Below, in pieces: positions 1-64,000 of a stretch of DNA of 64,000 nucleotides. The translations under genes and the position numbers were made by a program. This DNA comes from Alistipes sp. ZOR0009 (GTDB lineage Bacteria; Bacteroidota; Bacteroidia; Bacteroidales; ZOR0009), in the NCBI RefSeq assembly GCF_000798815.1, contig NZ_JTLD01000004.1, positions 310,001 to 374,000 on the forward strand, in the 5' to 3' direction. The first letter of the stretch is position 1. The number at the start of each line of letters is the position of its first letter. The notes under the pieces are model-generated. The model was given only the letters and a program-made list of their open reading frames with translations, had not been told where the DNA came from and searched no databases.

Positions 1-656
1 GATTGGGCATTCTCCACCAATCCTGTTTGGATAACCACCTTACCGCCCGGAAGGGCAAATGCGTTGATGGTTCCATCCTTTACAAAGTAAAGATCTATCT
101 TAAATCCCTTGCGGCGCACCTCGGAGAGCAGCGGCTGGGCTGCGCGCTCGAACACCCGCTTCAAGGAATCGTTCTTCACCATTTCGCGGCCAGCGGTAAG
201 CGTTCCAAAAAGCTGGTCGCTCGCCTTTTCCTCCCACGATACGGGTATTTGGTTGGCAATTCCCCTTACGATACGGTCTTTAGACAACGCTAAACCTAGG
301 ATGCCAAGTCCTACAACGGCTACCACCACCATGGAGGCAATAGCCAGCTTACGTAAAACCTTAGACGACGATTTTATTTGGGACTCGAGGCGTGTGTTGC
401 TAGCCAGCACCGGTTCTTTTAGGATAGAACGGTCGGCAGTATAGATGGAGATGTCCGATTCTCGGTTGGTTGTAAAAAATAGAAAGCGGTTACCTGCTCC
501 TCCTGCCGATATTTGCAGCTCGGAAAGGGAAATGGCGTGGCGTGTAGCACCAGAAGTAAACGTGATAGCAAAAGAGCTAACCGATATCTCGCCTCCGCAA
601 CGTCCGGAAGGCAAATCGGGGTGTATGAGTACCCCTTCATAAATTTTTGAGGGCAT
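1..656 (-). CDS. M48-family metallopeptidase, N-terminal part (cut by window edge)
   Basis: The frame is open from an ATG at 656 to the left edge without a stop, giving at least 218 codons. Residues 1 to about 90 look like the small beta-rich N-terminal domain (DUF7092 type) found on some Bacteroidota M48 peptidases. About 20 hydrophobic residues (AIASMVVVAVVGLGILGLAL) then form one membrane segment. After it come the first M48-domain strands, including 'FALPGGKVVIQTGL', the usual lead-in to the zinc motif. The HExxH motif itself would lie beyond the edge, so catalytic competence cannot be judged. Known members are membrane-anchored zinc proteases of envelope quality control. A good -7/-33 promoter lies about 46 bases upstream. 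Confidence 0.8.
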   Translation of the reverse strand, partial: MPSKIYEGVLIHPDLPSGRCGGEISVSSFAITFTSGATRHAISLSELQISAGGAGNRFLFFTTNRESDISIYTADRSILKEPVLASNTRLESQIKSSSKVLRKLAIASMVVVAVVGLGILGLALSKDRIVRGIANQIPVSWEEKASDQLFGTLTAGREMVKNDSLKRVFERAAQPLLSEVRRKGFKIDLYFVKDGTINAFALPGGKVVIQTGLVENAQ

Positions 657-1446
657 ATAACCTATTTAAGTGGCTTAGTTGAGATTCTTTTTATTGATAT
701 GCAAAAATAAAAGAAGAAATCAACAGAGCAAGGTAAAATGTAAAAGGCTAAACAATACCTACACCCTTAAAATTTACACTGATTACCAGGCAAAAGCAGG
801 TGTTAGTTCAATTTTATGGAAATATAGTGCCGCCATTTTGCCGAATTATCGCATATTTTTTAAGCATCAGCGCAAATATGAGAGCCGAAGAGAACAACTT
901 TTGGACAGCAACAAGCAGCATGCAGCTATCAGCAAAAAAACAGGATGCATCGGCCTTCGTACAGCCAGCTTAGGCAAACGGCAGACGGCAGACCAAAACA
1001 AGCGACACCCTTAATGGGTACGCTATACTATTATTTGCGTTTTAAGACTACCTCCAGCCAATAGCGGCAGCACTCGTCACCAAAAATAAGCAGACACACG
1101 TGAAATAGGAGCACTTAACCCATACAAAAAAGGGAGGTAATGGCAGTACCGCTACTATCCTTTAGTTTTAGGAAGCACGCTTGTATCAAACTATAAAACA
1201 GCTAATTTGTATGTATAATTAACCCACAATATTCACCTATTTACAACGAAAGGAGACCCTCGAAAACCTATATGCAAAGCCGACATGCTTGGATTCGTAA
1301 AATCAAAACAAGCACCGACGTAGGAAATGATCTGCAACCCAAAGTATATGGAATATGGCCAGCATCTGGCCTCCATATCGCGATTATTAACATTAACACC
1401 TCTCCATATGTCAATATTTTGCAATAGACAAAGAGCCGAAGGCGAG
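657..1446. other. 790-base stretch without a recognised gene
   Basis: It holds the M48 promoter at its left end. An open frame of 111 codons at 679-1014 (+) has basic, low-information sequence, starts within the M48 promoter region and resembles no family, so it is not called. No strong hairpin, tRNA or repeat is seen. The right part must contain the promoter for the DUF4261 gene, but no clear -7 box was found. Confidence 0.5.
702..732 (-). promoter_or_regulatory. Bacteroidota-type promoter for the M48 peptidase gene
   Basis: Read on the minus strand there is TATTTTTG (bases 709-702, fits TAnnTTTG) and CTTG (732-729, close to TTTG), separated by 19 bases. Both elements and the spacing fit the primary-sigma consensus known for Bacteroides. 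Confidence 0.6.
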
Positions 1447-2259
1447 ATGAATGAATGCGCTTTAAATGAAAGCCAAATACTTGTTGCTCGCCTGCTATTC
1501 GATGAGGAGCCAACCATAAACGACGAGCTTATTGAGAAGGAGCTGCACGTTCTATTTCAAAACTTCGAAGCGGCGCTAACCGACGAGCTTTACGAGAACT
1601 CGCGCCAGTATTTCTTCCACGATTACATGGTGCAGTACCTCGACGAGCAGCTTCCGGCGCAATGCTCCATCTTTACCTCCAAAACGCCGTGCTACATAAA
1701 CGAATGCCTACAAACCGCCTACCATCAGGCAGGACACTGGCCCGAAATAAGGCAGGAGACAAAAAACTGCAGGTACGAGCTCATACTAAACGATCTTATG
1801 TCGAAACCGCTGCACTACAAGCAGCGTGTGGAGCTCTTTCAGAAGTTTGTATGCGCCGTTAGCCGAGCGTTGCAGCCCACGGCCATCTATTTTCCAACAA
1901 GCGAAAAGATGGTTAAGCCATCGGCCTACCTATCGGAAGTTTTGACCGATGGAAAGGATTGGCTTTACGGACTTTTAAACGTTCGGACCTATAATATGCA
2001 GGAAGGCGGGCTGCTAATGGATACGGTTGGATTATACGGCATCGGGCTGCCCGATTTTCAGCTTCAGTTCATGGATCTTAACCCCAACGAGGTGGCCAGC
2101 TACCTACATGCGTATGCACGCTACATTTACGAGCAGGGACCAGTAATAAAGGATGGAAATACGGTAGAAGGGATAGATCCGTACACAAAATGGAAATGTA
2201 GGCTGGATACGGCGTTCGTTAATCCTCCACGAAATGTGATAGAGATACTCGAACCCTAA
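1447..2259 (+). CDS. DUF4261 domain protein
   Basis: A 270-residue soluble protein without signal peptide or membrane segment. The C-terminal half has the features I associate with DUF4261: 'LLNVRTYNMQEGGLLMDTVG' followed by 'GLPDFQLQFMDLNP', then a helical end. The function of the family is unknown; members often sit in accessory or toxin-immunity-like neighbourhoods. The frame is open back to 1327, but the extra 40 residues there (MICNPKYMEYG...) look unlike the family. The ATG at 1447, with GAAGGCGAG just upstream, is preferred. It opens a run of four same-strand genes of obscure function (1447-4898). Confidence 0.65.
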   Translation: MNECALNESQILVARLLFDEEPTINDELIEKELHVLFQNFEAALTDELYENSRQYFFHDYMVQYLDEQLPAQCSIFTSKTPCYINECLQTAYHQAGHWPEIRQETKNCRYELILNDLMSKPLHYKQRVELFQKFVCAVSRALQPTAIYFPTSEKMVKPSAYLSEVLTDGKDWLYGLLNVRTYNMQEGGLLMDTVGLYGIGLPDFQLQFMDLNPNEVASYLHAYARYIYEQGPVIKDGNTVEGIDPYTKWKCRLDTAFVNPPRNVIEILEP

Positions 2260-2481
2260 TAAAACGGGAATATCTTTGCAAACCGAGTAGTATCCCTCAA
2301 AATAAACTTGAGCAACAGCAAAAAGGTGGGGATCTTGCTGATAAAATAGTGCAGCAATCTTTCGGAGGCATATGCACGCAAATTGAAGACGGTAGAGAAG
2401 CGATGTTAGCGACTCGAAGCTATGCTACAAGCTGCTTTACTATCAGTAACAGAGGCTAGCCGTGCCTCAAAACAGAATGAA

Positions 2482-3117
2482 ATGGTAAAAACAAAAGCCT
2501 TAAGTAAAAGAATAGACCGATCGTTTAAAAATTTAGCCGCATTCTCTGACGAAATACTGGTACGCTGCCCGCATTGCCACCAGCAGGCGGCAATACTGTC
2601 GGATGTGCCATCCAACTCGGTGCCTTACCCCTGCCCTGCGCCTAAAGCGAGGTTTGCTTGCAGCAGCTGCTACAAATCCATAAAGGAAGACGCCTGGTAT
2701 GGTCCCGTTGCCATCGCGCCGGTAAATGCGCAATGCGGACACTGCGGATCGGCGCTAGAATCTGCTTGGCGCATCGTAAAAGAGTACAAAAGCAAAATGG
2801 AGGTTACCTGCACCGCCTGTGGGCAGGCACGCCTGTACGATACGACCTGTAAGCGCACGTACGCCAACAGTCAGCAGGCCAGCGACCCCTATTTTGGTCT
2901 TCCGCTATGGCTTCAGGCTCCATTTGGCAGCCACACGGTTTGGGCATACAACCGCAAGCACCTAGCCTACCTAAAGGAGTACGTGCAGGCAAAGCTGAGA
3001 GAATCGGCAAGCGGAGGAAGGCATGCGCTAACCTGGAAGCTTCCGAATTTTATTAAATTGGCAAAAAATAGAGACGGTATCCTGAAAATTATTGCGCGCC
3101 TCGAAAAAAACGGCTAG
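2482..3117 (+). CDS. Zinc-ribbon protein of unknown function
   Basis: A 211-residue protein with three Cys pairs typical of zinc ribbons: CPHC at about residue 28, CSSC near 58 and CGHC near 86, then CTAC near 111. Two structural zinc ribbons can be assembled from these. The middle carries the aromatic stretch 'DPYFGLPLWLQ', and the C-terminus is basic and probably helical. Many Bacteroidota genomes carry similar proteins, usually without an assigned role. The frame extends upstream to 2422, but the ATG at 2482 (MVKTKALSKR) gives the more natural N-terminus. It could bind nucleic acid or act as an adaptor; nothing in the context decides this. Confidence 0.55.
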   Translation: MVKTKALSKRIDRSFKNLAAFSDEILVRCPHCHQQAAILSDVPSNSVPYPCPAPKARFACSSCYKSIKEDAWYGPVAIAPVNAQCGHCGSALESAWRIVKEYKSKMEVTCTACGQARLYDTTCKRTYANSQQASDPYFGLPLWLQAPFGSHTVWAYNRKHLAYLKEYVQAKLRESASGGRHALTWKLPNFIKLAKNRDGILKIIARLEKNG

Positions 3118-3207
3118 CATAGCCACTGCAACGAGCATGGTAGGCTGCAAAAAAAAAGCCTCAACACCAACAACTTTAGCTATCCTACAAAAAAAATAGA
3201 ACTCAAT

Positions 3208-3789
3208 ATGGACAAAATAGAAATTCCACTTAGTAAAACCAAGATTGCCCTTCTGGTAGCGGCATCAGCCATTTTTGTAGCCCTAGGCGTAGTTTTTACG
3301 GCTACACCCAGCACTTTTTTATCTCCAGTAACCCCCAGTCCCGGTGTAGTACGCGTGGTGGGCATCCTTTCGGCGCTATTTTTTGGCTTTGCCGGAGCAT
3401 ACGGCGTAAAAAAGCTGCTTGATAAAACCATTGGTCTTACCGTTGATGCCCGCGGGATTACAGATAACACCAACGCCTCTAGCGTGGGGCTTGTTAGCTG
3501 GGAGGATATAACCGAAATAAAAACGGGGCAGATAATGTCGAACAAGTTTCTGCTAATCTATACCGCCAATCCCGAAAAGTATATTGCACGGAAGGCTGGC
3601 TTCTATAAAAAAATAGTAATGGGAAACATGAAAATGTACGGCACCCCCATAACCATAACCAGCAGCACGCTAAAATGCAGCTTCGCCGAGCTGGAGAAGC
3701 ATATTAGCAGCCAATTTATGGCGCAACAGAAAATGGCGGGCCGCAACAGAAAATTCTCGTCTCAAAAAACGAGTAAGCTGCAGCATTAA
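3208..3789 (+). CDS. STM3941-like two-helix membrane protein
   Basis: A 193-residue protein. A short N-terminal segment (MDKIEIPLSKTK) precedes two membrane helices at about residues 13-32 and 46-65. A soluble, beta-rich domain follows, with 'LTVDARGITDNTN', 'VSWEDITEIK' and 'FLLIYTANPEKYI'. This plan (two helices, then a PH-like domain containing W-E-D-I) is what I know as the STM3941 family, which is of unknown function. The last 25 residues are basic and glutamine-rich. It lies 90 bases after the zinc-ribbon gene and 80 before the next, so the set may be co-transcribed. Confidence 0.6.
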   Translation: MDKIEIPLSKTKIALLVAASAIFVALGVVFTATPSTFLSPVTPSPGVVRVVGILSALFFGFAGAYGVKKLLDKTIGLTVDARGITDNTNASSVGLVSWEDITEIKTGQIMSNKFLLIYTANPEKYIARKAGFYKKIVMGNMKMYGTPITITSSTLKCSFAELEKHISSQFMAQQKMAGRNRKFSSQKTSKLQH

Positions 3790-3869
3790 ATAAAAATAGT
3801 GGTAAATTTACAGTACAACCAGCTTGCAGCAAGCTGCAAATAAAAGGTATAAGCTAATACTCCTACTTT

Positions 3870-4898
3870 ATGGCACGAATTTACTACAGGCAAGAAGCGA
3901 TATGCGGCACCCCGATCGATAGCGGCATTTTAACCACTGAAGAATTCGACTTTATACTCGATAATACCTACGAAAGCAAGTTTGAAAGAGTAGACGACCC
4001 GCTAAAAAAGAATGTATGGGGCATATTTAAAGGCAGGAGCTCCAATTTTAAGACCACGCTCCTAAGTCGAGATGGCATAACCTACAATTCCATGCAGGGA
4101 AGCTTCTACCTACCAAACGCCATCATATTTTACGACGAGGAGGACTACAACTTTCCGTCCACCTTCTACTTTGTAGCTAAGATAGGCAACCAGCTGGAGC
4201 TAAGGCAGTGTAAAGGAGGTCCAGATGTGCAGTGGTTTCAAATTGCCGACCTGCACCAAGAGGTAACCGATACCAAAATTATGGTAAGGGTAAAAAATAC
4301 GCTACTAGAGGTGAAGCGCGCCATAGAATCAACCTACAGCAAGCAGGCAGAGGATGAAAAAAGAGAAAAGGAGGAGAAGAAAAAGCGGCTTAGGGAAGAA
4401 AACAGGCCCTACATTACCAGCCAACAAAAGGAGGCATATAAAAAGCTGGCCGAGATATGCCTAAACCGCAACTTCCGAAAAGGATGGGTGATGAAGGTTA
4501 TCGATGTCCTTAAAAGCTACGATACGGAAGACAACCGCTACGCCACGCTTAGCTACTTTACGGAAAGGTTGGATAACGAGGAGTTCCATTTCATTATGTC
4601 GCTAGATTGGAAAGCCGATATTGCCGATTTGGAATGGAGAATAAGAACCGCTTTGGAGGATAACTTCTTTAAAATAGTGCCCATACCTAAATCGTGGGAC
4701 TTTAAGGAGAATGAAAGCATATCGTCGCTAGGCGTTTTTGAAAAGTTTGATAGCGCACTTAGAATGGAAGGCTTTCAGCTGAGCTTAATAGATACCGAAG
4801 CAGACGAATACGTGGTGCTTTTACATAAAGCAGAGCACGAAAATGAGGTAAAGGAGTGTATCGAATCGTTGGGATTTAAGCGGGGCCATTGGGAGTAA
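3870..4898 (+). CDS. Two-domain protein with DUF6630-like C-terminus
   Basis: 342 residues, no export signal. Residues 1-150 are a beta-rich domain that I do not recognise. Residues 150-180 are a highly charged helix (KQAEDEKREKEEKKKRLREE) that may form a coiled coil. From about 185 the sequence resembles DUF6630: 'FHFIMSLDWKADIADLEWRI', 'SSLGVFEKFDSALR' and 'LIDTEADEYVVLLHK'. DUF6630 and DUF4261 have no assigned biochemical function. Finding both within 3.5 kb beside other orphan genes suggests an accessory, perhaps immunity-type, cluster; that is inference only. Confidence 0.55.
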   Translation: MARIYYRQEAICGTPIDSGILTTEEFDFILDNTYESKFERVDDPLKKNVWGIFKGRSSNFKTTLLSRDGITYNSMQGSFYLPNAIIFYDEEDYNFPSTFYFVAKIGNQLELRQCKGGPDVQWFQIADLHQEVTDTKIMVRVKNTLLEVKRAIESTYSKQAEDEKREKEEKKKRLREENRPYITSQQKEAYKKLAEICLNRNFRKGWVMKVIDVLKSYDTEDNRYATLSYFTERLDNEEFHFIMSLDWKADIADLEWRIRTALEDNFFKIVPIPKSWDFKENESISSLGVFEKFDSALRMEGFQLSLIDTEADEYVVLLHKAEHENEVKECIESLGFKRGHWE

Positions 4899-5096
4899 CT
4901 TATAGAAACCTATAGCAAGCAGTACCGCAGCAAACAACAGCTTTTGCAGGTACTCGTGGTAGAAGAAAAGAAGCCAATGCCTACTATACGGCAAGATGAC
5001 TGCATAAACCTACCGCATAGGCAAGCAAAAATCCCTCTTTTAAAGCGATACCGCATGCATCCTATACTCCGAGCTCCTTATAGGCCTGCAGAAAAC

Positions 5097-5126
5097 AAAA
5101 AAGAGACGCCATTGCTAGCGTCTCTT
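5097..5126 (-). terminator. Rho-independent terminator of the 5144-6070 gene
   Basis: The perfect 9-bp arms AAGAGACGC (5101-5109) and GCGTCTCTT (5118-5126) enclose an 8-base loop. The A-run to the left becomes a U-run on the minus strand. It lies 18 bases after the stop of the minus-strand gene. Confidence 0.8.
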
Positions 5127-5143
5127 CCATCTAAAATTCAAGT

Positions 5144-6070
5144 CTAATTAAAATCACGCTTCTGCATGGTTATTTCAACTACGACAGGTCGGCTATCGGC
5201 AATTATCAGCATCCCTTCTCCGTCGTTACGATCTACTTTTTTAGCAACCACCCGGTAAACATCATAATCAGCCTTATCTACCCGAATTAAACCGTTTACA
5301 CCCGTTTTACGTTCCATAATCTTAAGCGGTTGCCCGTTTACCATGCGAGTGGTAGAGTAAACACTAACCGTTGCCTCCAATACGGGCTCCTTGGTTACGC
5401 TATCCATAATCTTAATCATCGATAAGCGAGGCACCTCCTCCTTACTTTTACGAACATCCTGATATCCCTTATGAATATTAGGATAGTCAATACGTATAGT
5501 CTCTACAAATAGGTCGGCACGCTCTACGCACTTCTTTGCAAGCCCAATTACGACATCTAACCGATCGGCCTTTTTCTGTCGCCCTTCGTTATATGTGGTT
5601 AGATCTTTTTTATCCTTTATAAGCTGATCGATAGCCTCCTTAAGCTCATCGATATTCTCCTGCCCACGTTTGTAGCCAGCGAGGTTGGAAACATACTTGG
5701 ATGACTGCTCCAAAATTTCCTGAGCGCCGGCTAAAACGGTGCCGCTCCCCTTACTCATCATTTGGGTATAGGTAAAATGGATCTTCTTAGAAGAAACGGT
5801 GTCGCCACTATTAAGAACAATGTCTTCAACCGCTTTTGCCAAAGGATAGGCTACCCTTGTTACGTTGGAAGCAGATGCCGCAATCCTGTTGGCGTAGGTT
5901 TGATCATCTTTCTCCAAATCGGTCAATATCTCCGTCATTTCTGACTCATACCCCTCCATTACCGACGTTAAAGTCTTGGCAACTGGGTACGACTGAATTT
6001 TTTCTGAACCCGTGAAAAACTTTGTAACTGCACTAAAGTTTTTTACAAATGCAATAACTGAAGCCTTCAT
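5144..6070 (-). CDS. Helical protein with C-terminal carboxypeptidase-regulatory-like domain
   Basis: 308 residues, rich in Lys, Asp and Val, with no signal peptide or membrane helix. Residues 1 to about 205 are predicted to be almost all helix and end with 'IDYPNIHKGYQDVRK'. From about 215 a small beta-sandwich begins: 'SMIKIMDSVTKEPVLEATVSVYS', then a T-G-V-N-G-L-I motif, like the CarboxypepD_reg/Cna-B fold. The protein at 27623-28591 has the same plan and a matching junction (P-I-F-Y-N-H-Y-Q-K-V-R-K), so the two are distant paralogues. I know of no function. Lack of an export signal is odd for a domain usually found outside the cytoplasm. Confidence 0.6.
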   Translation of the reverse strand: MKASVIAFVKNFSAVTKFFTGSEKIQSYPVAKTLTSVMEGYESEMTEILTDLEKDDQTYANRIAASASNVTRVAYPLAKAVEDIVLNSGDTVSSKKIHFTYTQMMSKGSGTVLAGAQEILEQSSKYVSNLAGYKRGQENIDELKEAIDQLIKDKKDLTTYNEGRQKKADRLDVVIGLAKKCVERADLFVETIRIDYPNIHKGYQDVRKSKEEVPRLSMIKIMDSVTKEPVLEATVSVYSTTRMVNGQPLKIMERKTGVNGLIRVDKADYDVYRVVAKKVDRNDGEGMLIIADSRPVVVEITMQKRDFN

Positions 6071-6399
6071 GATTTTGATTTTTTAAATGGTTTATAGATG
6101 CTGAAAATCAGGATCTGATATAAAATTCCGAAAGTTTTCAGTCAAATTCCACCCCTTAAGGTAATTTCCCATAGATTGAAATAAATATTTAGCTTTATTT
6201 ATTATTAAACAGGTGCCTTAATCTAAAAAAATCAGATTTTGTCCAAAAAAAGAGCCCCTTTCACTAACTGATTGGCTACAAAAAACAAAAATAAGTAGCC
6301 GAAAGGGGTTTAAAATAACCCATCAACCAACTGAAGGCTAACGCAGTTGCCAATAGCAGCCCTTAGGAATATATTTTAGGGATGTTACGTTCAGGAATA
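6071..6399. other. 329-base intergenic stretch
   Basis: Between two minus-strand genes. It contains the two-tier terminator at 6247-6310. The AT-rich part from 6071 to about 6240 should hold the promoter of the 5144-6070 gene, but no clear TAnnTTTG on the minus strand was found. Confidence 0.5.
6247..6310 (-). terminator. Two-tier terminator after the pseudouridine synthase gene
   Basis: On the minus strand CCCCTTTC (6308-6301) pairs with GAAAGGGG (6262-6255). Inside it GGCTAC pairs with GTAGCC around a T-rich 15-base loop, with an 11-base bulge on one side. A run of seven Ts follows on the minus strand (6253-6243 region). It lies 90 bases beyond the stop of the gene at 6400. Confidence 0.65.
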
Positions 6400-8019
6400 C
6401 TAAAACGGAGCCTTCTTTTCGATGCACACGGGAAGGGCGCTGACTGGATGGCAAAATTCGAGGTACTCGGCATGTAGGTAAAGGCGCAACGCCTTGGTTC
6501 CATAAAGCTCGTCGCCCGCAATAGGGCAACCCAGCCCCAAACGGTGGGCTGCATGCACCCGCAGCTGGTGGGTACGACCTGTGAGCGGATAAAAGGCCAC
6601 TCGCGTTTGGGTTTCGCTTCGGTTAGTAACCTCCCATCGGGTTATGGCTGGCTTTCCATGGTCGTAATCTACCATTTGCCGCGGACGATCGAGGAAATTA
6701 GGAGAAATAGGAAGGTCGATAACCCCCGCATTGTCGGTAAGCAGGCCATCGAGAATGGCGACGTAGCGTTTTTTTACCGTACGGCGCTCGAATTGAGCCT
6801 GAAGCTGCCTATGTATCGGTGCCGACTTGGCAATAAGCAGCAATCCGGAGGTTGACATGTCTAAACGATGCACCAAAAAAGCCCCTTCACCTCCCAAAAA
6901 TCGCTCGCTAACCAGCTCAACAGCCGACTTGTCTCCCGTTTTTCCAGGAGCCGACAGCATTCCGGCAGGTTTGCTAACTACCAGCAGCCAATCGTCCTCA
7001 AAAACAACCTCTAGCGCCTTCTGCAACGCCTCATTACCGTTTCTTTCTGGATATTTCACCTCCATTCCAAGCAGCATGTGCCCCAAAATTGGCTCGCACT
7101 TACCCTTACAGGCGGGATAGTAGCTGCCATGGTGGCGTATCTCCGTTTTGGGAGAGCTTCCCCACCAAAATTCGGCCATTGCAACAGGCGTAAAGCCATG
7201 TAGGAATGCGTACTGAAGCAGCTTCGGTCCGGCGCACTCCCCCGCCCCTCCGGGAGGAACCTTTTGCACCGTGTTTTGAAAAATGGAGGCCAATCCCCGC
7301 ACCTCTCCCCGAATATTCAGCAGCTGGAACTCATCAAAAAGCCGCTGCTGCAAATCGGCAGAGAGCGTTTTGCGTTGTACCTTAAGCTCCTCTATCGGTA
7401 GTGCGTAAATCTCGTATTCGGCCTGCAGCGCAGCAATTTTTTCGACCCACTTACGTTCTAGCCGCTTCATTTCAGCCTTTTCATGCTGACTTTGGCGCAC
7501 CATGGCGGCTCGCTCCTCGTCGGTTGGCTGCTGCCGGCGGCGTTCCTCGCGCAAAACCTTCGAAGCCTTTACGGCAGCCTTCGCGGCAACCATTTCGGCA
7601 TCACGCTGCTGCTTGGCAAGCTCGTACCGCGCCTTGCAAGCTGCAAAATCGGCATTTGCCTCCATGTTTTCCACCTGTTGGTTGATAAAAGAGATGGTTT
7701 GCTCGCCAGTTTTAAAGAATCCGCTAGGATTTAGCAGGTCGGCAACCGGAGGAACAAAGAATGGGTGGTAGTTTTTGCCCGCAAGGTTTCCAGAAAAGGC
7801 CGCAAGGAAACCGATTTGACCTTTAGCATCCTTTACAACCAATACTCCGAACATTTTTCCCTGCTGCAGCTCGTCGTGCCAGCCCGTTTGCAGCAAAACA
7901 TGCTCCTTCACCTGCTGGGCGGCCACTTCGCATATCGGATGTGGCTCGGCATGAAATGGCGAAGGAAATTGAGAGGGAAGCTCAATGTGTTTTATGGGAA
8001 TTGTAAAGAAGTTAAACAC
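6400..8019 (-). CDS. RluA-family RNA pseudouridine synthase with long N-terminal domain
   Basis: 539 residues. The C-terminal third (from about 335) is the catalytic domain. It has 'EDDWLLVVSKPAGMLS', then 'FLVHRLDMSTSGLLL' with the catalytic Asp of the HRLD motif, and 'PLTGRTHQLRVHAA' and 'GDELYG'. The first 330 residues are the extension seen in a Bacteroidota subgroup: a charged coiled-coil stretch at about 125-240 and a Cys-containing module near 'GECAGPKLLQYAF' and 'YYPACKGKCEPILG'. The enzyme should isomerise specific uridines in rRNA or tRNA; the target is not readable from sequence. It is a single-gene unit with its own terminator. Confidence 0.85.
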   Translation of the reverse strand: MFNFFTIPIKHIELPSQFPSPFHAEPHPICEVAAQQVKEHVLLQTGWHDELQQGKMFGVLVVKDAKGQIGFLAAFSGNLAGKNYHPFFVPPVADLLNPSGFFKTGEQTISFINQQVENMEANADFAACKARYELAKQQRDAEMVAAKAAVKASKVLREERRRQQPTDEERAAMVRQSQHEKAEMKRLERKWVEKIAALQAEYEIYALPIEELKVQRKTLSADLQQRLFDEFQLLNIRGEVRGLASIFQNTVQKVPPGGAGECAGPKLLQYAFLHGFTPVAMAEFWWGSSPKTEIRHHGSYYPACKGKCEPILGHMLLGMEVKYPERNGNEALQKALEVVFEDDWLLVVSKPAGMLSAPGKTGDKSAVELVSERFLGGEGAFLVHRLDMSTSGLLLIAKSAPIHRQLQAQFERRTVKKRYVAILDGLLTDNAGVIDLPISPNFLDRPRQMVDYDHGKPAITRWEVTNRSETQTRVAFYPLTGRTHQLRVHAAHRLGLGCPIAGDELYGTKALRLYLHAEYLEFCHPVSALPVCIEKKAPF

Positions 8020-8101
8020 AAGCAGGCAACATTTTTAAAAATTCCGAGCCGGACAGGTTCCGTTATTACAGATGACAGCAATATTAAGCACTTTCACAAA
8101 G

Positions 8102-8127
8102 AAAAAGAGGGCAATCACCCTCTTTTT
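8102..8127 (-). terminator. Terminator of the holB-trmB operon
   Basis: The perfect 10-bp arms AAAAAGAGGG and CCCTCTTTTT enclose a 6-base loop, about 60 bases past the trmB stop. The hairpin is symmetric and could also stop transcription from the other side. Confidence 0.8.
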
Positions 8128-8187
8128 ATCAACTTCAAAATAAAATACAGCACTGGAAGATCTTAAATTTTGGATATTAACCCTCGA

Positions 8188-8904
8188 TTATATAACAAAA
8201 GGCTCAATATCGGCAGGTTCAACCAACGGTTTGTCCCCGGCAATCTTAAATTTAAGGTAGGTGATGGGCATTCCCTTGCTTAGGTAATCCTGCTCGTACT
8301 TCGTCTTTACAGAAAGGATATCGTCAACAATATCGCTGTTGTAAAGATCGTTCGTAGCATAAAGAATCTCCATTCCGTTCTCTTCGAGCAATTTTTTGGT
8401 ATAGAAATGGAGATTTTGGTTGTCTGTCTTCAAATGTACAATACCATCGGGTGCTAAAAACTCGCGGTAGGCATTTAAAAAGCCCGAGCAGGTAAGGCGT
8501 TTCTTAAGTCGGCTCTTTTTTAGCTGCGGATCGGGAAAAGTTACCCATATCTCCGAAACTTCGTTGCCCGCAAAGAACGATTTTATGAATTCGATGCGCG
8601 TACGGATAAAACCAACGTTTCCCATGCCATCTTCGACGGCCGTTTTGGCTCCACGCCAAAGGCGCGCGCCCTTTATGTCTATTCCAATAAAGTTCTTCTC
8701 TGGATATTTCTTCGCCAGCGCAACGGTATACTCTCCGCGGCCACATCCGAGCTCGAGCACAATGGGTTTGCTATTTTCGAAGAAATTGGCGTGCCAGCAA
8801 CCTTTTAGCTGGTAGTCGTTATTAAAAATCTCATCAAACTCTGGCTGTACAAGTATTTTAAACGTTTTGTTTTCGGCAAAACGCTGCAGCTTATTCTTTC
8901 CCAC
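8188..8904 (-). CDS. trmB: tRNA (guanine-N7-)-methyltransferase
   Basis: 238 residues, a normal length for TrmB. It methylates N7 of G46 in the tRNA variable loop using S-adenosylmethionine. Visible motifs are the SAM-binding 'VLELGCGRGEYTVALA' (about 49-64), the acidic strand end 'FIGIDIKGARLWRGA', the TrmB signature 'EIWVTFPDPQLKKSRLKKRL' and 'LKTDNQNLHFYT'. It is the last gene of the minus-strand operon, 9 bases after gldH, and is followed by a strong terminator. Confidence 0.93.
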   Translation of the reverse strand: MGKNKLQRFAENKTFKILVQPEFDEIFNNDYQLKGCWHANFFENSKPIVLELGCGRGEYTVALAKKYPEKNFIGIDIKGARLWRGAKTAVEDGMGNVGFIRTRIEFIKSFFAGNEVSEIWVTFPDPQLKKSRLKKRLTCSGFLNAYREFLAPDGIVHLKTDNQNLHFYTKKLLEENGMEILYATNDLYNSDIVDDILSVKTKYEQDYLSKGMPITYLKFKIAGDKPLVEPADIEPFVI

Positions 8905-8913
8905 CTTAAAATT

Positions 8914-9402
8914 CTATTTTGATTCAACTCGTTCTATTCTTACGCCCACATCGTGGATCCCAGGGAGCTCGTCGAGCCTCATACCCTGTTCGATGGTGAT
9001 GGCATAGATTCCTTTTTCGGGAAACTTCACCATTTTACGCATTGGGAAGCGATGATCCCAGTATTTGGCAAATCCTTTGCCCAGCCACTTTCCTTCGTCG
9101 TTGGCCAGCAAGCATTCCATGGTATCGCGCACGTAAACGCCCGATGGAGCCACGGTTGTAACAAAGAGGAACAAATTTTTGTACGGATAGCTGCTGGTAT
9201 TTCGTACGGTAACTAAAATATTGTTGATGCTCAACGAATCTTCGATGTTAACCTCAAAACGAGCCAGAGAATCCTTAAACCAGAGGTTTCCTATCTCCTT
9301 ACTGCCTTCGTAAACTCGCGCTCTATCGCACGATGCCAGCGAAATTAGAAGCACCCCTACGAATAGGAGTGCTATGCTTTTTATCATCTTCATTAGACGC
9401 AA
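8914..9402 (-). CDS. gldH: GldH-type gliding motility lipoprotein
   Basis: 162 residues. A hydrophobic signal sequence ends in the lipobox 'SLASC' (Cys about residue 26), so the protein should be a lipoprotein. The mature part carries the GldH pattern: 'WFKDSLARFEVNIEDS', 'ILVTVRNTSSYPYKNLFLFV', 'GKWLGKGFAKYWD' and an ending 'LPGIHDVGVRIER'. GldH is needed for gliding and surface secretion in Flavobacterium; homologues also occur in non-gliding Bacteroidales. The start could be 9402, or the in-frame ATGs at 9393 or 9387, with little effect on the signal peptide. It sits between the PSP1 gene and trmB. Confidence 0.85.
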   Translation of the reverse strand: MRLMKMIKSIALLFVGVLLISLASCDRARVYEGSKEIGNLWFKDSLARFEVNIEDSLSINNILVTVRNTSSYPYKNLFLFVTTVAPSGVYVRDTMECLLANDEGKWLGKGFAKYWDHRFPMRKMVKFPEKGIYAITIEQGMRLDELPGIHDVGVRIERVESK

Positions 9403-9429
9403 TATTTCCCTTTTACACTAAAAAAAACG

Positions 9430-10923
9430 CTACTGTTCGCCTCCAGAGTTGCTCGCACCTCCATTTCCGCCTCTACCACGATTCGGACGACGGTTTTTGT
9501 TGAAGCGGTTATCCCTTCCCTCTCTTGGAACACCACCTTGGGTAGGCTGAGAAGCATCGTTACGACGCTGCTCGTTGCGTGGTTCGCGTGGTTCGCGAGG
9601 TTCAGAGCGCGGCTCCGAACGTTGCTCGTTACGAGGCCCCCTGTTTACGCTAGGAGCATCTCTGCGCTCGCCTCTTTCGGGCTGCTGCGGACGGCTTGGG
9701 CGCGACTGCTGCGGTTGGCGCTCCTGCGAAGGACGATTGCCAACTTGAGGCGCCCCACCTGGCTTTCGACGAGAATTTTTATTCCTTGAGTTCCCAGAAC
9801 TCCTCTTGGAGCGATCAAAACGGGTGATGCTATCTTCGCCCACCACATTCTTAAAGTCGGGCTCCTGCATAAGCCTAGCTTTGGCCAAGCTCTCCTCCGA
9901 TATTTCGCCAAGCAGCTTATCAACCTTTACCCCAGCACGGTTTAACTCGATGATCTCCTTTACACGATCAACCGGAACGGCTGTAAGATTCATAGTAGAG
10001 TCTGGCGCCGAGCTAAACCACATCAGGCGCTTAAATATATCCGTTTTTTGCAGGAAGGCTACCCCATCAAAGAGCTGTAACGGTTCGTTAATCTTCGGGA
10101 AGTCCTTCTGCGCATCAATATAGCTATCCAACTCGTAGTTTAGGCAGCATTTCAACTTACCGCACTGGCCTGCGAGCTTTTGTGGGTTCAAAGAAATCTC
10201 CTGATGGCGGGCAGAGTTGGTGGTTACAGACGAAAAGCTGGTAATCCAAGTCGAGCAGCAAAGCTCTCGGCCACAAGAACCAATCCCGCCAATACGTCCA
10301 GCCTCTTGGCGTGCTCCAATTTGGCGCATCTCGATGCGGATCTTAAACGCTTCGGCCAAATCTTTGATGAGCTGCCTAAAATCCACACGCTCGTCGGCAA
10401 TGTAGTAGAATATCGCCTTGGTATTATCGCCTTGGAACTCTACGTCGCCAATTTTCATGTTCAACTTTAGGTTGTTGGCGATTTGTCGCGAACGAATCAT
10501 CGTATCCAACTCCCTCGCAATGGATTCCTGCCACTTTTCGATATCGGCAGGCTTTGCCTTACGGTAAATCTTTTTAAACTCCAGGTTATTGGGGTGCACG
10601 CCCGTTTTCTTCATCTGGCGGGCAACAAGTTCGCCCGTAAGCGATACGATTCCGATATCATGCCCTGGCGATGCCTCAACGGCAACAATATCTCCCTTTT
10701 TGAGGGAAAGTTTATTGGCGTTCCGGTAGTAACTCTTGCGGGTGTTCTTAAATCGAATCTCGAAAACATCGTGCTCAATCGCCGACTGCGGTAAATCGCT
10801 CAGCCAGTCGTAGGTGCTCAACTTTTGGCCACCATCGAGACTTATCGCTGTTGCTTCGTCCTGATCGTTGTGGGTAAAGCAGCATCCACGTGAAAAATCT
10901 ATATTTTGGGGTTTTTCGTTCAT
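9430..10923 (-). CDS. PSP1-domain protein (RicT/YaaT-like) with Arg/Gly/Pro-rich tail
   Basis: 497 residues from the ATG at 10923; the frame extends to 10956 but those residues are not conserved. Residues 1 to about 350 are the PSP1 domain. It has the Cys motifs 'GSCGRELCCSTW' and 'AGQCGKLKCCLNYE', which in Bacillus RicT help hold Fe-S clusters of the RicAFT complex that modulates RNA processing. The last 130 residues are low complexity, with blocks of R, G, N, P, Q and E ('NKNRRPNRGRGGNGG'), which suggests RNA binding. It is 47 bases downstream of holB and 28 upstream of gldH, a conserved Bacteroidota order. Confidence 0.85.
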   Translation of the reverse strand: MNEKPQNIDFSRGCCFTHNDQDEATAISLDGGQKLSTYDWLSDLPQSAIEHDVFEIRFKNTRKSYYRNANKLSLKKGDIVAVEASPGHDIGIVSLTGELVARQMKKTGVHPNNLEFKKIYRKAKPADIEKWQESIARELDTMIRSRQIANNLKLNMKIGDVEFQGDNTKAIFYYIADERVDFRQLIKDLAEAFKIRIEMRQIGARQEAGRIGGIGSCGRELCCSTWITSFSSVTTNSARHQEISLNPQKLAGQCGKLKCCLNYELDSYIDAQKDFPKINEPLQLFDGVAFLQKTDIFKRLMWFSSAPDSTMNLTAVPVDRVKEIIELNRAGVKVDKLLGEISEESLAKARLMQEPDFKNVVGEDSITRFDRSKRSSGNSRNKNSRRKPGGAPQVGNRPSQERQPQQSRPSRPQQPERGERRDAPSVNRGPRNEQRSEPRSEPREPREPRNEQRRNDASQPTQGGVPREGRDNRFNKNRRPNRGRGGNGGASNSGGEQ

Positions 10924-10969
10924 CTTTGGTATATAGTGTTGTATTGCAATCGGCAAAAATAATAAAAAA

Positions 10970-12106
10970 TTACGGCTTAATGAGTTTCACCATTTTTAGC
11001 GCCATATCGCTCAGCACGATTTTGGGATTTCCGTTAGCATTAATATGGTGGATGGCCCCATTAAGCAGCATAAATGCCTCTTCGATGTTGCCCGGCCGAA
11101 TAAACGGCTTAAAATTGTTGTAAAAATTTTGCTGCGCAGGATCGAGCGGAAGATAGCTAACTTTTTCCATTTGGAGGTTAAGCATAAAAGCCTCCCGAAT
11201 CACCCTTTCGGCATAAGTAAGCAAGCGTTTAATACGATCGCGCCCCAGAGTGGCCACTTCTTCGCTCCATTCTAGCAAACCAATTACGTTAGATTGATAG
11301 CAGAGCCGAAGCATGGTCACAACGTAGTTAAAAAAGTCATTCCCCTCTTCGTCCAGCTCCAGCAGACGGCGTGCCTCTACCATACTGCCCGAAGAAAGAC
11401 GTGCAATGCTTGATACCGGGAAGGACGAGCTTGGATACCTCTTTTCGAGGGATTCTACCAAATCATTGTAGCGAATTCGAGGGATTCGAATGATTTGCGT
11501 ACGAGACAGGATTGTTTTCAGCACCTTTCCCTCCTCCTGAGCAACTAGCAGGAAGATAGTTTTAGCCGGAGGCTCCTCAACCAGCTTTAGCAGGCTGTTG
11601 GATGCATTCAGGTTCATCCGTTCGGGTAGCCACATGATCAAAATTTTGTACTCGCCTTCGAAAGATTTAAACGAAAGCTTTTTGATAATATTATCGGCCT
11701 CATGAACGCTAATAATCCCCTGCTTATTTCCTAACTCGATGTGCGAGTACCAGTCCTGCTCGTCAAAATAGGTCATTTCGCCGACAATAGAACGCCAGTA
11801 ATCAAGAAACATGTCGCTAAGGACGATTTTATCATCCACCTCCGACGTTTTGTTTATCGGATAGGTGAAATGCACGTCGGGGTGCATCAACTTTTGCATC
11901 TTGTGGCAGGAGTGGCATACTCCGCACGAATCGTGCTCCCCTCTATTCTCGCAGTTCAGGTATTGAGCATAAGCAATAGCAAGCGGAATGGTTCCAGAGC
12001 CAGGCTCTCCTAAAAACATCTGCGCGTGACTTATACGCTCATCTGTAACGCTTTTTATAAGCCTATCTTTAATCTCCTGCTGCCCTACTATATCTTTAAA
12101 TAACAT
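10970..12106 (-). CDS. holB: DNA polymerase III delta' subunit
   Basis: 378 residues. It opens 'MLFKDIVGQQEIKDRLIKSV' as usual for clamp-loader subunits. A zinc-binding loop with four Cys follows ('CENRGEHDSCGVCHSCHKM'). Next come 'KILIMWLPERMNLNASNSLL', 'LVEEPPAKTIFLLVA' and 'ILSRTQIIRIPR', matching the delta' Walker B/sensor region. The P-loop reads GEPGSGTIPLA, with Thr in place of the ATP-binding Lys, consistent with delta' not hydrolysing ATP. It should work in the replisome clamp loader. It is the first gene of the minus-strand operon, with a -7 box about 30 bases upstream. Confidence 0.88.
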   Translation of the reverse strand: MLFKDIVGQQEIKDRLIKSVTDERISHAQMFLGEPGSGTIPLAIAYAQYLNCENRGEHDSCGVCHSCHKMQKLMHPDVHFTYPINKTSEVDDKIVLSDMFLDYWRSIVGEMTYFDEQDWYSHIELGNKQGIISVHEADNIIKKLSFKSFEGEYKILIMWLPERMNLNASNSLLKLVEEPPAKTIFLLVAQEEGKVLKTILSRTQIIRIPRIRYNDLVESLEKRYPSSSFPVSSIARLSSGSMVEARRLLELDEEGNDFFNYVVTMLRLCYQSNVIGLLEWSEEVATLGRDRIKRLLTYAERVIREAFMLNLQMEKVSYLPLDPAQQNFYNNFKPFIRPGNIEEAFMLLNGAIHHINANGNPKIVLSDMALKMVKLIKP

Positions 12107-12135
12107 TCGTTCTGCTCGTTGTTGGATCTACCTAA

Positions 12136-12143
12136 CAAAAATA
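12136..12143 (-). promoter_or_regulatory. Putative -7 box for the holB operon
   Basis: CAAAAATA on the plus strand reads TATTTTTG on the minus strand (TAnnTTTG), 30 bases upstream of the holB ATG. No good -33 partner is seen. Confidence 0.4.
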
Positions 12144-12189
12144 GCAAACCGATTGGCATAAAAGGACTATTTTACCAAAAACTAGCAAA

Positions 12190-12351
12190 ATGAAATATTT
12201 CAGGAAGCCTTTGTTCCCCAAAATGTGGATCATCATTCCGAATTTTCTACAATCACCTCTTTTTTTGCAGAAAAAATGGCTCATTAATCCAAGTTTCGAG
12301 TACAAAAACGCGAAATACAGCTCTGTTGAGAGACGCTTTTGGTATTTTTAA
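12190..12351 (+). CDS. Doubtful small ORF (53 residues)
   Basis: ATG at 12190, stop TAA at 12349-12351. The product is basic and aromatic, begins MKYFRKPLFPKMW and ends RRFWYF, with no recognisable domain. It lies wholly within the holB/PagL-like intergenic region and has no evident ribosome site or promoter. It may be a chance open frame in AT-rich DNA. Confidence 0.2.
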   Translation: MKYFRKPLFPKMWIIIPNFLQSPLFLQKKWLINPSFEYKNAKYSSVERRFWYF

Positions 12352-12406
12352 CTTAAAACAATCAGGCACCACTGCTTTATTTTCCTAATTCTTCGTCAAA
12401 TGGAAG

Positions 12407-12414
12407 TATTTTTG
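12407..12414 (+). promoter_or_regulatory. Putative -7 box for the PagL-like gene
   Basis: TATTTTTG (TAnnTTTG) 35 bases before the ATG at 12450. The -33 region is poor (TTTC). Confidence 0.45.
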
Positions 12415-12449
12415 CAGGAGCCAAATCCAACACAAGGTTTACTTACTAT

Positions 12450-13700
12450 ATGAGAAAATTTATTCTACTAACAGGAATTTTACTTTTTGCATACGCATCT
12501 TGGTCGCAAAATTCGAAAAATGACACCACCCAAACGCATTTAAAACGACAGCCATTTATAACGCTAGCTCTTAACGGAGGCGTTGTTTTGCCTACAAACG
12601 ACTTTATCATACAAAGTAAAAGCACCCCGACTTTCTCCTCCGCATCATTAAAATACGGATATGCATCGACAGGTAGCCGTTGGCAGGATTACGCCTACGG
12701 AATGCCATATGGAGGTGTCGGATTTATGGTTGCCAGCTTTTTTGATCAGCAAGCGCTCGGAAACCCGTTTGCCCTGTACGCTTTTCAAGGCACAACGCTT
12801 TCGCAGCTTTCTGCAAAGACAAAGCTGAACTTCGAATGGAATTTAGGAGCATCCTTCAACTGGAAACCCTACGATCCATTCGACAATCCAGACAATATAG
12901 CTTTAGGGTCTACAACCAATGTCTACGTTGGAGCCAATATCTATACAAAGTTTGAGTTAAATCCCAACTGGGACCTACATACAGGCGTAGGAATTAGCCA
13001 TTTTTCGAATGGAGCGTCACGCCTTCCAAACAAAGGTCTCAACCTTATATCCGCATTTGTAGAACTTAAATACAATTTCAACAAAAACACCAAATACGAA
13101 TTCAGGAAAACGCTAACACCACCACGCATTGAGCCTCGATTCGACTACGATTTTTTAGTTAACATCTCATCGCGTCAAAAAAAATTTGATACCACCGGAA
13201 CAAAACTTCCATCCCCTTTCATCGATAAAAACTTCAGCGTATTTGGAATCACCTTTGCCCCTATGATCGTAAAAAGTTATAAGTACAAATATGGAGCAGG
13301 AGTAGATATTTTATATGATGAAAGTTCGGGCGCGAGCGCATGGCGCGAACTTAATACGAAAGATGGTAAACTGTACGACAGGGTAAAACTCGGGCGTTTT
13401 GGAGAGCGTATCTCTGTTGGAATATCGGCAAAAGGAGAACTTGTTATGCCCATGTACTCCATTTTTGCCAACCTTGGGTACAACGTTATTCACGGAAATA
13501 AAAGCGACCAACGCCTGTATCAGGTAATGGGAATAAAGGCTTACTTAAAGGAAAATCTGTTCGGAACATTCGGAATTAGAGCCACCAACTTTAGCAAAGC
13601 ACAATACCTTTACTGGAGTCTAGGATACACCATACAAGGCAAACCCATTCATCAAATTAAAAAAAACATATCGGATATTGTCATCAAGAGCTTAAACTAA
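12450..13700 (+). CDS. PagL-like acyloxyacyl hydrolase (lipid A deacylase), outer membrane
   Basis: 416 residues with a signal peptide ending near 'AYASWSQ'. The rest is rich in alternating amphipathic strands (for example 'TNVYVGANIYTKFELN' and 'YKYKYGAGVDILYD'), as in an outer-membrane beta-barrel. Residues around 175-200 carry 'LHTGVGISHFSNGA', containing the H-x-S-N-G motif that supplies the catalytic His and Ser in PagL lipid A 3-O-deacylases. It then has 'LISAFVELKYNFN'. It should remodel lipid A acyl chains. The protein is longer than classical PagL (about 170 residues), as is usual for the Bacteroidota subgroup. Exact substrate position is unproven. Confidence 0.8.
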   Translation: MRKFILLTGILLFAYASWSQNSKNDTTQTHLKRQPFITLALNGGVVLPTNDFIIQSKSTPTFSSASLKYGYASTGSRWQDYAYGMPYGGVGFMVASFFDQQALGNPFALYAFQGTTLSQLSAKTKLNFEWNLGASFNWKPYDPFDNPDNIALGSTTNVYVGANIYTKFELNPNWDLHTGVGISHFSNGASRLPNKGLNLISAFVELKYNFNKNTKYEFRKTLTPPRIEPRFDYDFLVNISSRQKKFDTTGTKLPSPFIDKNFSVFGITFAPMIVKSYKYKYGAGVDILYDESSGASAWRELNTKDGKLYDRVKLGRFGERISVGISAKGELVMPMYSIFANLGYNVIHGNKSDQRLYQVMGIKAYLKENLFGTFGIRATNFSKAQYLYWSLGYTIQGKPIHQIKKNISDIVIKSLN

Positions 13701-13736
13701 TTGGAATAAGCAGGATATCATCCCAATTTGCTTCGG

Positions 13737-13744
13737 TATATTTG
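13737..13744 (+). promoter_or_regulatory. Putative -7 box for the LD-carboxypeptidase gene
   Basis: TATATTTG fits TAnnTTTG and lies only 17 bases before the ATG at 13762, so the leader would be very short. No clear -33 element at the usual spacing. Confidence 0.5.
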
Positions 13745-13761
13745 CAAAAAAGATCTGTAGA

Positions 13762-14664
13762 ATGATAATTCCTCCATATTTAAAGCAAGGTGATACCATT
13801 GGCATTGTAGCAACAGCCAGAAAAATATCCAGAGAAGAAGTAGAACCTGCAGCGAAGATGCTTCAAAACTTTGGCTTTAGGGTAAAGTTTGCCTCCAATC
13901 TTTTTAGCGAAAACAACCAATTCGCAGGAAGTGATGAAGAGCGCGCAGCCGATCTAATGCAAATGATTGATAACACGGATGTAAAAGCGATCCTGTGCGC
14001 GCGAGGAGGATACGGAACGGCACGTATACTTCCGCATTTGGATTATAGCGCAATTGTACGCAACCCTAAATGGCTTTGTGGCTACAGCGACCCAACCGTC
14101 CTTCATTTGCTTTACAATAAGTTAGGAATAGCAAGTATTCATAGCACTATGCCAATCAATTTTCCTAAAGATGGTATTAGCAATGATAGCGTTCAAAGTT
14201 TGATTAATGCGCTAACAGGAAAGTCTAGCCAGATAGAAGCTAAGCCTCATGCGCAAAATATCCAAGGAAGCACAGAAGGTATACTAATTGGAGGAAACTT
14301 ATCTTTAGTATACGCCATGCAAAGAACTGAAATTGAGGTAAACCCTACTAATAAGATTCTCTTTCTTGAAGATTTAGACGAATATCTCTACCATATAGAT
14401 AGAATTATCCTCAACCTTAGGCAAAGTGGCGTTTTAAAGATGCTAAAAGGAATCGTCATTGGGCATATGAACGATATGCACGACAACGCTGTACCTTTTG
14501 GGAAAACAGCAGAAGAAATAATACACGAGCATACGAAAGATCTCCAAATTCCTGTTGCCTTTAACTTTCCGTCTGGACACTTAGAGCCAAATATGGCGCT
14601 CCTGTTCGGAAGAATGCACAAATTAGATGTAACCCAAAATGGAACACGCTTGGTCTCCCTATAA
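13762..14664 (+). CDS. LD-carboxypeptidase, S66 family
   Basis: 300 residues, a normal length. S66 enzymes cut the bond between L- and D-residues (usually the terminal D-Ala) of murein tetrapeptides during peptidoglycan recycling. The opening 'LKQGDTIGIVATA' and 'CARGGYGTARILPHLD' are typical. The Ser-Glu-His triad can be placed at S109 in 'CGYSD', E203 in 'FLEDLDEYLYHIDR' and H273 in 'FPSGHLEPN'. There is no signal peptide, so it acts in the cytoplasm. It ends 19 bases from the converging malQ. Confidence 0.92.
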   Translation: MIIPPYLKQGDTIGIVATARKISREEVEPAAKMLQNFGFRVKFASNLFSENNQFAGSDEERAADLMQMIDNTDVKAILCARGGYGTARILPHLDYSAIVRNPKWLCGYSDPTVLHLLYNKLGIASIHSTMPINFPKDGISNDSVQSLINALTGKSSQIEAKPHAQNIQGSTEGILIGGNLSLVYAMQRTEIEVNPTNKILFLEDLDEYLYHIDRIILNLRQSGVLKMLKGIVIGHMNDMHDNAVPFGKTAEEIIHEHTKDLQIPVAFNFPSGHLEPNMALLFGRMHKLDVTQNGTRLVSL

Positions 14665-14683
14665 CGATTAATTACTACAGGCT

Positions 14684-17359
14684 TTAACGGTCGTAGTAGT
14701 TAAGTTTTTCTCTAATTTTTTGATTAAGCATTTTAGACTCATTCAATTGGTCGAGTGAGAGGTGCATTCGGTAACGCCAGTAATGGTTGGGGTTAGCAGG
14801 AATGTTTATGCGTTCATCATCTGGCAATTTTCGCCGCAAATCCGAATCCATAGATAACCAATCTTGGAGCGGAAGGATACACAACATAGATGGGGAAGAC
14901 AAGTGTAGATCTACAATTTTCTCACAAATCCATGGCTCACAAAAAAATGGTGCATCACCAGACTCGTTCAGCACGTGGTTATAGAAAATTTGTGTTTTAG
15001 CACGATCCTCTTCCCACCAACCACGAATAGAAGACATATCGTGAGTAGACGTGGTACAAACTGAATTATAGGGATAATGATGCGTATTACCAAACAACAC
15101 CTTGGGGTCTTTGGGCATTCGCTGAATCTCGAGACTTAGTATTTGTAACCAATGCATAACATCTGGAACAGAATCAGGAATCATCCCCAAATCTTCCCCA
15201 CAAACCAGCATATCCGTAGCATTAGATAAGGCAGGTAGTTTCTTCATCGCCTCCCATTTCCAAAAATCGGTATGACGCTCGTAAAAGAAATGGTTATACA
15301 ACCTGTCGTAGGCTCGTTTTTCACCTTCATTTAAATGCTTGTAGCTATGCGAAAACTGTGCAGATATACGAGGATGAAAATTATACGACTGATTGGGATC
15401 TCGAATAAAAAGAACCTCATTAATTAGCCCATACAGGCCGTCTCGTATTCGAATACTCTGCTCGTCCGTTTTTCCAGCAAAAAAGGCTTCAACCTGTCGC
15501 TGAGTGGCAAAGCTTGGATTTAAATCAAATATTCCAAACCCCTTATCTACTAAAAAATTGTCAATAACAAGTTGAGTCTGCTCTCCAAAAAAACTCTCCA
15601 AAAAGTGACGACGTATAAATGGTTTCAGAAATCGATCATCATTAAAGTAGAGCCCAAAATACTGAATTTCGTCGCGAGTATAAGGCATTGCTGGATTGAA
15701 GTAACCAAGCAAACCTTGAACAGAGTGCAAAGGAATCTCCCAAATACGGAAAAATCCCAAAATATGATCAATTCGATAGGCATCAAAATAATCAGCCATC
15801 TTCATAAAGCGTTTTTTCCACCAGCCATATCCATCCTTCTCCATCTCCTCCCAGTTATAGGTCGGAAAACCCCAATTCTGGCCCAGCGCAGAGAAATCGT
15901 CAGGTGGCGCACCTGCTTGTCCATTCATGTTAAACAGCAGAGGTTCGACCCAGGCTTCCACACTATGCCTACTCACACCTATAGGAATATCACCTTTTAG
16001 TGCAACACCACACTCATGGGCATAGTTTACAGCCTCCGTCAGCTGCTTATCTAAATGAAACTGTAGAAAGTAGCTAATAGCAATATCTTTATAAGCCGCA
16101 GAACGCTTTTCCCCAAACGAAGCAACCAAAGAGGCGTCATATCTCGCGTATTTACCCCACTGACTAAAATCGGACGTTCCAAACTTGTCTCTTAAATAGC
16201 AAAATGCGGCATACGGCTCCAGCCATTCTCTATTTTTAGCAAAGAAATTTTTAAATTCCTTACTTTCAAGCGTCATTATTCCCTCTTGATCGTATATCTT
16301 CCTAAAATAATCCCATTTAACTCTAAAAACAGATTCAAAATCAATGTTTTCCAAACTATTTAACTCCCTTTTAATACGAGCAAATTCGCTCATATCCGTT
16401 TCAGAGTTAAGCTTCCCAATGCTTTCAATATTCAGGTAAATTGGATTTAGGGCAAAAATAGATATTGACTTATATGGATAGGTGTCTACCCACGTTTTCG
16501 TCATTGTAGTATCATTAATTGGCAGAATCTGAATAAATCGCTGGCCTGTTTGCGATGCCCAATCTGCCAATTTTTTTAGATCCAGAAATTCACCGATTCC
16601 CATAGCTTGATCAGTACGAAGAGAAAAAACAGGAATAGCTACGCCAGCCCCCCTCCACCGAGGCAAGGGATTATTAAATACATGGCCAGCAATAACAATA
16701 CACTCTTCCTTAATAAGAGGTTGCAGGTAAAAACGCCTATTTTCTCCGTGTTCCCAAACAACAACCTGATTTAACTCATCAAGAATAACAAACTTATATT
16801 CCAAGGGTAGGCTAATCTTTGACGCATCCAAACTCACCTCCCATTCAGGAAAGTTGGGACACTCCATAGGAATTACGTTTTCGACATGCCAACTTCCTAA
16901 TCCTTTCGATTTTCCAATAACTCCAACCTTATGAGAAGGCATTACCATTGGAGCATAAACCTTTAGAGTTATCGTTTTAGAGTAATGATTAGATTTTTTA
17001 GCATGCCTCTTGTGCTTATAAAACACCTCGGTAAACGGAAGAGAAAAGAATGTTTTTTCAGATGGGACATCACGCCAATGGTCAAAAATCCGATAGCTAG
17101 TACACCTATCCGTTGGGATGAAAGTCCTAAACTTGCCAAATTCTCTACGAATAACCTTCCCATTACGCTTTAGAAGGTAGCCATAAGCAAAATTTGCCAG
17201 CTCGCCAATTTCGAGAGACAGAGACCATCCTCCATTACCCGTATAAACCATCGGAATCGATTTCTCTTCATTTAGTGCTCCTAAAAGGTTACAAGAGCCG
17301 CTCATATGTAGCTCTTGCCCCCAAGCTGTTTGATAGTTTAAATTGAAAGTTACAACCAT
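14684..17359 (-). CDS. malQ: 4-alpha-glucanotransferase with N-terminal starch-binding modules
   Basis: 891 residues, GH77. Residues 1 to about 260 contain two CBM20-like modules ('GSCNLLGALNEEKSIPMVY' and 'KSKGLGSWHVENVIPM'). The GH77 core follows, with the catalytic Asp in 'FDAYRIDHILGFFRIWEIP', the acid/base Glu in 'LVCGEDLGMIP' and the third acid in 'TSTHDMSSIRGWW'. It transfers maltodextrin segments and works with glycogen branching and breakdown. It is divergent from glgB across a 299-base region. The long form with carbohydrate-binding modules is usual in Bacteroidota. Confidence 0.93.
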   Translation of the reverse strand: MVVTFNLNYQTAWGQELHMSGSCNLLGALNEEKSIPMVYTGNGGWSLSLEIGELANFAYGYLLKRNGKVIRREFGKFRTFIPTDRCTSYRIFDHWRDVPSEKTFFSLPFTEVFYKHKRHAKKSNHYSKTITLKVYAPMVMPSHKVGVIGKSKGLGSWHVENVIPMECPNFPEWEVSLDASKISLPLEYKFVILDELNQVVVWEHGENRRFYLQPLIKEECIVIAGHVFNNPLPRWRGAGVAIPVFSLRTDQAMGIGEFLDLKKLADWASQTGQRFIQILPINDTTMTKTWVDTYPYKSISIFALNPIYLNIESIGKLNSETDMSEFARIKRELNSLENIDFESVFRVKWDYFRKIYDQEGIMTLESKEFKNFFAKNREWLEPYAAFCYLRDKFGTSDFSQWGKYARYDASLVASFGEKRSAAYKDIAISYFLQFHLDKQLTEAVNYAHECGVALKGDIPIGVSRHSVEAWVEPLLFNMNGQAGAPPDDFSALGQNWGFPTYNWEEMEKDGYGWWKKRFMKMADYFDAYRIDHILGFFRIWEIPLHSVQGLLGYFNPAMPYTRDEIQYFGLYFNDDRFLKPFIRRHFLESFFGEQTQLVIDNFLVDKGFGIFDLNPSFATQRQVEAFFAGKTDEQSIRIRDGLYGLINEVLFIRDPNQSYNFHPRISAQFSHSYKHLNEGEKRAYDRLYNHFFYERHTDFWKWEAMKKLPALSNATDMLVCGEDLGMIPDSVPDVMHWLQILSLEIQRMPKDPKVLFGNTHHYPYNSVCTTSTHDMSSIRGWWEEDRAKTQIFYNHVLNESGDAPFFCEPWICEKIVDLHLSSPSMLCILPLQDWLSMDSDLRRKLPDDERINIPANPNHYWRYRMHLSLDQLNESKMLNQKIREKLNYYDR

Positions 17360-17658
17360 ATCAGCTAAGTGTTAATACGTTTAAAGAATTCCTATTTCAA
17401 CGCTTTGATTAGCTTCTGCCTGTTTAGATGATTCAAAATCTAGGTGCACTACAATGTACAAAAATACCGTTTGAATAACCTAGACTCCCGTGAAATTTTT
17501 AAACTTTCCATCCTTAAGGAACTATTCTTTTAGAGAGTAAAACCATTTTTAGCAACATCTGTTGATTTTCTATATTAAATTAATGTCCAGATGTAGTGCA
17601 GAATCGCTACATTTAACAACGAGCAGAATTGCTTATTAACAAAACCAAGATTTTACCA
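17360..17658. other. Divergent malQ/glgB promoter region
   Basis: 299 bases. On the minus strand TATTTTTG (17466-17459) is a plausible -7 box for malQ, about 100 bases from its start. For glgB no good box is seen. No operator-like dyad was recognised. Confidence 0.35.
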
Positions 17659-19668
17659 ATGAGTAAGGAATTTGGATACATTGAGCACGACAAGCACTTA
17701 CGACCATATGCTGAAATCATTGAGAAAAGGTTTTCAAAAGCTATTTGTAAGGAAATCAACTTAACAGGAGGCAAAAGCACCCTCTCTGAGTTTGCCAATG
17801 GTTACATCTACTTTGGGCTGCACAAGATAGCCGACGGATGGGTATTTCGGGAATGGGCTCCGAACGCAAAACGAATTTACCTAGTTGGCGATTTTAACCA
17901 ATGGCAGGAGCGGGAGTCGTATCGCCTATTTCATATTGAAAATGGAATATGGGAAATATGGCTAAATCCAAATCAGCTAAAACATGGACAACACTACAAG
18001 CTGATCATTCACGGAGATAGCGGTAAATTTGAAAGAATACCCGCTTGGGCTAAAAGAGTTGTACAAAACGAGTATACTAAAATTTTTTCGGCACAAGTTT
18101 GGAACCCAGTTGTAGAGTATAAGTTTAAGCATGACTACTTTAGACCAAACACATCACCCCTTGTAATATACGAATGCCATGTTGGGATGGCCTCTGAAGA
18201 GGAAAAAGTAGCTACCTACAACGAATTCAGGGAGAATATACTCCCCAAAGTTGCTGATCTTGGTTATAACGCCATTCAGGTGATGGCAATACAAGAACAC
18301 CCCTACTACGGATCGTTTGGCTACCACGTATCCAGTTTTTTTGCACCATCATCGCGATTTGGAACTCCAGAGGAGTTAAAACAGCTAGTTGATGCCGCTC
18401 ACGATCTAGGAATTGCGGTTATTATGGACATTGTACACTCGCATGCAGTAAAAAACGAGATTGAAGGATTAGGAAAGTTTGATGGAACAGAGACTCAATA
18501 CTTTCATGGAGGAGCGAGAAGAGAGCATCCAGCATGGGACTCTCTTTGCTTCGATTATGGGAAAAACGAAGTCATTCATTTTTTGTTATCTAACTGCAAA
18601 TACTGGTTAGACGAATTTAAATTTGACGGCTTTCGGTTTGATGGAGTAACATCCATGCTTTACTATACGCATGGACTGAACGAGGAATTTACCGGCTATA
18701 ACGACTACTACAACGGGCAGCAGGACGAAGATGCCATTGTTTACCTCATGCTAGCGAACAAGCTCATCCACCAAGTCAATCCTTACGCTATTACCATTGC
18801 GGAAGAGATGAGTGGAATGCCTGGATTAGCAACCAAGCTAGAAAATGGAGGATTCGGTTTTGATTTTAGAATGGCAATGGGCATTCCAGACTACTGGATA
18901 AGACTTATTAAAAATTACGAAGACGAAAAATGGAACCCTGGAGATATATACTGGGAGCTAACAAACCGTAGAAAGGAAGAAAAAACGATCAGCTACGCTG
19001 AAAGTCACGACCAAGCGCTTGTTGGTGATAAGACTATCATCTTTAGGCTTGTTGATGAAAAAATGTACACCCACATGATGAGGTCGTCAGCATCTTTAGC
19101 GGTTGACAGGGGCATTGCACTACACAAAATGATACGCTTAATCACGTGCGCTACCATAAACGGAGGTTACCTTAACTTCATGGGAAATGAATTTGGCCAT
19201 CCTGATTGGATTGATTTTCCGAGAGAAGGCAACGGATGGTCGTATAAGTATGCACGAAGACAGTGGAGTTTGAGCACAAACAATGATCTTAAATACACCT
19301 ACCTTTACGCTTTCGATAAAGCAATGATCCAACTCATAAAAAAAGAGAGAAATTTTCAGACACAATCGTTGCATAAGCTATGGGATAATGAGCACGATCA
19401 AGTGTTTGCGTTCAGCCGCAACCATCTTGTATTTGTATTTAACTTCCATCCAACAAATTCTTTCACCAACTACGGAATTCTAGCCAAAGAAGGGAAGTAC
19501 CAGCTGCTGTTAAGCACCGATTTTATAGAATTTGGAGGTTTTGGATTAGTTGACCAAAACGTTGAATACTTCACGCAGCCCGACTCCCAACACAGGGAAG
19601 AGAGGAAGGGATGGTTAAAACTATACATTCCGACTCGAACAGCAATTGTACTCCAAAAAGTAGACTAA
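17659..19668 (+). CDS. glgB: 1,4-alpha-glucan branching enzyme
   Basis: 669 residues from the ATG at 17659 (MSKEFGYIEHDK); the frame runs back to 17629 but those residues are atypical. Order of domains: an N-terminal CBM48 with 'FREWAPNAKRIYLVGDFNQW', the GH13 barrel, and a C-terminal beta domain. Catalytic residues: the Asp nucleophile in 'DGFRFDGVTSMLY', the Glu acid in 'ITIAEEMSGMP' and the third Asp in 'AESHDQALVGDK'. It makes the alpha-1,6 branches of glycogen. The sequence is closer to the eukaryote-like GlgB/Be1 type common in Bacteroidota than to the E. coli type. It is divergent from malQ. Confidence 0.93.
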   Translation: MSKEFGYIEHDKHLRPYAEIIEKRFSKAICKEINLTGGKSTLSEFANGYIYFGLHKIADGWVFREWAPNAKRIYLVGDFNQWQERESYRLFHIENGIWEIWLNPNQLKHGQHYKLIIHGDSGKFERIPAWAKRVVQNEYTKIFSAQVWNPVVEYKFKHDYFRPNTSPLVIYECHVGMASEEEKVATYNEFRENILPKVADLGYNAIQVMAIQEHPYYGSFGYHVSSFFAPSSRFGTPEELKQLVDAAHDLGIAVIMDIVHSHAVKNEIEGLGKFDGTETQYFHGGARREHPAWDSLCFDYGKNEVIHFLLSNCKYWLDEFKFDGFRFDGVTSMLYYTHGLNEEFTGYNDYYNGQQDEDAIVYLMLANKLIHQVNPYAITIAEEMSGMPGLATKLENGGFGFDFRMAMGIPDYWIRLIKNYEDEKWNPGDIYWELTNRRKEEKTISYAESHDQALVGDKTIIFRLVDEKMYTHMMRSSASLAVDRGIALHKMIRLITCATINGGYLNFMGNEFGHPDWIDFPREGNGWSYKYARRQWSLSTNNDLKYTYLYAFDKAMIQLIKKERNFQTQSLHKLWDNEHDQVFAFSRNHLVFVFNFHPTNSFTNYGILAKEGKYQLLLSTDFIEFGGFGLVDQNVEYFTQPDSQHREERKGWLKLYIPTRTAIVLQKVD

Positions 19669-19677
19669 AAAATAAGC

Positions 19678-19731
19678 AATAGCAGCGCTCCCAAATCACA
19701 ATTTGGGATTAACGGAAGCGTTGCTATCTCA
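19678..19731 (+). terminator. Possible terminator hairpin after glgB
   Basis: TCCCAAAT pairs with ATTTGGGA, and outside these ATAGCA..GCGCT pairs imperfectly with AGCG..TGCTAT. It starts about 10 bases past the glgB stop. There is no T-run, so it may be a processed 3' end and not a classic terminator. Confidence 0.4.
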
Positions 19732-19867
19732 TAAATAAATACCCACCAACATAAATAACGCTAATTGTTTTTAGCGGAATTACAGCAATATGGGGCTGTA
19801 TTGCGCAGTATTGCCACATATATTTCCTTAATTTTCAGCAATATTTTTAATTTTGGGCGAAAGTTAC

Positions 19868-19875
19868 TATATTTG
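19868..19875 (+). promoter_or_regulatory. Putative -7 box of the rimP-nusA-infB operon
   Basis: TATATTTG (TAnnTTTG), with a T-rich stretch about 20 bases upstream as a weak -33 region. Transcription would start near 19882, giving a leader of about 60 bases before rimP that contains the hairpin at 19904-19923. Confidence 0.55.
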
Positions 19876-19903
19876 CGCCGTAAAGGAGAAGATCCAATAC
19901 CGC

Positions 19904-19929
19904 GGGGGACACGTTTGTCCCCCCTTTTG
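19904..19929 (+). promoter_or_regulatory. rimP leader hairpin, terminator-like
   Basis: GGGGGACA (19904-19911) and TGTCCCCC (19916-19923) form a perfect 8-bp GC-rich stem with loop CGTT. CTTTTGTTAT follows. It lies between the -7 box and the rimP ATG (19943), so it would be transcribed in the leader. Its shape is that of an intrinsic terminator or attenuator that also lies close to the ribosome-binding region. Confidence 0.6.
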
Positions 19930-19942
19930 TTATCAAAAAAGT

Positions 19943-20410
19943 ATGGTAGATCAATCGTTTGTACAAAAAATAGTTGATGATAAGCTGGTGGAACTAGGCC
20001 TATTTTTAGTGGATCTAAAAATAGATACCGCCAACAGAATTGACATTGCCATTGATGGAGACAACGGCGTTGGGATAGACCAATGCATCGCAGTAAGTCG
20101 TGCCGTAGAAGGTTCGTTAGACCGAGAAAAGGAGGATTTTGAGTTAACAGTAGCCTCTCCTGGAGTTGGACAACCATTTAAGGTGCATCGTCAATACCTA
20201 AAATCCGTAGGACGCAAGGTAGAGGTCGTTTTAAACGATGGAACAAAAATTGCAGGCACGCTAAGCGATGTTGGCACAGAATATTTCGAGGTTACCTACA
20301 GCGAAAAGCAGCTGATAGAGGGAACTAAGAAAAAGCAAGCCGTAGAGGTAAAGAAGCAGTTCGCTTTTACCGAGGTAAAAACAACAAAAGAAGTAGTATC
20401 ATTCAAGTAG
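19943..20410 (+). CDS. rimP: Ribosome maturation factor RimP
   Basis: 155 residues from the ATG at 19943. The frame runs back to 19853 through the leader hairpin, so the upstream start is rejected. RimP helps mature the 30S subunit. Seen are 'LGLFLVDLKIDTANRIDIAIDG', 'GVGIDQCIAVSRAVEGSLD' and 'FELTVASPGVGQPFKVHRQY', which is the RimP signature region, followed by an SH3-like C-terminal domain ('VEVVLNDGTKIAGTLSDVG'). First gene of the classic rimP-nusA-infB operon. Confidence 0.95.
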   Translation: MVDQSFVQKIVDDKLVELGLFLVDLKIDTANRIDIAIDGDNGVGIDQCIAVSRAVEGSLDREKEDFELTVASPGVGQPFKVHRQYLKSVGRKVEVVLNDGTKIAGTLSDVGTEYFEVTYSEKQLIEGTKKKQAVEVKKQFAFTEVKTTKEVVSFK

Positions 20411-20425
20411 ATAAGTTCGTTGCAG

Positions 20426-21664
20426 ATGGAAAATCTAAACCTTACAGAAACGTTCGCGGAGTTTAAGCAGCTCAAGAACATCGACCGCCCTACCATGATG
20501 AGCGTACTCGAAGACGTATTTCGAGGCCTGCTTATCAAACTTTACGGGAGCGACGAGAACTTCGATATCATTGTCAACATAGACAAGGGTAATCTGGAGA
20601 TTTACCACAACCGTATTGTAGTAGCCGACGGCGAACTAGAGGATCCAACCAAGGAAATTCCACTTAGCGAAGCAAAAAAAATCGATGAAGAATACGAGGT
20701 AGGAGAAGAAGTATCGGAAGAAGTTCGATTTGAAAAATTTGGACGTCGCGCCATACTTGCACTACGCCAAAACCTAGCTGGCCGCATTCTTGACTTAGAA
20801 AAGGCAAGCATCTTTGACAAGTACAAAGATCGCATTGGGCAGGTAATAAATGGCGAGGTTTACCAAGTATGGAAGAAGGAGATTTTGGTGCTTGATGAGG
20901 AAAATAACGAACTTATCCTCCCACGTACCGAACAAATTCCTGCCGATTTCTACCGAAAAGGAGATACTATAAAGGCAGTAGTTGTACGCGTAGAAATGCG
21001 CAACGCAAGTCCGCTAATTATACTTTCTAGAACATCACCTGTATTCTTAGAAAGGCTATTTGAGCAGGAAGTTCCAGAAATTTTTGATGGCTTAATCACC
21101 ATTAAAAAGATTGTTCGCGTACCTGGCGAGCGTGCAAAAGTTGCCGTAGAAAGTTACGATGAACGCATTGATCCAGTAGGAGCTTGCGTTGGAATGAAGG
21201 GCTCCCGCATCCACGGAATAGTACGTGAGTTACGCAACGAAAATATTGACGTAATCAACTTTACGAATAATACCCAACTTTTTATTTCGCGCGCGCTTAG
21301 CCCTGCTAAGATCAGCACAATTAAGCTGGATGAAGAAAACAAAAAGGCTGATGTTTACCTAAAACCAAACGAGGTTTCGTTGGCTATTGGTAAGGGTGGC
21401 CTAAACATTAAGTTGGCCGGACAGCTGACTGGATACGACATCGATGTATACCGCGAAAGCGTTGAGGATGAAGAAGACGTATCGCTAGATGAATTCAGCG
21501 ACGAAATTGAAGGATGGATCATCCAGCAGCTCAAGAATATTGGCTGCGATACGGCAAAGAGCATCTTGGAGATATCTGTCGCCGAGCTGGTTCGCCGCAC
21601 AGACCTTGAAGAGGAAACCGTTCTCGAGGTTGTAAACATACTACGCTCAGAATTTGAGGAGTAG
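20426..21664 (+). CDS. nusA: Transcription termination/antitermination factor NusA
   Basis: 412 residues from the ATG at 20426; a TTG six bases earlier is in frame but less likely. Domains in order: an N-terminal polymerase-binding domain (to about 125), S1 (about 130-200), and two KH domains with 'VGACVGMKGSRIHGIVRELRN' and 'LAIGKGGLNIKLAGQLTGYD'. A short C-terminal extension of about 60 residues contains an acidic linker and one helical repeat. It binds RNA polymerase to govern pausing, termination and antitermination. It follows rimP by 15 bases. Confidence 0.96.
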   Translation: MENLNLTETFAEFKQLKNIDRPTMMSVLEDVFRGLLIKLYGSDENFDIIVNIDKGNLEIYHNRIVVADGELEDPTKEIPLSEAKKIDEEYEVGEEVSEEVRFEKFGRRAILALRQNLAGRILDLEKASIFDKYKDRIGQVINGEVYQVWKKEILVLDEENNELILPRTEQIPADFYRKGDTIKAVVVRVEMRNASPLIILSRTSPVFLERLFEQEVPEIFDGLITIKKIVRVPGERAKVAVESYDERIDPVGACVGMKGSRIHGIVRELRNENIDVINFTNNTQLFISRALSPAKISTIKLDEENKKADVYLKPNEVSLAIGKGGLNIKLAGQLTGYDIDVYRESVEDEEDVSLDEFSDEIEGWIIQQLKNIGCDTAKSILEISVAELVRRTDLEEETVLEVVNILRSEFEE

Positions 21665-21720
21665 TAATATGTAAAGAATAGTTTTTAACTTTAGCCTTCA
21701 TAAAAATCGATAGGATAAGT

Positions 21721-24700
21721 ATGACGCAGGACAAATCAACCAGACTCTTTAAAGCAGCGAAAGAGTTTAATGTAGGGGTACAAACTATTGTAGATTTCCT
21801 TCATAAAAAAGGAGTTCAGGTAGAAGCGAACCCCAACGCCAAAATAAATACCGATGCATACCTATTGCTCGAGAAAGAATTTGGTAAGGAATTTAAGCTT
21901 AAAGAAGAAGCCAGCCGGGTGGATTTAAAAAGCATGCGCGAGAAGAAAGCTCCCGTGTCTATAGACGATGTGAGCAAGAATCGCGACCTTACCGATGACG
22001 ATGAAGAAGAGGGCGATGATGACGATTCTGCAAAGAAAATCATCGTTAAAGATACAACGAGCACGGAACGCCGTAAGCCTGCCGAACCGGAAGTTGAGAA
22101 GGTTGAAGTGCCCCAAATAAAGGGTCCAAGCATAGTTGGCAAAATTAACCTTGAGGATATGCGCTCTAAACGTCCTGCTGCTGAGGAAGAGCCTGCACAA
22201 CCAGAGGTTAAGGAACAAGTTATGGCAAAGGAGGAACCGGTTAAGATTGCGGAGGTTGAAAAACCTCTAGTAGAATTAAAATCGGAAGAACCCACCAAAG
22301 TTGCAGAGCCTGTAGTAGCCAAAGTTGAACCTGCACAACCTGCTGCTGCCACGGTTACCCTTATCGAAACAAAAGAAAATGCAGCGCCAGCTGAAGAGGC
22401 TAAACCTGCTAAGAAAACCGAAACAAGCGAAGGCAAACATAATAATCGCCCAGAGCCAACTCCAACGTCGAAACCTGAGGTGGCAAAACCTGTAGAGGGC
22501 AAGGTGGGCGTTGAAGAAACGAAAACAGAATTAGTGAAAGAAGTTGAAAACGAGATGGTGGCTGAAGCAGCCTCCGAAAACGGCGAAGAGCTGTACAGAG
22601 CCGAAGTTGAGAAGCTTTCGGGCCCTACAGTAGTAGGAAAAATAGATCTATCAGCATTCGCGCCAAAGAAAAAACCTGTTGCAACATCGGCTGCAAACGC
22701 AGCAGCAGCGGCAGATAAGAATAAAAAGAAGCGTAAGCGTATAAAGCCGGACCAAAAGGTTAACGTAGAGAACGCTGCTAAGCCACAGGAACAACGCCCT
22801 CAATTCCCTCCAAGAGACAAGCCGCTTCAAAAGGGGCCTAAGCAAACTGACGCAAACCGTCAGCAAGGAGGTGGAAATAGACCTAACCAACCTGGAAATG
22901 CACAACAAGGACAGGGAGGTAACCGTCCTAGTTTACCAAATCGCAATGCAGGAGGAAACAATGCAAACCGTCCGAAGATTACGGCCAAGCGCCCAGTACA
23001 TAAGGAGGTTAGCGATGAGGATGTACAAAAACAAATTAAGGATACACTTGCCCGTTTGACCTCTAAGGGAGCCAAAACGAAGAGCTCAAAATATCGTAGA
23101 GATAAGAGAGACGATGTTCGCCAGCGTATGATGGAAGAACAGGAGATGGCCGACGCAGAACGTAACATCATTAAGGTTACCGAGTTTGTTACCGTAAACG
23201 AACTTGCAAACATGATGGACGCACCTGTAACGGATGTAATCGGAGCCTGTATGAACCTCGGGTTGATGGTATCTATCAACCAACGTTTGGATGCGGAAGC
23301 ACTTGTACTAGTAGCTGAAGAGTTTGGCTACAAGGTAGAGTTCGTTGCTGCGGATATTCAGGAGGCAATTCAAGAGGTAGAAGACTCTCCAGAAGATTTA
23401 CTACCACGTTCTCCAGTTGTAGCGGTGATGGGACACGTTGACCACGGTAAAACCTCGCTTCTCGACTACATTCGTAAAGCAAACGTTATTGCAGGCGAAG
23501 CTGGTGGTATTACACAGCACATTGGAGCTTACTCTGTAAAGATTGACGATAATAGAAGAATTACCTTCCTTGATACACCAGGACACGAAGCGTTTACAGC
23601 GATGCGTGCCCGTGGAGCGAAAGCTACCGACGTTGCAATCATTATTATTGCGGCAGACGACAGCGTGATGCCTCAAACCAAGGAAGCAATTAACCACGCA
23701 GTGGCTGCAGGCGTGCCAATGGTATTTGCCATTAATAAGGTAGATAAGCCTGGAGCGAATGCTGATAGGATTCGTGAGCAGCTGGCTGCCATGAACTACT
23801 TGGTAGAAGACTGGGGTGGAAAGTACCAAGTACAAGAAATTTCGGCAAAGCAAGGACTAGGAATAGAGGAGCTACTTGAGAAAGTGCTACTTGAATCGGA
23901 ACTTTTAGAGTTGAAAGCTAATCCAAATAAGAATGCAGTAGGTACTGTAATTGAGTCGACCCTTGATAAGGGACGTGGATACGTAACTACGATGCTGGTA
24001 CATGCTGGAACGCTTAATATCGGTGATGTTGTTCTATCTGGACAATACTACGGTCGCGTGAAGGCAATGTTTAACGAACGCGGAAAGAAGATTACCAAAG
24101 CGGGCCCATCGACACCAGTACTAATGCTGGGATTGAACGGAGCACCTACTGCGGGAGAAACCTTTAACGTGCTAGACGAACGTGAGGCAAAGGATATTGC
24201 CAACAAGCGCGAGCAGCTACAACGTATGCAAGGGCTACGTGCCACCAAGCACATTACGCTCGACGAAATTGGTCGTCGTATTGCAATTGGAAACTTCAAG
24301 GAACTTAACGTTATTGTTAAGGGTGACGTAGACGGATCGATTGAAGCGCTTACAGACTCGTTGATTAAGCTTTCGAATGAGGAGGTACAGGTTAACGTGA
24401 TTCACAAAGCGGTTGGACAGATTTCTGAGTCGGACGTACTGCTTGCAGCAGCATCGAACGCGGTGATTGTAGGTTTCCAAGTTCGCCCATCGACTAACGC
24501 ACGCCGTTTGGCCGAGAAGGAAGGAATTGAAATTCGCCACTACTCGATTATTTACGACGCCATTAACGAGGTGAAGGATGCAATTGAAGGTATGCTATCG
24601 CCAGAGCTTAAGGAGGAAACTACCTGCTCGGTTGAAGTAATGAACGTATTCAAAATCACCAAGGTGGGTACGGTTGCAGGATGTATCGTAAGAGAAGGAA

Positions 24701-24912
24701 CTGTAACGCGTAATACCAAGATTCGCATCATCCGCGACGGTATTGTAATCTACACCGGAGATTTGGGCTCGTTGAAACGCTTTAAGGATGACGTTAAAGA
24801 GGTGAAGACAGGCTTTGAATGCGGTTTGAACATCAAGAACTACAACGACCTGAAGGAGGGAGACTTCATTGAAGGATTTGAAGTGGTTGAGATTAAGAAA
24901 ACGCTTGACTAA
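21721..24912 (+). CDS. infB: Translation initiation factor IF-2
   Basis: 1063 residues. It delivers fMet-tRNA to the ribosome. The N-terminal HTH-like IF2_N segment ('[21 protein letters not shown]') is followed by about 400 residues of low-complexity linker, first acidic and Glu/Pro/Val-rich, then basic with Asn/Gly/Gln blocks. The GTPase domain starts near 565 with the P-loop 'GHVDHGKTS', then 'DTPGHEAF' and 'NKVDKP'. Domains II to IV follow ('[16 protein letters not shown]'). The long linker is usual in Bacteroidota. It ends the operon and is followed by a strong terminator. Confidence 0.97.
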
Positions 24913-24937
24913 TAGAGCAAATTTAGCATATACCAAA

Positions 24938-24964
24938 AGGGCATCGAACTTGATGCCCTTTTTT
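24938..24964 (+). terminator. Terminator of the rimP-nusA-infB operon
   Basis: GGGCATC (24939-24945) pairs with GATGCCC (24952-24958) around a 6-base loop, followed by six Ts. It begins 26 bases after the infB stop. Confidence 0.85.
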
Positions 24965-25019
24965 GCGTTACCCAGCACCATGCAGGGAGTGCCCTGCCCT
25001 ATCTCGGAGAATTAACGGT

Positions 25020-26552
25020 ATGAAAAAGGTATTGACCCTCGTATTTACGCTTGTTACGCTTATCTCTACTTGTCTTGCCGGTCCTGCTAAGAGCATTGCC
25101 CCCAAGCGGGAGATGCGGGCGGCCTGGATTGCCTCGGTTGAAAACATAGATTGGCCATCGAAAGCTGGGCTATCGGCTGAGGAGCAAAAGAAGGAGCTAA
25201 CCGCCTTAGTTGAAAAACTAAATGAGGTAGGAATCAACACTATCGTACTACAAATTAGGCCCTACGGCGATGCGCTTTACGAGTCGAAAATAGAGCCTTG
25301 GTCGAAATACCTAACAGGGAAGCAAGGTGTAGCACCGCAATCGGGGTTTGATCCGCTGTCGTTTATGATTGAGGAGTGCCACAAGCGGTACATGGAACTT
25401 CATGCCTGGTTTAACCCTTACAGGGTAGCCAAGACAGACGATGCAGAGGTGAATGCGCAGCATGTAAGCCGTAAGCATCCGGAGTGGCTCGTTACGTATG
25501 GCAAGCTAAAGGTTTTAGACCCAGGGTTACCGCAAACGCGCGAATACGTAACGCAGGTAATTATGGATGTTGTACGTCGGTACGACGTGGATGGCATTCA
25601 CTTAGATGACTACTTCTACCCCTACAAAATAAAAGGCGTTGAATTTAACGATAAGAGCTCTTTTGCAGCGCATTCGCGAGGTTTTAAGCCATCGCAAAAG
25701 AATGACTGGCGAAGGGACAACGTTAACCTTATCATTAAAATGCTTGCCGACAGCATACACGCCGCTAAACCATACGTAAAGTTTGGAGTATCGCCATTCG
25801 GAATATGGCGAAATAAGAAATCGGATGCGCGCGGATCGGAAACGAACGGTGGGCAAAATTACGACGATTTGTATGCCGATATTTTGCTATGGCTACAAAA
25901 CCGTTGGGTAGATTACATTGTGCCGCAGCTGTACTGGCATATCGGAATGAAATCGGCCAACTACGAAACGCTGGCCAAATGGTGGGCAGCCAACTGCCAC
26001 GGGGTACCACTCTATATTGGACAGGGTGTTTACAAGATAGATGCCCAATCAAAAGATAAGGCATGGGCAGATGGAAAGGAGATAGCACGACAAATAACCC
26101 TGAACCGAAGCATACCACAGATACAGGGAAGCTTTTTCTATAGCGCCAAGTCGTTTATGCAAAATCCGATGGGCTTAAACAGCAAGCTAAAAAAAGAATT
26201 TTACCGCTACCCTGCGCTTATTCCGACCACACCACGGTTAGATAGCATTGCCCCCGCCAAACCCACCAACCTTGTGGCTAAAAAAGGAGCTTCGATCATA
26301 AAGCTGAGCTGGGCTGCAGGAGATAGCACTGCTACCGATGGGGAAAAAAGTCGCTACTACGTGGTTTACCGGTTTGATGATGATGATGACCTAAATAACC
26401 CAGCCAACATATATACCATTACAAGAGATACAAGTATCACCCTAAAAAGAAGGCAAGCGCTTGAGCGGGGAAAGGTACGCTTCTGCGTAACAGCACTTGA
26501 CAGGCTAAGCAACGAGAGTGAGCCTACCGAGAAAGTAACGGTGAGAATGTAG
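25020..26552 (+). CDS. GHL10-type (DUF187) glycosyl-hydrolase-like secreted protein
   Basis: 510 residues from the ATG at 25020, which gives a clean signal peptide (MKKVLTLVFTLVTLISTCLA); the frame upstream runs through the infB terminator. The main domain is the GHL10 barrel: 'EMRAAWIASVENIDWP', 'GINTIVLQIRPYGDALY', 'LHAWFNPYRVAK', the acidic 'DGIHLDDYFYPY' and 'YIVPQLYWHIG'. The C-terminal 100 residues are a fibronectin-III-like domain ('PAKPTNLVAKKG', 'SRYYVVYRFDD'). Related proteins such as YngK act on peptidoglycan or its fragments, but substrate is not proven. The signal contains a Cys (STCLAG) that might also serve as a lipobox. Confidence 0.85.
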   Translation: MKKVLTLVFTLVTLISTCLAGPAKSIAPKREMRAAWIASVENIDWPSKAGLSAEEQKKELTALVEKLNEVGINTIVLQIRPYGDALYESKIEPWSKYLTGKQGVAPQSGFDPLSFMIEECHKRYMELHAWFNPYRVAKTDDAEVNAQHVSRKHPEWLVTYGKLKVLDPGLPQTREYVTQVIMDVVRRYDVDGIHLDDYFYPYKIKGVEFNDKSSFAAHSRGFKPSQKNDWRRDNVNLIIKMLADSIHAAKPYVKFGVSPFGIWRNKKSDARGSETNGGQNYDDLYADILLWLQNRWVDYIVPQLYWHIGMKSANYETLAKWWAANCHGVPLYIGQGVYKIDAQSKDKAWADGKEIARQITLNRSIPQIQGSFFYSAKSFMQNPMGLNSKLKKEFYRYPALIPTTPRLDSIAPAKPTNLVAKKGASIIKLSWAAGDSTATDGEKSRYYVVYRFDDDDDLNNPANIYTITRDTSITLKRRQALERGKVRFCVTALDRLSNESEPTEKVTVRM

Positions 26553-27622
26553 CAGGGGAAAGCAATGAGATTATAAAATAGTCGTGGAGAAGGGAAACGT
26601 AATATATTTAATGTAAAAAGGATTACAGTCCCCTACCCCTGCCGAAGACTCCCGCTACCCACTAAGCGCTATACAAAATAGCGTACACAAAAAGAAAATG
26701 CTATAACAGCAAACAGGTAATGGCCTATAAATAGAAAATACGACTGCGAGTAATCTAGCTAACCTAGTAAATATTGATCGGAAGCAAATACGTTTTCGAT
26801 CTCTTTTTTTTACATCCTGCAGAAAACAAATGCATAAAAAGCTATGCAAATTGACAGCCTCCGATACCCATCATGTGAGCATGTTTGCTACAAATAAATA
26901 ACCTGTAACCCGTTTGACATAGCCATTTTAAACGATTACCAGCCATTTTAAAGCGATTAACATGCCATTTTACCATCTTACAATCCCGTTTTTACCATTT
27001 ACACAGATGTTTTTACGGTTTACATGCCCGTTTTTTAGCTTTACATACGCTGTAATACATCTTACAACCTTGCATTTATATTTTACAGCATCTGCATAAC
27101 GATTGACATACCTGTTTTTTGTACTAACAGAGGTGAAGCATTACTAACATAAAGGAAATGACATGTACTAAAAGCAAGCACCTGCTCACATATACACCTA
27201 TAACACACCAAATAAATCTTCTACTAAATACGAGCAACAATAACCTCCTAGGAAAGAAAGTAGACCATTAACCTCCATTAAAAGCGTTAGCCCTACCATA
27301 AAAAACAAAAGAGTAGCCATCATCTAAATAAAATTAGGAAGAATAGCATAAAACATCCCTCGATAAAAGAAACAGTGTGCAAAAAATAGGCATTTTTAAG
27401 GCTATAACGAGCAATCTAACCACATAAATACATATAAATCAAACTAACAAACATTTACACATAAATACAATCATATCAATCCGCTTTAAAAAGCCTGTAT
27501 TGCAATAATTACACTTAAACTGAAATTCAAAAACAACAACCCACAAGCTAACGTTTATTATTTCATGTAAAAATTCTTATATTAAACATAAAGCTATTTG
27601 ATGAATGTTTTGTAAATTGAAC
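26553..27622. other. 1.07-kb AT-rich non-coding region
   Basis: No convincing gene. It contains the degenerate 21-nt array at 26914-27164. Upstream at 26781-26792 there is a 12-base word (GAAGCAAATACG) identical to part of the other array at 44.4 kb. The right part (27170-27600) is very AT-rich and should include the promoter of the 27623 gene, but no good TAnnTTTG was found. Confidence 0.6.
26914..27164. repeat. Degenerate tandem array with 21-nt period (about 11-12 units)
   Basis: Units begin with TTAC, TTGAC or TAAC at 26914, 26936, 26957, 26978, 26999, 27020, 27041, 27062, 27083, 27103, 27124 and 27144. The steps are 22, 21 (seven times), 20, 21 and 20. Most units then have a C/G-containing centre followed by a T-run (CCATTTTA, CCGTTTTT, ATGTTTTT). 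Sequence identity between units is low, but the phase is kept. A frame at 26962-27099 is open for 45 codons and reads as hydrophobic heptads ending in Phe/Leu-Thr; this is probably a by-product of the period. Confidence 0.7.
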
Positions 27623-28591
27623 ATGTCTAACTCAATATTCGAACATATGAACAACAGGCAAGAATCAAAAGCTGCGATGTACTATGTTTCTCGAGATTTT
27701 CTTATTCTCAATGAACCAATCGTAAATAGCCTTCCTAAAGGTTCAATGCTGCTTAACAGCTTAAAAGTATCTCTTAACAGCTTAACAACAGCAAAAAATC
27801 AGCAAGCAGTAAATAATACAGGTATTGTAATAGACAAAAACAGCCAGAAAAGACTGATTGTCGAATTAAGTACCGAGATAAAGGATAAAATACTTGCTTA
27901 TGCTGGATTAGAAGAAGTTAAAGGGATATCGCAAAAGATAAACTTCAGCAAATCTAATCTAATGCGCTCTTCGGATAGTACGCTAATTGAACGATGCTTC
28001 ATTATAGAGACTACTGGAAGAGAGCATGTAGCCAAGATGGAAGAGTACCATCTTACAATAGAAGAGCTAGACGCGTTAAATGCAATGGTTAAGGATTTTG
28101 AAAAAAACATCACAACTCCCCGAATAACGGTAACCGAAAAGTCGGTTGCAACCAAACGAATAGAAGAGCTGATTACGGAAATAGATGCCATCCTATCAAA
28201 AGTAGACCTTATAGTAAATACCCAAAAAAAGATTCACCCCATTTTTTACAACCACTATCAAAAGGTACGTAAAGTAGTAATGCTACAAGGCAGCTCGCTT
28301 AAAGTGAAAGCCCATGCATTTGACCATGCAAGCAATGAGGGGATAAAGGGTGTGCTATTTGAGTTCGTTCCAGAACAGAATCATCAGCAGCCAAATGCAA
28401 CACACGGAAGGACACGTCCAATACTAATAAAGAAGACGGCAAACAAAGGATCGTTTCATGTAAAATCGATACCCGCAGGAAACTACACCGTTACCATATC
28501 GAAACCAGGATACGAAACCCAGGTAATAACCGTATACGTTGCAGATAACGAACTCACCATTATAGAAGTTTTCTTAGTACGAAATACCTAA
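27623..28591 (+). CDS. Helical protein with C-terminal carboxypeptidase-regulatory-like domain (paralogue)
   Basis: 322 residues if it starts at 27623; the ATG at 27647 is also possible. No export signal. Residues to about 225 are mostly helical and Lys/Glu/Ser-rich, ending in 'KKIHPIFYNHYQKVRK'. A beta-sandwich follows: 'SSLKVKAHAFDHASNEGIKG', 'GSFHVKSIPAGNYTVTISKPG' and 'YETQVITVYV', a clear CarboxypepD_reg-like module. Same plan as the protein at 5144-6070. It stands alone, after the 1-kb array region and before two hairpins. Function unknown. Confidence 0.6.
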   Translation: MSNSIFEHMNNRQESKAAMYYVSRDFLILNEPIVNSLPKGSMLLNSLKVSLNSLTTAKNQQAVNNTGIVIDKNSQKRLIVELSTEIKDKILAYAGLEEVKGISQKINFSKSNLMRSSDSTLIERCFIIETTGREHVAKMEEYHLTIEELDALNAMVKDFEKNITTPRITVTEKSVATKRIEELITEIDAILSKVDLIVNTQKKIHPIFYNHYQKVRKVVMLQGSSLKVKAHAFDHASNEGIKGVLFEFVPEQNHQQPNATHGRTRPILIKKTANKGSFHVKSIPAGNYTVTISKPGYETQVITVYVADNELTIIEVFLVRNT

Positions 28592-29038
28592 AAGATTAGG
28601 CTTAGCAATAAAGGCTTAATCCATCAGAATATACCTCTTAGCCAACAAATATTTGGCATAGAGGATTAAAATCTACCTGCCGACAGGATGATACGTTGTT
28701 AGAATATGGTTATTCACATTTGATTGTTTAGTAGAATTTTGTTACAGACTAAAAGGGTACTAGCCATACTACCCTATTGTACTACAAGCCACGCAACATG
28801 CAGAAACTTGTAGAAGAAGTTAACGCTCCTCTTGCGATAAGATGAGCGTTACTTTTTTAAAGCTACCAGTCCAAGATATCCATACACAACTTCCAATAGC
28901 CGCTGCATGCAAAAGAAAAAGCATCAAAAATAAAATGAAAGCCGCCTAAATAAAAAAACTATACCTTCAACGACTACTGACATACAGCTGTCACCAGCCC
29001 ATGCTACTTTTACATTATAAACTATAAATGATACGATT
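28592..29038. other. 447-base intergenic region with two hairpins
   Basis: A hairpin at 28634-28664 (CCTCT..GCCAA / TTGGC..AGAGG, 2x2 internal loop) lies 43 bases after the previous stop. A true terminator shape is at 28821-28858. The stretch between them has no gene. The rest is upstream sequence of the GyrI-like gene, without a clear promoter box. Confidence 0.5.
28821..28858 (+). terminator. Rho-independent terminator
   Basis: TAACGCTC pairs with GAGCGTTA and, after one mismatch, TCTT pairs with AAGA around the loop GCGAT. The stem is followed by C and six Ts. It lies 230 bases beyond the stop of the 27623 gene, so it ends either a long 3' UTR or a separate short transcript. Confidence 0.7.
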
Positions 29039-29494
29039 ATGGAAGTAAAAGAAGTTGGTTCAATGCTTGTGTGCGGAATAAAAGTACGTACATCGATGAG
29101 CAAAATTACGGAACACGTAGGAGTAAAACCCGAAGCACTAATGAAGGAGCTCGCTGCACAAGAGATTGCCCCTGTTGGACCTCAGGTTTGGTGCTACACG
29201 GGCTGCGACGGAACATCGGCAGAGGCAGAATTTGATTTGCTTATAGCTATACCCGTATCTAAAGAGGGAAAAGAGCAAAATGGCTTTGTATTTGAAACCC
29301 TGCCAAGCTATCGCCACGTATCGGTAATACATAAAGGCCCCTGGAGCGAGCTTGCTGCTGCCTACGAGCAGCTGGTATCGAATATCGCCAATGCTGGCTT
29401 GACCCTTGTAGGTACATCTCGAGAGATTTACCTAAATTGCGATTTTGAAAATCAGCAAAACTGCGTAACAGAAATACAGATGGAGGTAGCGTAG
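29039..29494 (+). CDS. GyrI-like / effector-binding domain protein
   Basis: 151 residues made of a single GyrI-like (AraC_E_bind/SOUL-related) domain, with no DNA-binding part. It has the usual early strand 'EVKEVGSMLVCGIKVRTSM', the central 'AEFDLLIAIPV', then 'FETLPSYRHVSVIHKGPWSELAAAYEQL' and a closing 'REIYLNC'. Such stand-alone domains bind or hydrolyse small hydrophobic or toxic compounds. It is followed 29 bases later by a DUF3795 gene and then a YafY-type regulator, a grouping often met in Bacteroidota. Confidence 0.8.
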   Translation: MEVKEVGSMLVCGIKVRTSMSKITEHVGVKPEALMKELAAQEIAPVGPQVWCYTGCDGTSAEAEFDLLIAIPVSKEGKEQNGFVFETLPSYRHVSVIHKGPWSELAAAYEQLVSNIANAGLTLVGTSREIYLNCDFENQQNCVTEIQMEVA

Positions 29495-29523
29495 CACGCT
29501 AATCCCCCTTTAACTATACTACC

Positions 29524-29880
29524 ATGGAAAATAAACCAAAGATAACGGCAGATACGGCTTTGATTGCATACTGCGGTCTTTATTGTGGAGCATGCAGAAG
29601 GTATACCAGCGGTAAATGCCCGGGTTGCCATGATAATGTAAAAGCAACATGGTGCAAGGTTAGATCTTGCTGCATGGAGAATAATATTGCCAGCTGCGCC
29701 GATTGCAAAACGGTTGGCCATGCGCAATGTGCGTATTTCAACAATTTTATGGGCAAGCTATTTGGCGTACTCTTTAACTCGGACAGAGGAAAGTGTATTG
29801 AGCGCATAAAAGAGGTGGGATACCTGGCCTACTCGGTTGAGATGGCGGAAAAAGGGGCTCAAACAATAAAAAGAAGGTAG
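29524..29880 (+). CDS. DUF3795 cysteine-rich protein
   Basis: 118 residues with many Cys: 'AYCGLYCGACRRY', 'GKCPGC', 'WCKVRSCCMENN', 'SCADC' and a late 'GKCIERI'. The first motif (C-G-L-x-C-x-x-C) marks DUF3795, thought to bind metal; the role is unknown. It probably shares a transcript with the GyrI-like gene just upstream. A 12-bp inverted repeat starts 31 bases after the stop and could serve as its 3' hairpin. Confidence 0.85.
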   Translation: MENKPKITADTALIAYCGLYCGACRRYTSGKCPGCHDNVKATWCKVRSCCMENNIASCADCKTVGHAQCAYFNNFMGKLFGVLFNSDRGKCIERIKEVGYLAYSVEMAEKGAQTIKRR

Positions 29881-29911
29881 GCTCAAAAAAATTAAGACAT
29901 TACCTGTTGAA

Positions 29912-29951
29912 GCAAAAAGTAAGCGACCGTTTTTCTGTTGCTTACTTTTGC
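29912..29951. promoter_or_regulatory. Inverted repeat overlapping the -7 box of the YafY regulator gene
   Basis: GCAAAAAGTAAGC (29912-29924) and GCTTACTTTTGC (29940-29951) are inverted copies with one extra A in the left arm, 15 bases apart. The right arm contains TACTTTTG (29943-29950), a TAnnTTTG box for the gene starting at 29992. This could be an autoregulatory operator. It could also be the 3' hairpin of the DUF3795 gene. Confidence 0.5.
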
Positions 29952-29991
29952 ATTTTGTAGTACGTTCGAAAACAATATCCTCTTTTGCCCC

Positions 29992-30951
29992 ATGAATAGA
30001 ATAGATCGCCTACAAGCCATACTGATTCATCTACAAAGTAAGAAGGTGGTAACCGCGGCAGAGCTGGCCGAGCGGTTTAACCTGAGTGTACGCACCGTTT
30101 ACCGGGATATCAGAGCGTTGGAGGAGGCTGGAGTTCCCATTGGAGCAGAAGCTGGGCTCGGATACTATCTTGACGAGAGCTATCACCTTCCACCAGTTAG
30201 CTTTACCAATAGCGAAGCATCAGCCCTACTAATTGGAGGCAAGTTTGTAGAGCAGATGAGCGATTCGCATACTAGGGAAGCCTACCGATCGGCATTATTC
30301 AAGATAAAATCGGTACTAAATAGCAAAGAGAAGCATGAGATTGACGTATTACAAGAAAACATTAGAGTGTTTGGACGTCAACAGCCAAACGATTGCAGAG
30401 AGAGGGCGCTGCTAGTAGATGTGCAGCAAGCAATAGTAAGCAGAACTGTGCTCGATATAGAATACCACGCCTACTACAACAATAAAACAACGCAACGAAG
30501 GATAGAACCCATTGGAATGGTGTACTACAGCAACAGCTGGCACCTTATAGGCTACTGCCTGCTCAGAAATGAGTATAGAGACCTACGCTTAGATCGGATA
30601 CAGCAGCTACAGCGAACAAAAGAACCTTTTACAAAGGAAAAACACATTTGCCTAGAGGAATACTTTGAACAAATGCAGCAAGACCATCAAGTGCATCGAA
30701 TTACGCTGCTAGTAAAGGAAGATAGCCTGAGCTACATTCAAGATTCGAAATACTGGTATGGATTTACCTACGACGAACCTGCTACAGAAGGATGGCGTCG
30801 GCTATTTTTCAGAAACGGAGATTTAAATGGATTTGCCCGATGGGTACTAATGGCTGCAGGAGAGACAAAAGTGGAAGAGCCAGCAGAATTAAATCAGATG
30901 GTGGTTGAGCTAGTTTGCTCGCTCAACAAAATCTATTTGACAAAAAAATAA
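29992..30951 (+). CDS. YafY-family HTH/WYL transcriptional regulator
   Basis: 319 residues from the ATG at 29992 (MNRIDRLQAILIHLQ). The open frame back to 29938 crosses the promoter dyad and is rejected. Residues 1-60 are an HTH_11 winged helix ('VVTAAELAERFNLSVRTVYRDI'). The WYL domain follows from about 140, with 'IEPIGMVYYSNSWHLIGYC' and 'YRDLRLDRIQQL'. WYL domains bind small ligands or nucleic acid. It likely controls the neighbouring GyrI-like/DUF3795 genes and perhaps itself. It converges on the SRPBCC gene with only 6 bases between stops. Confidence 0.9.
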   Translation: MNRIDRLQAILIHLQSKKVVTAAELAERFNLSVRTVYRDIRALEEAGVPIGAEAGLGYYLDESYHLPPVSFTNSEASALLIGGKFVEQMSDSHTREAYRSALFKIKSVLNSKEKHEIDVLQENIRVFGRQQPNDCRERALLVDVQQAIVSRTVLDIEYHAYYNNKTTQRRIEPIGMVYYSNSWHLIGYCLLRNEYRDLRLDRIQQLQRTKEPFTKEKHICLEEYFEQMQQDHQVHRITLLVKEDSLSYIQDSKYWYGFTYDEPATEGWRRLFFRNGDLNGFARWVLMAAGETKVEEPAELNQMVVELVCSLNKIYLTKK

Positions 30952-30957
30952 TACTAC

Positions 30958-31389
30958 CTACGTTGTGCTAAGCGACTCGCAGTAATTCTTAAATCGAACT
31001 AATATCGAAAGCCAACCATCGCGCTGCATTTCGATAGGATGCGTATTTTCGGTTTCGAAGGTTTCCACAATTTCGGTAGAACCACCTTGCCTCCAGAATA
31101 GAATTGACACAGACCTTCCATCGTCGAGCAGAAAAGCAAGCTGCTCTTTAGGAACCACAGCAGTATACTTACCGCTAAAATCGAAACCTATCAAACCACT
31201 CTTTGCCTCCATTCGGTAGCAGAAGCGCCCATCGGGACGCAAATTGTTGTCGGCACGAGTAGTATGCCAATCGTCAGAAGCACAATTCCATATTAGGATA
31301 TCACTAGGAGAAGTCCAGCGGCTCCAGACAACATCGATTGGTGCGTTTACAACAATGCGTAACGTAACTATTTTACTATTTGCATTCAT
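30958..31389 (-). CDS. SRPBCC (AHSA1-type) domain protein
   Basis: 143 residues, a single START/Bet v1-like fold. Seen are 'LRIVVNAPIDVVWSRWTSPSDILIWN', 'ADNNLRPDGRFCYRMEAKSG' and a final helix 'QRDGWLSILVRFKNYCES'. These are typical for the AHSA1 branch, which binds hydrophobic ligands or is annotated only as activator-like. It is second in a two-gene minus-strand unit behind the VOC gene (21-base gap), facing the YafY regulator. Confidence 0.85.
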   Translation of the reverse strand: MNANSKIVTLRIVVNAPIDVVWSRWTSPSDILIWNCASDDWHTTRADNNLRPDGRFCYRMEAKSGLIGFDFSGKYTAVVPKEQLAFLLDDGRSVSILFWRQGGSTEIVETFETENTHPIEMQRDGWLSILVRFKNYCESLSTT

Positions 31390-31410
31390 ACCTATATATT
31401 TAGAAGGATT

Positions 31411-31848
31411 TTAGCGGTTCTCGCAGTTGAACATCCATTGAACCCCAAATTTATCGGTACAGCTGCCGTAGTAAGCCCCCCAAAACATATCTTGAAGATC
31501 CATCGTAACCTTTCCGCCATTTGCCAAAGCGTCGAAAAGCCTTTTAGTCTCCTCGCGAGTATCCGTTTCGAGGTTTATGTGCACGTTGTTACCTGCGTTA
31601 ACATGAAATCCACAGGATTCGGGAGCGTCTGTTCCCATTAAGATATGACCACCAAGGATTGGAAGTTCGACATGCATTACCAGCATTTTATCCTCTTCGG
31701 ATAGAGGAGGCATTCCCTCCATAGGAGGCATATCGCCAAATCGGGCTATTCCACCACGAGTAAATTCACCCCCAAAAATAGATTGATAGAACTTAAAAGC
31801 CTCTTCGGTATTTCGAGGGAAATTGAGATAGGTACTGACTCTTGCCAT
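31411..31848 (-). CDS. VOC-family (PhnB/glyoxalase-like) protein
   Basis: 145 residues. The opening 'STYLNFPRNTEEAFKFYQSIFGGEF' is the PhnB-like VOC start. Further on are 'MHVELPILGGHILMGTDAPE' and the end 'MFWGAYYGSCTDKFGVQWMFN'. VOC proteins are metal-dependent isomerases, dioxygenases or resistance proteins. This PhnB-like branch has no firm activity. First gene of the VOC-SRPBCC unit. Confidence 0.88.
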   Translation of the reverse strand: MARVSTYLNFPRNTEEAFKFYQSIFGGEFTRGGIARFGDMPPMEGMPPLSEEDKMLVMHVELPILGGHILMGTDAPESCGFHVNAGNNVHINLETDTREETKRLFDALANGGKVTMDLQDMFWGAYYGSCTDKFGVQWMFNCENR

Positions 31849-31935
31849 CGCGTTTCGTTTACATTTATTAAGTATTTAAACATAAAGAAACTAATTTTGT
31901 TTCAGAAAAAGCTAAAATATTGCACATTCTAAAAG

Positions 31936-31980
31936 AAAAACATCCGTTAATAGAGTCCCTCTCTACTAACGGATGTTTTT
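31936..31980 (-). terminator. Terminator of cysS
   Basis: The perfect 14-bp arms AAAAACATCCGTTA (31936-31949) and TAACGGATGTTTTT (31967-31980) have a 17-base loop that itself contains AGAG/CTCT. The stem starts 39 bases past the cysS stop. The end with U-run fits the minus strand. Confidence 0.8.
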
Positions 31981-32018
31981 ATGTGGTAAGCAGTACGCTT
32001 TAAAGCAGCAGAACTTGG

Positions 32019-33491
32019 TTAGGCAATTTCCCAATCAAAGCCATCCTTGCGATCTTTAACGATAACCCCAATTTTATTTAGCTCATCTCTAATTTTATCG
32101 GAAGTGGCAAAGTCTTTATTAGCCTTTGCCTGCATGCGAATATTAAGCAACATGTTAATAAGATCAGCGGTAAGGTTACTTTTGGTATCGCCAGCAATGC
32201 TATCGTCGCGTAGGCCTAGAATCTCGAATACCGTGGTATTAAAGATGCTTGATAGGCGCTCGAGATCGGCAGCAGAGATCTTTTCTTTACCATCGTAAAT
32301 TGAATTGATATTACGCACCCAGTCAAAAAGAACAGAGATAGCAATTGGGCTGTTTAAGTCGTCATTTAGCGCATCAAAAACGCCCGTTTCCAACTCGTCG
32401 ACATTTACGGTAGAGACATCCGAAGCCTTTAGCTTGCTAAGCGTATTGGCTGCGGTAAGAAGTCGTTGTAACCCCTTTTCGGCAGCTTGTAACGCCTCAT
32501 TAGAGAAGTCGAGCGTGCTACGATAGTGAGCTTGAAGCGTAAAGAAACGAATGGTCATAGGACCATAGGCTTGCTCAAGGAGCTTATGGCTTCCGTTGAA
32601 CAATTCCTCCAAGGTAATGAAGTTACCTAAGCTTTTTCCCATCTTCTGCCCGTTGATGGTAAGCATATTATTATGCATCCAGTAGTTTACGGAATCGTGC
32701 CCAAGAGCAGCGGTGCTCTGAGCGATTTCGCACTCGTGGTGAGGAAACATCAAGTCCATACCACCTCCATGAATGTCAAACTTTTCGCCAAGGTACTTGG
32801 TACTCATAGCAGAACATTCGAGGTGCCAACCGGGGAAGCCATCGCTCCAAGGAGAAGGCCAGCGCATTATATGTTCGGGCTGTGCTTTTTTCCAAAGCGC
32901 AAAGTCGAACGAGTTGCGCTTTTCGCTTTGCCCATCTAGCTCGCGAGTATTGGCTTGGAGATCGTCCAAAATACGACCAGAAAGTTTTCCATAAGGATAC
33001 TTGCGGTTGTATGCCTCAACATCAAAGTAAATAGAGCCTTGGCTTTCGTAGGCAAAGCCGGCATCTTGGATTTTCTTAACCAAATCGATCTGCTCGATAA
33101 TATGGCCCGAAGCATGAGGTTCGATGCTTGGGGGAAGCACATTAAGAAGCTTCATTGCATCATGGTAGCGGTTGGTGTAATACTGCACCACCTCCATGGG
33201 CTCCAGCTCCTCTAATCGGGCTTTCTTGCCTATTTTATCGTCTCCGCTATCGGCATCATTCTCAAGGTGGCCAACGTCGGTAATGTTACGCACATAGCGA
33301 ACCTTGTACCCTCTATTTTTGAGATAACGAAACAGCAAATCGAAGGTGATGGCTGGACGAGCGTGCCCCAAATGCGGATCGCCATAAACCGTAGGACCGC
33401 AAACATATAGTCCTACATGTGGAGGGTTGATTGGTATAAAATCTTCCTTTTTTCGCGTAAGCGTATTGTAAATCTGCAATTTGCCTTCCAT
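32019..33491 (-). CDS. cysS: Cysteine--tRNA ligase
   Basis: 490 residues from the ATG at 33491; a GTG just before it is in frame but not needed. Class I synthetase motifs are clear. They are the zinc Cys in '[19 protein letters not shown]', the HIGH-type HLGH, the zinc ligands in 'GWHLECSAM' and 'HHECE', and the KMSKS loop as '[11 protein letters not shown]'. A C-terminal DALR-like helical domain follows. It charges tRNA-Cys. Single-gene unit with its own -7 box and terminator. Confidence 0.97.
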
Positions 33492-33516
33492 CACTTAAAA
33501 AAAATAGTTCGAAACA

Positions 33517-33524
33517 CAAAGTTA
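33517..33524 (-). promoter_or_regulatory. Putative -7 box for cysS
   Basis: CAAAGTTA on the plus strand reads TAACTTTG (TAnnTTTG) on the minus strand, 25 bases before the cysS ATG. No good -33 match. Confidence 0.45.
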
Positions 33525-33715
33525 ATGATTTATGAGCGAATGACGAGCATCTGAAAAGATAAAATGGAAATATAGCAAAGCCAGCCACCTATGCTACTGG
33601 CATAAAACTGCATTTTGCTGAATATCGTAAAGGCATTACCGCAGCTCTATAGCCCTTAAAAAAGGCTAGAAGGCAGTTTATTCGAGAATATGGCAATAAG
33701 CTTCTTGGTTTTTTG

Positions 33716-33723
33716 TACCTTTG
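33716..33723 (+). promoter_or_regulatory. Putative -7 box for rnr
   Basis: TACCTTTG fits TAnnTTTG and lies 49 bases before the ATG at 33773. The -33 region is weak. Confidence 0.5.
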
Positions 33724-33772
33724 TGAATAGTTCATTTCACCCGCCCCCGTTCATTTTTAATAGAATAACTTT

Positions 33773-36106
33773 ATGAAGAAAGTTAAAAGCGACGAAAAAT
33801 CAAGCAGCAAAAGCATTAAGAAAAAAAGTATCGAAAAGCACATTTTTGAGATTATCTCCACGCATCCCAACAAATCATTTAGCTACAAAGAGATTGCTAA
33901 AACTTTGGGATTGAAGGATAACGGACAAAAGCACACCGTGATGGTTTGCCTAACAGAGCTCAAGCGCATGGGCATGGTGAACGAGATTGAGCACGGGGTA
34001 TTTAAGGTTGTTACCAAGGGGGGATTTGTTGTCGGCAAGGTAGATATGACGCAGAGTGGTTCTGCCTTTATCATATCACCAGATACCGAAGAAGATGTAT
34101 TCATTTCGCCAAGTAAAATGAACCAAGCGCTACACGGCGATACGGTTCGCGTTTACGTTTATCCCTATAAAGGGAAAAAACGCCCAGAAGGAGAAATCGT
34201 AGAGATACTTGAAGCAGGAAAGCGTCAATATGTTGGAACGGTAGAGATGTCGCCCAACTATATATTCGTAGTACCCGATGGCAAGCAAATGCCGTTCGAC
34301 ATATTTGTACCAATGCGCCATGCTGGCGATGCCCAAAATGGCGACAAGGTAATTGTTAAGGTTATCGAGATGCCTAAAACAGGGAAGAATCCAATTGGAG
34401 AAATCGTTGAAGTTTTAGGAAAGCCTGGCGACAATGAGGTAGAAATGCACGCAATACTAGCCGATTACGGACTACCATATAAGTTTCCTGAAGAGGTTGA
34501 GCGCGCAGCAGATTTCATTAAAGATGACATAATTCCATCAGAAATTGCCAAGCGCCGAGATATGCGCCACATTACCACGTTTACTATAGACCCTGCTGAC
34601 GCCAAGGACTTTGACGATGCATTATCGTTTAGTAAGCTCCCCAATGGCCATATTGAGGTTGGCGTACACATTGCAGATGTTTCGCACTACCTACAGCCAG
34701 GCTCTATTATCGATAAGGAGGCTGTAGAAAGAGCAACATCCGTTTATCTTGTAGATAGAACCGTTCCGATGCTACCAGAGCGGCTATCAAACTTCCTCTG
34801 CTCGCTTCGTCCTAACGAGGACAAGCTTACCTACTCGGCTGTATTTGAGTTGGACGAAGATGCCAATGTAATTAACACATGGATAGGCAGAACCGTTACC
34901 CACTCGGATCGTAGATTTACCTATGAGGAAGCTCAGGAGGTTATTGAAACAGGGAATGGTGACTACAAAGATGAGATTCTAACCCTACATAAGCTGGCCC
35001 AGAAATTACGTGCCGACAGATTCAAGCACGGAGCCATTGCCTTTGATAGAGAAGAGGCCAAATTCGAAATAGATGAGACAGGAAAGCCTCTAAGAGTCTA
35101 CTTTAAGACACAAAAGGAGAGCAATCAGCTCATAGAAGAGTTTATGCTTTTGGCCAACAAGAAAGTTGCAGAACATATTGGTAAGGTAAAAGGAAGAAGT
35201 AAACCAAAAACATTTGTTTACCGTATTCACGACGTGCCTAATCCCGAAAAGTACGACACCTTCCGCCGTTTTGTTGTGAAATTTGGTTACTACCTACAAG
35301 CAAGCAACAGCAAAGGCATCTCAAAAGAGCTAAATCAGCTGCTATCTGACGTAAAAGGCAAGACTGAGGAAAACCTGATAGAGACCCTAGCGGTACGCTC
35401 GATGGCAAAGGCAAAATACTCGACTGAAAACATAGGCCACTACGGGCTACAGTTCGACTACTATACCCATTTCACCTCACCTATTCGACGCTACCCGGAT
35501 GTGATGGTGCATCGCTTGCTCGACATGTACGATCATGGTGCCTCTTCTCAGGATCAAGAATCGTACGAAGAGCTATGCCTACAATCCTCCGAAATGGAGA
35601 TCAAAGCATCCGATGCCGAAAGAGCATCCATCAAGTACAAAATGGTAGAGTTCATGGTGGATAAAGTTGGGATGGAGTTCGATGGTATCGTTTCTGGCGT
35701 TACGGATTGGGGCATCTACGTAGAGATCAAGGAAAACAAGGTTGAAGGAATGGTTTCGACCCGCGACCTAACCGACGATAGCTACATCTTTGATGAGGAC
35801 AGCTACAGCCTAGTTGGCCGCAACACTGGAAGACGCTTTACCCTTGGAGATGAAGTGCGCATACGTGTTCTACGAACCAACCTAGCGCGCAAGCAGCTAG
35901 ACTACGAGCTAATTGGAGTTGGCGGCCAAGAAGTTTCCTTTGAACCTGCCGTTAACACAGGATTCTCAGGAAAAGGAAGCGCCCGAACCAGCAGAGAACC
36001 GCATAAAAGCAGATCGGAAGGACGCAAAACAGAGCGAAAATCGGGAAGCCGAAAAAGCGGTGAAAAGAAAGCAGGAAAAAAATCAAGCAGCAAAAGAAGA
36101 AGATAA
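33773..36106 (+). CDS. rnr: Ribonuclease R
   Basis: 777 residues. It degrades structured RNA 3' to 5'. Order of domains: a basic N-terminus, a winged helix ('KSFSYKEIAKTLGLKDNGQ'), two cold-shock/OB domains, the RNB domain with 'TIDPADAKDFDDALS' holding the metal-binding Asp residues and 'HFTSPIRRYPDVMVHRLL', then S1 ('GMEFDGIVSGVTDWGIYVEI'). A Lys/Ser/Arg-rich tail of about 50 residues ends the protein, as often in RNase R. Confidence 0.95.
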   Translation: MKKVKSDEKSSSKSIKKKSIEKHIFEIISTHPNKSFSYKEIAKTLGLKDNGQKHTVMVCLTELKRMGMVNEIEHGVFKVVTKGGFVVGKVDMTQSGSAFIISPDTEEDVFISPSKMNQALHGDTVRVYVYPYKGKKRPEGEIVEILEAGKRQYVGTVEMSPNYIFVVPDGKQMPFDIFVPMRHAGDAQNGDKVIVKVIEMPKTGKNPIGEIVEVLGKPGDNEVEMHAILADYGLPYKFPEEVERAADFIKDDIIPSEIAKRRDMRHITTFTIDPADAKDFDDALSFSKLPNGHIEVGVHIADVSHYLQPGSIIDKEAVERATSVYLVDRTVPMLPERLSNFLCSLRPNEDKLTYSAVFELDEDANVINTWIGRTVTHSDRRFTYEEAQEVIETGNGDYKDEILTLHKLAQKLRADRFKHGAIAFDREEAKFEIDETGKPLRVYFKTQKESNQLIEEFMLLANKKVAEHIGKVKGRSKPKTFVYRIHDVPNPEKYDTFRRFVVKFGYYLQASNSKGISKELNQLLSDVKGKTEENLIETLAVRSMAKAKYSTENIGHYGLQFDYYTHFTSPIRRYPDVMVHRLLDMYDHGASSQDQESYEELCLQSSEMEIKASDAERASIKYKMVEFMVDKVGMEFDGIVSGVTDWGIYVEIKENKVEGMVSTRDLTDDSYIFDEDSYSLVGRNTGRRFTLGDEVRIRVLRTNLARKQLDYELIGVGGQEVSFEPAVNTGFSGKGSARTSREPHKSRSEGRKTERKSGSRKSGEKKAGKKSSSKRRR

Positions 36107-36108
36107 GA

Positions 36109-36133
36109 AAAGGCTCCTACGGGAGCCTTTTTA
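36109..36133 (+). terminator. Terminator of rnr
   Basis: AAAAGGCTCC pairs with GGGAGCCTTTTT around a short loop (TACG region), directly after the rnr stop, ending in five Ts. Confidence 0.8.
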
Positions 36134-36196
36134 GCAATTGCCAATTGCCAAATAAAACCTACTTTGCATATTCTTTTAAACACAAGCCTAAGCACT

Positions 36197-38146
36197 ATGA
36201 GAAAAATTCTAATAGCTTTACTAGGAGTGCTTTCTATTAGCAGCATAGCAAATGCGCAAAAACGCTATGTCCTAACATCTCCCGATAAGCAAATCACTGC
36301 AACAATTACGGCAGGCGATACCCTTACCTATAAAGTCGATTACAAAGGAGAGACCGTCCTACAACCATCGAAGCTAACGCTCACCTTTGGCGGACTAAAG
36401 ACCTTTGGCGTTAAACCCAAGGTTGCAAATGCCAAACAAACCTCTGTTGACGAAATAATTGATGCGGTAGTTGCCCAAAAATCCTCCAAGATTGCCGATA
36501 GCTACAACCAGCTAACTATCAAATTTAGGAGAGGATACGCTATAGCTTTCCGCGCATACAACGATGGTGTTGCATACCGCTGGCAAACCACCATCAAAGG
36601 AGAGCATATTGTAAAAGATGAGCTGGTTGAATTTGCCTTTCCCGACAAAGCAAAGCTATGGTTTCCGGAAGAGAAAAGCATCTACTCGCATCAGGAGCGT
36701 AAATACAGCTACATTAACCTAGCGGAAGTTGGACCAACCCGATTCGGATCAACAGGAATGCTTGTTGACTTAGGGAAAGCTAAGGTTTACCTCTCAGAAT
36801 CGGATTTGGAAGAGTATCCAGGAATGTTTCTACGAGGTAGTGCATCAAAGCCAAACTCGTTGATCGGAAAATTTGCAGGATATCCGCTTGAGGTAAAATC
36901 AAAATCGGATAGAGACGAGGTGGTAACCCAGTATGCCGATTTTTTGGCTAAAACCGCAGGCTCCAGAACATTTCCTTGGCGCCTAATGGTAATTACCGAC
37001 AACGACATAAAGTTGGCTGAGTCGATGATGGTTTACAAGCTGGCATCCGAAAATAGAATAAAAGATCCATCGTGGATTAAACCTGGGAAAGTTGCCTGGG
37101 ACTGGTGGAATGATCTAAACATATACAACACAGAGATCAAATCGGGTGTAAATACCGAAACCTACAAGTACTATATCGACTTTGCAAGCAGATATGGCCT
37201 TCGCTACATCATCCTTGATGAAGGATGGTACCACCTCGAAGATGTGCTAAAGGTAAAAAAGGAGGTGAATATAGAGGAGCTAATCAGCTACGGCAAATCG
37301 AAGAACGTAGATATCATACTTTGGGTTACATGGAAAGCCCTAAACGAAAAGATGGATGAAGCCTTGACCCAATTCGAAAAATGGGGAGTTAAGGGCATTA
37401 AGGTTGACTTCATGCAGCGCGACGATCAAAAGATGGTAGAGTTTTACTATACCACAGCGAGCAAAGCGGCCGAACATAAGCTGCTAGTCGACTATCATGG
37501 CGCCTACAAGCCAACCGGATTACAGCGAACCTTCCCGAACGTAATAAGCTTCGAGGGTGTTTACGGCCTAGAGCAAAATAAGTGGACAGACGACGAAACC
37601 GTAGACCACAACGTAACGCTTCCTTTCATCAGAATGGTTGCAGGGCCAATGGACTTTACGCCTGGAGCAATGCTTAACGCTACCAAAGATGAGTTTAAAG
37701 CCAACTGGAGTCGTCCAATGGCTTACGGAACCCGCTGCCATCAGCTGGGAATGTATGTAATTTACGAAAGTCCGCTACAAATGCTTGCCGATAGCCCTTC
37801 GAACTACTACCACGAACCAGCTGCTATGGATTTCCTATCAAAAGTTCCTACCGTTTGGGACCAAACCATAGGAATTGATGGAAAGGTAGGAGATTTCATT
37901 ATCATGGCTCGCCGCAGCGGCAGCCAATGGTACATTGGAGGAATGACCGACTGGACCTCGCGAGATGCAACCATTAAGCTCGATTTTCTGCCAGAAGGGG
38001 AGCACACGCTAACGCTTTGGCAGGATGGCCCCAACGCCGATAAGGCAGCGGTAGACTGCATAACCAAAAAGATAACAGTTAGCAAAGGGCAAACAATCAC
38101 CATCCCAATGGCCAAAGGAGGTGGGTTTGTTGGCATAATAGAATAA
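36197..38146 (+). CDS. Glycoside hydrolase family 97 enzyme, probably of the retaining type
   Basis: 649 residues with signal peptide (MRKILIALLGVLSISSIANA) from the ATG at 36197. The N-terminal beta-sandwich, the catalytic barrel from about 270 and the C-terminal beta domain are those of GH97. In the barrel are 'YGLRYIILDEGWY', 'KGIKVDFMQRDDQKMVEFY', 'LLVDYHGAYKPTGLQRT' and 'SFEGVYGLEQNKW'. An Asp in the 'KVDFMQRDD' strand and the absence of the paired Glu bases of SusB point to the retaining, alpha-galactosidase-like subgroup. It likely works in the periplasm on alpha-linked sugars. No SusCD pair lies nearby. Confidence 0.87.
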   Translation: MRKILIALLGVLSISSIANAQKRYVLTSPDKQITATITAGDTLTYKVDYKGETVLQPSKLTLTFGGLKTFGVKPKVANAKQTSVDEIIDAVVAQKSSKIADSYNQLTIKFRRGYAIAFRAYNDGVAYRWQTTIKGEHIVKDELVEFAFPDKAKLWFPEEKSIYSHQERKYSYINLAEVGPTRFGSTGMLVDLGKAKVYLSESDLEEYPGMFLRGSASKPNSLIGKFAGYPLEVKSKSDRDEVVTQYADFLAKTAGSRTFPWRLMVITDNDIKLAESMMVYKLASENRIKDPSWIKPGKVAWDWWNDLNIYNTEIKSGVNTETYKYYIDFASRYGLRYIILDEGWYHLEDVLKVKKEVNIEELISYGKSKNVDIILWVTWKALNEKMDEALTQFEKWGVKGIKVDFMQRDDQKMVEFYYTTASKAAEHKLLVDYHGAYKPTGLQRTFPNVISFEGVYGLEQNKWTDDETVDHNVTLPFIRMVAGPMDFTPGAMLNATKDEFKANWSRPMAYGTRCHQLGMYVIYESPLQMLADSPSNYYHEPAAMDFLSKVPTVWDQTIGIDGKVGDFIIMARRSGSQWYIGGMTDWTSRDATIKLDFLPEGEHTLTLWQDGPNADKAAVDCITKKITVSKGQTITIPMAKGGGFVGIIE

Positions 38147-38160
38147 CAGGAACTCGTAAT

Positions 38161-38201
38161 AACAGCAAAGCCTGCTCTTTTATAGAGCAGGCTTTGCTGT
38201 T
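38161..38201 (+). terminator. Long perfect hairpin after the GH97 gene
   Basis: The 18-bp arms 38161-38178 and 38184-38201 (AACAGCAAAGCC... / ...GGCTTTGCTGTT) match perfectly around a 5-base loop, 14 bases after the stop. A strong intrinsic terminator with the T-run inside the stem end. Confidence 0.8.
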
Positions 38202-38389
38202 TGTAACCAAAATAAGATGCAGAGGAAAAAGATAAACTTTGCTTCCATTTTTATATTCTTAAGAAATCTATCAGCCAACAACAACAATTTCAGCAGAATT
38301 TTTAGTTACTTGAAGGCTAGATAGCGACCTATAGCAAAAAATTGTGACCATTCTGAAAATTAGGCACAAAAAAAGCAAAGTAAGAGCAT

Positions 38390-40408
38390 ATGAATCCGAC
38401 TTCAGTAGAAGCAAAACTTAGAGAAATACTATACACCGAAGGAGCCTCCGATCTACAACGAGTAAGTGCACTTGTTGGGATGGTACGCCCTGCTACAGCT
38501 TCCGATACCAAGGCAGCAAATGCCAGTTTTAAGGAAATTATTGATGCTCTTACTAAAGATTCAAGTCTAGGAACCACCCTATCGGAAATAATCCTAAGAA
38601 TAGCAGATTCCTACCACCTGCAAAAGTTCTTTACAGAATGCGGAATTGTTTCGACCAAAAGCTTCTGGTCCGATTTTTTTGCAAAAGCAAACCGTAAATT
38701 CTTGCCAGAATACTATCCAGAGGATGACATTCGCCACCTTATTAGGGAGGTGTTTCATCGCGCTACCGACTACATTTGGCTATCGGCGCTATCTGACGAA
38801 ACCTGGGAGCAGCTTTGCAATATTATAAAAACAACCGACAAGTCAGATTCGACAATATACAGCAATCCAAGCTACCTCCTCGAATCTATTCAGATACTGG
38901 CACAACGAATTACGGCCATTGCCTACGAACCCGAGATCGACTCCAAGCTCCCAGATATAGAGGATATCTCCTCGCCATATGTCGACTTAACCAGAGGCGC
39001 AATTCTCTTCATAAAGGCAATTAAAGCAAACGAGCAGCCCGAGCTTGTTCGCACCCGTGGAGAGGAGCTCATGCAGCTCATTACCCAATGCAGGCAAGGC
39101 GTAGAGCAGATATATGAGAACAAGGATCAGTATGGAGTAGACATGCACTTTGTATACCTTATTAAAAGGCTCGAACAGCAAATCAACCGGCTGCAGCTGC
39201 TAGCAGATGTTGTTCTTACAAGAGGAACAAGGCAGGAGTCTACCAGCATACATCGCCTACTAGCCCATCTGCTAAAGGCCGAGAAGCAACAAAACAGCAT
39301 ACAAAAGCACATACACTCCAACCTGCAGCTGCTACTTTATAAGATTGCCGTTAACACCTCTAAGGTAGGCGAGCACTACAAGGTAGCTTCGCGAATGGAA
39401 TACTTTATAATGCTAAAATCGGCGCTCGGCGGAGGATTGATTGTTGGCCTGCTAGCCTGCCTAAAGATAGGAATATCGTACCTTCCCTTCTCGCCTTTAG
39501 GAACCGCATTAGGATACAGCATAAACTATGCAATGGGCTTTGTTGCAATATACATGCTCCACTTCACCTTGGCAACCAAGCAGCCAGCCATGACCGCCTC
39601 TACCATAGCCAAAACATTGGCCAACGGGGACTCCACCAACGTTATTACCAACGAGACCAGGCTACTTATAAGACAGATTGCAAGAAGCCAAATTGTATCG
39701 CTAGTAGGAAATGTTGCCGCATCGCTCCCCTTTGCATGGCTCCTAACAAAGCTCTTTACGCTAGCCCTTGGCAGCCATATTGCAACACCCGCCAAAAGTA
39801 TTGCCCTTATGGACGATATAAACCCGTGGCTTAGCCTATCGCTCTACTATGCTGCTGTTGCCGGGGTTTATCTCATGATTTCGGGATTAATTGCCGGATA
39901 CTACGACAACCTAATACTGCATAACAGCTTCTACCTACGCCTAAAGAGCCACTACCGATTACGAAAAATTCTAGGTCAACGACGCCTTGATAAGCTTTCG
40001 CTTTACCTCTCGAACAACCTCGGCAATATTGCCGGAAATATTTTCCTTGGCGTATTCCTTGGCGTAACCTCCACTATCGGACATTTTATAGGTATCCCAA
40101 TTGATATTAGGCACGTAACCTTCTCTGCGGCCAACTTTGGCATAGCGTTGGCCGAATATCCAGGGCTAATACCAGCTAACATGCTGGCTGGAGTTGCTAT
40201 CGGGATTTTCGGTATCGGATTGGTAAACGTTTTTGTAAGCTTTGGCCTATCCATAGCCATTGCGCTCTACTCGCACGGCGCAAATCCATCCGAATATGTT
40301 CGTCTGCTAAAGGACATCCTAAAAGATTTCCTCAAGGCTCCCCACCTCTACATCTTCCCTGCAAAGGATAGGAAGCTCACAGAGGCAAAAAAGGATCCCC
40401 AACAATAG
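38390..40408 (+). CDS. Gcr-family membrane protein ('site-specific recombinase' family)
   Basis: 672 residues. The first 340 are soluble and helical, with 'IRHLIREVFHRATDYIW'. From about 340 there are roughly seven hydrophobic segments, such as 'GGLIVGLLACLKIGISYLPF', 'SINYAMGFVAIYMLHFTLA' and 'FGIGLVNVFVSFGLSIAIAL', with conserved stretches like 'NLGNIAGNIFLGVFLG'. This matches the SpecificRecomb family (gonococcal Gcr). The recombinase label rests on old genetic work; the sequence shows an inner-membrane protein and no integrase or resolvase active site. True function is open. It is a stand-alone gene. Confidence 0.75.
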   Translation: MNPTSVEAKLREILYTEGASDLQRVSALVGMVRPATASDTKAANASFKEIIDALTKDSSLGTTLSEIILRIADSYHLQKFFTECGIVSTKSFWSDFFAKANRKFLPEYYPEDDIRHLIREVFHRATDYIWLSALSDETWEQLCNIIKTTDKSDSTIYSNPSYLLESIQILAQRITAIAYEPEIDSKLPDIEDISSPYVDLTRGAILFIKAIKANEQPELVRTRGEELMQLITQCRQGVEQIYENKDQYGVDMHFVYLIKRLEQQINRLQLLADVVLTRGTRQESTSIHRLLAHLLKAEKQQNSIQKHIHSNLQLLLYKIAVNTSKVGEHYKVASRMEYFIMLKSALGGGLIVGLLACLKIGISYLPFSPLGTALGYSINYAMGFVAIYMLHFTLATKQPAMTASTIAKTLANGDSTNVITNETRLLIRQIARSQIVSLVGNVAASLPFAWLLTKLFTLALGSHIATPAKSIALMDDINPWLSLSLYYAAVAGVYLMISGLIAGYYDNLILHNSFYLRLKSHYRLRKILGQRRLDKLSLYLSNNLGNIAGNIFLGVFLGVTSTIGHFIGIPIDIRHVTFSAANFGIALAEYPGLIPANMLAGVAIGIFGIGLVNVFVSFGLSIAIALYSHGANPSEYVRLLKDILKDFLKAPHLYIFPAKDRKLTEAKKDPQQ

Positions 40409-40757
40409 CCTTTCACATTCCGAGATTATAAGCCAATACAACGTTTTTAAACTTATTTTGACAGTCAACAGCCATTCATAATCACATAATTGATGCCATC
40501 TGCAAGCTATAAAACATCTAAATAGATGCTTTTTACAGCCATATGTATTATAAATCGAAAAAAATATAATATATTTCGCACATGGTTAAAGATCGCATTA
40601 ATAACATGTACCATCTATCAGGCAAGGGGCTATATAGCTGCTGGCTTTGCTGATTTAACCCGTCTACATAAAAAAGGCGAGGAGTTCTTCCTCGTGCCTT
40701 AATCATCATATTACATAACTAATAGCCGTAAGGAGATAGATACTCCTTCGCATTGTC
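40409..40757. other. 349-base region upstream of the hydroxyproline dehydratase operon
   Basis: It contains a -7-like TATATTTC near 40575, a perfect 10-bp palindrome GCTATATAGC (40629-40638) and two hairpins close to the next start (40674-40700 and 40730-40748). No gene is seen. Confidence 0.5.
40674..40748 (+). promoter_or_regulatory. Two leader hairpins before the HypD operon
   Basis: First hairpin: AAGGC-GAGGA pairs with TCCTC-GT-GCCTT (about 40674-40700). Second: AAGGAG (40730-40735) pairs with CTCCTT (40743-40748) around ATAGATA. The second lies 10 bases before the ATG at 40758 and masks the only purine-rich AAGGAG near the start. They may control translation, or the first may be the end of an upstream transcript. 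Confidence 0.4.
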
Positions 40758-41555
40758 ATGGAAAAAGGAATTGCTTTCGACATCAAACGCTTTGCCGTTA
40801 ATGATGGCCCAGGTATTAGGACTGTTATATTCCTAAAAGGCTGCCCCCTAAAATGCCAATGGTGCCATAATCCCGAAGGAATAAGCAGGGATATAGAGCT
40901 TTGCACCAAAAACGTAAAAGTAGATGGGGTAAGCTACTGCATGCCTCACCGCATAGGGTACGAAACGTCATCAACCGAGCTTATTGCCGAGGTTATGAAG
41001 GATCAAATATTCATGGAGGATTCGGGAGGAGGGGTTACCTTCTCTGGCGGCGAACCGCTACTGCAGCACGACCTTCTAAAGGAGGCGCTACAGGGCCTAA
41101 GACAGCGAGGTGTACACACCGCTGTAGATACTTCGGGCCTATCCACCTGGAATATATTTGAAAAAATAAATCCCTACACCAACCTTTACCTGTACGACCT
41201 CAAATGCATCGATAACGACAAGCATATCCGCATGACAGGCGTATCGAACGCGGCTATTATCGAAAATCTAAAACGGCTATCGGGCACCGGCATCCCCTTT
41301 CATATACGGATACCGGTAATTCCCACCCTCAACTTCGACGATGAGGAGATGCAGCGAATCTATACATTCCTGACATCCCTAAAGGGAATTAGGCAGGTAG
41401 ACCTGCTGCCCTACCACAAGGTAGCCCAATCTAAATACGAACGAATGGGCATTACCAACAAGCTGTTTGAGGAGCGCTCGCTTGGCGCAGAGGATCTCCA
41501 ATCCTACGCCGAGCTCTTCCGCAACCTTAATGTACCTGTTACTATTGGAGGCTAG
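40758..41555 (+). CDS. Glycyl-radical enzyme activating enzyme (radical SAM)
   Basis: 265 residues. It uses S-adenosylmethionine and a [4Fe-4S] cluster to install the glycyl radical on its partner, encoded 31 bases downstream. The N-terminus has 'FAVNDGPGIRTVIFLKGCPL', then the cluster motif C-P-L-K-C-Q-W-C (CxxxCxxC). 'GGGVTFSGGEPLLQ' binds SAM, and 'LYLYDLKCIDNDKHIRMTG' and 'RIPVIPTLN' follow. Activators of many dehydratase-type glycyl-radical enzymes carry an eight-Cys ferredoxin insert after the motif. Here the insert is short with only two Cys, so the protein is closer to PflA in form. Confidence 0.9.
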   Translation: MEKGIAFDIKRFAVNDGPGIRTVIFLKGCPLKCQWCHNPEGISRDIELCTKNVKVDGVSYCMPHRIGYETSSTELIAEVMKDQIFMEDSGGGVTFSGGEPLLQHDLLKEALQGLRQRGVHTAVDTSGLSTWNIFEKINPYTNLYLYDLKCIDNDKHIRMTGVSNAAIIENLKRLSGTGIPFHIRIPVIPTLNFDDEEMQRIYTFLTSLKGIRQVDLLPYHKVAQSKYERMGITNKLFEERSLGAEDLQSYAELFRNLNVPVTIGG

Positions 41556-41586
41556 AGTACTAAAATCACATAAACGACGACAAACA

Positions 41587-43947
41587 ATGAACGAAAGAGT
41601 TAAACAACTACGAGAGGAGAGCTTAAATGCTGTAAACACCCTTTCGTCCGAACGGGGGATACTGATAACCCAGTTCTTTAAAAGTATGGAGGATCATAAG
41701 ATATCGGTACCTATGCTTAGGGCCATGTCCTTCGACTACATCCTCAACAATAAAAAAATATATATAGGTAAAGGGGAGCTTATCGTGGGCGAAAGAGGTC
41801 CAAAGCCCAAGGCTACACCAACCTACCCCGAGATTTGCGTCCACACCCAGGACGATCTCGAAATCCTCAACAACCGTAAGCATGTATCCTTTAAGGTCGA
41901 CGAGCAAACACGCATCGACTTTAGGGATATCATTACCCCCTACTGGACTGGTCGTACCAACCGCGACCGAATAATGAGAGCCCAGAATAAGGAGTGGAAG
42001 AAAGCCTTCGAAGCGGGCATCTTTACCGAGTTTATGGAGCAGCGCGCTCCCGGACATACGGTGTGCGGTGGCAAAATCTACCAGATGGGAATGAACGACT
42101 TCATCGAACAAATTGATGGGGTTATTAAGCAGATCTGCGTCCAAAAGGATATCGACAGCAATAAGCTCGAGGAGCTAAAGTCGATGCGGGTTGCAGCCCA
42201 AGCCATCATCAGCTACGCCAACAGGCACGCCGACGAGCTCGAAATCCTTGCATCAACCGAACAGGATACGGCTCGCGAGGCGGAGCTCCGCAAGATGGCT
42301 CAGGTATGCCGCAACGTACCGGCCAATAAGCCCCAAACATTCCACGAGGCGCTCCAGTACTACTGGTTTATCCACCTTGGCGTAATCACCGAGCTCAACC
42401 CTTGGGATGCCTTCAACCCCGGCCGATTAGATCAGCACCTTTACCCCTTCTATATCGCCGACATAGAGAATGGAACCCTAACAAAAGAGGAGGCCATAGA
42501 GCTGCTCCAATGCTTTTGGGTGAAGTTCAACAACCACCCCTCACCTCCTAAAGTAGGAATCACCGCGCAGGAGAGCAGCACCTACACCGACTTCTGCCTA
42601 ATAAACGTGGGAGGTGTTAAGGAGGATGGCAGCGATGGCGTTAACGAGGTCTCCTTCATGATTCTCGATGTTATCGAGGAGATGCGCCTGCTTCAACCCA
42701 GCTCTATGGTGCAGCTATCGAAGAAGAACCCCGACAGCTTTATCGATCGAACCATCCACATCTCCAAAACTGGCTTCGGGCAGCCCTCCATCTTCAACAC
42801 AGACGCCATGATCCAGGAGATGCTCCGCCAAGGAAAAAGCATTACCGACGCCAGACGCGGAGGAGCCAGCGGATGCGTGGAGGTGGGAGCCTTTGGAACC
42901 GAGGCCTACTGGCTTTCGGGCTACTTCAATATCCCCAAGATATTCGAGCTTACCCTAAATAACGGATACGACCCCAGAACCTCGCAGCAGCTTGGCCCCA
43001 AAACAGGCGACGCCGCCGCCTTCACCTCCTACGAGGAGCTGCTTAAAGCTTTCGAGGAGCAGGTAAACCACTTTATGCGCATCAAGATTGAGGGTAACGT
43101 AAAGAACGAGCGCATATTTGCCCAGTTTATGCCCGTTCCTTTCCTCTCCATTTTGGTGGACGACTGCATAACCAACGGTGTAGACTACAACGCAGGCGGA
43201 GCACGCTACAACACCACCTACGTACAGGGTGTAGGACTCGGAACCATTACCGACTGCCTCTCGGCCATCAAATTCCACGTCTTCGAAAAGAAGAACGTAA
43301 GCATGAGCATCATGCTGCAAGCGCTAAGAAGCAACTTCGAAGGCTACCAAAACCTGCGCAACGAGCTTATATTCAATACGCCAAAGTATGGTAACGACGA
43401 CGATCGCGCAGATAGATGCCTAAACGAGGTATTTGAGATATACTACAACGCGGTTGACGGAAAGCCAAACCCCAGAGGTGGCGTACACCGAGTAGACCTG
43501 CTTCCAACCACCTGCCACATCTACTTTGGTAAGGTAACCGGAGCATTACCCGATGGAAGAAAGGCCAACACCCCTCTTTCTGAAGGTATATCCCCCTCGC
43601 AAGGCTGCGACACCAACGGACCTACCGCTGCCATAAAGTCGGCTTCCAAAATAGACCACGTACGAACAGGAGGAACGCTGCTAAACATGAAATTTGCTCC
43701 CCAATTCTTTAAAAACGAGGAGGCTATTAAGCGTGTATCCAGCTTAGTTCGCAGCTACTTTAAGCTAGATGGCCACCATATTCAGTTTAACGTGGTTAAT
43801 GCCGACACGCTCCGAAAAGCGCAGAAGCAACCAGAGCTATACCGCGATCTGATTGTAAGAGTTGCGGGCTTCAGCGACTACTTCAACGATCTGGGTCCTG
43901 AGCTCCAAAACGAAATTATCACTCGCACCGAGCATGAATCCATATAG
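41587..43947 (+). CDS. hypD: Glycyl-radical dehydratase, probably trans-4-hydroxy-L-proline dehydratase
   Basis: 786 residues from the ATG at 41587; the frame back to 41467 overlaps the activator gene and is rejected. The thiyl Cys is C430 in 'GGASGCVEVGAFG', with general-base Glu E432. The glycyl radical is G761 in 'VRVAGFSDYF'. Residues that I recall as lining the HypD pocket are present with an offset of 3-4: F149, H157, D274, S330, D335, F336, Y446 and T641. HypD dehydrates trans-4-hydroxyproline to pyrroline-5-carboxylate, which ProC then reduces to proline; no proC is in the window. A terminator follows. Oxygen sensitivity of the radical implies anaerobic use. Confidence 0.85.
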   Translation: MNERVKQLREESLNAVNTLSSERGILITQFFKSMEDHKISVPMLRAMSFDYILNNKKIYIGKGELIVGERGPKPKATPTYPEICVHTQDDLEILNNRKHVSFKVDEQTRIDFRDIITPYWTGRTNRDRIMRAQNKEWKKAFEAGIFTEFMEQRAPGHTVCGGKIYQMGMNDFIEQIDGVIKQICVQKDIDSNKLEELKSMRVAAQAIISYANRHADELEILASTEQDTAREAELRKMAQVCRNVPANKPQTFHEALQYYWFIHLGVITELNPWDAFNPGRLDQHLYPFYIADIENGTLTKEEAIELLQCFWVKFNNHPSPPKVGITAQESSTYTDFCLINVGGVKEDGSDGVNEVSFMILDVIEEMRLLQPSSMVQLSKKNPDSFIDRTIHISKTGFGQPSIFNTDAMIQEMLRQGKSITDARRGGASGCVEVGAFGTEAYWLSGYFNIPKIFELTLNNGYDPRTSQQLGPKTGDAAAFTSYEELLKAFEEQVNHFMRIKIEGNVKNERIFAQFMPVPFLSILVDDCITNGVDYNAGGARYNTTYVQGVGLGTITDCLSAIKFHVFEKKNVSMSIMLQALRSNFEGYQNLRNELIFNTPKYGNDDDRADRCLNEVFEIYYNAVDGKPNPRGGVHRVDLLPTTCHIYFGKVTGALPDGRKANTPLSEGISPSQGCDTNGPTAAIKSASKIDHVRTGGTLLNMKFAPQFFKNEEAIKRVSSLVRSYFKLDGHHIQFNVVNADTLRKAQKQPELYRDLIVRVAGFSDYFNDLGPELQNEIITRTEHESI

Positions 43948-44007
43948 CATAGCTTAGAAGCCTTACGCCTCTACAAGCCTTTTTAGGGCTACCGGCTCCA
44001 AGAAGGG

Positions 44008-44048
44008 TAGAGCGCTGAAGGCGACCTAGCTGTAGCGCTTCTTCTATA
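44008..44048 (+). other. Imperfect hairpin downstream of hypD
   Basis: AGAAG..AGAGCGCT on the left can pair with AGCGCTTCTTCT on the right (5-base bulge), just upstream of the terminator at 44054. It would lie in the 3' UTR of the operon. Confidence 0.35.
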
Positions 44049-44053
44049 AGTGT

Positions 44054-44088
44054 AACGCATACCTCCATCATAGGGGTATGCGTTTTTT
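44054..44088 (+). terminator. Terminator of the activator-hypD operon
   Basis: AACGCATACC (44054-44063) pairs with GGTATGCGTT (44075-44084) around an 11-base loop, followed by a T-run to 44088. It lies 106 bases after the hypD stop. Confidence 0.8.
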
Positions 44089-44305
44089 CATATCCCCCCA
44101 CAAAAGTAGCGGCTTCGAGGTGCTGACGGTCACCTTACCCGCACCCGCTTTTCAGAATTGCATGTTCCCTCTTAGGCAGCACTGCCAAATTGAGCGAAAT
44201 ACGAGCAAGTAGCGCGCTAAAACAAGCCCAAAGATGAGAGGCAGCGCAGCCCTGCCCCATAGTGCCTTAACCTTGGTCAAGGATTCCACAAGCTAGATCT
44301 AGGAT

Positions 44306-44516
44306 GATGCAAACAAGATCAAAGATGAGACAAATACGATAATATATAGATCAAACTAGACAATATATGAACCAAACTAGGTAATATATGGATCAAAGTA
44401 GACAATATATGAAGCAAATACGATAATATATGAGACAAATACGATAATATATGAAGCAAATATTATAATATATGAACCAAACTAGGTAATATATGAAGCA
44501 AACTAGACCATATATG
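44306..44516. repeat. Tandem array of a 21-bp AT-rich direct repeat (9 good units plus one degenerate)
   Basis: The word CAAA recurs at 44331, 44352, 44373, 44394, 44415, 44436, 44457, 44478 and 44499, exactly every 21 bases, and a weaker unit starts with CAAA at 44310. Typical units are AAGCAAATACGATAATATAT+G and AACCAAACTAGGTAATATAT+G. Each ends in an (A/C)ATATATG word. A 6-base centre varies (TACGAT, CTAGAC, CTAGGT, GTAGAC, TATTAT). No gene for a replication or partition protein is nearby. Confidence 0.92.
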
Positions 44517-44660
44517 CCCCCTTCACTACCAAATATAATACAGCAAAAACCTTTTACCAAACGACGACAAAGCACTATATTTCAAGATGTTTTAAGTGTA
44601 TAAGAAACAGCAATTGCACCGAACGGATTTAGAAGCAGGTGTAACCATAAAAGGAAAGAA

Positions 44661-45007
44661 CCCTACTACCTTGATAAGGAGTAGGTGCCACAGAGCCCTT
44701 ACCCATCGCTACCTAAGCAGGACCCCTTAGCCAGAAATGCCGTTAGGTGCAGCTATCGTGTAAGGGATGGCCTCCATTACCTGCTAGCTGCAGGGCGGTA
44801 GTAGCCGCTGCAGCAAAAAGCGACCACCACGCCAGCGGGAAGTAAAAATATCAAAGGGAGCCGAACCTGAAAGGCAGCAACGGACAGTAGGAAAAAGTAT
44901 GGGAGCCCGCCTTAAAAAGCAGCAGCAGCCAAAGTGCTGCCACACATAGCGACGCTACCCTGCCTATACCATAAGCCAAGGGGCTAAACGGAACGGATAT
45001 CCCCTTT
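44661..45007. ncRNA. Hairpin-rich intergenic stretch, candidate structured RNA (strand unknown)
   Basis: A series of strong inverted repeats with no ORF. CCTACT-a-CCTT / AAGG-AGTAGG is at 44662-44685. CCCTTAC / GTAAGGG (44697-44703 with 44760-44766) encloses ACCTAA / TTAGGT. GCTGCAG-GGC / GCC-g-CTGCAGC is at 44787-44814. AAGGGG / CCCCTT is at about 44978-45007. The GC content is higher than in the neighbouring array. It matches no RNA family I can recall, and neither promoter nor strand is known. Confidence 0.35.
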
Positions 45008-45012
45008 CACCA

Positions 45013-45049
45013 AAAAAGTAAGGCTACCCGTTGGGTAGCCTTACTTTTT
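45013..45049 (-). terminator. Terminator of gcvH
   Basis: The perfect 17-bp arms 45013-45029 (AAAAAGTAAGGCTACCC) and 45033-45049 (GGGTAGCCTTACTTTTT) have a 3-base loop, 24 bases past the gcvH stop. Confidence 0.85.
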
Positions 45050-45072
45050 ATAATTGCGTTTAAGATATCTTA

Positions 45073-45453
45073 CTATGCGTCAATAAGAGCTGCATATTGC
45101 TCTGCAGAAAGAAGCTCTTCTAGCTCGGCAGGGTTAGCAACCTTAACCTTAATCATCCAGCCTGCTCCGTATGGATCCTTATTGATGCTGTCTGGTTGGT
45201 CAGCAAGACCACCATTAACTTCAATAACTTCACCAGCAAGAGGCATAAATGCGTCAGATACTGTCTTAACCGCTTCGATGGTACCAAAAACTTCCTCTTT
45301 TTCAAGAGTTTCGCCTTCTGTTTCGATCTCAACGAAAACGATATCTCCTAGCTGACCTTGAGCAAAATCGGTAATACCGATAGTTACAACGTCGCCATCT
45401 ACAAGAACCCACTCGTGATCCTTGGTGTACTTAAGATTTGATGGAATATTCAT
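45073..45453 (-). CDS. gcvH: Glycine cleavage system H protein
   Basis: 126 residues, a normal length. The lipoyl domain shows 'KYTKDHEWVLVDGDVVTIGI', 'FAQGQLGDIVFVEI' and the lipoylation site Lys in 'GTIEAVKTVSDAFMPLAGEV', then 'NKDPYGAGWMIKV'. H protein carries the aminomethyl group between the P, T and L proteins; none of those is in the window. It lies downstream of sprA on the same strand, a neighbourhood known from other Bacteroidota. Confidence 0.96.
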   Translation of the reverse strand: MNIPSNLKYTKDHEWVLVDGDVVTIGITDFAQGQLGDIVFVEIETEGETLEKEEVFGTIEAVKTVSDAFMPLAGEVIEVNGGLADQPDSINKDPYGAGWMIKVKVANPAELEELLSAEQYAALIDA

Positions 45454-45507
45454 AGCTTTAGTATTTTATTGTTAGCATACCGCTCTAAAATCCTTTCGAT
45501 TTGCTTC

Positions 45508-45515
45508 CAAAGTTA
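45508..45515 (-). promoter_or_regulatory. Putative -7 box for gcvH
   Basis: CAAAGTTA on the plus strand reads TAACTTTG on the minus strand, 54 bases upstream of the gcvH start and just after the sprA stop. Confidence 0.45.
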
Positions 45516-45534
45516 AACAATTTTCCAACTTAAA

Positions 45535-48500
45535 CTATTGTCCGATGTTATATCTTACACTGAATCCAAAAGAAGTATTTGCAGTTGGATAGGTGTTGGA
45601 TATCAACGGTTTATTTATGACCCTATCAAAGAAAACTCGAAGGTTTATTTTCTCGTTAAACATATAGTCCGAGCTCAGCTTCATTGTAACGGTATTTCGC
45701 CCGTCCGAAGCCTGTACTAAATCCTCCACAATCTTCCGAATAATGGTCATATTGTTGTTAAAGGCCAGCCCGGCATCAACCTTTAGGTAGCTGGCAACCA
45801 CCTTTTGGGTCTCGTTATCGATCCAACGAATCGGGTTATCTAGGCGATAGCCAACCGAGAAGTTCCACTCGTTAGTTCTAATTTCGGTAATCTGGTTGTT
45901 GGTAAGGCTTAAGGCAATAACCCTTGTCTTATTAACACGCGCCTGCGTCTGAAGGTTGTTTGCCCAGCCCACATTAACACCAAACAGCGGATTAAAGTAC
46001 TCCGATATGCTCACGTTCACAATCTCGTGGCGAGGAATGAAGTCGTTCTGCGCATTTCGGACGTAGCTAAATCCGTCGGTAAACGGATCGTAGGTCGGAT
46101 TAGAGTTGTAGCCGCCAATAGTGTAAACAGCTCGGTACGAGTGCTCCAAATCCGCATTCTTTATGTAGGGCTTCAGCACCTTCATTTTCGATAATCCCTG
46201 GTAACGAACAGTCCAGTTCGGAAAAGGAATGCTTGAAAACGGCTTTAGTCCAACTTTACCTGGTGTAAACGAGGTGTAGGCTGATAAGAAGGCCGGAAGC
46301 ATAACATCCTGCGCCAGCTTTCCGTAGCCATCGGCATAGCCATCCTTAACGTTGCCCGTATACCCGTTGGTAGAACCAGCGGCCCGCTCTTGTGCCAACC
46401 GAAGGGAGATAACAGATCGGTCTGACAGGAATCGTTCGAATGCCGCCGACTTATAGTTATTCCCCGAAGTGGGACTTTCGAAGGCCGAACCAATACCCAA
46501 CACCGAGATGCTAAAGGTTCCGTTAAACACCGTCCCAGCATCCTGCGCGGTTCCGTAACGGCTCTGATTGCGCGAGTAGGAACGGTTACCGGTTAGGTCA
46601 ATAATCAAATCTTTTATCGGCTCTACGGATGCCCTATAAGAGAATACCTCCATATTCGTCATTACGAATGGAGAGTTAAAGTCGCTATTGTTTACCAGCC
46701 ATCCCTTTGCCTGAGCAACGTCGTAGATATCAGCATCCTGCTGCCCAAGTATGAAGCTTAAGCCCGGAGCCAACCCTGTCGACGAGCTGTTGGTTCCAAA
46801 CCAGCTCGAAGATTTGCTGTATCCTGGTAAAATGGTTCCCTGATTTAGCGTGTAGGTGGCACTTACATTTCGAAGCCCCATCAGCATCCGCAAGCCGAGC
46901 TTGCCAGCATAGATTAAGGGGTTAGGGGTATACTCCACCTTACCCGTAATATGCACGGTAGCCCCCTTAACAGTCTCGGCAACCTGAACCGAAACACGCC
47001 CCTTAGAGACAACCTGCGTAACAGCATCCACGGCCTTGCCGTTGGCGTCGTAAACCGCTATCTTTATATCTACACCCTCCAAGTCGTGGGAGATATTTCG
47101 CTTTCGCCCCTTGTAAAGGGTCATCTTTTCGGTCTTATACGTCTTCTTAACCAGCACCACCGGCTTGGAGTTTGGATTATCAAACTCCTGGTTAATAGCT
47201 CGCAGAAAAGGAATCTTATTGTAAAGCGTTACCATATTCAAACTTCCATTCAGCGAAGTTTGGTTCATGTTCTTTATGGTATTACCAACCGAATACTGCG
47301 ACCCTGCTGGCATTATAGGCCCTGCATCCCAATCGTATCGGGCATCATACCCAGCCGATGCTGATACCCAGTTAAACAACGGAATCTTATTTATTGGAAT
47401 GGTATAACGAACATTGAAGGCATGGTCGTAGTGAACGTTACGTCCTCCCATGGCAATGTTTCTCCAAACCGAATCCTTCCAAACCTTGTAGGCATCCCTA
47501 TCCCTTCGCTTATCAACAATGCCTTCGGGCTCATCTATACGCGCTAGGTTGTTTGCCGAGAAGGTAAGCTTGAGGTTGCGGGTAATATCCCACTGCAATG
47601 CGTAAACCCTATTCCAATAAAAATCCTTGGCATACGACGATGGTATGTCCACTCCGCTTTTAGGCGATAGGTTTCGGATCTTTATCTCGTTGTAGTTGCG
47701 GGTTATCTCCGATATAAAGCTAAGCTGCGAAGGTACATAGCCTATATTGAAATCCTTTATCAGCCTCAAATAGGGCGAACTAACAACCCGGTTGTTAACC
47801 CGTCGCAAAGGCTCGAAGTACTTAGGCGTTGTATTGTAGGCGTAGCTAAATATTCCTCGGTAGTTCTTCTGCAGCTGGCGTTCCATTTGCGGCGTACGCG
47901 AGTACATCTCGTTGTAGGCGTAGGTAACCGAGAAGTTAGATGGCGAAATGAGCGCAAAGCTTTCCGATGGCTTAGAAATTCCAACATTGGTAAAGTTGAT
48001 GCTCTTTCGTACAGTTAACTCCTGCGCCAAATTACGTACCGAGTCGCGAGCGCTCTGCGTAGGAATGTAGCTTAAAGAGGTATGCAACGGAATATCCTGA
48101 TCTGTTGGGCTCCACTTCTCGTTTGCTATTGCCTCCGAGTAGCCTACGTGCATAGGAATGCGAACTCCTAGCTTATCGGGGAAAAATTTCCCCAGCTCAA
48201 AATCACCTGCAAGGTCGTAGGTGTATATCTCCTTCTGGTTACGGTTGTTCAGCTTGCTCTCCAACGATCCAAAGCCGGGGGTCATCGTGCTTCCGGCAAG
48301 AGAAACAACACCAAAATCGGCCATCTTGGCCATCATCCGCGCATTGGCCGCCCATCCGGTTGACTCATCAAAGTTACTTAGTCGCAATTCGTTCACCCAA
48401 ACAATACCTGCCTTGGGCTGTCCATCATCTGCTATACCATTTTGCTTGGAAGGGTTTCTGATACCAATCATTACGGTACGAACGTTGCTCAAGCTGGGAT

Positions 48501-51500
48501 TCCCCAAAATTCGAACGATGTTTGCTCCATCATTCACCGCAAAAAGCTGGGTTGTACTTACCGCCGAGCCCAACGCACGCATGGCATCGTACCGCTTTAG
48601 CTTGATATTCTGGAACACCTCTAGCGCCAAGTTGAATGCATTCTCCTTAGGCCAAACAATCTCGCGGTCGTGCTCCCTATCGCTGCTGTACTTTCCGTAT
48701 GGCGTTAGCTGAAGCGGAATTTCATACTCGTAGTAGTTATTACGGTAGTCGCTTCCTAGGCGAATAAAAATCGATAAGTCGCCATTTTTCAGCGGTTGGC
48801 CATCAATAGCTTCCGCATGGACCTCCATCTTTAGTCGCTTATACTGGCGGAAATCGTATCCCGTTGTTTTGTAGGCAGCCCTAGCATCGCCATCCTGAAG
48901 ATCCAGCACCTTTAGCTGCATCCCCTGCTCGTTCTCCCGGCGTATCTGCGGGTTGCTTGGATCTATAACACGGTCGATACCTGGAGGTAGAATATAGTTT
49001 ACCGGCGTTCTGGCCGAGTTTTCCTCAATATTCACGGTCGAAATATCCAACGATCCGTTGGTGATATTAGGCACGGTTCCTGTTTGGCCATCCAGCAACG
49101 AGTAGTTATACTTTCGCCATTCTCCCTTAACCAGCTCTAATCGAGCAAAACGAAGAATAGTGGTATCGTCAAAACCACGTAGCATCATACGAATAAAACG
49201 AATAGACTTGAAATCTTGGATGGTTCCAATTACCTTTTCGTAATCCGAAACGGGAATCTTAAACTGGTACCAGCTTACTTTGCTTTTCCCCGTAGGCGTG
49301 TCAACCTCCACATCGCGCTTGTCGCTAACGAAGTTCTTGCCAACCTCTAGCCCATTCGCCGATAGCGGAATACGATACTGGAAGTAAGACTCCGCATCAC
49401 TCATTGTGTTATCGCGGTTGATATCTTCGCCATCAGGTATAGATGTTGCCGAGGTCGAATAGGATTCGCCCGTTTGCTCCGAGGCAGGAGAGTTTCCCTC
49501 CATATTATTAAATCGCTTGTAGCGATCAAGAATACTCATCTTCTGATCATCGAGCACCTTCCCTCTAAAATAGCGGTAGTTGTCGTTCGATGGGTCATTC
49601 GCCGCATCCTTATATATTTTTGAGTCAGCACCAAACATCAGCTCCAACTTTTTGAGGTAATCGGAGAAAAAGCTCTTCTCATCATTATCTCCCAATCCAT
49701 CAAAACCAATATCCTGATACTTCCGTGCAGTCGAGTTGTTATCAAAGGCATTCACAAGCGCCTGAACTAGCGGAACTCGTCCCCAGGCTGTTGTATCCAC
49801 CTTGGTTACGGTGCTACTTGTGGGTAAACCATTCTCAAACGACTTTCTCCCATCTCGTAAGATATCCTCCGAAATGTTTCCTAGGTTGAAAATTAAATCT
49901 CCCCCGTTTTTCTTCGGATTGTAAACAAACGGATCCATCATCCAAAACTCGATGTAATCAACGTTTGCTGTTTCAAAGTCATTAATGGGTAGCGAGCGCA
50001 TGATACCCGCCCAACGTGTTTCTGGCGCTGCCAACGTTCCATTGGGAGTTAGCCCCTTCGAATAGGTCGAGCTGGTAATGTCGTAGTTATAGGGACCTTT
50101 CTCCTTAGGATAGTAGGCTAGGTTTAAAACAGGAATCACGTTGGGAATCCCAGCCACCTCATCCTTCTCGGGGAAAAGTTCCCGCTCTCGAATTTCCCGA
50201 ACCCAATGGCTCGATTGCTGCTCCTTATCCCTTTTTATATGTGCAGGAGTGTAGCTGTTGTTCCTTAAGAAAAGAGGATCGATGGAGTACCACGCTAGTA
50301 AAGCTCGGTTATACCCGTACGCTAGGTTATTCGAAAGATTACCTTCGGGAAATTTATCGGGCTGCCCTTGTGGGGTCGAAGCCAAAACCCAAGCATTCCA
50401 GCTACGCAGGTCGATTGGTATCTTTGCTCCTTCAAAATCATCAATGTAGGAGTTTCCTGCACGTCCTACCGTTTTTGAATGGCCTGGAATAAAGTGGGCA
50501 AACTCGGCCTCGAAAAGAATGCTCGACGGAGCCTGTGTTTCTATCAGCGGTATCTTCTGAACCAAAGAGGTTAGCCAAGGAGCCTTGTTTTGGTACGAAA
50601 GGTTCAATCCCCAAATGGTGTTAGATATAGGCTCATCCGAAAAGGATACCTTCTGGGTCAACGGACGCTCGGTCAGATTTAAGATTGTTGCTCCGACATG
50701 AAAATTATCGGAGATCTTATAGTCGAAATGCGAACCAACCAGCGTCTTTGTCTGGATATTAAACAATGCCTGACTTTCTAAGGAGACCTTGATGGGAACT
50801 CCCGATTCAAGATATGCCTGGTTAATAATCTTTACTCTACCCAAAGCATAGTCTACCGTATAATCTATATTTTCGGCCAGCTTCAATCCTCCAGCAGTTA
50901 CCAAAACCGAACCTTGAGGAACATTCATCGCATTTAACGATATCTCTGAGCCCGAAGAAGATTGGAATGTTCCAAACATCTTGAACTTATTCTTATCGGC
51001 CATCTGCTTCGCCTTGGTAAGCGACGAGTCGTACAGCTCTTGAAATACATACTTGTCGGCTATGGCATTATCCCCAATTCTACTTCTTAGGTAGCTTCCA
51101 AAAGGCTGCAAAACAGGGAAAATAACTTTTCCTCCCTGCGACAGAATGGTAATTCCATCTACAAAGTCAAAAACGCCATCGGGATATGGATCGCCCTGAG
51201 AGTTTAGCCTATCCAAATTCATTACGCTAAGCAAAGGCTTGTTTTTAATGGCTCCCTCCGGAATGTAGTTAACGCTCGTCCCTGCCTTGCTATCCTCGTA
51301 AAGCACATCCATGTAGAAGTTATCCTTGTTAACCTGATAGGTTCCAATGGAGTAGATGTTCTTCATCATCAGATGCCAGTTCGGCAGCTTAGGGGTTAAG
51401 TTTGTTCCCTTTAGCAGCTTTACAATTAGAGCCTTAGGTGCTTCCACCCCATCTGTCGAAAGCTCCCCCACCTTATAGGTCTTACCATTGAGCATATACT

Positions 51501-52848
51501 CGTAGGCAACCCCTAATATTTCGTCGTTATTAAGTGCCGTATTAAGCGAGATGTAGCCCAGCTTACTATTTACGGTATACTCGTTCGGATTTAGACGGCG
51601 CGCATTTTCCAACTTCTCAAAATCTTCGCTTTGCGCTAGCCCAAGTCCCGATAATATAGATGTTGTTTGGTCGATTTGGCGAATTCCTGAGTAGGCTCCA
51701 TTCATCATGGAGTAAAGGGTGTTGCTCCCATTGTCGGGGAAAATCGCAGATGGACTACCCGTAAATATTCCTGGCTTATATATGTTCCGCTGCGACTCGC
51801 CTAAATCTAGAAAGGCAACCACATTACGGGCATTTTCAAACTGTGCGGTCTTATTGGTAACCCAAATTTCAATCTTTGTTATGTTGATTCCCGACTGAAT
51901 TAGCGGAAATGTTGATAACGACTTATCATAATTCTCCCTAAAATAGTGGCCTACCAAGAAGTGACGGTTGGCATCGTAGCTATCGGCGGCAACCTCGAAC
52001 TGTTGATTATGCGCACCACCCTTTAGCTCCACCGACTGGCTCTGCCCTCTTTGGCGGCTAAAAATGGAAGTCATCGTTAGGTTACCAAACTTCAGCTGCG
52101 TCTTAAATCCAAAAAGCGATTGGCTTCCAGTAATCAACGTTCCTGGAAGCGGCAAGGATACATTACCCGCCTCAATCTTTTGGATTATCTCATCCTCCGA
52201 GCCGGTATACTCTACCTTTACGTTATTCTCAAAATCAAATGTTGCCTCGGTGTTGTAGTTGATGTCCATCTTCAGCTTATCACCAACCATCCCAGTAACA
52301 TTCATCTGCAGTTTCGACTGAAAATCGAAAATGGTACTCCTTCGAAACTGCTGCGCAATAATAGGATTGTCAGTCCTGTTTGATTTAATCCCAAGAATAA
52401 GCTCAACAGAACCGCGTGGAATAATAGATATGGTATTGCTTCCAAATACTCTATCAAAGCCATCGCCTCCAACCGTGAGCGTTGGGATTAGGGCATTGGC
52501 CAATGGAGCACCGACTGTGCTCATATTAGATCGTTGCTGAAGGAGTAGCCCCTGCATGGCTGTCTGAGTTCGGTACCGCTGGTACTCCTCTCTGCTCATC
52601 ACCTTGTACGGAATTCCCCTTCCTGCGCTTTGGTTCTTATAGAAAATATACCGATCGCTTTTAGGATCGTAAACCACGTAATCGCCAGACGCCGGGTCTG
52701 TATAAAGAGGCTTTATACCGGCACCATCCTTCTTGGTCACCTCTTCTTGCTGAGAAAGATCGGCAAAGTTTACCGTTCGGAACGGCGTCCCTGCAAATGC
52801 AGATGTACTCCCCAATAGAGCAATTGCAATCAGTAATTTTTTTATCAT
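45535..52848 (-). CDS. sprA: SprA, outer-membrane translocon of the type IX secretion system
   Basis: 2437 residues with a signal peptide (MIKKLLIAIALLGSTSAFA), the expected giant size. SprA is the beta-barrel channel through which type IX cargo crosses the outer membrane. The sequence is full of beta-strand repeats. It has the SprA_N-type segments 'GNTISIIPRGSVELILGIKSN' and 'RWAGIMRSLPINDFETANVD', large extracellular loops, and a final strand ending in an aromatic-rich barrel signal ('TSFGFSVRYNIGQ'). It lies 19 bases after ruvA, probably co-transcribed, and is followed by gcvH. gldH, porW/sprE and a cargo gene in this window belong to the same system. Confidence 0.95.
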   Translation of the reverse strand: MIKKLLIAIALLGSTSAFAGTPFRTVNFADLSQQEEVTKKDGAGIKPLYTDPASGDYVVYDPKSDRYIFYKNQSAGRGIPYKVMSREEYQRYRTQTAMQGLLLQQRSNMSTVGAPLANALIPTLTVGGDGFDRVFGSNTISIIPRGSVELILGIKSNRTDNPIIAQQFRRSTIFDFQSKLQMNVTGMVGDKLKMDINYNTEATFDFENNVKVEYTGSEDEIIQKIEAGNVSLPLPGTLITGSQSLFGFKTQLKFGNLTMTSIFSRQRGQSQSVELKGGAHNQQFEVAADSYDANRHFLVGHYFRENYDKSLSTFPLIQSGINITKIEIWVTNKTAQFENARNVVAFLDLGESQRNIYKPGIFTGSPSAIFPDNGSNTLYSMMNGAYSGIRQIDQTTSILSGLGLAQSEDFEKLENARRLNPNEYTVNSKLGYISLNTALNNDEILGVAYEYMLNGKTYKVGELSTDGVEAPKALIVKLLKGTNLTPKLPNWHLMMKNIYSIGTYQVNKDNFYMDVLYEDSKAGTSVNYIPEGAIKNKPLLSVMNLDRLNSQGDPYPDGVFDFVDGITILSQGGKVIFPVLQPFGSYLRSRIGDNAIADKYVFQELYDSSLTKAKQMADKNKFKMFGTFQSSSGSEISLNAMNVPQGSVLVTAGGLKLAENIDYTVDYALGRVKIINQAYLESGVPIKVSLESQALFNIQTKTLVGSHFDYKISDNFHVGATILNLTERPLTQKVSFSDEPISNTIWGLNLSYQNKAPWLTSLVQKIPLIETQAPSSILFEAEFAHFIPGHSKTVGRAGNSYIDDFEGAKIPIDLRSWNAWVLASTPQGQPDKFPEGNLSNNLAYGYNRALLAWYSIDPLFLRNNSYTPAHIKRDKEQQSSHWVREIRERELFPEKDEVAGIPNVIPVLNLAYYPKEKGPYNYDITSSTYSKGLTPNGTLAAPETRWAGIMRSLPINDFETANVDYIEFWMMDPFVYNPKKNGGDLIFNLGNISEDILRDGRKSFENGLPTSSTVTKVDTTAWGRVPLVQALVNAFDNNSTARKYQDIGFDGLGDNDEKSFFSDYLKKLELMFGADSKIYKDAANDPSNDNYRYFRGKVLDDQKMSILDRYKRFNNMEGNSPASEQTGESYSTSATSIPDGEDINRDNTMSDAESYFQYRIPLSANGLEVGKNFVSDKRDVEVDTPTGKSKVSWYQFKIPVSDYEKVIGTIQDFKSIRFIRMMLRGFDDTTILRFARLELVKGEWRKYNYSLLDGQTGTVPNITNGSLDISTVNIEENSARTPVNYILPPGIDRVIDPSNPQIRRENEQGMQLKVLDLQDGDARAAYKTTGYDFRQYKRLKMEVHAEAIDGQPLKNGDLSIFIRLGSDYRNNYYEYEIPLQLTPYGKYSSDREHDREIVWPKENAFNLALEVFQNIKLKRYDAMRALGSAVSTTQLFAVNDGANIVRILGNPSLSNVRTVMIGIRNPSKQNGIADDGQPKAGIVWVNELRLSNFDESTGWAANARMMAKMADFGVVSLAGSTMTPGFGSLESKLNNRNQKEIYTYDLAGDFELGKFFPDKLGVRIPMHVGYSEAIANEKWSPTDQDIPLHTSLSYIPTQSARDSVRNLAQELTVRKSINFTNVGISKPSESFALISPSNFSVTYAYNEMYSRTPQMERQLQKNYRGIFSYAYNTTPKYFEPLRRVNNRVVSSPYLRLIKDFNIGYVPSQLSFISEITRNYNEIKIRNLSPKSGVDIPSSYAKDFYWNRVYALQWDITRNLKLTFSANNLARIDEPEGIVDKRRDRDAYKVWKDSVWRNIAMGGRNVHYDHAFNVRYTIPINKIPLFNWVSASAGYDARYDWDAGPIMPAGSQYSVGNTIKNMNQTSLNGSLNMVTLYNKIPFLRAINQEFDNPNSKPVVLVKKTYKTEKMTLYKGRKRNISHDLEGVDIKIAVYDANGKAVDAVTQVVSKGRVSVQVAETVKGATVHITGKVEYTPNPLIYAGKLGLRMLMGLRNVSATYTLNQGTILPGYSKSSSWFGTNSSSTGLAPGLSFILGQQDADIYDVAQAKGWLVNNSDFNSPFVMTNMEVFSYRASVEPIKDLIIDLTGNRSYSRNQSRYGTAQDAGTVFNGTFSISVLGIGSAFESPTSGNNYKSAAFERFLSDRSVISLRLAQERAAGSTNGYTGNVKDGYADGYGKLAQDVMLPAFLSAYTSFTPGKVGLKPFSSIPFPNWTVRYQGLSKMKVLKPYIKNADLEHSYRAVYTIGGYNSNPTYDPFTDGFSYVRNAQNDFIPRHEIVNVSISEYFNPLFGVNVGWANNLQTQARVNKTRVIALSLTNNQITEIRTNEWNFSVGYRLDNPIRWIDNETQKVVASYLKVDAGLAFNNNMTIIRKIVEDLVQASDGRNTVTMKLSSDYMFNEKINLRVFFDRVINKPLISNTYPTANTSFGFSVRYNIGQ

Positions 52849-52867
52849 TCCCCTATATTCTCGCTTC

Positions 52868-53449
52868 TTAAAGCCTCTTCAGGGCTGCCTTTATTATTTC
52901 TTCTACGTTTAAGGTTGGAGCATCTTTTACAATGGCATCCAACACCTTTTCTACGCTTGCTTTTACAAAACCAAGCATAACCAGCGCAGCCTGAGCCTCC
53001 TCTTTAGCCGCATTACCACCAGTAAGAGCGTTTGCTCCATCTAAAAGATCCATGCCAACCTTATCTTTCAAGTCAACCAGCACGCGTTGGGCCGTTTTTA
53101 ACCCGATACCCTTCACGCTCTTTATGCGATTCAAGTCGCCAGAAGTAATTGCCGTTGCCACCTCGGATGGAGTCAAAGACGAAAGCATAATTCGCGCAGT
53201 ATTCGGTCCTACCCCCGATACGCTAATTAAAAGACGAAAAAGATCACGCTCCGATTTCTCAGCAAAAGCATAAAGCAGCTCCGCATCTTCTCGAACTACG
53301 TGGTGCAAAAAAAGTTTTACATTTTTCTGCTGATGTATCTGTGAGTAAGTATTTACCGAAATATTCAAGCTATAACCGATTCCCCCTGCCTCAACAACTG
53401 CATTCGAAGGTGTAATTTCTTCTAGTATGCCCTTAATGTATTCAAACAT
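52868..53449 (-). CDS. ruvA: Holliday junction DNA helicase subunit RuvA
   Basis: 193 residues. Domain I OB fold ('MFEYIKGILEEITPSNAVVEAGGIGY'), two helix-hairpin-helix motifs ('LISVSGVGPNTARIMLSSL' and 'IKSVKGIGLKTAQRVLVDLK'), and a short domain III at the C-terminus that contacts RuvB. RuvA binds four-way junctions and directs branch migration. It is first in a transcript that likely continues into sprA, and it diverges from the secreted peptidase gene. Confidence 0.96.
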   Translation of the reverse strand: MFEYIKGILEEITPSNAVVEAGGIGYSLNISVNTYSQIHQQKNVKLFLHHVVREDAELLYAFAEKSERDLFRLLISVSGVGPNTARIMLSSLTPSEVATAITSGDLNRIKSVKGIGLKTAQRVLVDLKDKVGMDLLDGANALTGGNAAKEEAQAALVMLGFVKASVEKVLDAIVKDAPTLNVEEIIKAALKRL

Positions 53450-53485
53450 GTCGCCAATTAATATAAATTTATAGCAAAGTTCTCT

Positions 53486-53501
53486 TAGTTTTGCAAAGAT
53501 A
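53486..53501. promoter_or_regulatory. Two -7 boxes face to face (ruvA-sprA and secreted peptidase)
   Basis: TAGTTTTG on the plus strand (53486-53493) directly abuts CAAAGATA (53494-53501), which reads TATCTTTG on the minus strand. Both fit TAnnTTTG. The plus box would serve the gene at 53576 and the minus box ruvA (ATG at 53449). The start sites would overlap, so polymerases could interfere with each other. Confidence 0.5.
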
Positions 53502-53575
53502 TTTATTTAGGGTAATTAGCATATTATAAGGATGAATTTAACTTAGTTAAATCGTCCGCTCAAAAAACTAACGTT

Positions 53576-55696
53576 ATGCTTAGCCGATCGACTTTAGTAG
53601 CTACTTTAATTGGCTGCTTTTCGCTAATTAACGCTTTCGGGCAGCAGCAATTGCCGCCATCTTTCTCTCAAAACAGAGCAGGATTCGATGACATCCCCGT
53701 AAAAATACTGGCACCGATTCCGCTTAAATCCCTTTCTGCAAAAAAGGCGCAACAAAACAATGCGAGCTTTCTTAAGAAAAGGGAGTTCGGAACCACCATC
53801 TCTACCAACATCAATCTGACCGCAGAGGGCCGAAAAGATACGGTAACCAGTACCGTAATCCATCGCCTAATGGTAAAATCGGTTGGTGCCAAAAGTCTTG
53901 GGTTAAAGATTTCTGCAACAAACATCACCTCCTTCGATAGCCGAAAAATATTCATTTACACCCCCGATAGGCGATACGTTTTCAACACGCTTGCAAAAAT
54001 TAGCGAAGGTTCCTCTATTATACTTCCAACCATCCCTGGGGATTGCGCCGTAGTTGAAGTAGAAGAACGATTGGGAGAAAATGCTCAATTCTCAATTTCA
54101 GAGGTTGTCCACGGAGATATATCACCCCTAAAAGCCTACGATATTGATAAGGACATTTCGCAAAGTTGCAACGTAGATATTGCCTGTAACGAAGGGAAGG
54201 ACTGGCAGATAGAAAAATCCAGCATCGTTAAAATCGAAATTCATACCGGAAACGGAATCCGATTATGCACGGGAACTCTCATCAACAACACGGCTAACAA
54301 CAGACGCCCCTACATCCTAACCGCCAACCACTGTATCCAAACGGCAGATCAAGCACGAAACTCTATCTTCTATTTTGGCTACGAAAAAAAGGAATGCGGG
54401 CAGGATGCCATCATTCAAGGGCAATCAATCTCTGGATCAACCCTTAGAGCAACTGGCCTTGAAAGCAAGCTCGACTTCACGCTAGTAGAACTCAATCAAA
54501 CACCTCCTCAAAGCTACCAAGCCTACTATGCAGGATGGGATATCCGCAAAAATCCTTTCAAAACAGCAGGAGCAACCTGCCTGCATCACCCCAATGGCGA
54601 TGTAAAAAAAATATCAATTTCCGCTAAATCCCCCATTGTTGGCGACTACCAAAAAGAGCTAGATAATACGGCCAGCTTCGACCCCAACTCTCACTGGCAT
54701 GTCGAAAAATGGGACGTTGGAACAACAGAAGGAGGTTCTTCTGGATCCCCATTATTCAGCAACAATCATCTAGTTGTAGGTGATCTTTCTGGCGGACTCG
54801 CAAGCTGCGAACAATCTGTAGACGACTACTACTCTGCCATAAACCGGGCATGGAGCGATTACAACGACCCTCGCTACCAGCTAAAAGCTTGGCTAGATCC
54901 TATTAGTAAAGGAGATTCAACCTGCAATGGAGCATATGCCACCAACCTACCATATCAAATCCAGGTTAGCAACCCGTTTCCTTGCTCTGGTGAAGTTGTC
55001 AACTTAACGATAACTCCAGAAGATCCGAATTTGAAAATAACCAACCTACAAGCTGATAGCTATAATGAAGTTAACGGAGTTGGAACTAAGTCTTTAACAT
55101 GGACATTAACTGGCAGTGAAGCCAAAGATGTCTACGCCAGCCTAGAACTTAACGGTACACCGCTAGGCTCTGTATTCTTGGTTTCTGTTAAGCCTTTCCC
55201 CGCTATACCTACAATCTATAAGAAAGGACTTACGCTCGAAACTTCCTCCTTAGACTTAAAACAATGGTACTTAGATGGAAATTTGCTAAATAATACCACA
55301 ACATCAAGCATCCAAATTCAAGGGAAGGGAAGCTACACCATGAAAGCGTTTACTCCCTTTGGCTGTGCTAGCACCTCCAATACCATAATCGTTAACTATT
55401 CTGATTTTATACAACCTCAAAACATTGTGGCTTACCCTGTTCCTGTTCAAAACGGGATCGTTCATATAAAACTACAACCCGCTGATGATAAGCAATCTTC
55501 ATACGACATTTTTGATGGAGATGTAACCGTAAATATGTACGATATCATGGGACGAAAGCTAAAAGCAGAACTTTTCAAGGGCCCCAACGATCAAGTTGAT
55601 TTCAGCTTACCTTACGTACAGGCTGGGCTTTATATCCTAGAAGTTGTGGGAGGAGGCAAGCGTATCGCAAAAAAAATAGTGGTGACTGGAGAATAG
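53576..55696 (+). CDS. Secreted trypsin-like (lysyl endopeptidase-like) serine peptidase, type IX cargo
   Basis: 706 residues. Signal peptide to about residue 22 ('LINAFGQ'), then a pro-region of roughly 180 residues. A trypsin-fold domain has the triad H252 in 'YILTANHCIQ', D300 in 'SKLDFTLVELN' and S389 in 'GGSSGSPLF', with several Cys (C198, C204, C231, C253) as in lysyl endopeptidases. A beta-rich spacer follows, then a C-terminal type A sorting domain (about 620-706: 'NIVAYPVPVQNGIVHIKL', 'NMYDIMGRKLKAELF', 'YVQAGLYILEVVGGGKRIAKKIVV'). It should be exported through SprA and anchored or released at the cell surface. Confidence 0.9.
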   Translation: MLSRSTLVATLIGCFSLINAFGQQQLPPSFSQNRAGFDDIPVKILAPIPLKSLSAKKAQQNNASFLKKREFGTTISTNINLTAEGRKDTVTSTVIHRLMVKSVGAKSLGLKISATNITSFDSRKIFIYTPDRRYVFNTLAKISEGSSIILPTIPGDCAVVEVEERLGENAQFSISEVVHGDISPLKAYDIDKDISQSCNVDIACNEGKDWQIEKSSIVKIEIHTGNGIRLCTGTLINNTANNRRPYILTANHCIQTADQARNSIFYFGYEKKECGQDAIIQGQSISGSTLRATGLESKLDFTLVELNQTPPQSYQAYYAGWDIRKNPFKTAGATCLHHPNGDVKKISISAKSPIVGDYQKELDNTASFDPNSHWHVEKWDVGTTEGGSSGSPLFSNNHLVVGDLSGGLASCEQSVDDYYSAINRAWSDYNDPRYQLKAWLDPISKGDSTCNGAYATNLPYQIQVSNPFPCSGEVVNLTITPEDPNLKITNLQADSYNEVNGVGTKSLTWTLTGSEAKDVYASLELNGTPLGSVFLVSVKPFPAIPTIYKKGLTLETSSLDLKQWYLDGNLLNNTTTSSIQIQGKGSYTMKAFTPFGCASTSNTIIVNYSDFIQPQNIVAYPVPVQNGIVHIKLQPADDKQSSYDIFDGDVTVNMYDIMGRKLKAELFKGPNDQVDFSLPYVQAGLYILEVVGGGKRIAKKIVVTGE

Positions 55697-55837
55697 CTAT
55701 CCATCAGAACAGAAACTTTTAGACCGTCAAAGGCTGATCGTTTTTGAAGAGCTGAAAGTTTATGAACCGTAAAACACTATCCAGCAGGAGGCATCTCCGT
55801 CAACGATAATTTACTGTTATTAAGCATAGCACGCCCA

Positions 55838-55868
55838 ATTGCGATAACCCAGATAAACAATAATTTTG
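55838..55868 (+). promoter_or_regulatory. Promoter of the mrp-nifU pair
   Basis: ATTG (55838-55841) and TAATTTTG (55861-55868) are 19 bases apart, a good match to the Bacteroidota -33/-7 consensus, 54 bases before the mrp ATG. Confidence 0.55.
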
Positions 55869-55922
55869 CACGAGCTAAACTAAAGCCTGTAAATGGTGTT
55901 TAAACACCTCAAATTGTCGATC

Positions 55923-56999
55923 ATGAGCTTAGATATTCAAGAGATCAATAGAGTCCTATCGCAAGTAATTCACCCTGAGAATGGAGAAAACATCATCGCC
56001 TTAGGGATGGTGGAGAACATTAGGGTAGAGGACAATAACATAAAATTCACCCTTTCTTTTAAGAAAGCTCGCGACCCGTTTGCTTCATCCATAAAAAAAG
56101 CCTGCGAGTTGGCTATAGAACAGGCATTCCCCAATTTTCAGATCAAAGGAAACATCCTAGAGCTGGTAAAGGAAACCGCGCCAAAGCCAAAAGCGGCTAA
56201 GCCAAACAGCGACTCGCTATCTGGCATCAAGCACCGAATCGCAATTGCTTCTGGGAAAGGGGGTGTAGGCAAGTCTACTGTCACCTCAAACCTTGCAGTC
56301 ACCTTAGCAAAACTTGGCTATAAGGTCGGATTGGTAGATGCCGATATTTACGGTCCATCTATGCCCAAAATGTTTGGAGTGGAAGATGCCAAACCTTTTA
56401 TGGTGGAAGTTGATGGGCAAGAACTTATAGAACCTGTAGAAAAATACGGAGTTAAGCTGCTTTCTGTAGGCTTTTTTGTAAAGCTAGAAGACGCCCTCGT
56501 TTGGCGCGGACCAATGGCTACCAATGCCCTTCGCCAAATCATTCAGCAGGTGAACTGGGGTGAGCTCGACTTCCTCCTTTTCGACCTACCTCCAGGAACA
56601 GGTGACGTACACATCACCCTTTCTACCGAATTCAGACCCGATGGTGCAATCATCGTGGGTACACCTCAAGAGGTGGCTCTGGCCGATGTAATAAAAGGCA
56701 TAAAAATGTTTACAGGGCAAAACCTCAACATTCCAATTCTAGGAATTGTCGAGAATATGGCGTGGTTTACTCCTGCCGAACTCCCTGATAATAGGTACTA
56801 TATTTTTGGTAAAGACGGCTGCAAAAAGCTCGCCGAAAAATATGACCTTCCTCTGCTAGGACAAATTCCTATCGTGCAAAGCGTATGCGAAGGGGGTGAC
56901 AATGGCGAACCTTCATCGCTAACCAATACGCTCATTGCCGAAAAGTTCAATGAAATAGCCCAAAAGGTTGTTCAAGAGTTTTCTAAATTCTCAAACTAA
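55923..56999 (+). CDS. mrp: Mrp/NBP35-family P-loop ATPase (Fe-S carrier)
   Basis: 358 residues from the ATG at 55923; the frame to 55893 adds atypical residues. An N-terminal MIP18/DUF59 domain (1-85) precedes the deviant Walker A 'SGKGGVGKST' (about 110-119), then 'GLVDADIYGPSMPKMFG' and 'FLLFDLPPGTGDVHIT'. Mrp proteins carry Fe-S clusters to target enzymes. The usual CxxC cluster ligands would sit after 'GIVENMAWF', but here the sequence is TPAELPDNRYYIFG without Cys, as in other Bacteroidota, so cluster binding must differ. The NifU-like gene follows after 6 bases. Confidence 0.92.
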   Translation: MSLDIQEINRVLSQVIHPENGENIIALGMVENIRVEDNNIKFTLSFKKARDPFASSIKKACELAIEQAFPNFQIKGNILELVKETAPKPKAAKPNSDSLSGIKHRIAIASGKGGVGKSTVTSNLAVTLAKLGYKVGLVDADIYGPSMPKMFGVEDAKPFMVEVDGQELIEPVEKYGVKLLSVGFFVKLEDALVWRGPMATNALRQIIQQVNWGELDFLLFDLPPGTGDVHITLSTEFRPDGAIIVGTPQEVALADVIKGIKMFTGQNLNIPILGIVENMAWFTPAELPDNRYYIFGKDGCKKLAEKYDLPLLGQIPIVQSVCEGGDNGEPSSLTNTLIAEKFNEIAQKVVQEFSKFSN

Positions 57000-57005
57000 A
57001 GTTGT

Positions 57006-57257
57006 ATGGACCCCAATATCAACCTACTCGAAAGAGTTGACAAAGCACTAGATGCCATTCGCCCTTTTCTAAAAAACGATGGAGGGGATGTGAAGGTTGT
57101 AGAAGTTTCGGAAGAGATGGTGGCCAAAGTTGTTTTACTTGGCGCCTGTGGCAGCTGCCCCTTTAGCATAATGACATTGAAAAATGGAATAGAGCAAGCA
57201 GTAAAAAGGGAAGTCCCCGAAATAAAGGAGGTTATTGCCATTCAGGACGAAGAATAG
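57006..57257 (+). CDS. NifU-like C-terminal-domain Fe-S scaffold
   Basis: 83 residues, a stand-alone NifU C-terminal domain: 'LDAIRPFLKNDGGDVKVVEV' and the cluster-binding C-G-S-C in 'LLGACGSCPFSIMTLKNGIEQ'. It should hold or transfer a [4Fe-4S] cluster. It is paired with mrp (6-base gap), so the two probably work together in Fe-S assembly. A terminator follows. Confidence 0.93.
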   Translation: MDPNINLLERVDKALDAIRPFLKNDGGDVKVVEVSEEMVAKVVLLGACGSCPFSIMTLKNGIEQAVKREVPEIKEVIAIQDEE

Positions 57258-57285
57258 CCTCGCTGCTTATAGAGAAAAAATACCG

Positions 57286-57334
57286 AAAGGCACTCTTCTT
57301 ATATTCATTTGAATATCAATAAGAGTGCCTTTTT
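57286..57334 (+). terminator. Terminator of the mrp-nifU operon
   Basis: AAAGGCACTCTT (57286-57297) pairs with AAGAGTGCCTTT (57321-57332). Inside, ATATTC pairs with GAATAT. A T-run ends the stem. Confidence 0.8.
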
Positions 57335-57410
57335 AATATTTATAATCACCTTTTTTTGCTATTATTGCCTACTGCAAAACATTAGGCATTTTACAATTAA
57401 CACCTAATCA

Positions 57411-60032
57411 TTGAAAAAGCTAATTATACTCATTTTCGCAGGGTTGCTGGTTGGTTGTTCTACTCAAAAGAACACGCTGGTTAGCCGTACCTACCACAAC
57501 ATCACCGCAAAATACAACTACCTTTTCAACGCTCAAGAAAGCTACAACCTGAGCACAAAAAAATACAGCAAAGAATATAGCTACGAGTACAATTCGCTTC
57601 TTCCTGTTTTCCTTTTTGAGGATAAGGCTGCCCCCTCTAAAACAAGCGAGGGAATGGATCGGGCAATCATGAAAAGCGGTCTTTTAATTAAGTACCACTC
57701 CATCACAGCCAAGCCGTCAAAAGCAAAGCAAAATACGGCTGCCCAAAGAGCCTTTTACAACCAGCGAGAGTTCTGCAAATATGTTGATGATGCTTACCTC
57801 CTAATAGCCCTAGGCAATACCTACCTGCACGATTACGATAAAGCCCGCCAAGCCTTTAACCAAATCGTCCTTAACTATCCAAATACCGACACCAAGGTTG
57901 AAGCCCAAATATGGCTAGCATTAATTGCTGGTGCCGAAGGCGATTTAGTTCAATACGAAGATGCCTTAAACACAATAACACAATACGGTAAATGCCCCAA
58001 CAGTTTACAGCCTTTACTACAGGCTGCACTAGCAAACTACTACATTAAAATTAAAAGTTACGCTAAAGCCATCGAATCTTTGGAGCAGGCTGCACGCCTC
58101 GAAACTCAGAAAGAAAACAGGTGCCGCTATCTTTACATCTTAGGCCAACTTTACCAAAAAACAGGTAATACTTTAGCCGCACAGCAAACCTTTCATCGGG
58201 TAGCAAAACGTGCTTCATCGTACGAGATGACCTTTAATGCCCGCTTGGAAGAGGCCCGTTCTTACTCTTCTGGAAATTCTGGAAACTTAAAGAATGAGCT
58301 GCAAAAGATGGCGAAGAGCGAACGAAATACTCCTTATAGAGATCAGATCTACTATACGATTGGAAAAATTTACCTTCAAGATAACAACGAAAAAGAAGCA
58401 TTGTCTAATTTTCAGAAATCGCTAGAGTATGCATCCCCCAATAGCAACCAAAAAGGTGTAACCTTCGCTACTTTAGCAGATTTAGCCTTTTCTAAAAAAG
58501 ATTTTCTTAAGGCACAAGCGTTATATGATAGCGCAAGCACACTCCTCCCAGATAGCCACCCGTTGTACTCGGACGTTCAAACGCGTTCTCAAAAATTAGG
58601 AAGACTCGCTAGTAGCATGCGTGAATACCAAAAGCAGGATAGCCTCATAAAACTTTCCATGCTCAACAAAGATGAGCTTACTCGGCTCGTTGATAAAAAA
58701 ATTGAACAGCTAAAAACGCAACAGGAAAAAGTTCAGGAAGAACAGAATCGCCAGCAATCGTACCTGATGAACCAAAACAATCTTGCTTTGGGAAACCAGC
58801 AAAGCAACAGCTGGTATTTTTACAACCAGTCTGCATTAGCTTTTGGAGCAGCCGAATTTAAAATGAGATGGGGACAACGAAAGCTCGAAGATAACTGGCG
58901 CCGAAAAAATAAGGGAAACATTGCAGATTTTGCAGAGGCAGCCAAGTCCGAAGAAAAAAAATCAGAAGAAACTCGCTCGCCACTAACACGCGAGTACTAC
59001 TTCGCTGATATCCCTAAAAACGAGAATGAAAGAGCTGCTGCAATCAAAAAAGCACAAGACGCACTACTCGATGCTGCCGATGCTTACCGTGTTGATATTG
59101 AAGATCCAAAATCAGCCATAACAACTGCAGAATCGCTGCTAAAAGAAGATTTATCAGCAGAAAATAGGCTAAAAGCCTATACTATTTGCTATCAGTCGTA
59201 CACAGCGCTTAACGACATGGCAAATGCAGAACACTATAAAAAACTTATTGCAACTAAATACCCTCAGAGTATAACTAAACAATCTTTTGAAACAGCATCA
59301 TCGATCTCGAATATGAGCAATGCAGATAGCAAAGCGCTAGAACAATGCATCGAGCTAATTAATGTGGGCAAATTCAAAGAAAGCTTAGAGATTAGTAGGC
59401 CATTTACAGACAAAAAGAATCCGCTTACTCCCCAATTTGCGCTTGCTAAAGCACTTGCCATTGGAGGATTAGAAGGAAAAGATGCATACAGAAAAGAACT
59501 TTCGTCTCTGATAGAAGAATTTCCGAATACAGAAGTAGCCAAAACGGCTGCAGAATATGTCGCTCAACTAGACAAGGTTGCACTCAATCGCTTAAACCCC
59601 AAAGAAGACCAACCTAAATCAGCGACTCCTAACGAGATTGCAGCCACCCATAATTCGGACGCTACAACCAGATATCTTGCAACAGACGGTAGCCATGAGC
59701 TAGTCATTATAATACCACAAAACACAAACTTTAATCAACTTAAATTCAACCTAATATCGTTTAACCTCGAATCATTCCCTGACACCGAGTTCAACATCAC
59801 AAAGGAATCATTCGATAGCAATAATGATATTGTAAGAATAAAAGCCTTTGACAGTAAGAAAAAGTCGCTTGATTACTACTTTTTGCTGCTACAGAAGCAA
59901 GATCTGATAAACCAATCGGGAGCTAGCAACTTTGCTTTATTTGCCATTTCCGCTCAGAACCTAGAGCTGCTACTGAAGGACAAGGCTCTAACAACCTATT
60001 CCGACTTCTTTATGAAGGAATACTTAAAATAA
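57411..60032 (+). CDS. PorW/SprE-type TPR lipoprotein of the type IX secretion system
   Basis: 873 residues. The start is a TTG: the codon two before it in frame is a stop and no ATG would keep the signal peptide. The signal 'KKLIILIFAGLLVGC' ends in a lipobox (Cys about 16). The N-terminus has the PorW hallmark 'SRTYHNITAKYNYLFNAQES'. Tetratricopeptide repeats fill about 120-400, then a Gln-rich coiled coil (about 420-460) and a second helical repeat region. PorW/SprE bridges the secretion core complex to the SprA translocon and affects gliding or secretion in relatives. Confidence 0.88.
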   Translation: MKKLIILIFAGLLVGCSTQKNTLVSRTYHNITAKYNYLFNAQESYNLSTKKYSKEYSYEYNSLLPVFLFEDKAAPSKTSEGMDRAIMKSGLLIKYHSITAKPSKAKQNTAAQRAFYNQREFCKYVDDAYLLIALGNTYLHDYDKARQAFNQIVLNYPNTDTKVEAQIWLALIAGAEGDLVQYEDALNTITQYGKCPNSLQPLLQAALANYYIKIKSYAKAIESLEQAARLETQKENRCRYLYILGQLYQKTGNTLAAQQTFHRVAKRASSYEMTFNARLEEARSYSSGNSGNLKNELQKMAKSERNTPYRDQIYYTIGKIYLQDNNEKEALSNFQKSLEYASPNSNQKGVTFATLADLAFSKKDFLKAQALYDSASTLLPDSHPLYSDVQTRSQKLGRLASSMREYQKQDSLIKLSMLNKDELTRLVDKKIEQLKTQQEKVQEEQNRQQSYLMNQNNLALGNQQSNSWYFYNQSALAFGAAEFKMRWGQRKLEDNWRRKNKGNIADFAEAAKSEEKKSEETRSPLTREYYFADIPKNENERAAAIKKAQDALLDAADAYRVDIEDPKSAITTAESLLKEDLSAENRLKAYTICYQSYTALNDMANAEHYKKLIATKYPQSITKQSFETASSISNMSNADSKALEQCIELINVGKFKESLEISRPFTDKKNPLTPQFALAKALAIGGLEGKDAYRKELSSLIEEFPNTEVAKTAAEYVAQLDKVALNRLNPKEDQPKSATPNEIAATHNSDATTRYLATDGSHELVIIIPQNTNFNQLKFNLISFNLESFPDTEFNITKESFDSNNDIVRIKAFDSKKKSLDYYFLLLQKQDLINQSGASNFALFAISAQNLELLLKDKALTTYSDFFMKEYLK

Positions 60033-60165
60033 AGTATAACAAGTGTAAAATTTTTACGTATAACTCAAGGCCACCCTAGCAAGTGGCCTTGAACATTAAT
60101 AACGTAAGATTCGTTGAAATCTAACGACGATTACTATATTCGCTACTTCTTTCAAACATAAGTAA

Positions 60166-60579
60166 ATGACTATTACGGTAAACGGGTTGTCCGATTTAGA
60201 AAATGCTGCGATGCAGGTTGTAAAAGCAATTGGCGATCGAAAAATTGTAGCGCTTTACGGCCAGATGGGAGCAGGGAAAACTACTTTAGTAAAGCAAATT
60301 TGCGAATCTCTACAAGTACCTGATGTGGTTAACAGCCCCACTTTCTCGTTGGTTAACGAATACCTACAGCCAAACGGAGAACCGATATACCATTTTGATT
60401 TTTATAGAATTAACAAGCTAGAGGAAGCCTACGATTTTGGTTACGAAGAATATTTCTATAGCGGCCATCTCTGCCTCATCGAATGGCCCGAGATCATAGA
60501 CGAGCTTATTCCTGATGATGCGGTAAAGCTCCACATCAAGGTTGTTGATGAAAACAAAAGAGTAATAGAAATTAATTAA
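60166..60579 (+). CDS. tsaE: tRNA threonylcarbamoyladenosine biosynthesis ATPase TsaE
   Basis: 137 residues, a typical length. Walker A 'YGQMGAGKTT' (31-40), 'VNSPTFSLVNEY', 'IYHFDFYRI' and 'LCLIEWPEII' are the TsaE signatures. With TsaB and TsaD it makes t6A37 of ANN-decoding tRNAs. It is 11 bases before the alanine dehydrogenase gene and probably in the same transcript; this pairing recurs in Bacteroidota. Confidence 0.95.
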   Translation: MTITVNGLSDLENAAMQVVKAIGDRKIVALYGQMGAGKTTLVKQICESLQVPDVVNSPTFSLVNEYLQPNGEPIYHFDFYRINKLEEAYDFGYEEYFYSGHLCLIEWPEIIDELIPDDAVKLHIKVVDENKRVIEIN

Positions 60580-60590
60580 ACTTTAGTTTA

Positions 60591-61814
60591 ATGGTACAGG
60601 AGAATAGCAAAATAAGACCAAACTTCCCCATTTCGTGCGGATTACAACCCTTGGAGGAGATGCTAGAAATAGGTCGTAAAACAAAACGGCTGATCATTGG
60701 TATACCAAAGGAAACGACCTGTGGAGAAACTCGCGTCCCGCTTACTCCTGAAGCCGTAAAAATTCTTTCGACTTACGGACATGAGGTAATTATTGAGTCG
60801 AATGCTGGAAAAAACTCGAACTTCTCCGACCTGCACTACGCCGAAAATGGAGCAACAATAGTGCAAACAGCCAAGGAAGTTTTTCAATCAGACATTGTTA
60901 TCAAGGTTTCACCTTTCAGCCTAGAGGAAGTTCAGCTGATGAACAACAACCAAACAATAATATCGGCTCTACATATCAACAACTACACCCCAGATTACAT
61001 TAAAGGGATAATGCACAAAAAGGTGACAGCAATTGCATCCGATGGTATTAAAGATAGCGAAAACTGCTATCCTGTTCTTCGGTCAATGAGCGCCATTGCT
61101 GGATCTACCGCAATCCTTGCTGCTGCAGAGCTAATGAGCACAACCAATAAAGGAAAAGGCGTTTTACTAGGCAGTATCCCAGGCATTACACCGGCCGAAG
61201 TTGTTATCCTCGGAGCAAGCACTGCGGCCGAATACGCAGCTCGTGCAGCTATCGGCTTAGGAGCCGAGGTAAAAATTGTTGATCACTCCATTAAAAGGTT
61301 AACCGAGATACAGCATCTCCTCGGACAGCGCATCTACACAAGCAACTTCCACCCCCAAATCATCGAAAAAATCCTCAAAACAGCCGACGTTGTTGTAGCT
61401 ACTATCATCCCCGAAGATCCTAAAAACATCATTCAAATTGATGAAAGCTTGGTTAAGCAAATGAAGAATGGGGCGGTCATTATCGACATGACTGTTGACA
61501 GAGGAGGAAGTTTCAAAACGTCAGAGTACAAAACAAATAACGAACCTCCTTTTGTAAAGCACAACGTTATTCACTACTGCATACCAAACATTACATCTAG
61601 AGTTGCCAGAACAGCCTCCATTGCGCTCAGCAACATTTATACTCAGCTGCTTCTAAATATGGCAGATGCTCCCAATATAACAACGTACCTTAAAGAAAAT
61701 CCGGGAATCAGAAATGGCGTGTATGTTTTTAATGGATTGCTAACCAACAGCTATTTAGGCGAGATTTACAACATTCCATCTAAGGATATTGACCTGTTGA
61801 TGGCTGCTTTTTAA
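60591..61814 (+). CDS. ald: Alanine dehydrogenase
   Basis: 407 residues, about 35 longer than the classical enzyme because of an N-terminal extension common in Bacteroidota. It oxidises L-alanine to pyruvate and ammonia with NAD. The N-terminal domain has 'IGIPKETTCGETRVPLTPE' (substrate Arg and Lys region). The nucleotide domain has 'VVILGASTAAEYAARAAIGLG', a Rossmann turn altered to GASTAAE, and 'VKIVDHS'. The C-terminus has 'NITSRVARTASIALSN'. It converges on the TonB-like gene with 4 bases between stops. Confidence 0.9.
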   Translation: MVQENSKIRPNFPISCGLQPLEEMLEIGRKTKRLIIGIPKETTCGETRVPLTPEAVKILSTYGHEVIIESNAGKNSNFSDLHYAENGATIVQTAKEVFQSDIVIKVSPFSLEEVQLMNNNQTIISALHINNYTPDYIKGIMHKKVTAIASDGIKDSENCYPVLRSMSAIAGSTAILAAAELMSTTNKGKGVLLGSIPGITPAEVVILGASTAAEYAARAAIGLGAEVKIVDHSIKRLTEIQHLLGQRIYTSNFHPQIIEKILKTADVVVATIIPEDPKNIIQIDESLVKQMKNGAVIIDMTVDRGGSFKTSEYKTNNEPPFVKHNVIHYCIPNITSRVARTASIALSNIYTQLLLNMADAPNITTYLKENPGIRNGVYVFNGLLTNSYLGEIYNIPSKDIDLLMAAF

Positions 61815-61818
61815 TAGA

Positions 61819-62601
61819 TTACTGAGCAACAAAACGGTAGGTAATAGACCCCTTCTGAACAGATGGTGCATCGGCCTTAACAGTAAACCTTGATCGACGA
61901 GCGGCCTTCAATGCTTCTGCAAAAAGGCATTCGCTTGCTTTTGTTTGAGACGATATGGAGGCAGAAGTAACAGCACCCCTTTGATTAACAACTATATCAA
62001 CAACAACATCGCCACCGCCCTCGCAAAGGTATGCAGGAACAGGTAACTCGACCCCTTGCCTTCCTCCCAATGAGTATGCTAAAACTGAAACTCCTCGATA
62101 AGCCTTTTCAGAGCTAGCTCTTGAGCTTGCTTGCGAACCGGATTGCTGCTCTGGAGCTTTACTTGCCTCTAGAGATTTTTTATAAAGTTCCCTATTGGCG
62201 CGCATTTTCTCCTCCAGCTTCCGAGCTTCATCGTATACCGGATTCGCTTTACCAAACTTATCGTCTACCAGCTTATCGGTAAGCTTATTCAGGTTGCTAT
62301 TAACCGCCACATTTCGAACTGTCGATACGCTATTTCTTTTTGCGGCCTCCTCTGTCTTTGGATCTTCCTTTTTTAGTATCTCATCTGCCAGCTTCTGTGG
62401 ATTAGGCTGAATTTGTTGTTGTATTGGCTGAAGCTCCATATAAACCATATCGTTAGATGGTTTTACCGGATTTAACTTCATTATTAGAACTAAAATAAGG
62501 ATAACAAGGTGGAATATAACAGTACCCAATAACCCAACCTGATGAGCTATCAGCCATTCTTTAATTCCTCTTGGGCGCTGTTCGTTAAAAATATCCTCCA
62601 T
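61819..62601 (-). CDS. TonB-like energy transducer
   Basis: 260 residues from the ATG at 62601 (MEDIFNEQRPRG); the frame upstream to 62634 is unlikely. A short cytoplasmic start is followed by one membrane helix (about 22-42, 'LGTVIFHLVILILVLIMKL'). A long charged periplasmic linker contains 'KLEEKMRANRELYKKSLEA', and a C-terminal domain carries 'GGDVVVDIVVNQRGAVTSAS' and 'AARRSRFTV'. This layout is that of TonB-family proteins that pass energy to outer-membrane transporters. Its Pro content is lower than in classic TonB, and no ExbBD genes are nearby. Confidence 0.7.
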   Translation of the reverse strand: MEDIFNEQRPRGIKEWLIAHQVGLLGTVIFHLVILILVLIMKLNPVKPSNDMVYMELQPIQQQIQPNPQKLADEILKKEDPKTEEAAKRNSVSTVRNVAVNSNLNKLTDKLVDDKFGKANPVYDEARKLEEKMRANRELYKKSLEASKAPEQQSGSQASSRASSEKAYRGVSVLAYSLGGRQGVELPVPAYLCEGGGDVVVDIVVNQRGAVTSASISSQTKASECLFAEALKAARRSRFTVKADAPSVQKGSITYRFVAQ

Positions 62602-62775
62602 CGAAAACCTTAAAGTTTTGACAAAAATAATCATTACCAGAGAATGACCATCAAACTTTAAGAATCGCTAACAGCTCTTCCTCAAGAAAAATCGCCGAAT
62701 AAAAGAGGGCATAACCGCACATGGATGCTTATAGACAAAAGCATCAGGACATTGTCTTGCCCTTAACTTAAATAA

Positions 62776-63012
62776 TTAGCTAATAAAAAATTCCTTGTCG
62801 TCTACTACGACTCTTTTAATTGCACTATACTTTAAAATTTTATTTTCTTGGCCACTACTCACATCGTTTGCCAAAAAATGACGAGAGGTTGCTGTTAACC
62901 GGTAGTTTAATGGCAATGAATAGGCACTTTGGTCATCAAATACTAAGAATCTGTAGGTGGCCTCAATTAATAACTTTTTGAGCACATCCTCATCGAAAAC
63001 AAATACTCGCAT
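62776..63012 (-). CDS. Small protein of unknown function
   Basis: 78 residues beginning MRVFVFDEDVLKKLLIEATY. Soluble, with mixed helix and strand and no known motif. The gap to its right holds two inverted repeats (63092-63126) that may be its operator. A weak hairpin (GATGCTT / AAAGCATC, near 62721-62745) lies after the stop. Coding is plausible from length and start position but not certain. Confidence 0.4.
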   Translation of the reverse strand: MRVFVFDEDVLKKLLIEATYRFLVFDDQSAYSLPLNYRLTATSRHFLANDVSSGQENKILKYSAIKRVVVDDKEFFIS

Positions 63013-63091
63013 AGCTACTTTTTTTATGTTTAAAACTATCTATCTAATACTCAAAGAACACTAAAATACACTCCTTAACCGAAGTCGTCTC

Positions 63092-63126
63092 CAAATAAAA
63101 CTATTTGCACTTTATTTGCAAATAAA
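63092..63126. promoter_or_regulatory. Two adjoining dyads, possible operator
   Basis: CAAATA-AAAC-TATTTG (63092-63107) is followed by the perfect 16-bp palindrome TTTATTTGCAAATAAA (63111-63126). The word ATTTGC occurs in both. They lie between the minus-strand gene ending its 5' side at 63012 and the plus-strand gene at 63285. Confidence 0.4.
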
Positions 63127-63137
63127 TCTATATTATT

Positions 63138-63174
63138 TTATTAACAACTTTAAAATAGTTATCAACAATTTAAA
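63138..63174. repeat. Two-unit direct repeat with a 21-base step, DnaA-box-like
   Basis: TTATTAACAACTTTAAA (63138-63154) and TTATCAACAATTTAAA (63159-63174) start 21 bases apart and differ by two substitutions and one indel. TTATCAACA is one base off the DnaA box TTATCCACA. Confidence 0.4.
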
Positions 63175-63262
63175 GGCGAAAACATTTACCTCCTCGTAAC
63201 ATTTTCGATAACTGACTTTTGCATAAAAAAACAAGGCAAAGAAAAAGTCAAATACATTATGC

Positions 63263-63270
63263 TATCTTTG
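63263..63270 (+). promoter_or_regulatory. Putative -7 box for the membrane protein at 63285
   Basis: TATCTTTG fits TAnnTTTG and lies 14 bases before the ATG, so the transcript would have almost no leader. No good -33 match. Confidence 0.4.
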
Positions 63271-63284
63271 CACAAATTTTTGAA

Positions 63285-63716
63285 ATGCCCCAACAGTACC
63301 CTAACCCGCATACTTTAAGATGGACTTTTGACCTTGTTGGAACACCGGCAAGGCTACTCCTAAATATGATTGGCTTTACAGTGGCAGGGCTAATTAGCAT
63401 AACCTACCCTACCTACAGCTGGCTTATTCTGCTCTTTTGTGGAGCCTTAATCCCCAGCATCTTCAGCTACTGCTTGCTAAACTTACTGCTAGGCTTTGCC
63501 GAGCGATTCGATTTGACCCAAGCATCCATGCTAAATCCATTAAAAATGAAGCTAATGCTGGTTTTGGATGTAATGCTTCTCTTTGCATTTATACTCCTCA
63601 TCATCTACGACGTTTGGTCTTCTCCCATTTTTAAGGTTATAGCATGCCCCATAATACCATCTGTACAACTTTTATGCTTGCGAGCAATGATTTTTTTCAA
63701 CCATAAAGAACAATAG
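63285..63716 (+). CDS. Small integral membrane protein of unknown function
   Basis: 143 residues from the ATG at 63285; the frame upstream to 63219 passes the -7 box and is not used. Four hydrophobic segments at about 22-42, 44-70, 89-108 and 112-135, for example 'LLLNMIGFTVAGLISITY' and 'LMLVLDVMLLFAFILLIIY'. Short cytoplasmic or periplasmic ends and no charged motif. No family recognised. Confidence 0.55.
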   Translation: MPQQYPNPHTLRWTFDLVGTPARLLLNMIGFTVAGLISITYPTYSWLILLFCGALIPSIFSYCLLNLLLGFAERFDLTQASMLNPLKMKLMLVLDVMLLFAFILLIIYDVWSSPIFKVIACPIIPSVQLLCLRAMIFFNHKEQ

Positions 63717-63845
63717 TCGTCCAATCAATTAAAGAAAAAGAACCTGAATGGGCAAAATCTTGTTTTTTTTTCGTTAATTTATATTGATAAATAGGCTAAG
63801 AAAAAAATGTAATTTTTTACAGTAGCCTTCGGACGTTTTTTTAAA

Positions 63846-63853
63846 TAATTTTG
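63846..63853 (+). promoter_or_regulatory. Putative -7 box for the HU/SPOR protein gene
   Basis: TAATTTTG fits TAnnTTTG, 15 bases before the GTG at 63868. Confidence 0.4.
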
Positions 63854-63867
63854 TAAAAAAATTTCCC

Positions 63868-64000
63868 GTGAATATTAGCCATTACATACAAGAGTTGCTC
63901 TTTTCAAAGCAGCAGGTAGCGCTACCTAATATTGGCACCTTCGAATTTGTTAGCAAACCAGCGCATATCGATAGTGCTACAGGAACAATTACGCCACCCT
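63868..64000 (+). CDS. HU-CCDC81-like N-terminal domain of a SPOR-type protein (cut by window edge)
   Basis: GTG start at 63868 and an open frame to the right edge (44 codons). It reads 'NISHYIQELLFSKQQVALPN' and continues 'IGTFEFVSKPAHIDSATGTI'. This is the start of the bacterial HU-like CCDC81 domain found at the N-terminus of Bacteroidota proteins that usually end in a SPOR peptidoglycan-binding domain. The rest is outside the window, so the SPOR domain is inferred from the family. Confidence 0.75.
   Translation, partial: MNISHYIQELLFSKQQVALPNIGTFEFVSKPAHIDSATGTITPP

Follow-up and report, generated by a model that had tools for sequence, protein, structure and literature searches.

The window analysed here is a 64-kb stretch of Alistipes sp. 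ZOR0009 (GCF_000798815.1, contig NZ_JTLD01000004.1, positions 310,001–374,000), and the feature coordinates below are window-based. Two convergent genes enclose a gap (43948–45072) without a convincing gene: on the forward strand the gene for HypD, trans-4-hydroxy-L-proline dehydratase (41584–43947; NF043068, 1218 bits for a cut-off of 1100), and on the reverse strand the gene for GcvH, the glycine cleavage H protein (45073–45453; TIGR00527, 148 bits for a cut-off of 116). An intrinsic-terminator-like hairpin of the HypD operon, a 12-pair stem followed by a T run, lies on the forward strand at 44054–44084. At the other border of the gap, the 3' end of gcvH carries an inverted repeat (45013–45049, reverse strand) with a 92% match to its own reverse complement; by reading it is the probable gcvH terminator, and the terminator scan did not pick it up. 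Between these two features lie ten in-register 21-bp units of the form CAAA-N7-ATATATG-NNN, without indels (44310–44519, forward strand), as defined by unit listing, TRF, pattern matching and alignment with a related array on contig C119. No tRNA or Rfam family was found near this array, nor any Rfam hit in the whole window. Since it is situated between convergent genes and after the HypD terminator hairpin, the array is not in an obvious promoter region.

CAAA occurs ten times in the array at a spacing of exactly 21 bp (44310, 44331, 44352, 44373, 44394, 44415, 44436, 44457, 44478 and 44499), and a degenerate edge unit, CAAGCTAGATCTAGGATGATG (44289–44309, forward strand), stands in the same register and is similar to the first unit of the C119 array, GATCTAGGATGACG. 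TRF, run independently, recovers the array with period 21, about 10 copies and a score of 194, together with higher-order periods of 84 and 105 bp that score up to 305; its head-to-tail units are longer than 9 bp, as in a minisatellite. The pattern CAAAN6AATATATG has seven exact matches in the 64-kb window, and all of them fall within the array. The antisense ORF running across the array has a hexamer coding score of −0.39, against +0.56 for HypD and +0.67 for gcvH. A preliminary description had reported a strict two-turn array in a gene-free gap after the HypD operon, and register, TRF and the negative coding score agree with it. Its 21-bp spacing is confirmed, with ten rather than nine CAAA blocks; the ATATATG ends that it called conserved are kept in eight units out of ten, the first ending in AAAGATG and the second in ATATATA; and the array does lie after the HypD operon, with the correction that it follows the terminator hairpin and that the flanking genes are convergent. 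The same window holds a second, degenerate 20–21-bp array of the TGTAAA..GTAAAAA type (26911–27119; TRF), in the gap after a gene ending at 26552; its sequence is unrelated to that of the first array and it forms its own cluster in the all-against-all comparison described below.

The family of the window array comprises a single other locus in the ZOR0009 genome, on contig C119 (L033 6019–6348, G000), found by DNA search and with a profile built from both arrays; the profile search revealed no member in the two sister species (E above 0.25). The C119 array has a 42-bp unit composed of two 21-bp halves and repeated about seven times. Alignment of the two arrays gives CAA(A)..GA..A.A.ATG as the conserved positions, the first and last window units being similar to the two C119 halves and the inner ones having diverged. 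Homology hardly extends beyond the arrays, which share no flanking sequence; an inverted partial copy (CGTCATCTTTGATC) borders the C119 array on one side. The 3' ends of hypD and gcvH carry no array in either sister species, and between species the window array is either present or absent. A regulator linked to HypD or gcvH was rejected. Such absence from relatives had been named beforehand as the behaviour of a neutral minisatellite; it is what we observe at these two 3' ends, although the ruler common to the arrays of the genus is not expected of such an element.

Searching for the consensus and for 21-base periodicity elsewhere, as had been suggested, thus returned one relative, and with it many intergenic arrays of period 21 or 42 bp unrelated to it. 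In 476 kb of the ZOR0009 genome TRF detects many arrays of these periods whose units are unrelated to one another. For counting, we combined these 476 kb with 200 kb from each sister species (876 kb, covering all three sequenced species of the genus), took 400 kb from 12 genomes of other families of the same order as a control, and retained noncoding arrays of at least 150 bp, genes being called by a hexamer model; 21-bp arrays are often open in some reading frame. The genus sample contains 44 such arrays, 40 of which have a base period of 20–22 or 41–42 bp (one of 20, 12 of 21, three of 22, seven of 41 and 17 of 42 bp); the other four have no clear period, with best lag identities of 0.34–0.47. 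The control yields two arrays, neither in this class. By all-against-all comparison the 40 on-period arrays fall into 37 sequence clusters, and about half of the 42-bp arrays have no 21-bp sub-repeat. Arrays of 31–32 bp and at least 150 bp are lacking in the genus sample. A binomial test against an even spread of periods over 5–69 bp gives 2e-28, with a simplistic null and a few related arrays among those counted. With the window and the C119 stretch left aside, 400 kb of the ZOR0009 genome contain 12 such arrays, or about 130 when scaled to the whole genome, and scaling gives about 195 and 320 per genome for the sister species, all three figures coming from small samples of sequence stretches; we estimate that genomes of this genus contain a hundred or more intergenic arrays each, nearly all with a period of 21 or 42 bases. 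Higher-order periods of 84, 105 and 126 bp indicate that multi-unit blocks have been amplified. Small dispersed array families also exist in the genus. A universal CAA..ATG motif was considered and dropped: among the matches listed for a loose three-unit pattern, many 21-bp arrays were unrelated to one another, and their common core was imposed by the pattern. Our search of openly available literature yielded no description of this class, which does not prove that none exists.

The window array is therefore one locus of a satellite-like class that is defined by spacing, and this spacing is apparently governed by a factor apart from sequence. The emphasis that the preliminary description placed on two helical turns was well chosen, a period of 20–22 or 41–42 bp being common to unrelated arrays throughout the genus. 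Two further kinds of repeat were noted in this material. Noncoding heptamer and 14-mer repeats of the CTCACTA, TCTAAAR and TTAGACG types occur in both sister species (L270, L278:9071–9133, L285, L287, L312:77–121) and are possibly a separate repeat system, and tandem duplications of apparent tRNA genes, identified by reading, have periods of about 98 and 84 bp (L275:7395–7666 and L293:17123–17283, respectively).

Comparison of three syntenic stretches in the three species reveals how these arrays change. In orthologous gaps an array may be absent, as at L264:16889 (both sister species) and L283:12745 (G001), kept with homologous units, or swapped for an unrelated array on the same ruler. Some arrays are common to the two closer species and have related units; in diverged orthologous arrays the units are homogenised species by species. 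At L278:4498 and L278:13663 an array is present in G001 and G002, and the ZOR0009 genome has an unrelated 21/42-bp array in its place. One empty site was inspected in detail and showed no duplication of the target. Sequence thus turns over quickly, and the two-turn period persists in whichever array is present, which argues against iterons or one sequence-specific protein.

Several explanations of this ruler have to be weighed. The arrays could be functional scaffolds, two-turn phasing placing all units on one face of the DNA, where a nucleoid protein of low sequence specificity that wraps or bends DNA would form a filament or loop, for example to insulate neighbouring transcription units, with selection holding the spacing while the sequence drifts. 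Such scaffolds would account for a period that is conserved where sequence is not and for unrelated arrays occupying orthologous gaps, and predicted curvature is partly in line with them: repeats of random units of 20–22 or 31–32 bp are predicted to be several-fold more curved than those of 15–19 or 24–28 bp, and the window array ranks near the top in curvature (0.35, against 0.16 with its unit columns permuted and 0.09 for shuffled DNA). The bent element envisaged earlier accordingly has a high predicted curvature in its favour, but the z of the window array is only 1.5. Moreover, 31–32 bp would curve equally well and is not seen, and on average the genus arrays exceed their column-permuted counterparts in curvature only slightly (mean z 0.62, s.e. 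0.32, owing to a few arrays), so that curvature alone fits poorly. The ratio of indels to mismatches is 0.13 within arrays, close to the 0.15 obtained when ordinary noncoding DNA of two species is compared; this is a crude measure whose wraparound alignment overcalls indels in some arrays, the window array included; purifying selection on phase is thus not visible. Many arrays are also cleanly absent from the sister species, and altogether we consider a scaffold function rather unlikely. An action of the arrays as RNA, repeated 3' untranslated hairpins stopping or stabilising transcripts, is very doubtful. Seven out of 25 arrays, hand-picked from those seen earlier, do fold into more structure than unit-shuffled controls, and some units are clear hairpins, e.g. 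ATCTACCGTTG..CAACGGTAGAT in L280; the window array, however, has no significant dyad (p 0.53), folds no better than shuffled controls (z −0.75, p 0.20) and is preceded by a separate terminator hairpin, which speaks against a structured form of the repeat-containing RNA proposed for it. Only four of the 40 genus arrays have dyads above chance, and a single hairpin form as the ruler, or a general palindromic hairpin array, was rejected on this count.

Protein-binding sites were another reading proposed for the locus; the window and C119 arrays themselves could be iteron-like sites of one sequence-specific, species-specific protein that would contact the CAA(A) and ATG ends. Both arrays share the CAA, GA and A.A.ATG positions while other columns vary, and the 21-bp register is strict. 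Yet the family is confined to two loci of one genome and missing from the sister species, no dyad is evident in the window array, and its conserved columns are not clustered beyond chance (P 0.53); significant clustering was found in four of 22 hand-picked arrays, tested on in-register stretches from which indels were excluded by choice. The surrounding genes encode HypD, its activase, GcvH and a SprA-like protein, and no initiator gene was noticed among the nearby entries of the ORF list; the locus does not look like an ordinary iteron locus, as had been noted. Dozens of unrelated arrays on the same period imply that the period needs no sequence-specific protein, and we regard such sites as improbable here. 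For the class as a whole, a binding array of a single protein was rejected, since the 40 arrays represent 37 unrelated sequence families. Mobile minisatellites that spread with a leader and a tail, like the BrickBuilt MITE of Porphyromonas gingivalis, are likewise very improbable: that element comes from the same order and also consists of intergenic tandem bricks with conserved and variable halves (PMC4596501), and small dispersed families are present in the genus, but nearly every locus is its own family, the homology of the window/C119 pair stops where the arrays do, and the empty site inspected showed no duplicated target. Remnants of heptapeptide-repeat genes, seven codons making 21 bp, are already contradicted and have next to no chance of being correct. 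Both 21 and 42 are multiples of 3, and the C119 array is open in one frame per strand; its coding scores are nevertheless negative (−0.21 and −0.31), like that of the window array, and the window frame that matches the open C119 frame is broken by TAA. Several genus arrays repeat at 41 or 22 bp, which are not multiples of 3 or 7, so that neither codons nor heptamers are the ruler; a coding repeat was discarded on the hexamer score and these periods. A CRISPR array was also rejected, as the units vary by point changes over all 21 bp, there is no separate spacer and the window has no Rfam hit.

The explanation that we favour, with about an even chance, is that these are satellite-like arrays grown by slippage or unequal exchange on a ruler of helical geometry. 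The existence of the arrays, their period, their sequence diversity and their turnover are observed; the mode of growth and the physical origin of the ruler are inferred. Replication slippage or unequal exchange among units would make the arrays grow and homogenise, and copies would persist mainly when a whole, even number of helical turns separates them, because a nucleoid or repair complex would wrap or torsionally fix the DNA during exchange. Sequence would be free and spacing fixed, and the window array would have no job specific to HypD or gcvH. In its general form the proposal, which we think may equally well prove right or wrong, is that some bacterial genomes carry at least a hundred unrelated, fast-turnover intergenic satellites at two or four turns, created or selected by a sequence-independent molecular ruler such as a wrapping or repair complex. 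Against satellites on a helical ruler stand the 42-bp arrays without a 21-bp sub-repeat, about half of them, and the fact that we identified no known mutational mechanism with a 21-bp ruler, array formation being reconstructed from sequence. The arrays in which one unit block is kept and the rest varies (the four of 22 mentioned above) could reflect motif selection, and unrelated arrays in at least two orthologous gaps of different species could reflect a positional function.

Outside the genus, G205, from another family of the order, has nine shorter arrays (103–127 bp) with a period of 21–22 bp in 240 kb, five of them with significant dyads; four other deeper-sampled genomes of the order have essentially none. 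At the G205 loci L297, L342, L343, L344, L347, L348 and L351 the units are often hairpins with variable loops, for instance TTTGCCA-ccgtgt-TGGCAAA, and arms recur between loci. In other bacteria, among loci fetched for one 21-bp array, nine of 40 noncoding-like extra arrays also have a 21-bp period and different sequences, particularly in the metagenome bin Umea1_bin-1585 and in Bacillus sp. OV166; as the loci were pre-selected for such an array, this figure is only a lead. A dispersed short MITE-like element with AAACATGTTT palindromes 21 bp apart and a conserved right-hand flank was observed at L089, L097 and L129 (all three from Umea1_bin-1585, uncultured Bacteroidetes) and at L185, and 21-bp arrays of different sequence lie near it at L089, L097 and L112. 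At the loci L074, L095, L153 (Neobacillus rhizosphaerae), L147 (Bacillus sp. OV166) and L182, 21-bp arrays between genes combine a constant AAAATGAGC or AAATGGYA block with a variable stretch of 7–8 bp and are preceded at several loci by a similar leader.

The usual view of a bacterial minisatellite is that of an accident affecting a single sequence at a single locus. In this genus, spacing and not sequence is conserved across dozens of unrelated arrays in three species, which poses a general and testable question: is it helical geometry, or proteins bound to the DNA, that determines which tandem duplications form and are kept? Taken at a single locus, an array of this kind is easily misread as iterons or regulatory sites, and a description of the window array as a single protein-binding array would be unremarkable, and probably misleading too; binding sites for one sequence-specific protein find no support, since the genus arrays have no common sequence. 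The same order contains array-rich species and array-poor relatives, and comparing them is a natural way to find the responsible factor.

Bacterial VNTR minisatellites, used for strain typing (MLVA), have diverse unit lengths; the genus arrays resemble them as tandem arrays that differ in presence, length and sequence between relatives and depart from them in their concentration, within one genus, on two and four helical turns. Like the present arrays, plasmid iterons and centromere arrays (F sopC, for example) are direct repeats at helical spacing, but they have one sequence and a cognate protein usually encoded nearby, and we saw no sign of a single sequence or of such a protein here. In the TIGR guide-RNA array, which has an associated Tas protein, the repeat unit measures 36 nt and comes with two spacers; the unit of the window array measures 21 bp (TRF). 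Marine Beggiatoaceae also have abundant short direct repeats between genes, and these are a heptamer, TAACTGA, that is the same at all sites, in contrast to the diverse 21-bp units described here (PMC4679880). The nearest precedent is the BrickBuilt minisatellite, a single 23-nt family at 19 loci with a leader and a tail that have small inverted ends (PMC4596501). BrickBuilt arrays belong to the same order and are intergenic, head-to-tail, dispersed and imperfect, one half being better conserved than the other, and they too are predicted to form stem-loops (PMC4596501). No brick common to many loci emerged in the genus studied here, the profile recovering two loci only, and the homology of the window and C119 arrays is confined to the arrays, with no leader or tail bearing small inverted repeats in common. 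Whereas BrickBuilt is one sequence, the 40 arrays of this genus belong to 37 unrelated families with unshared flanks, and what is constant among them is the period of 21 or 42 bp.
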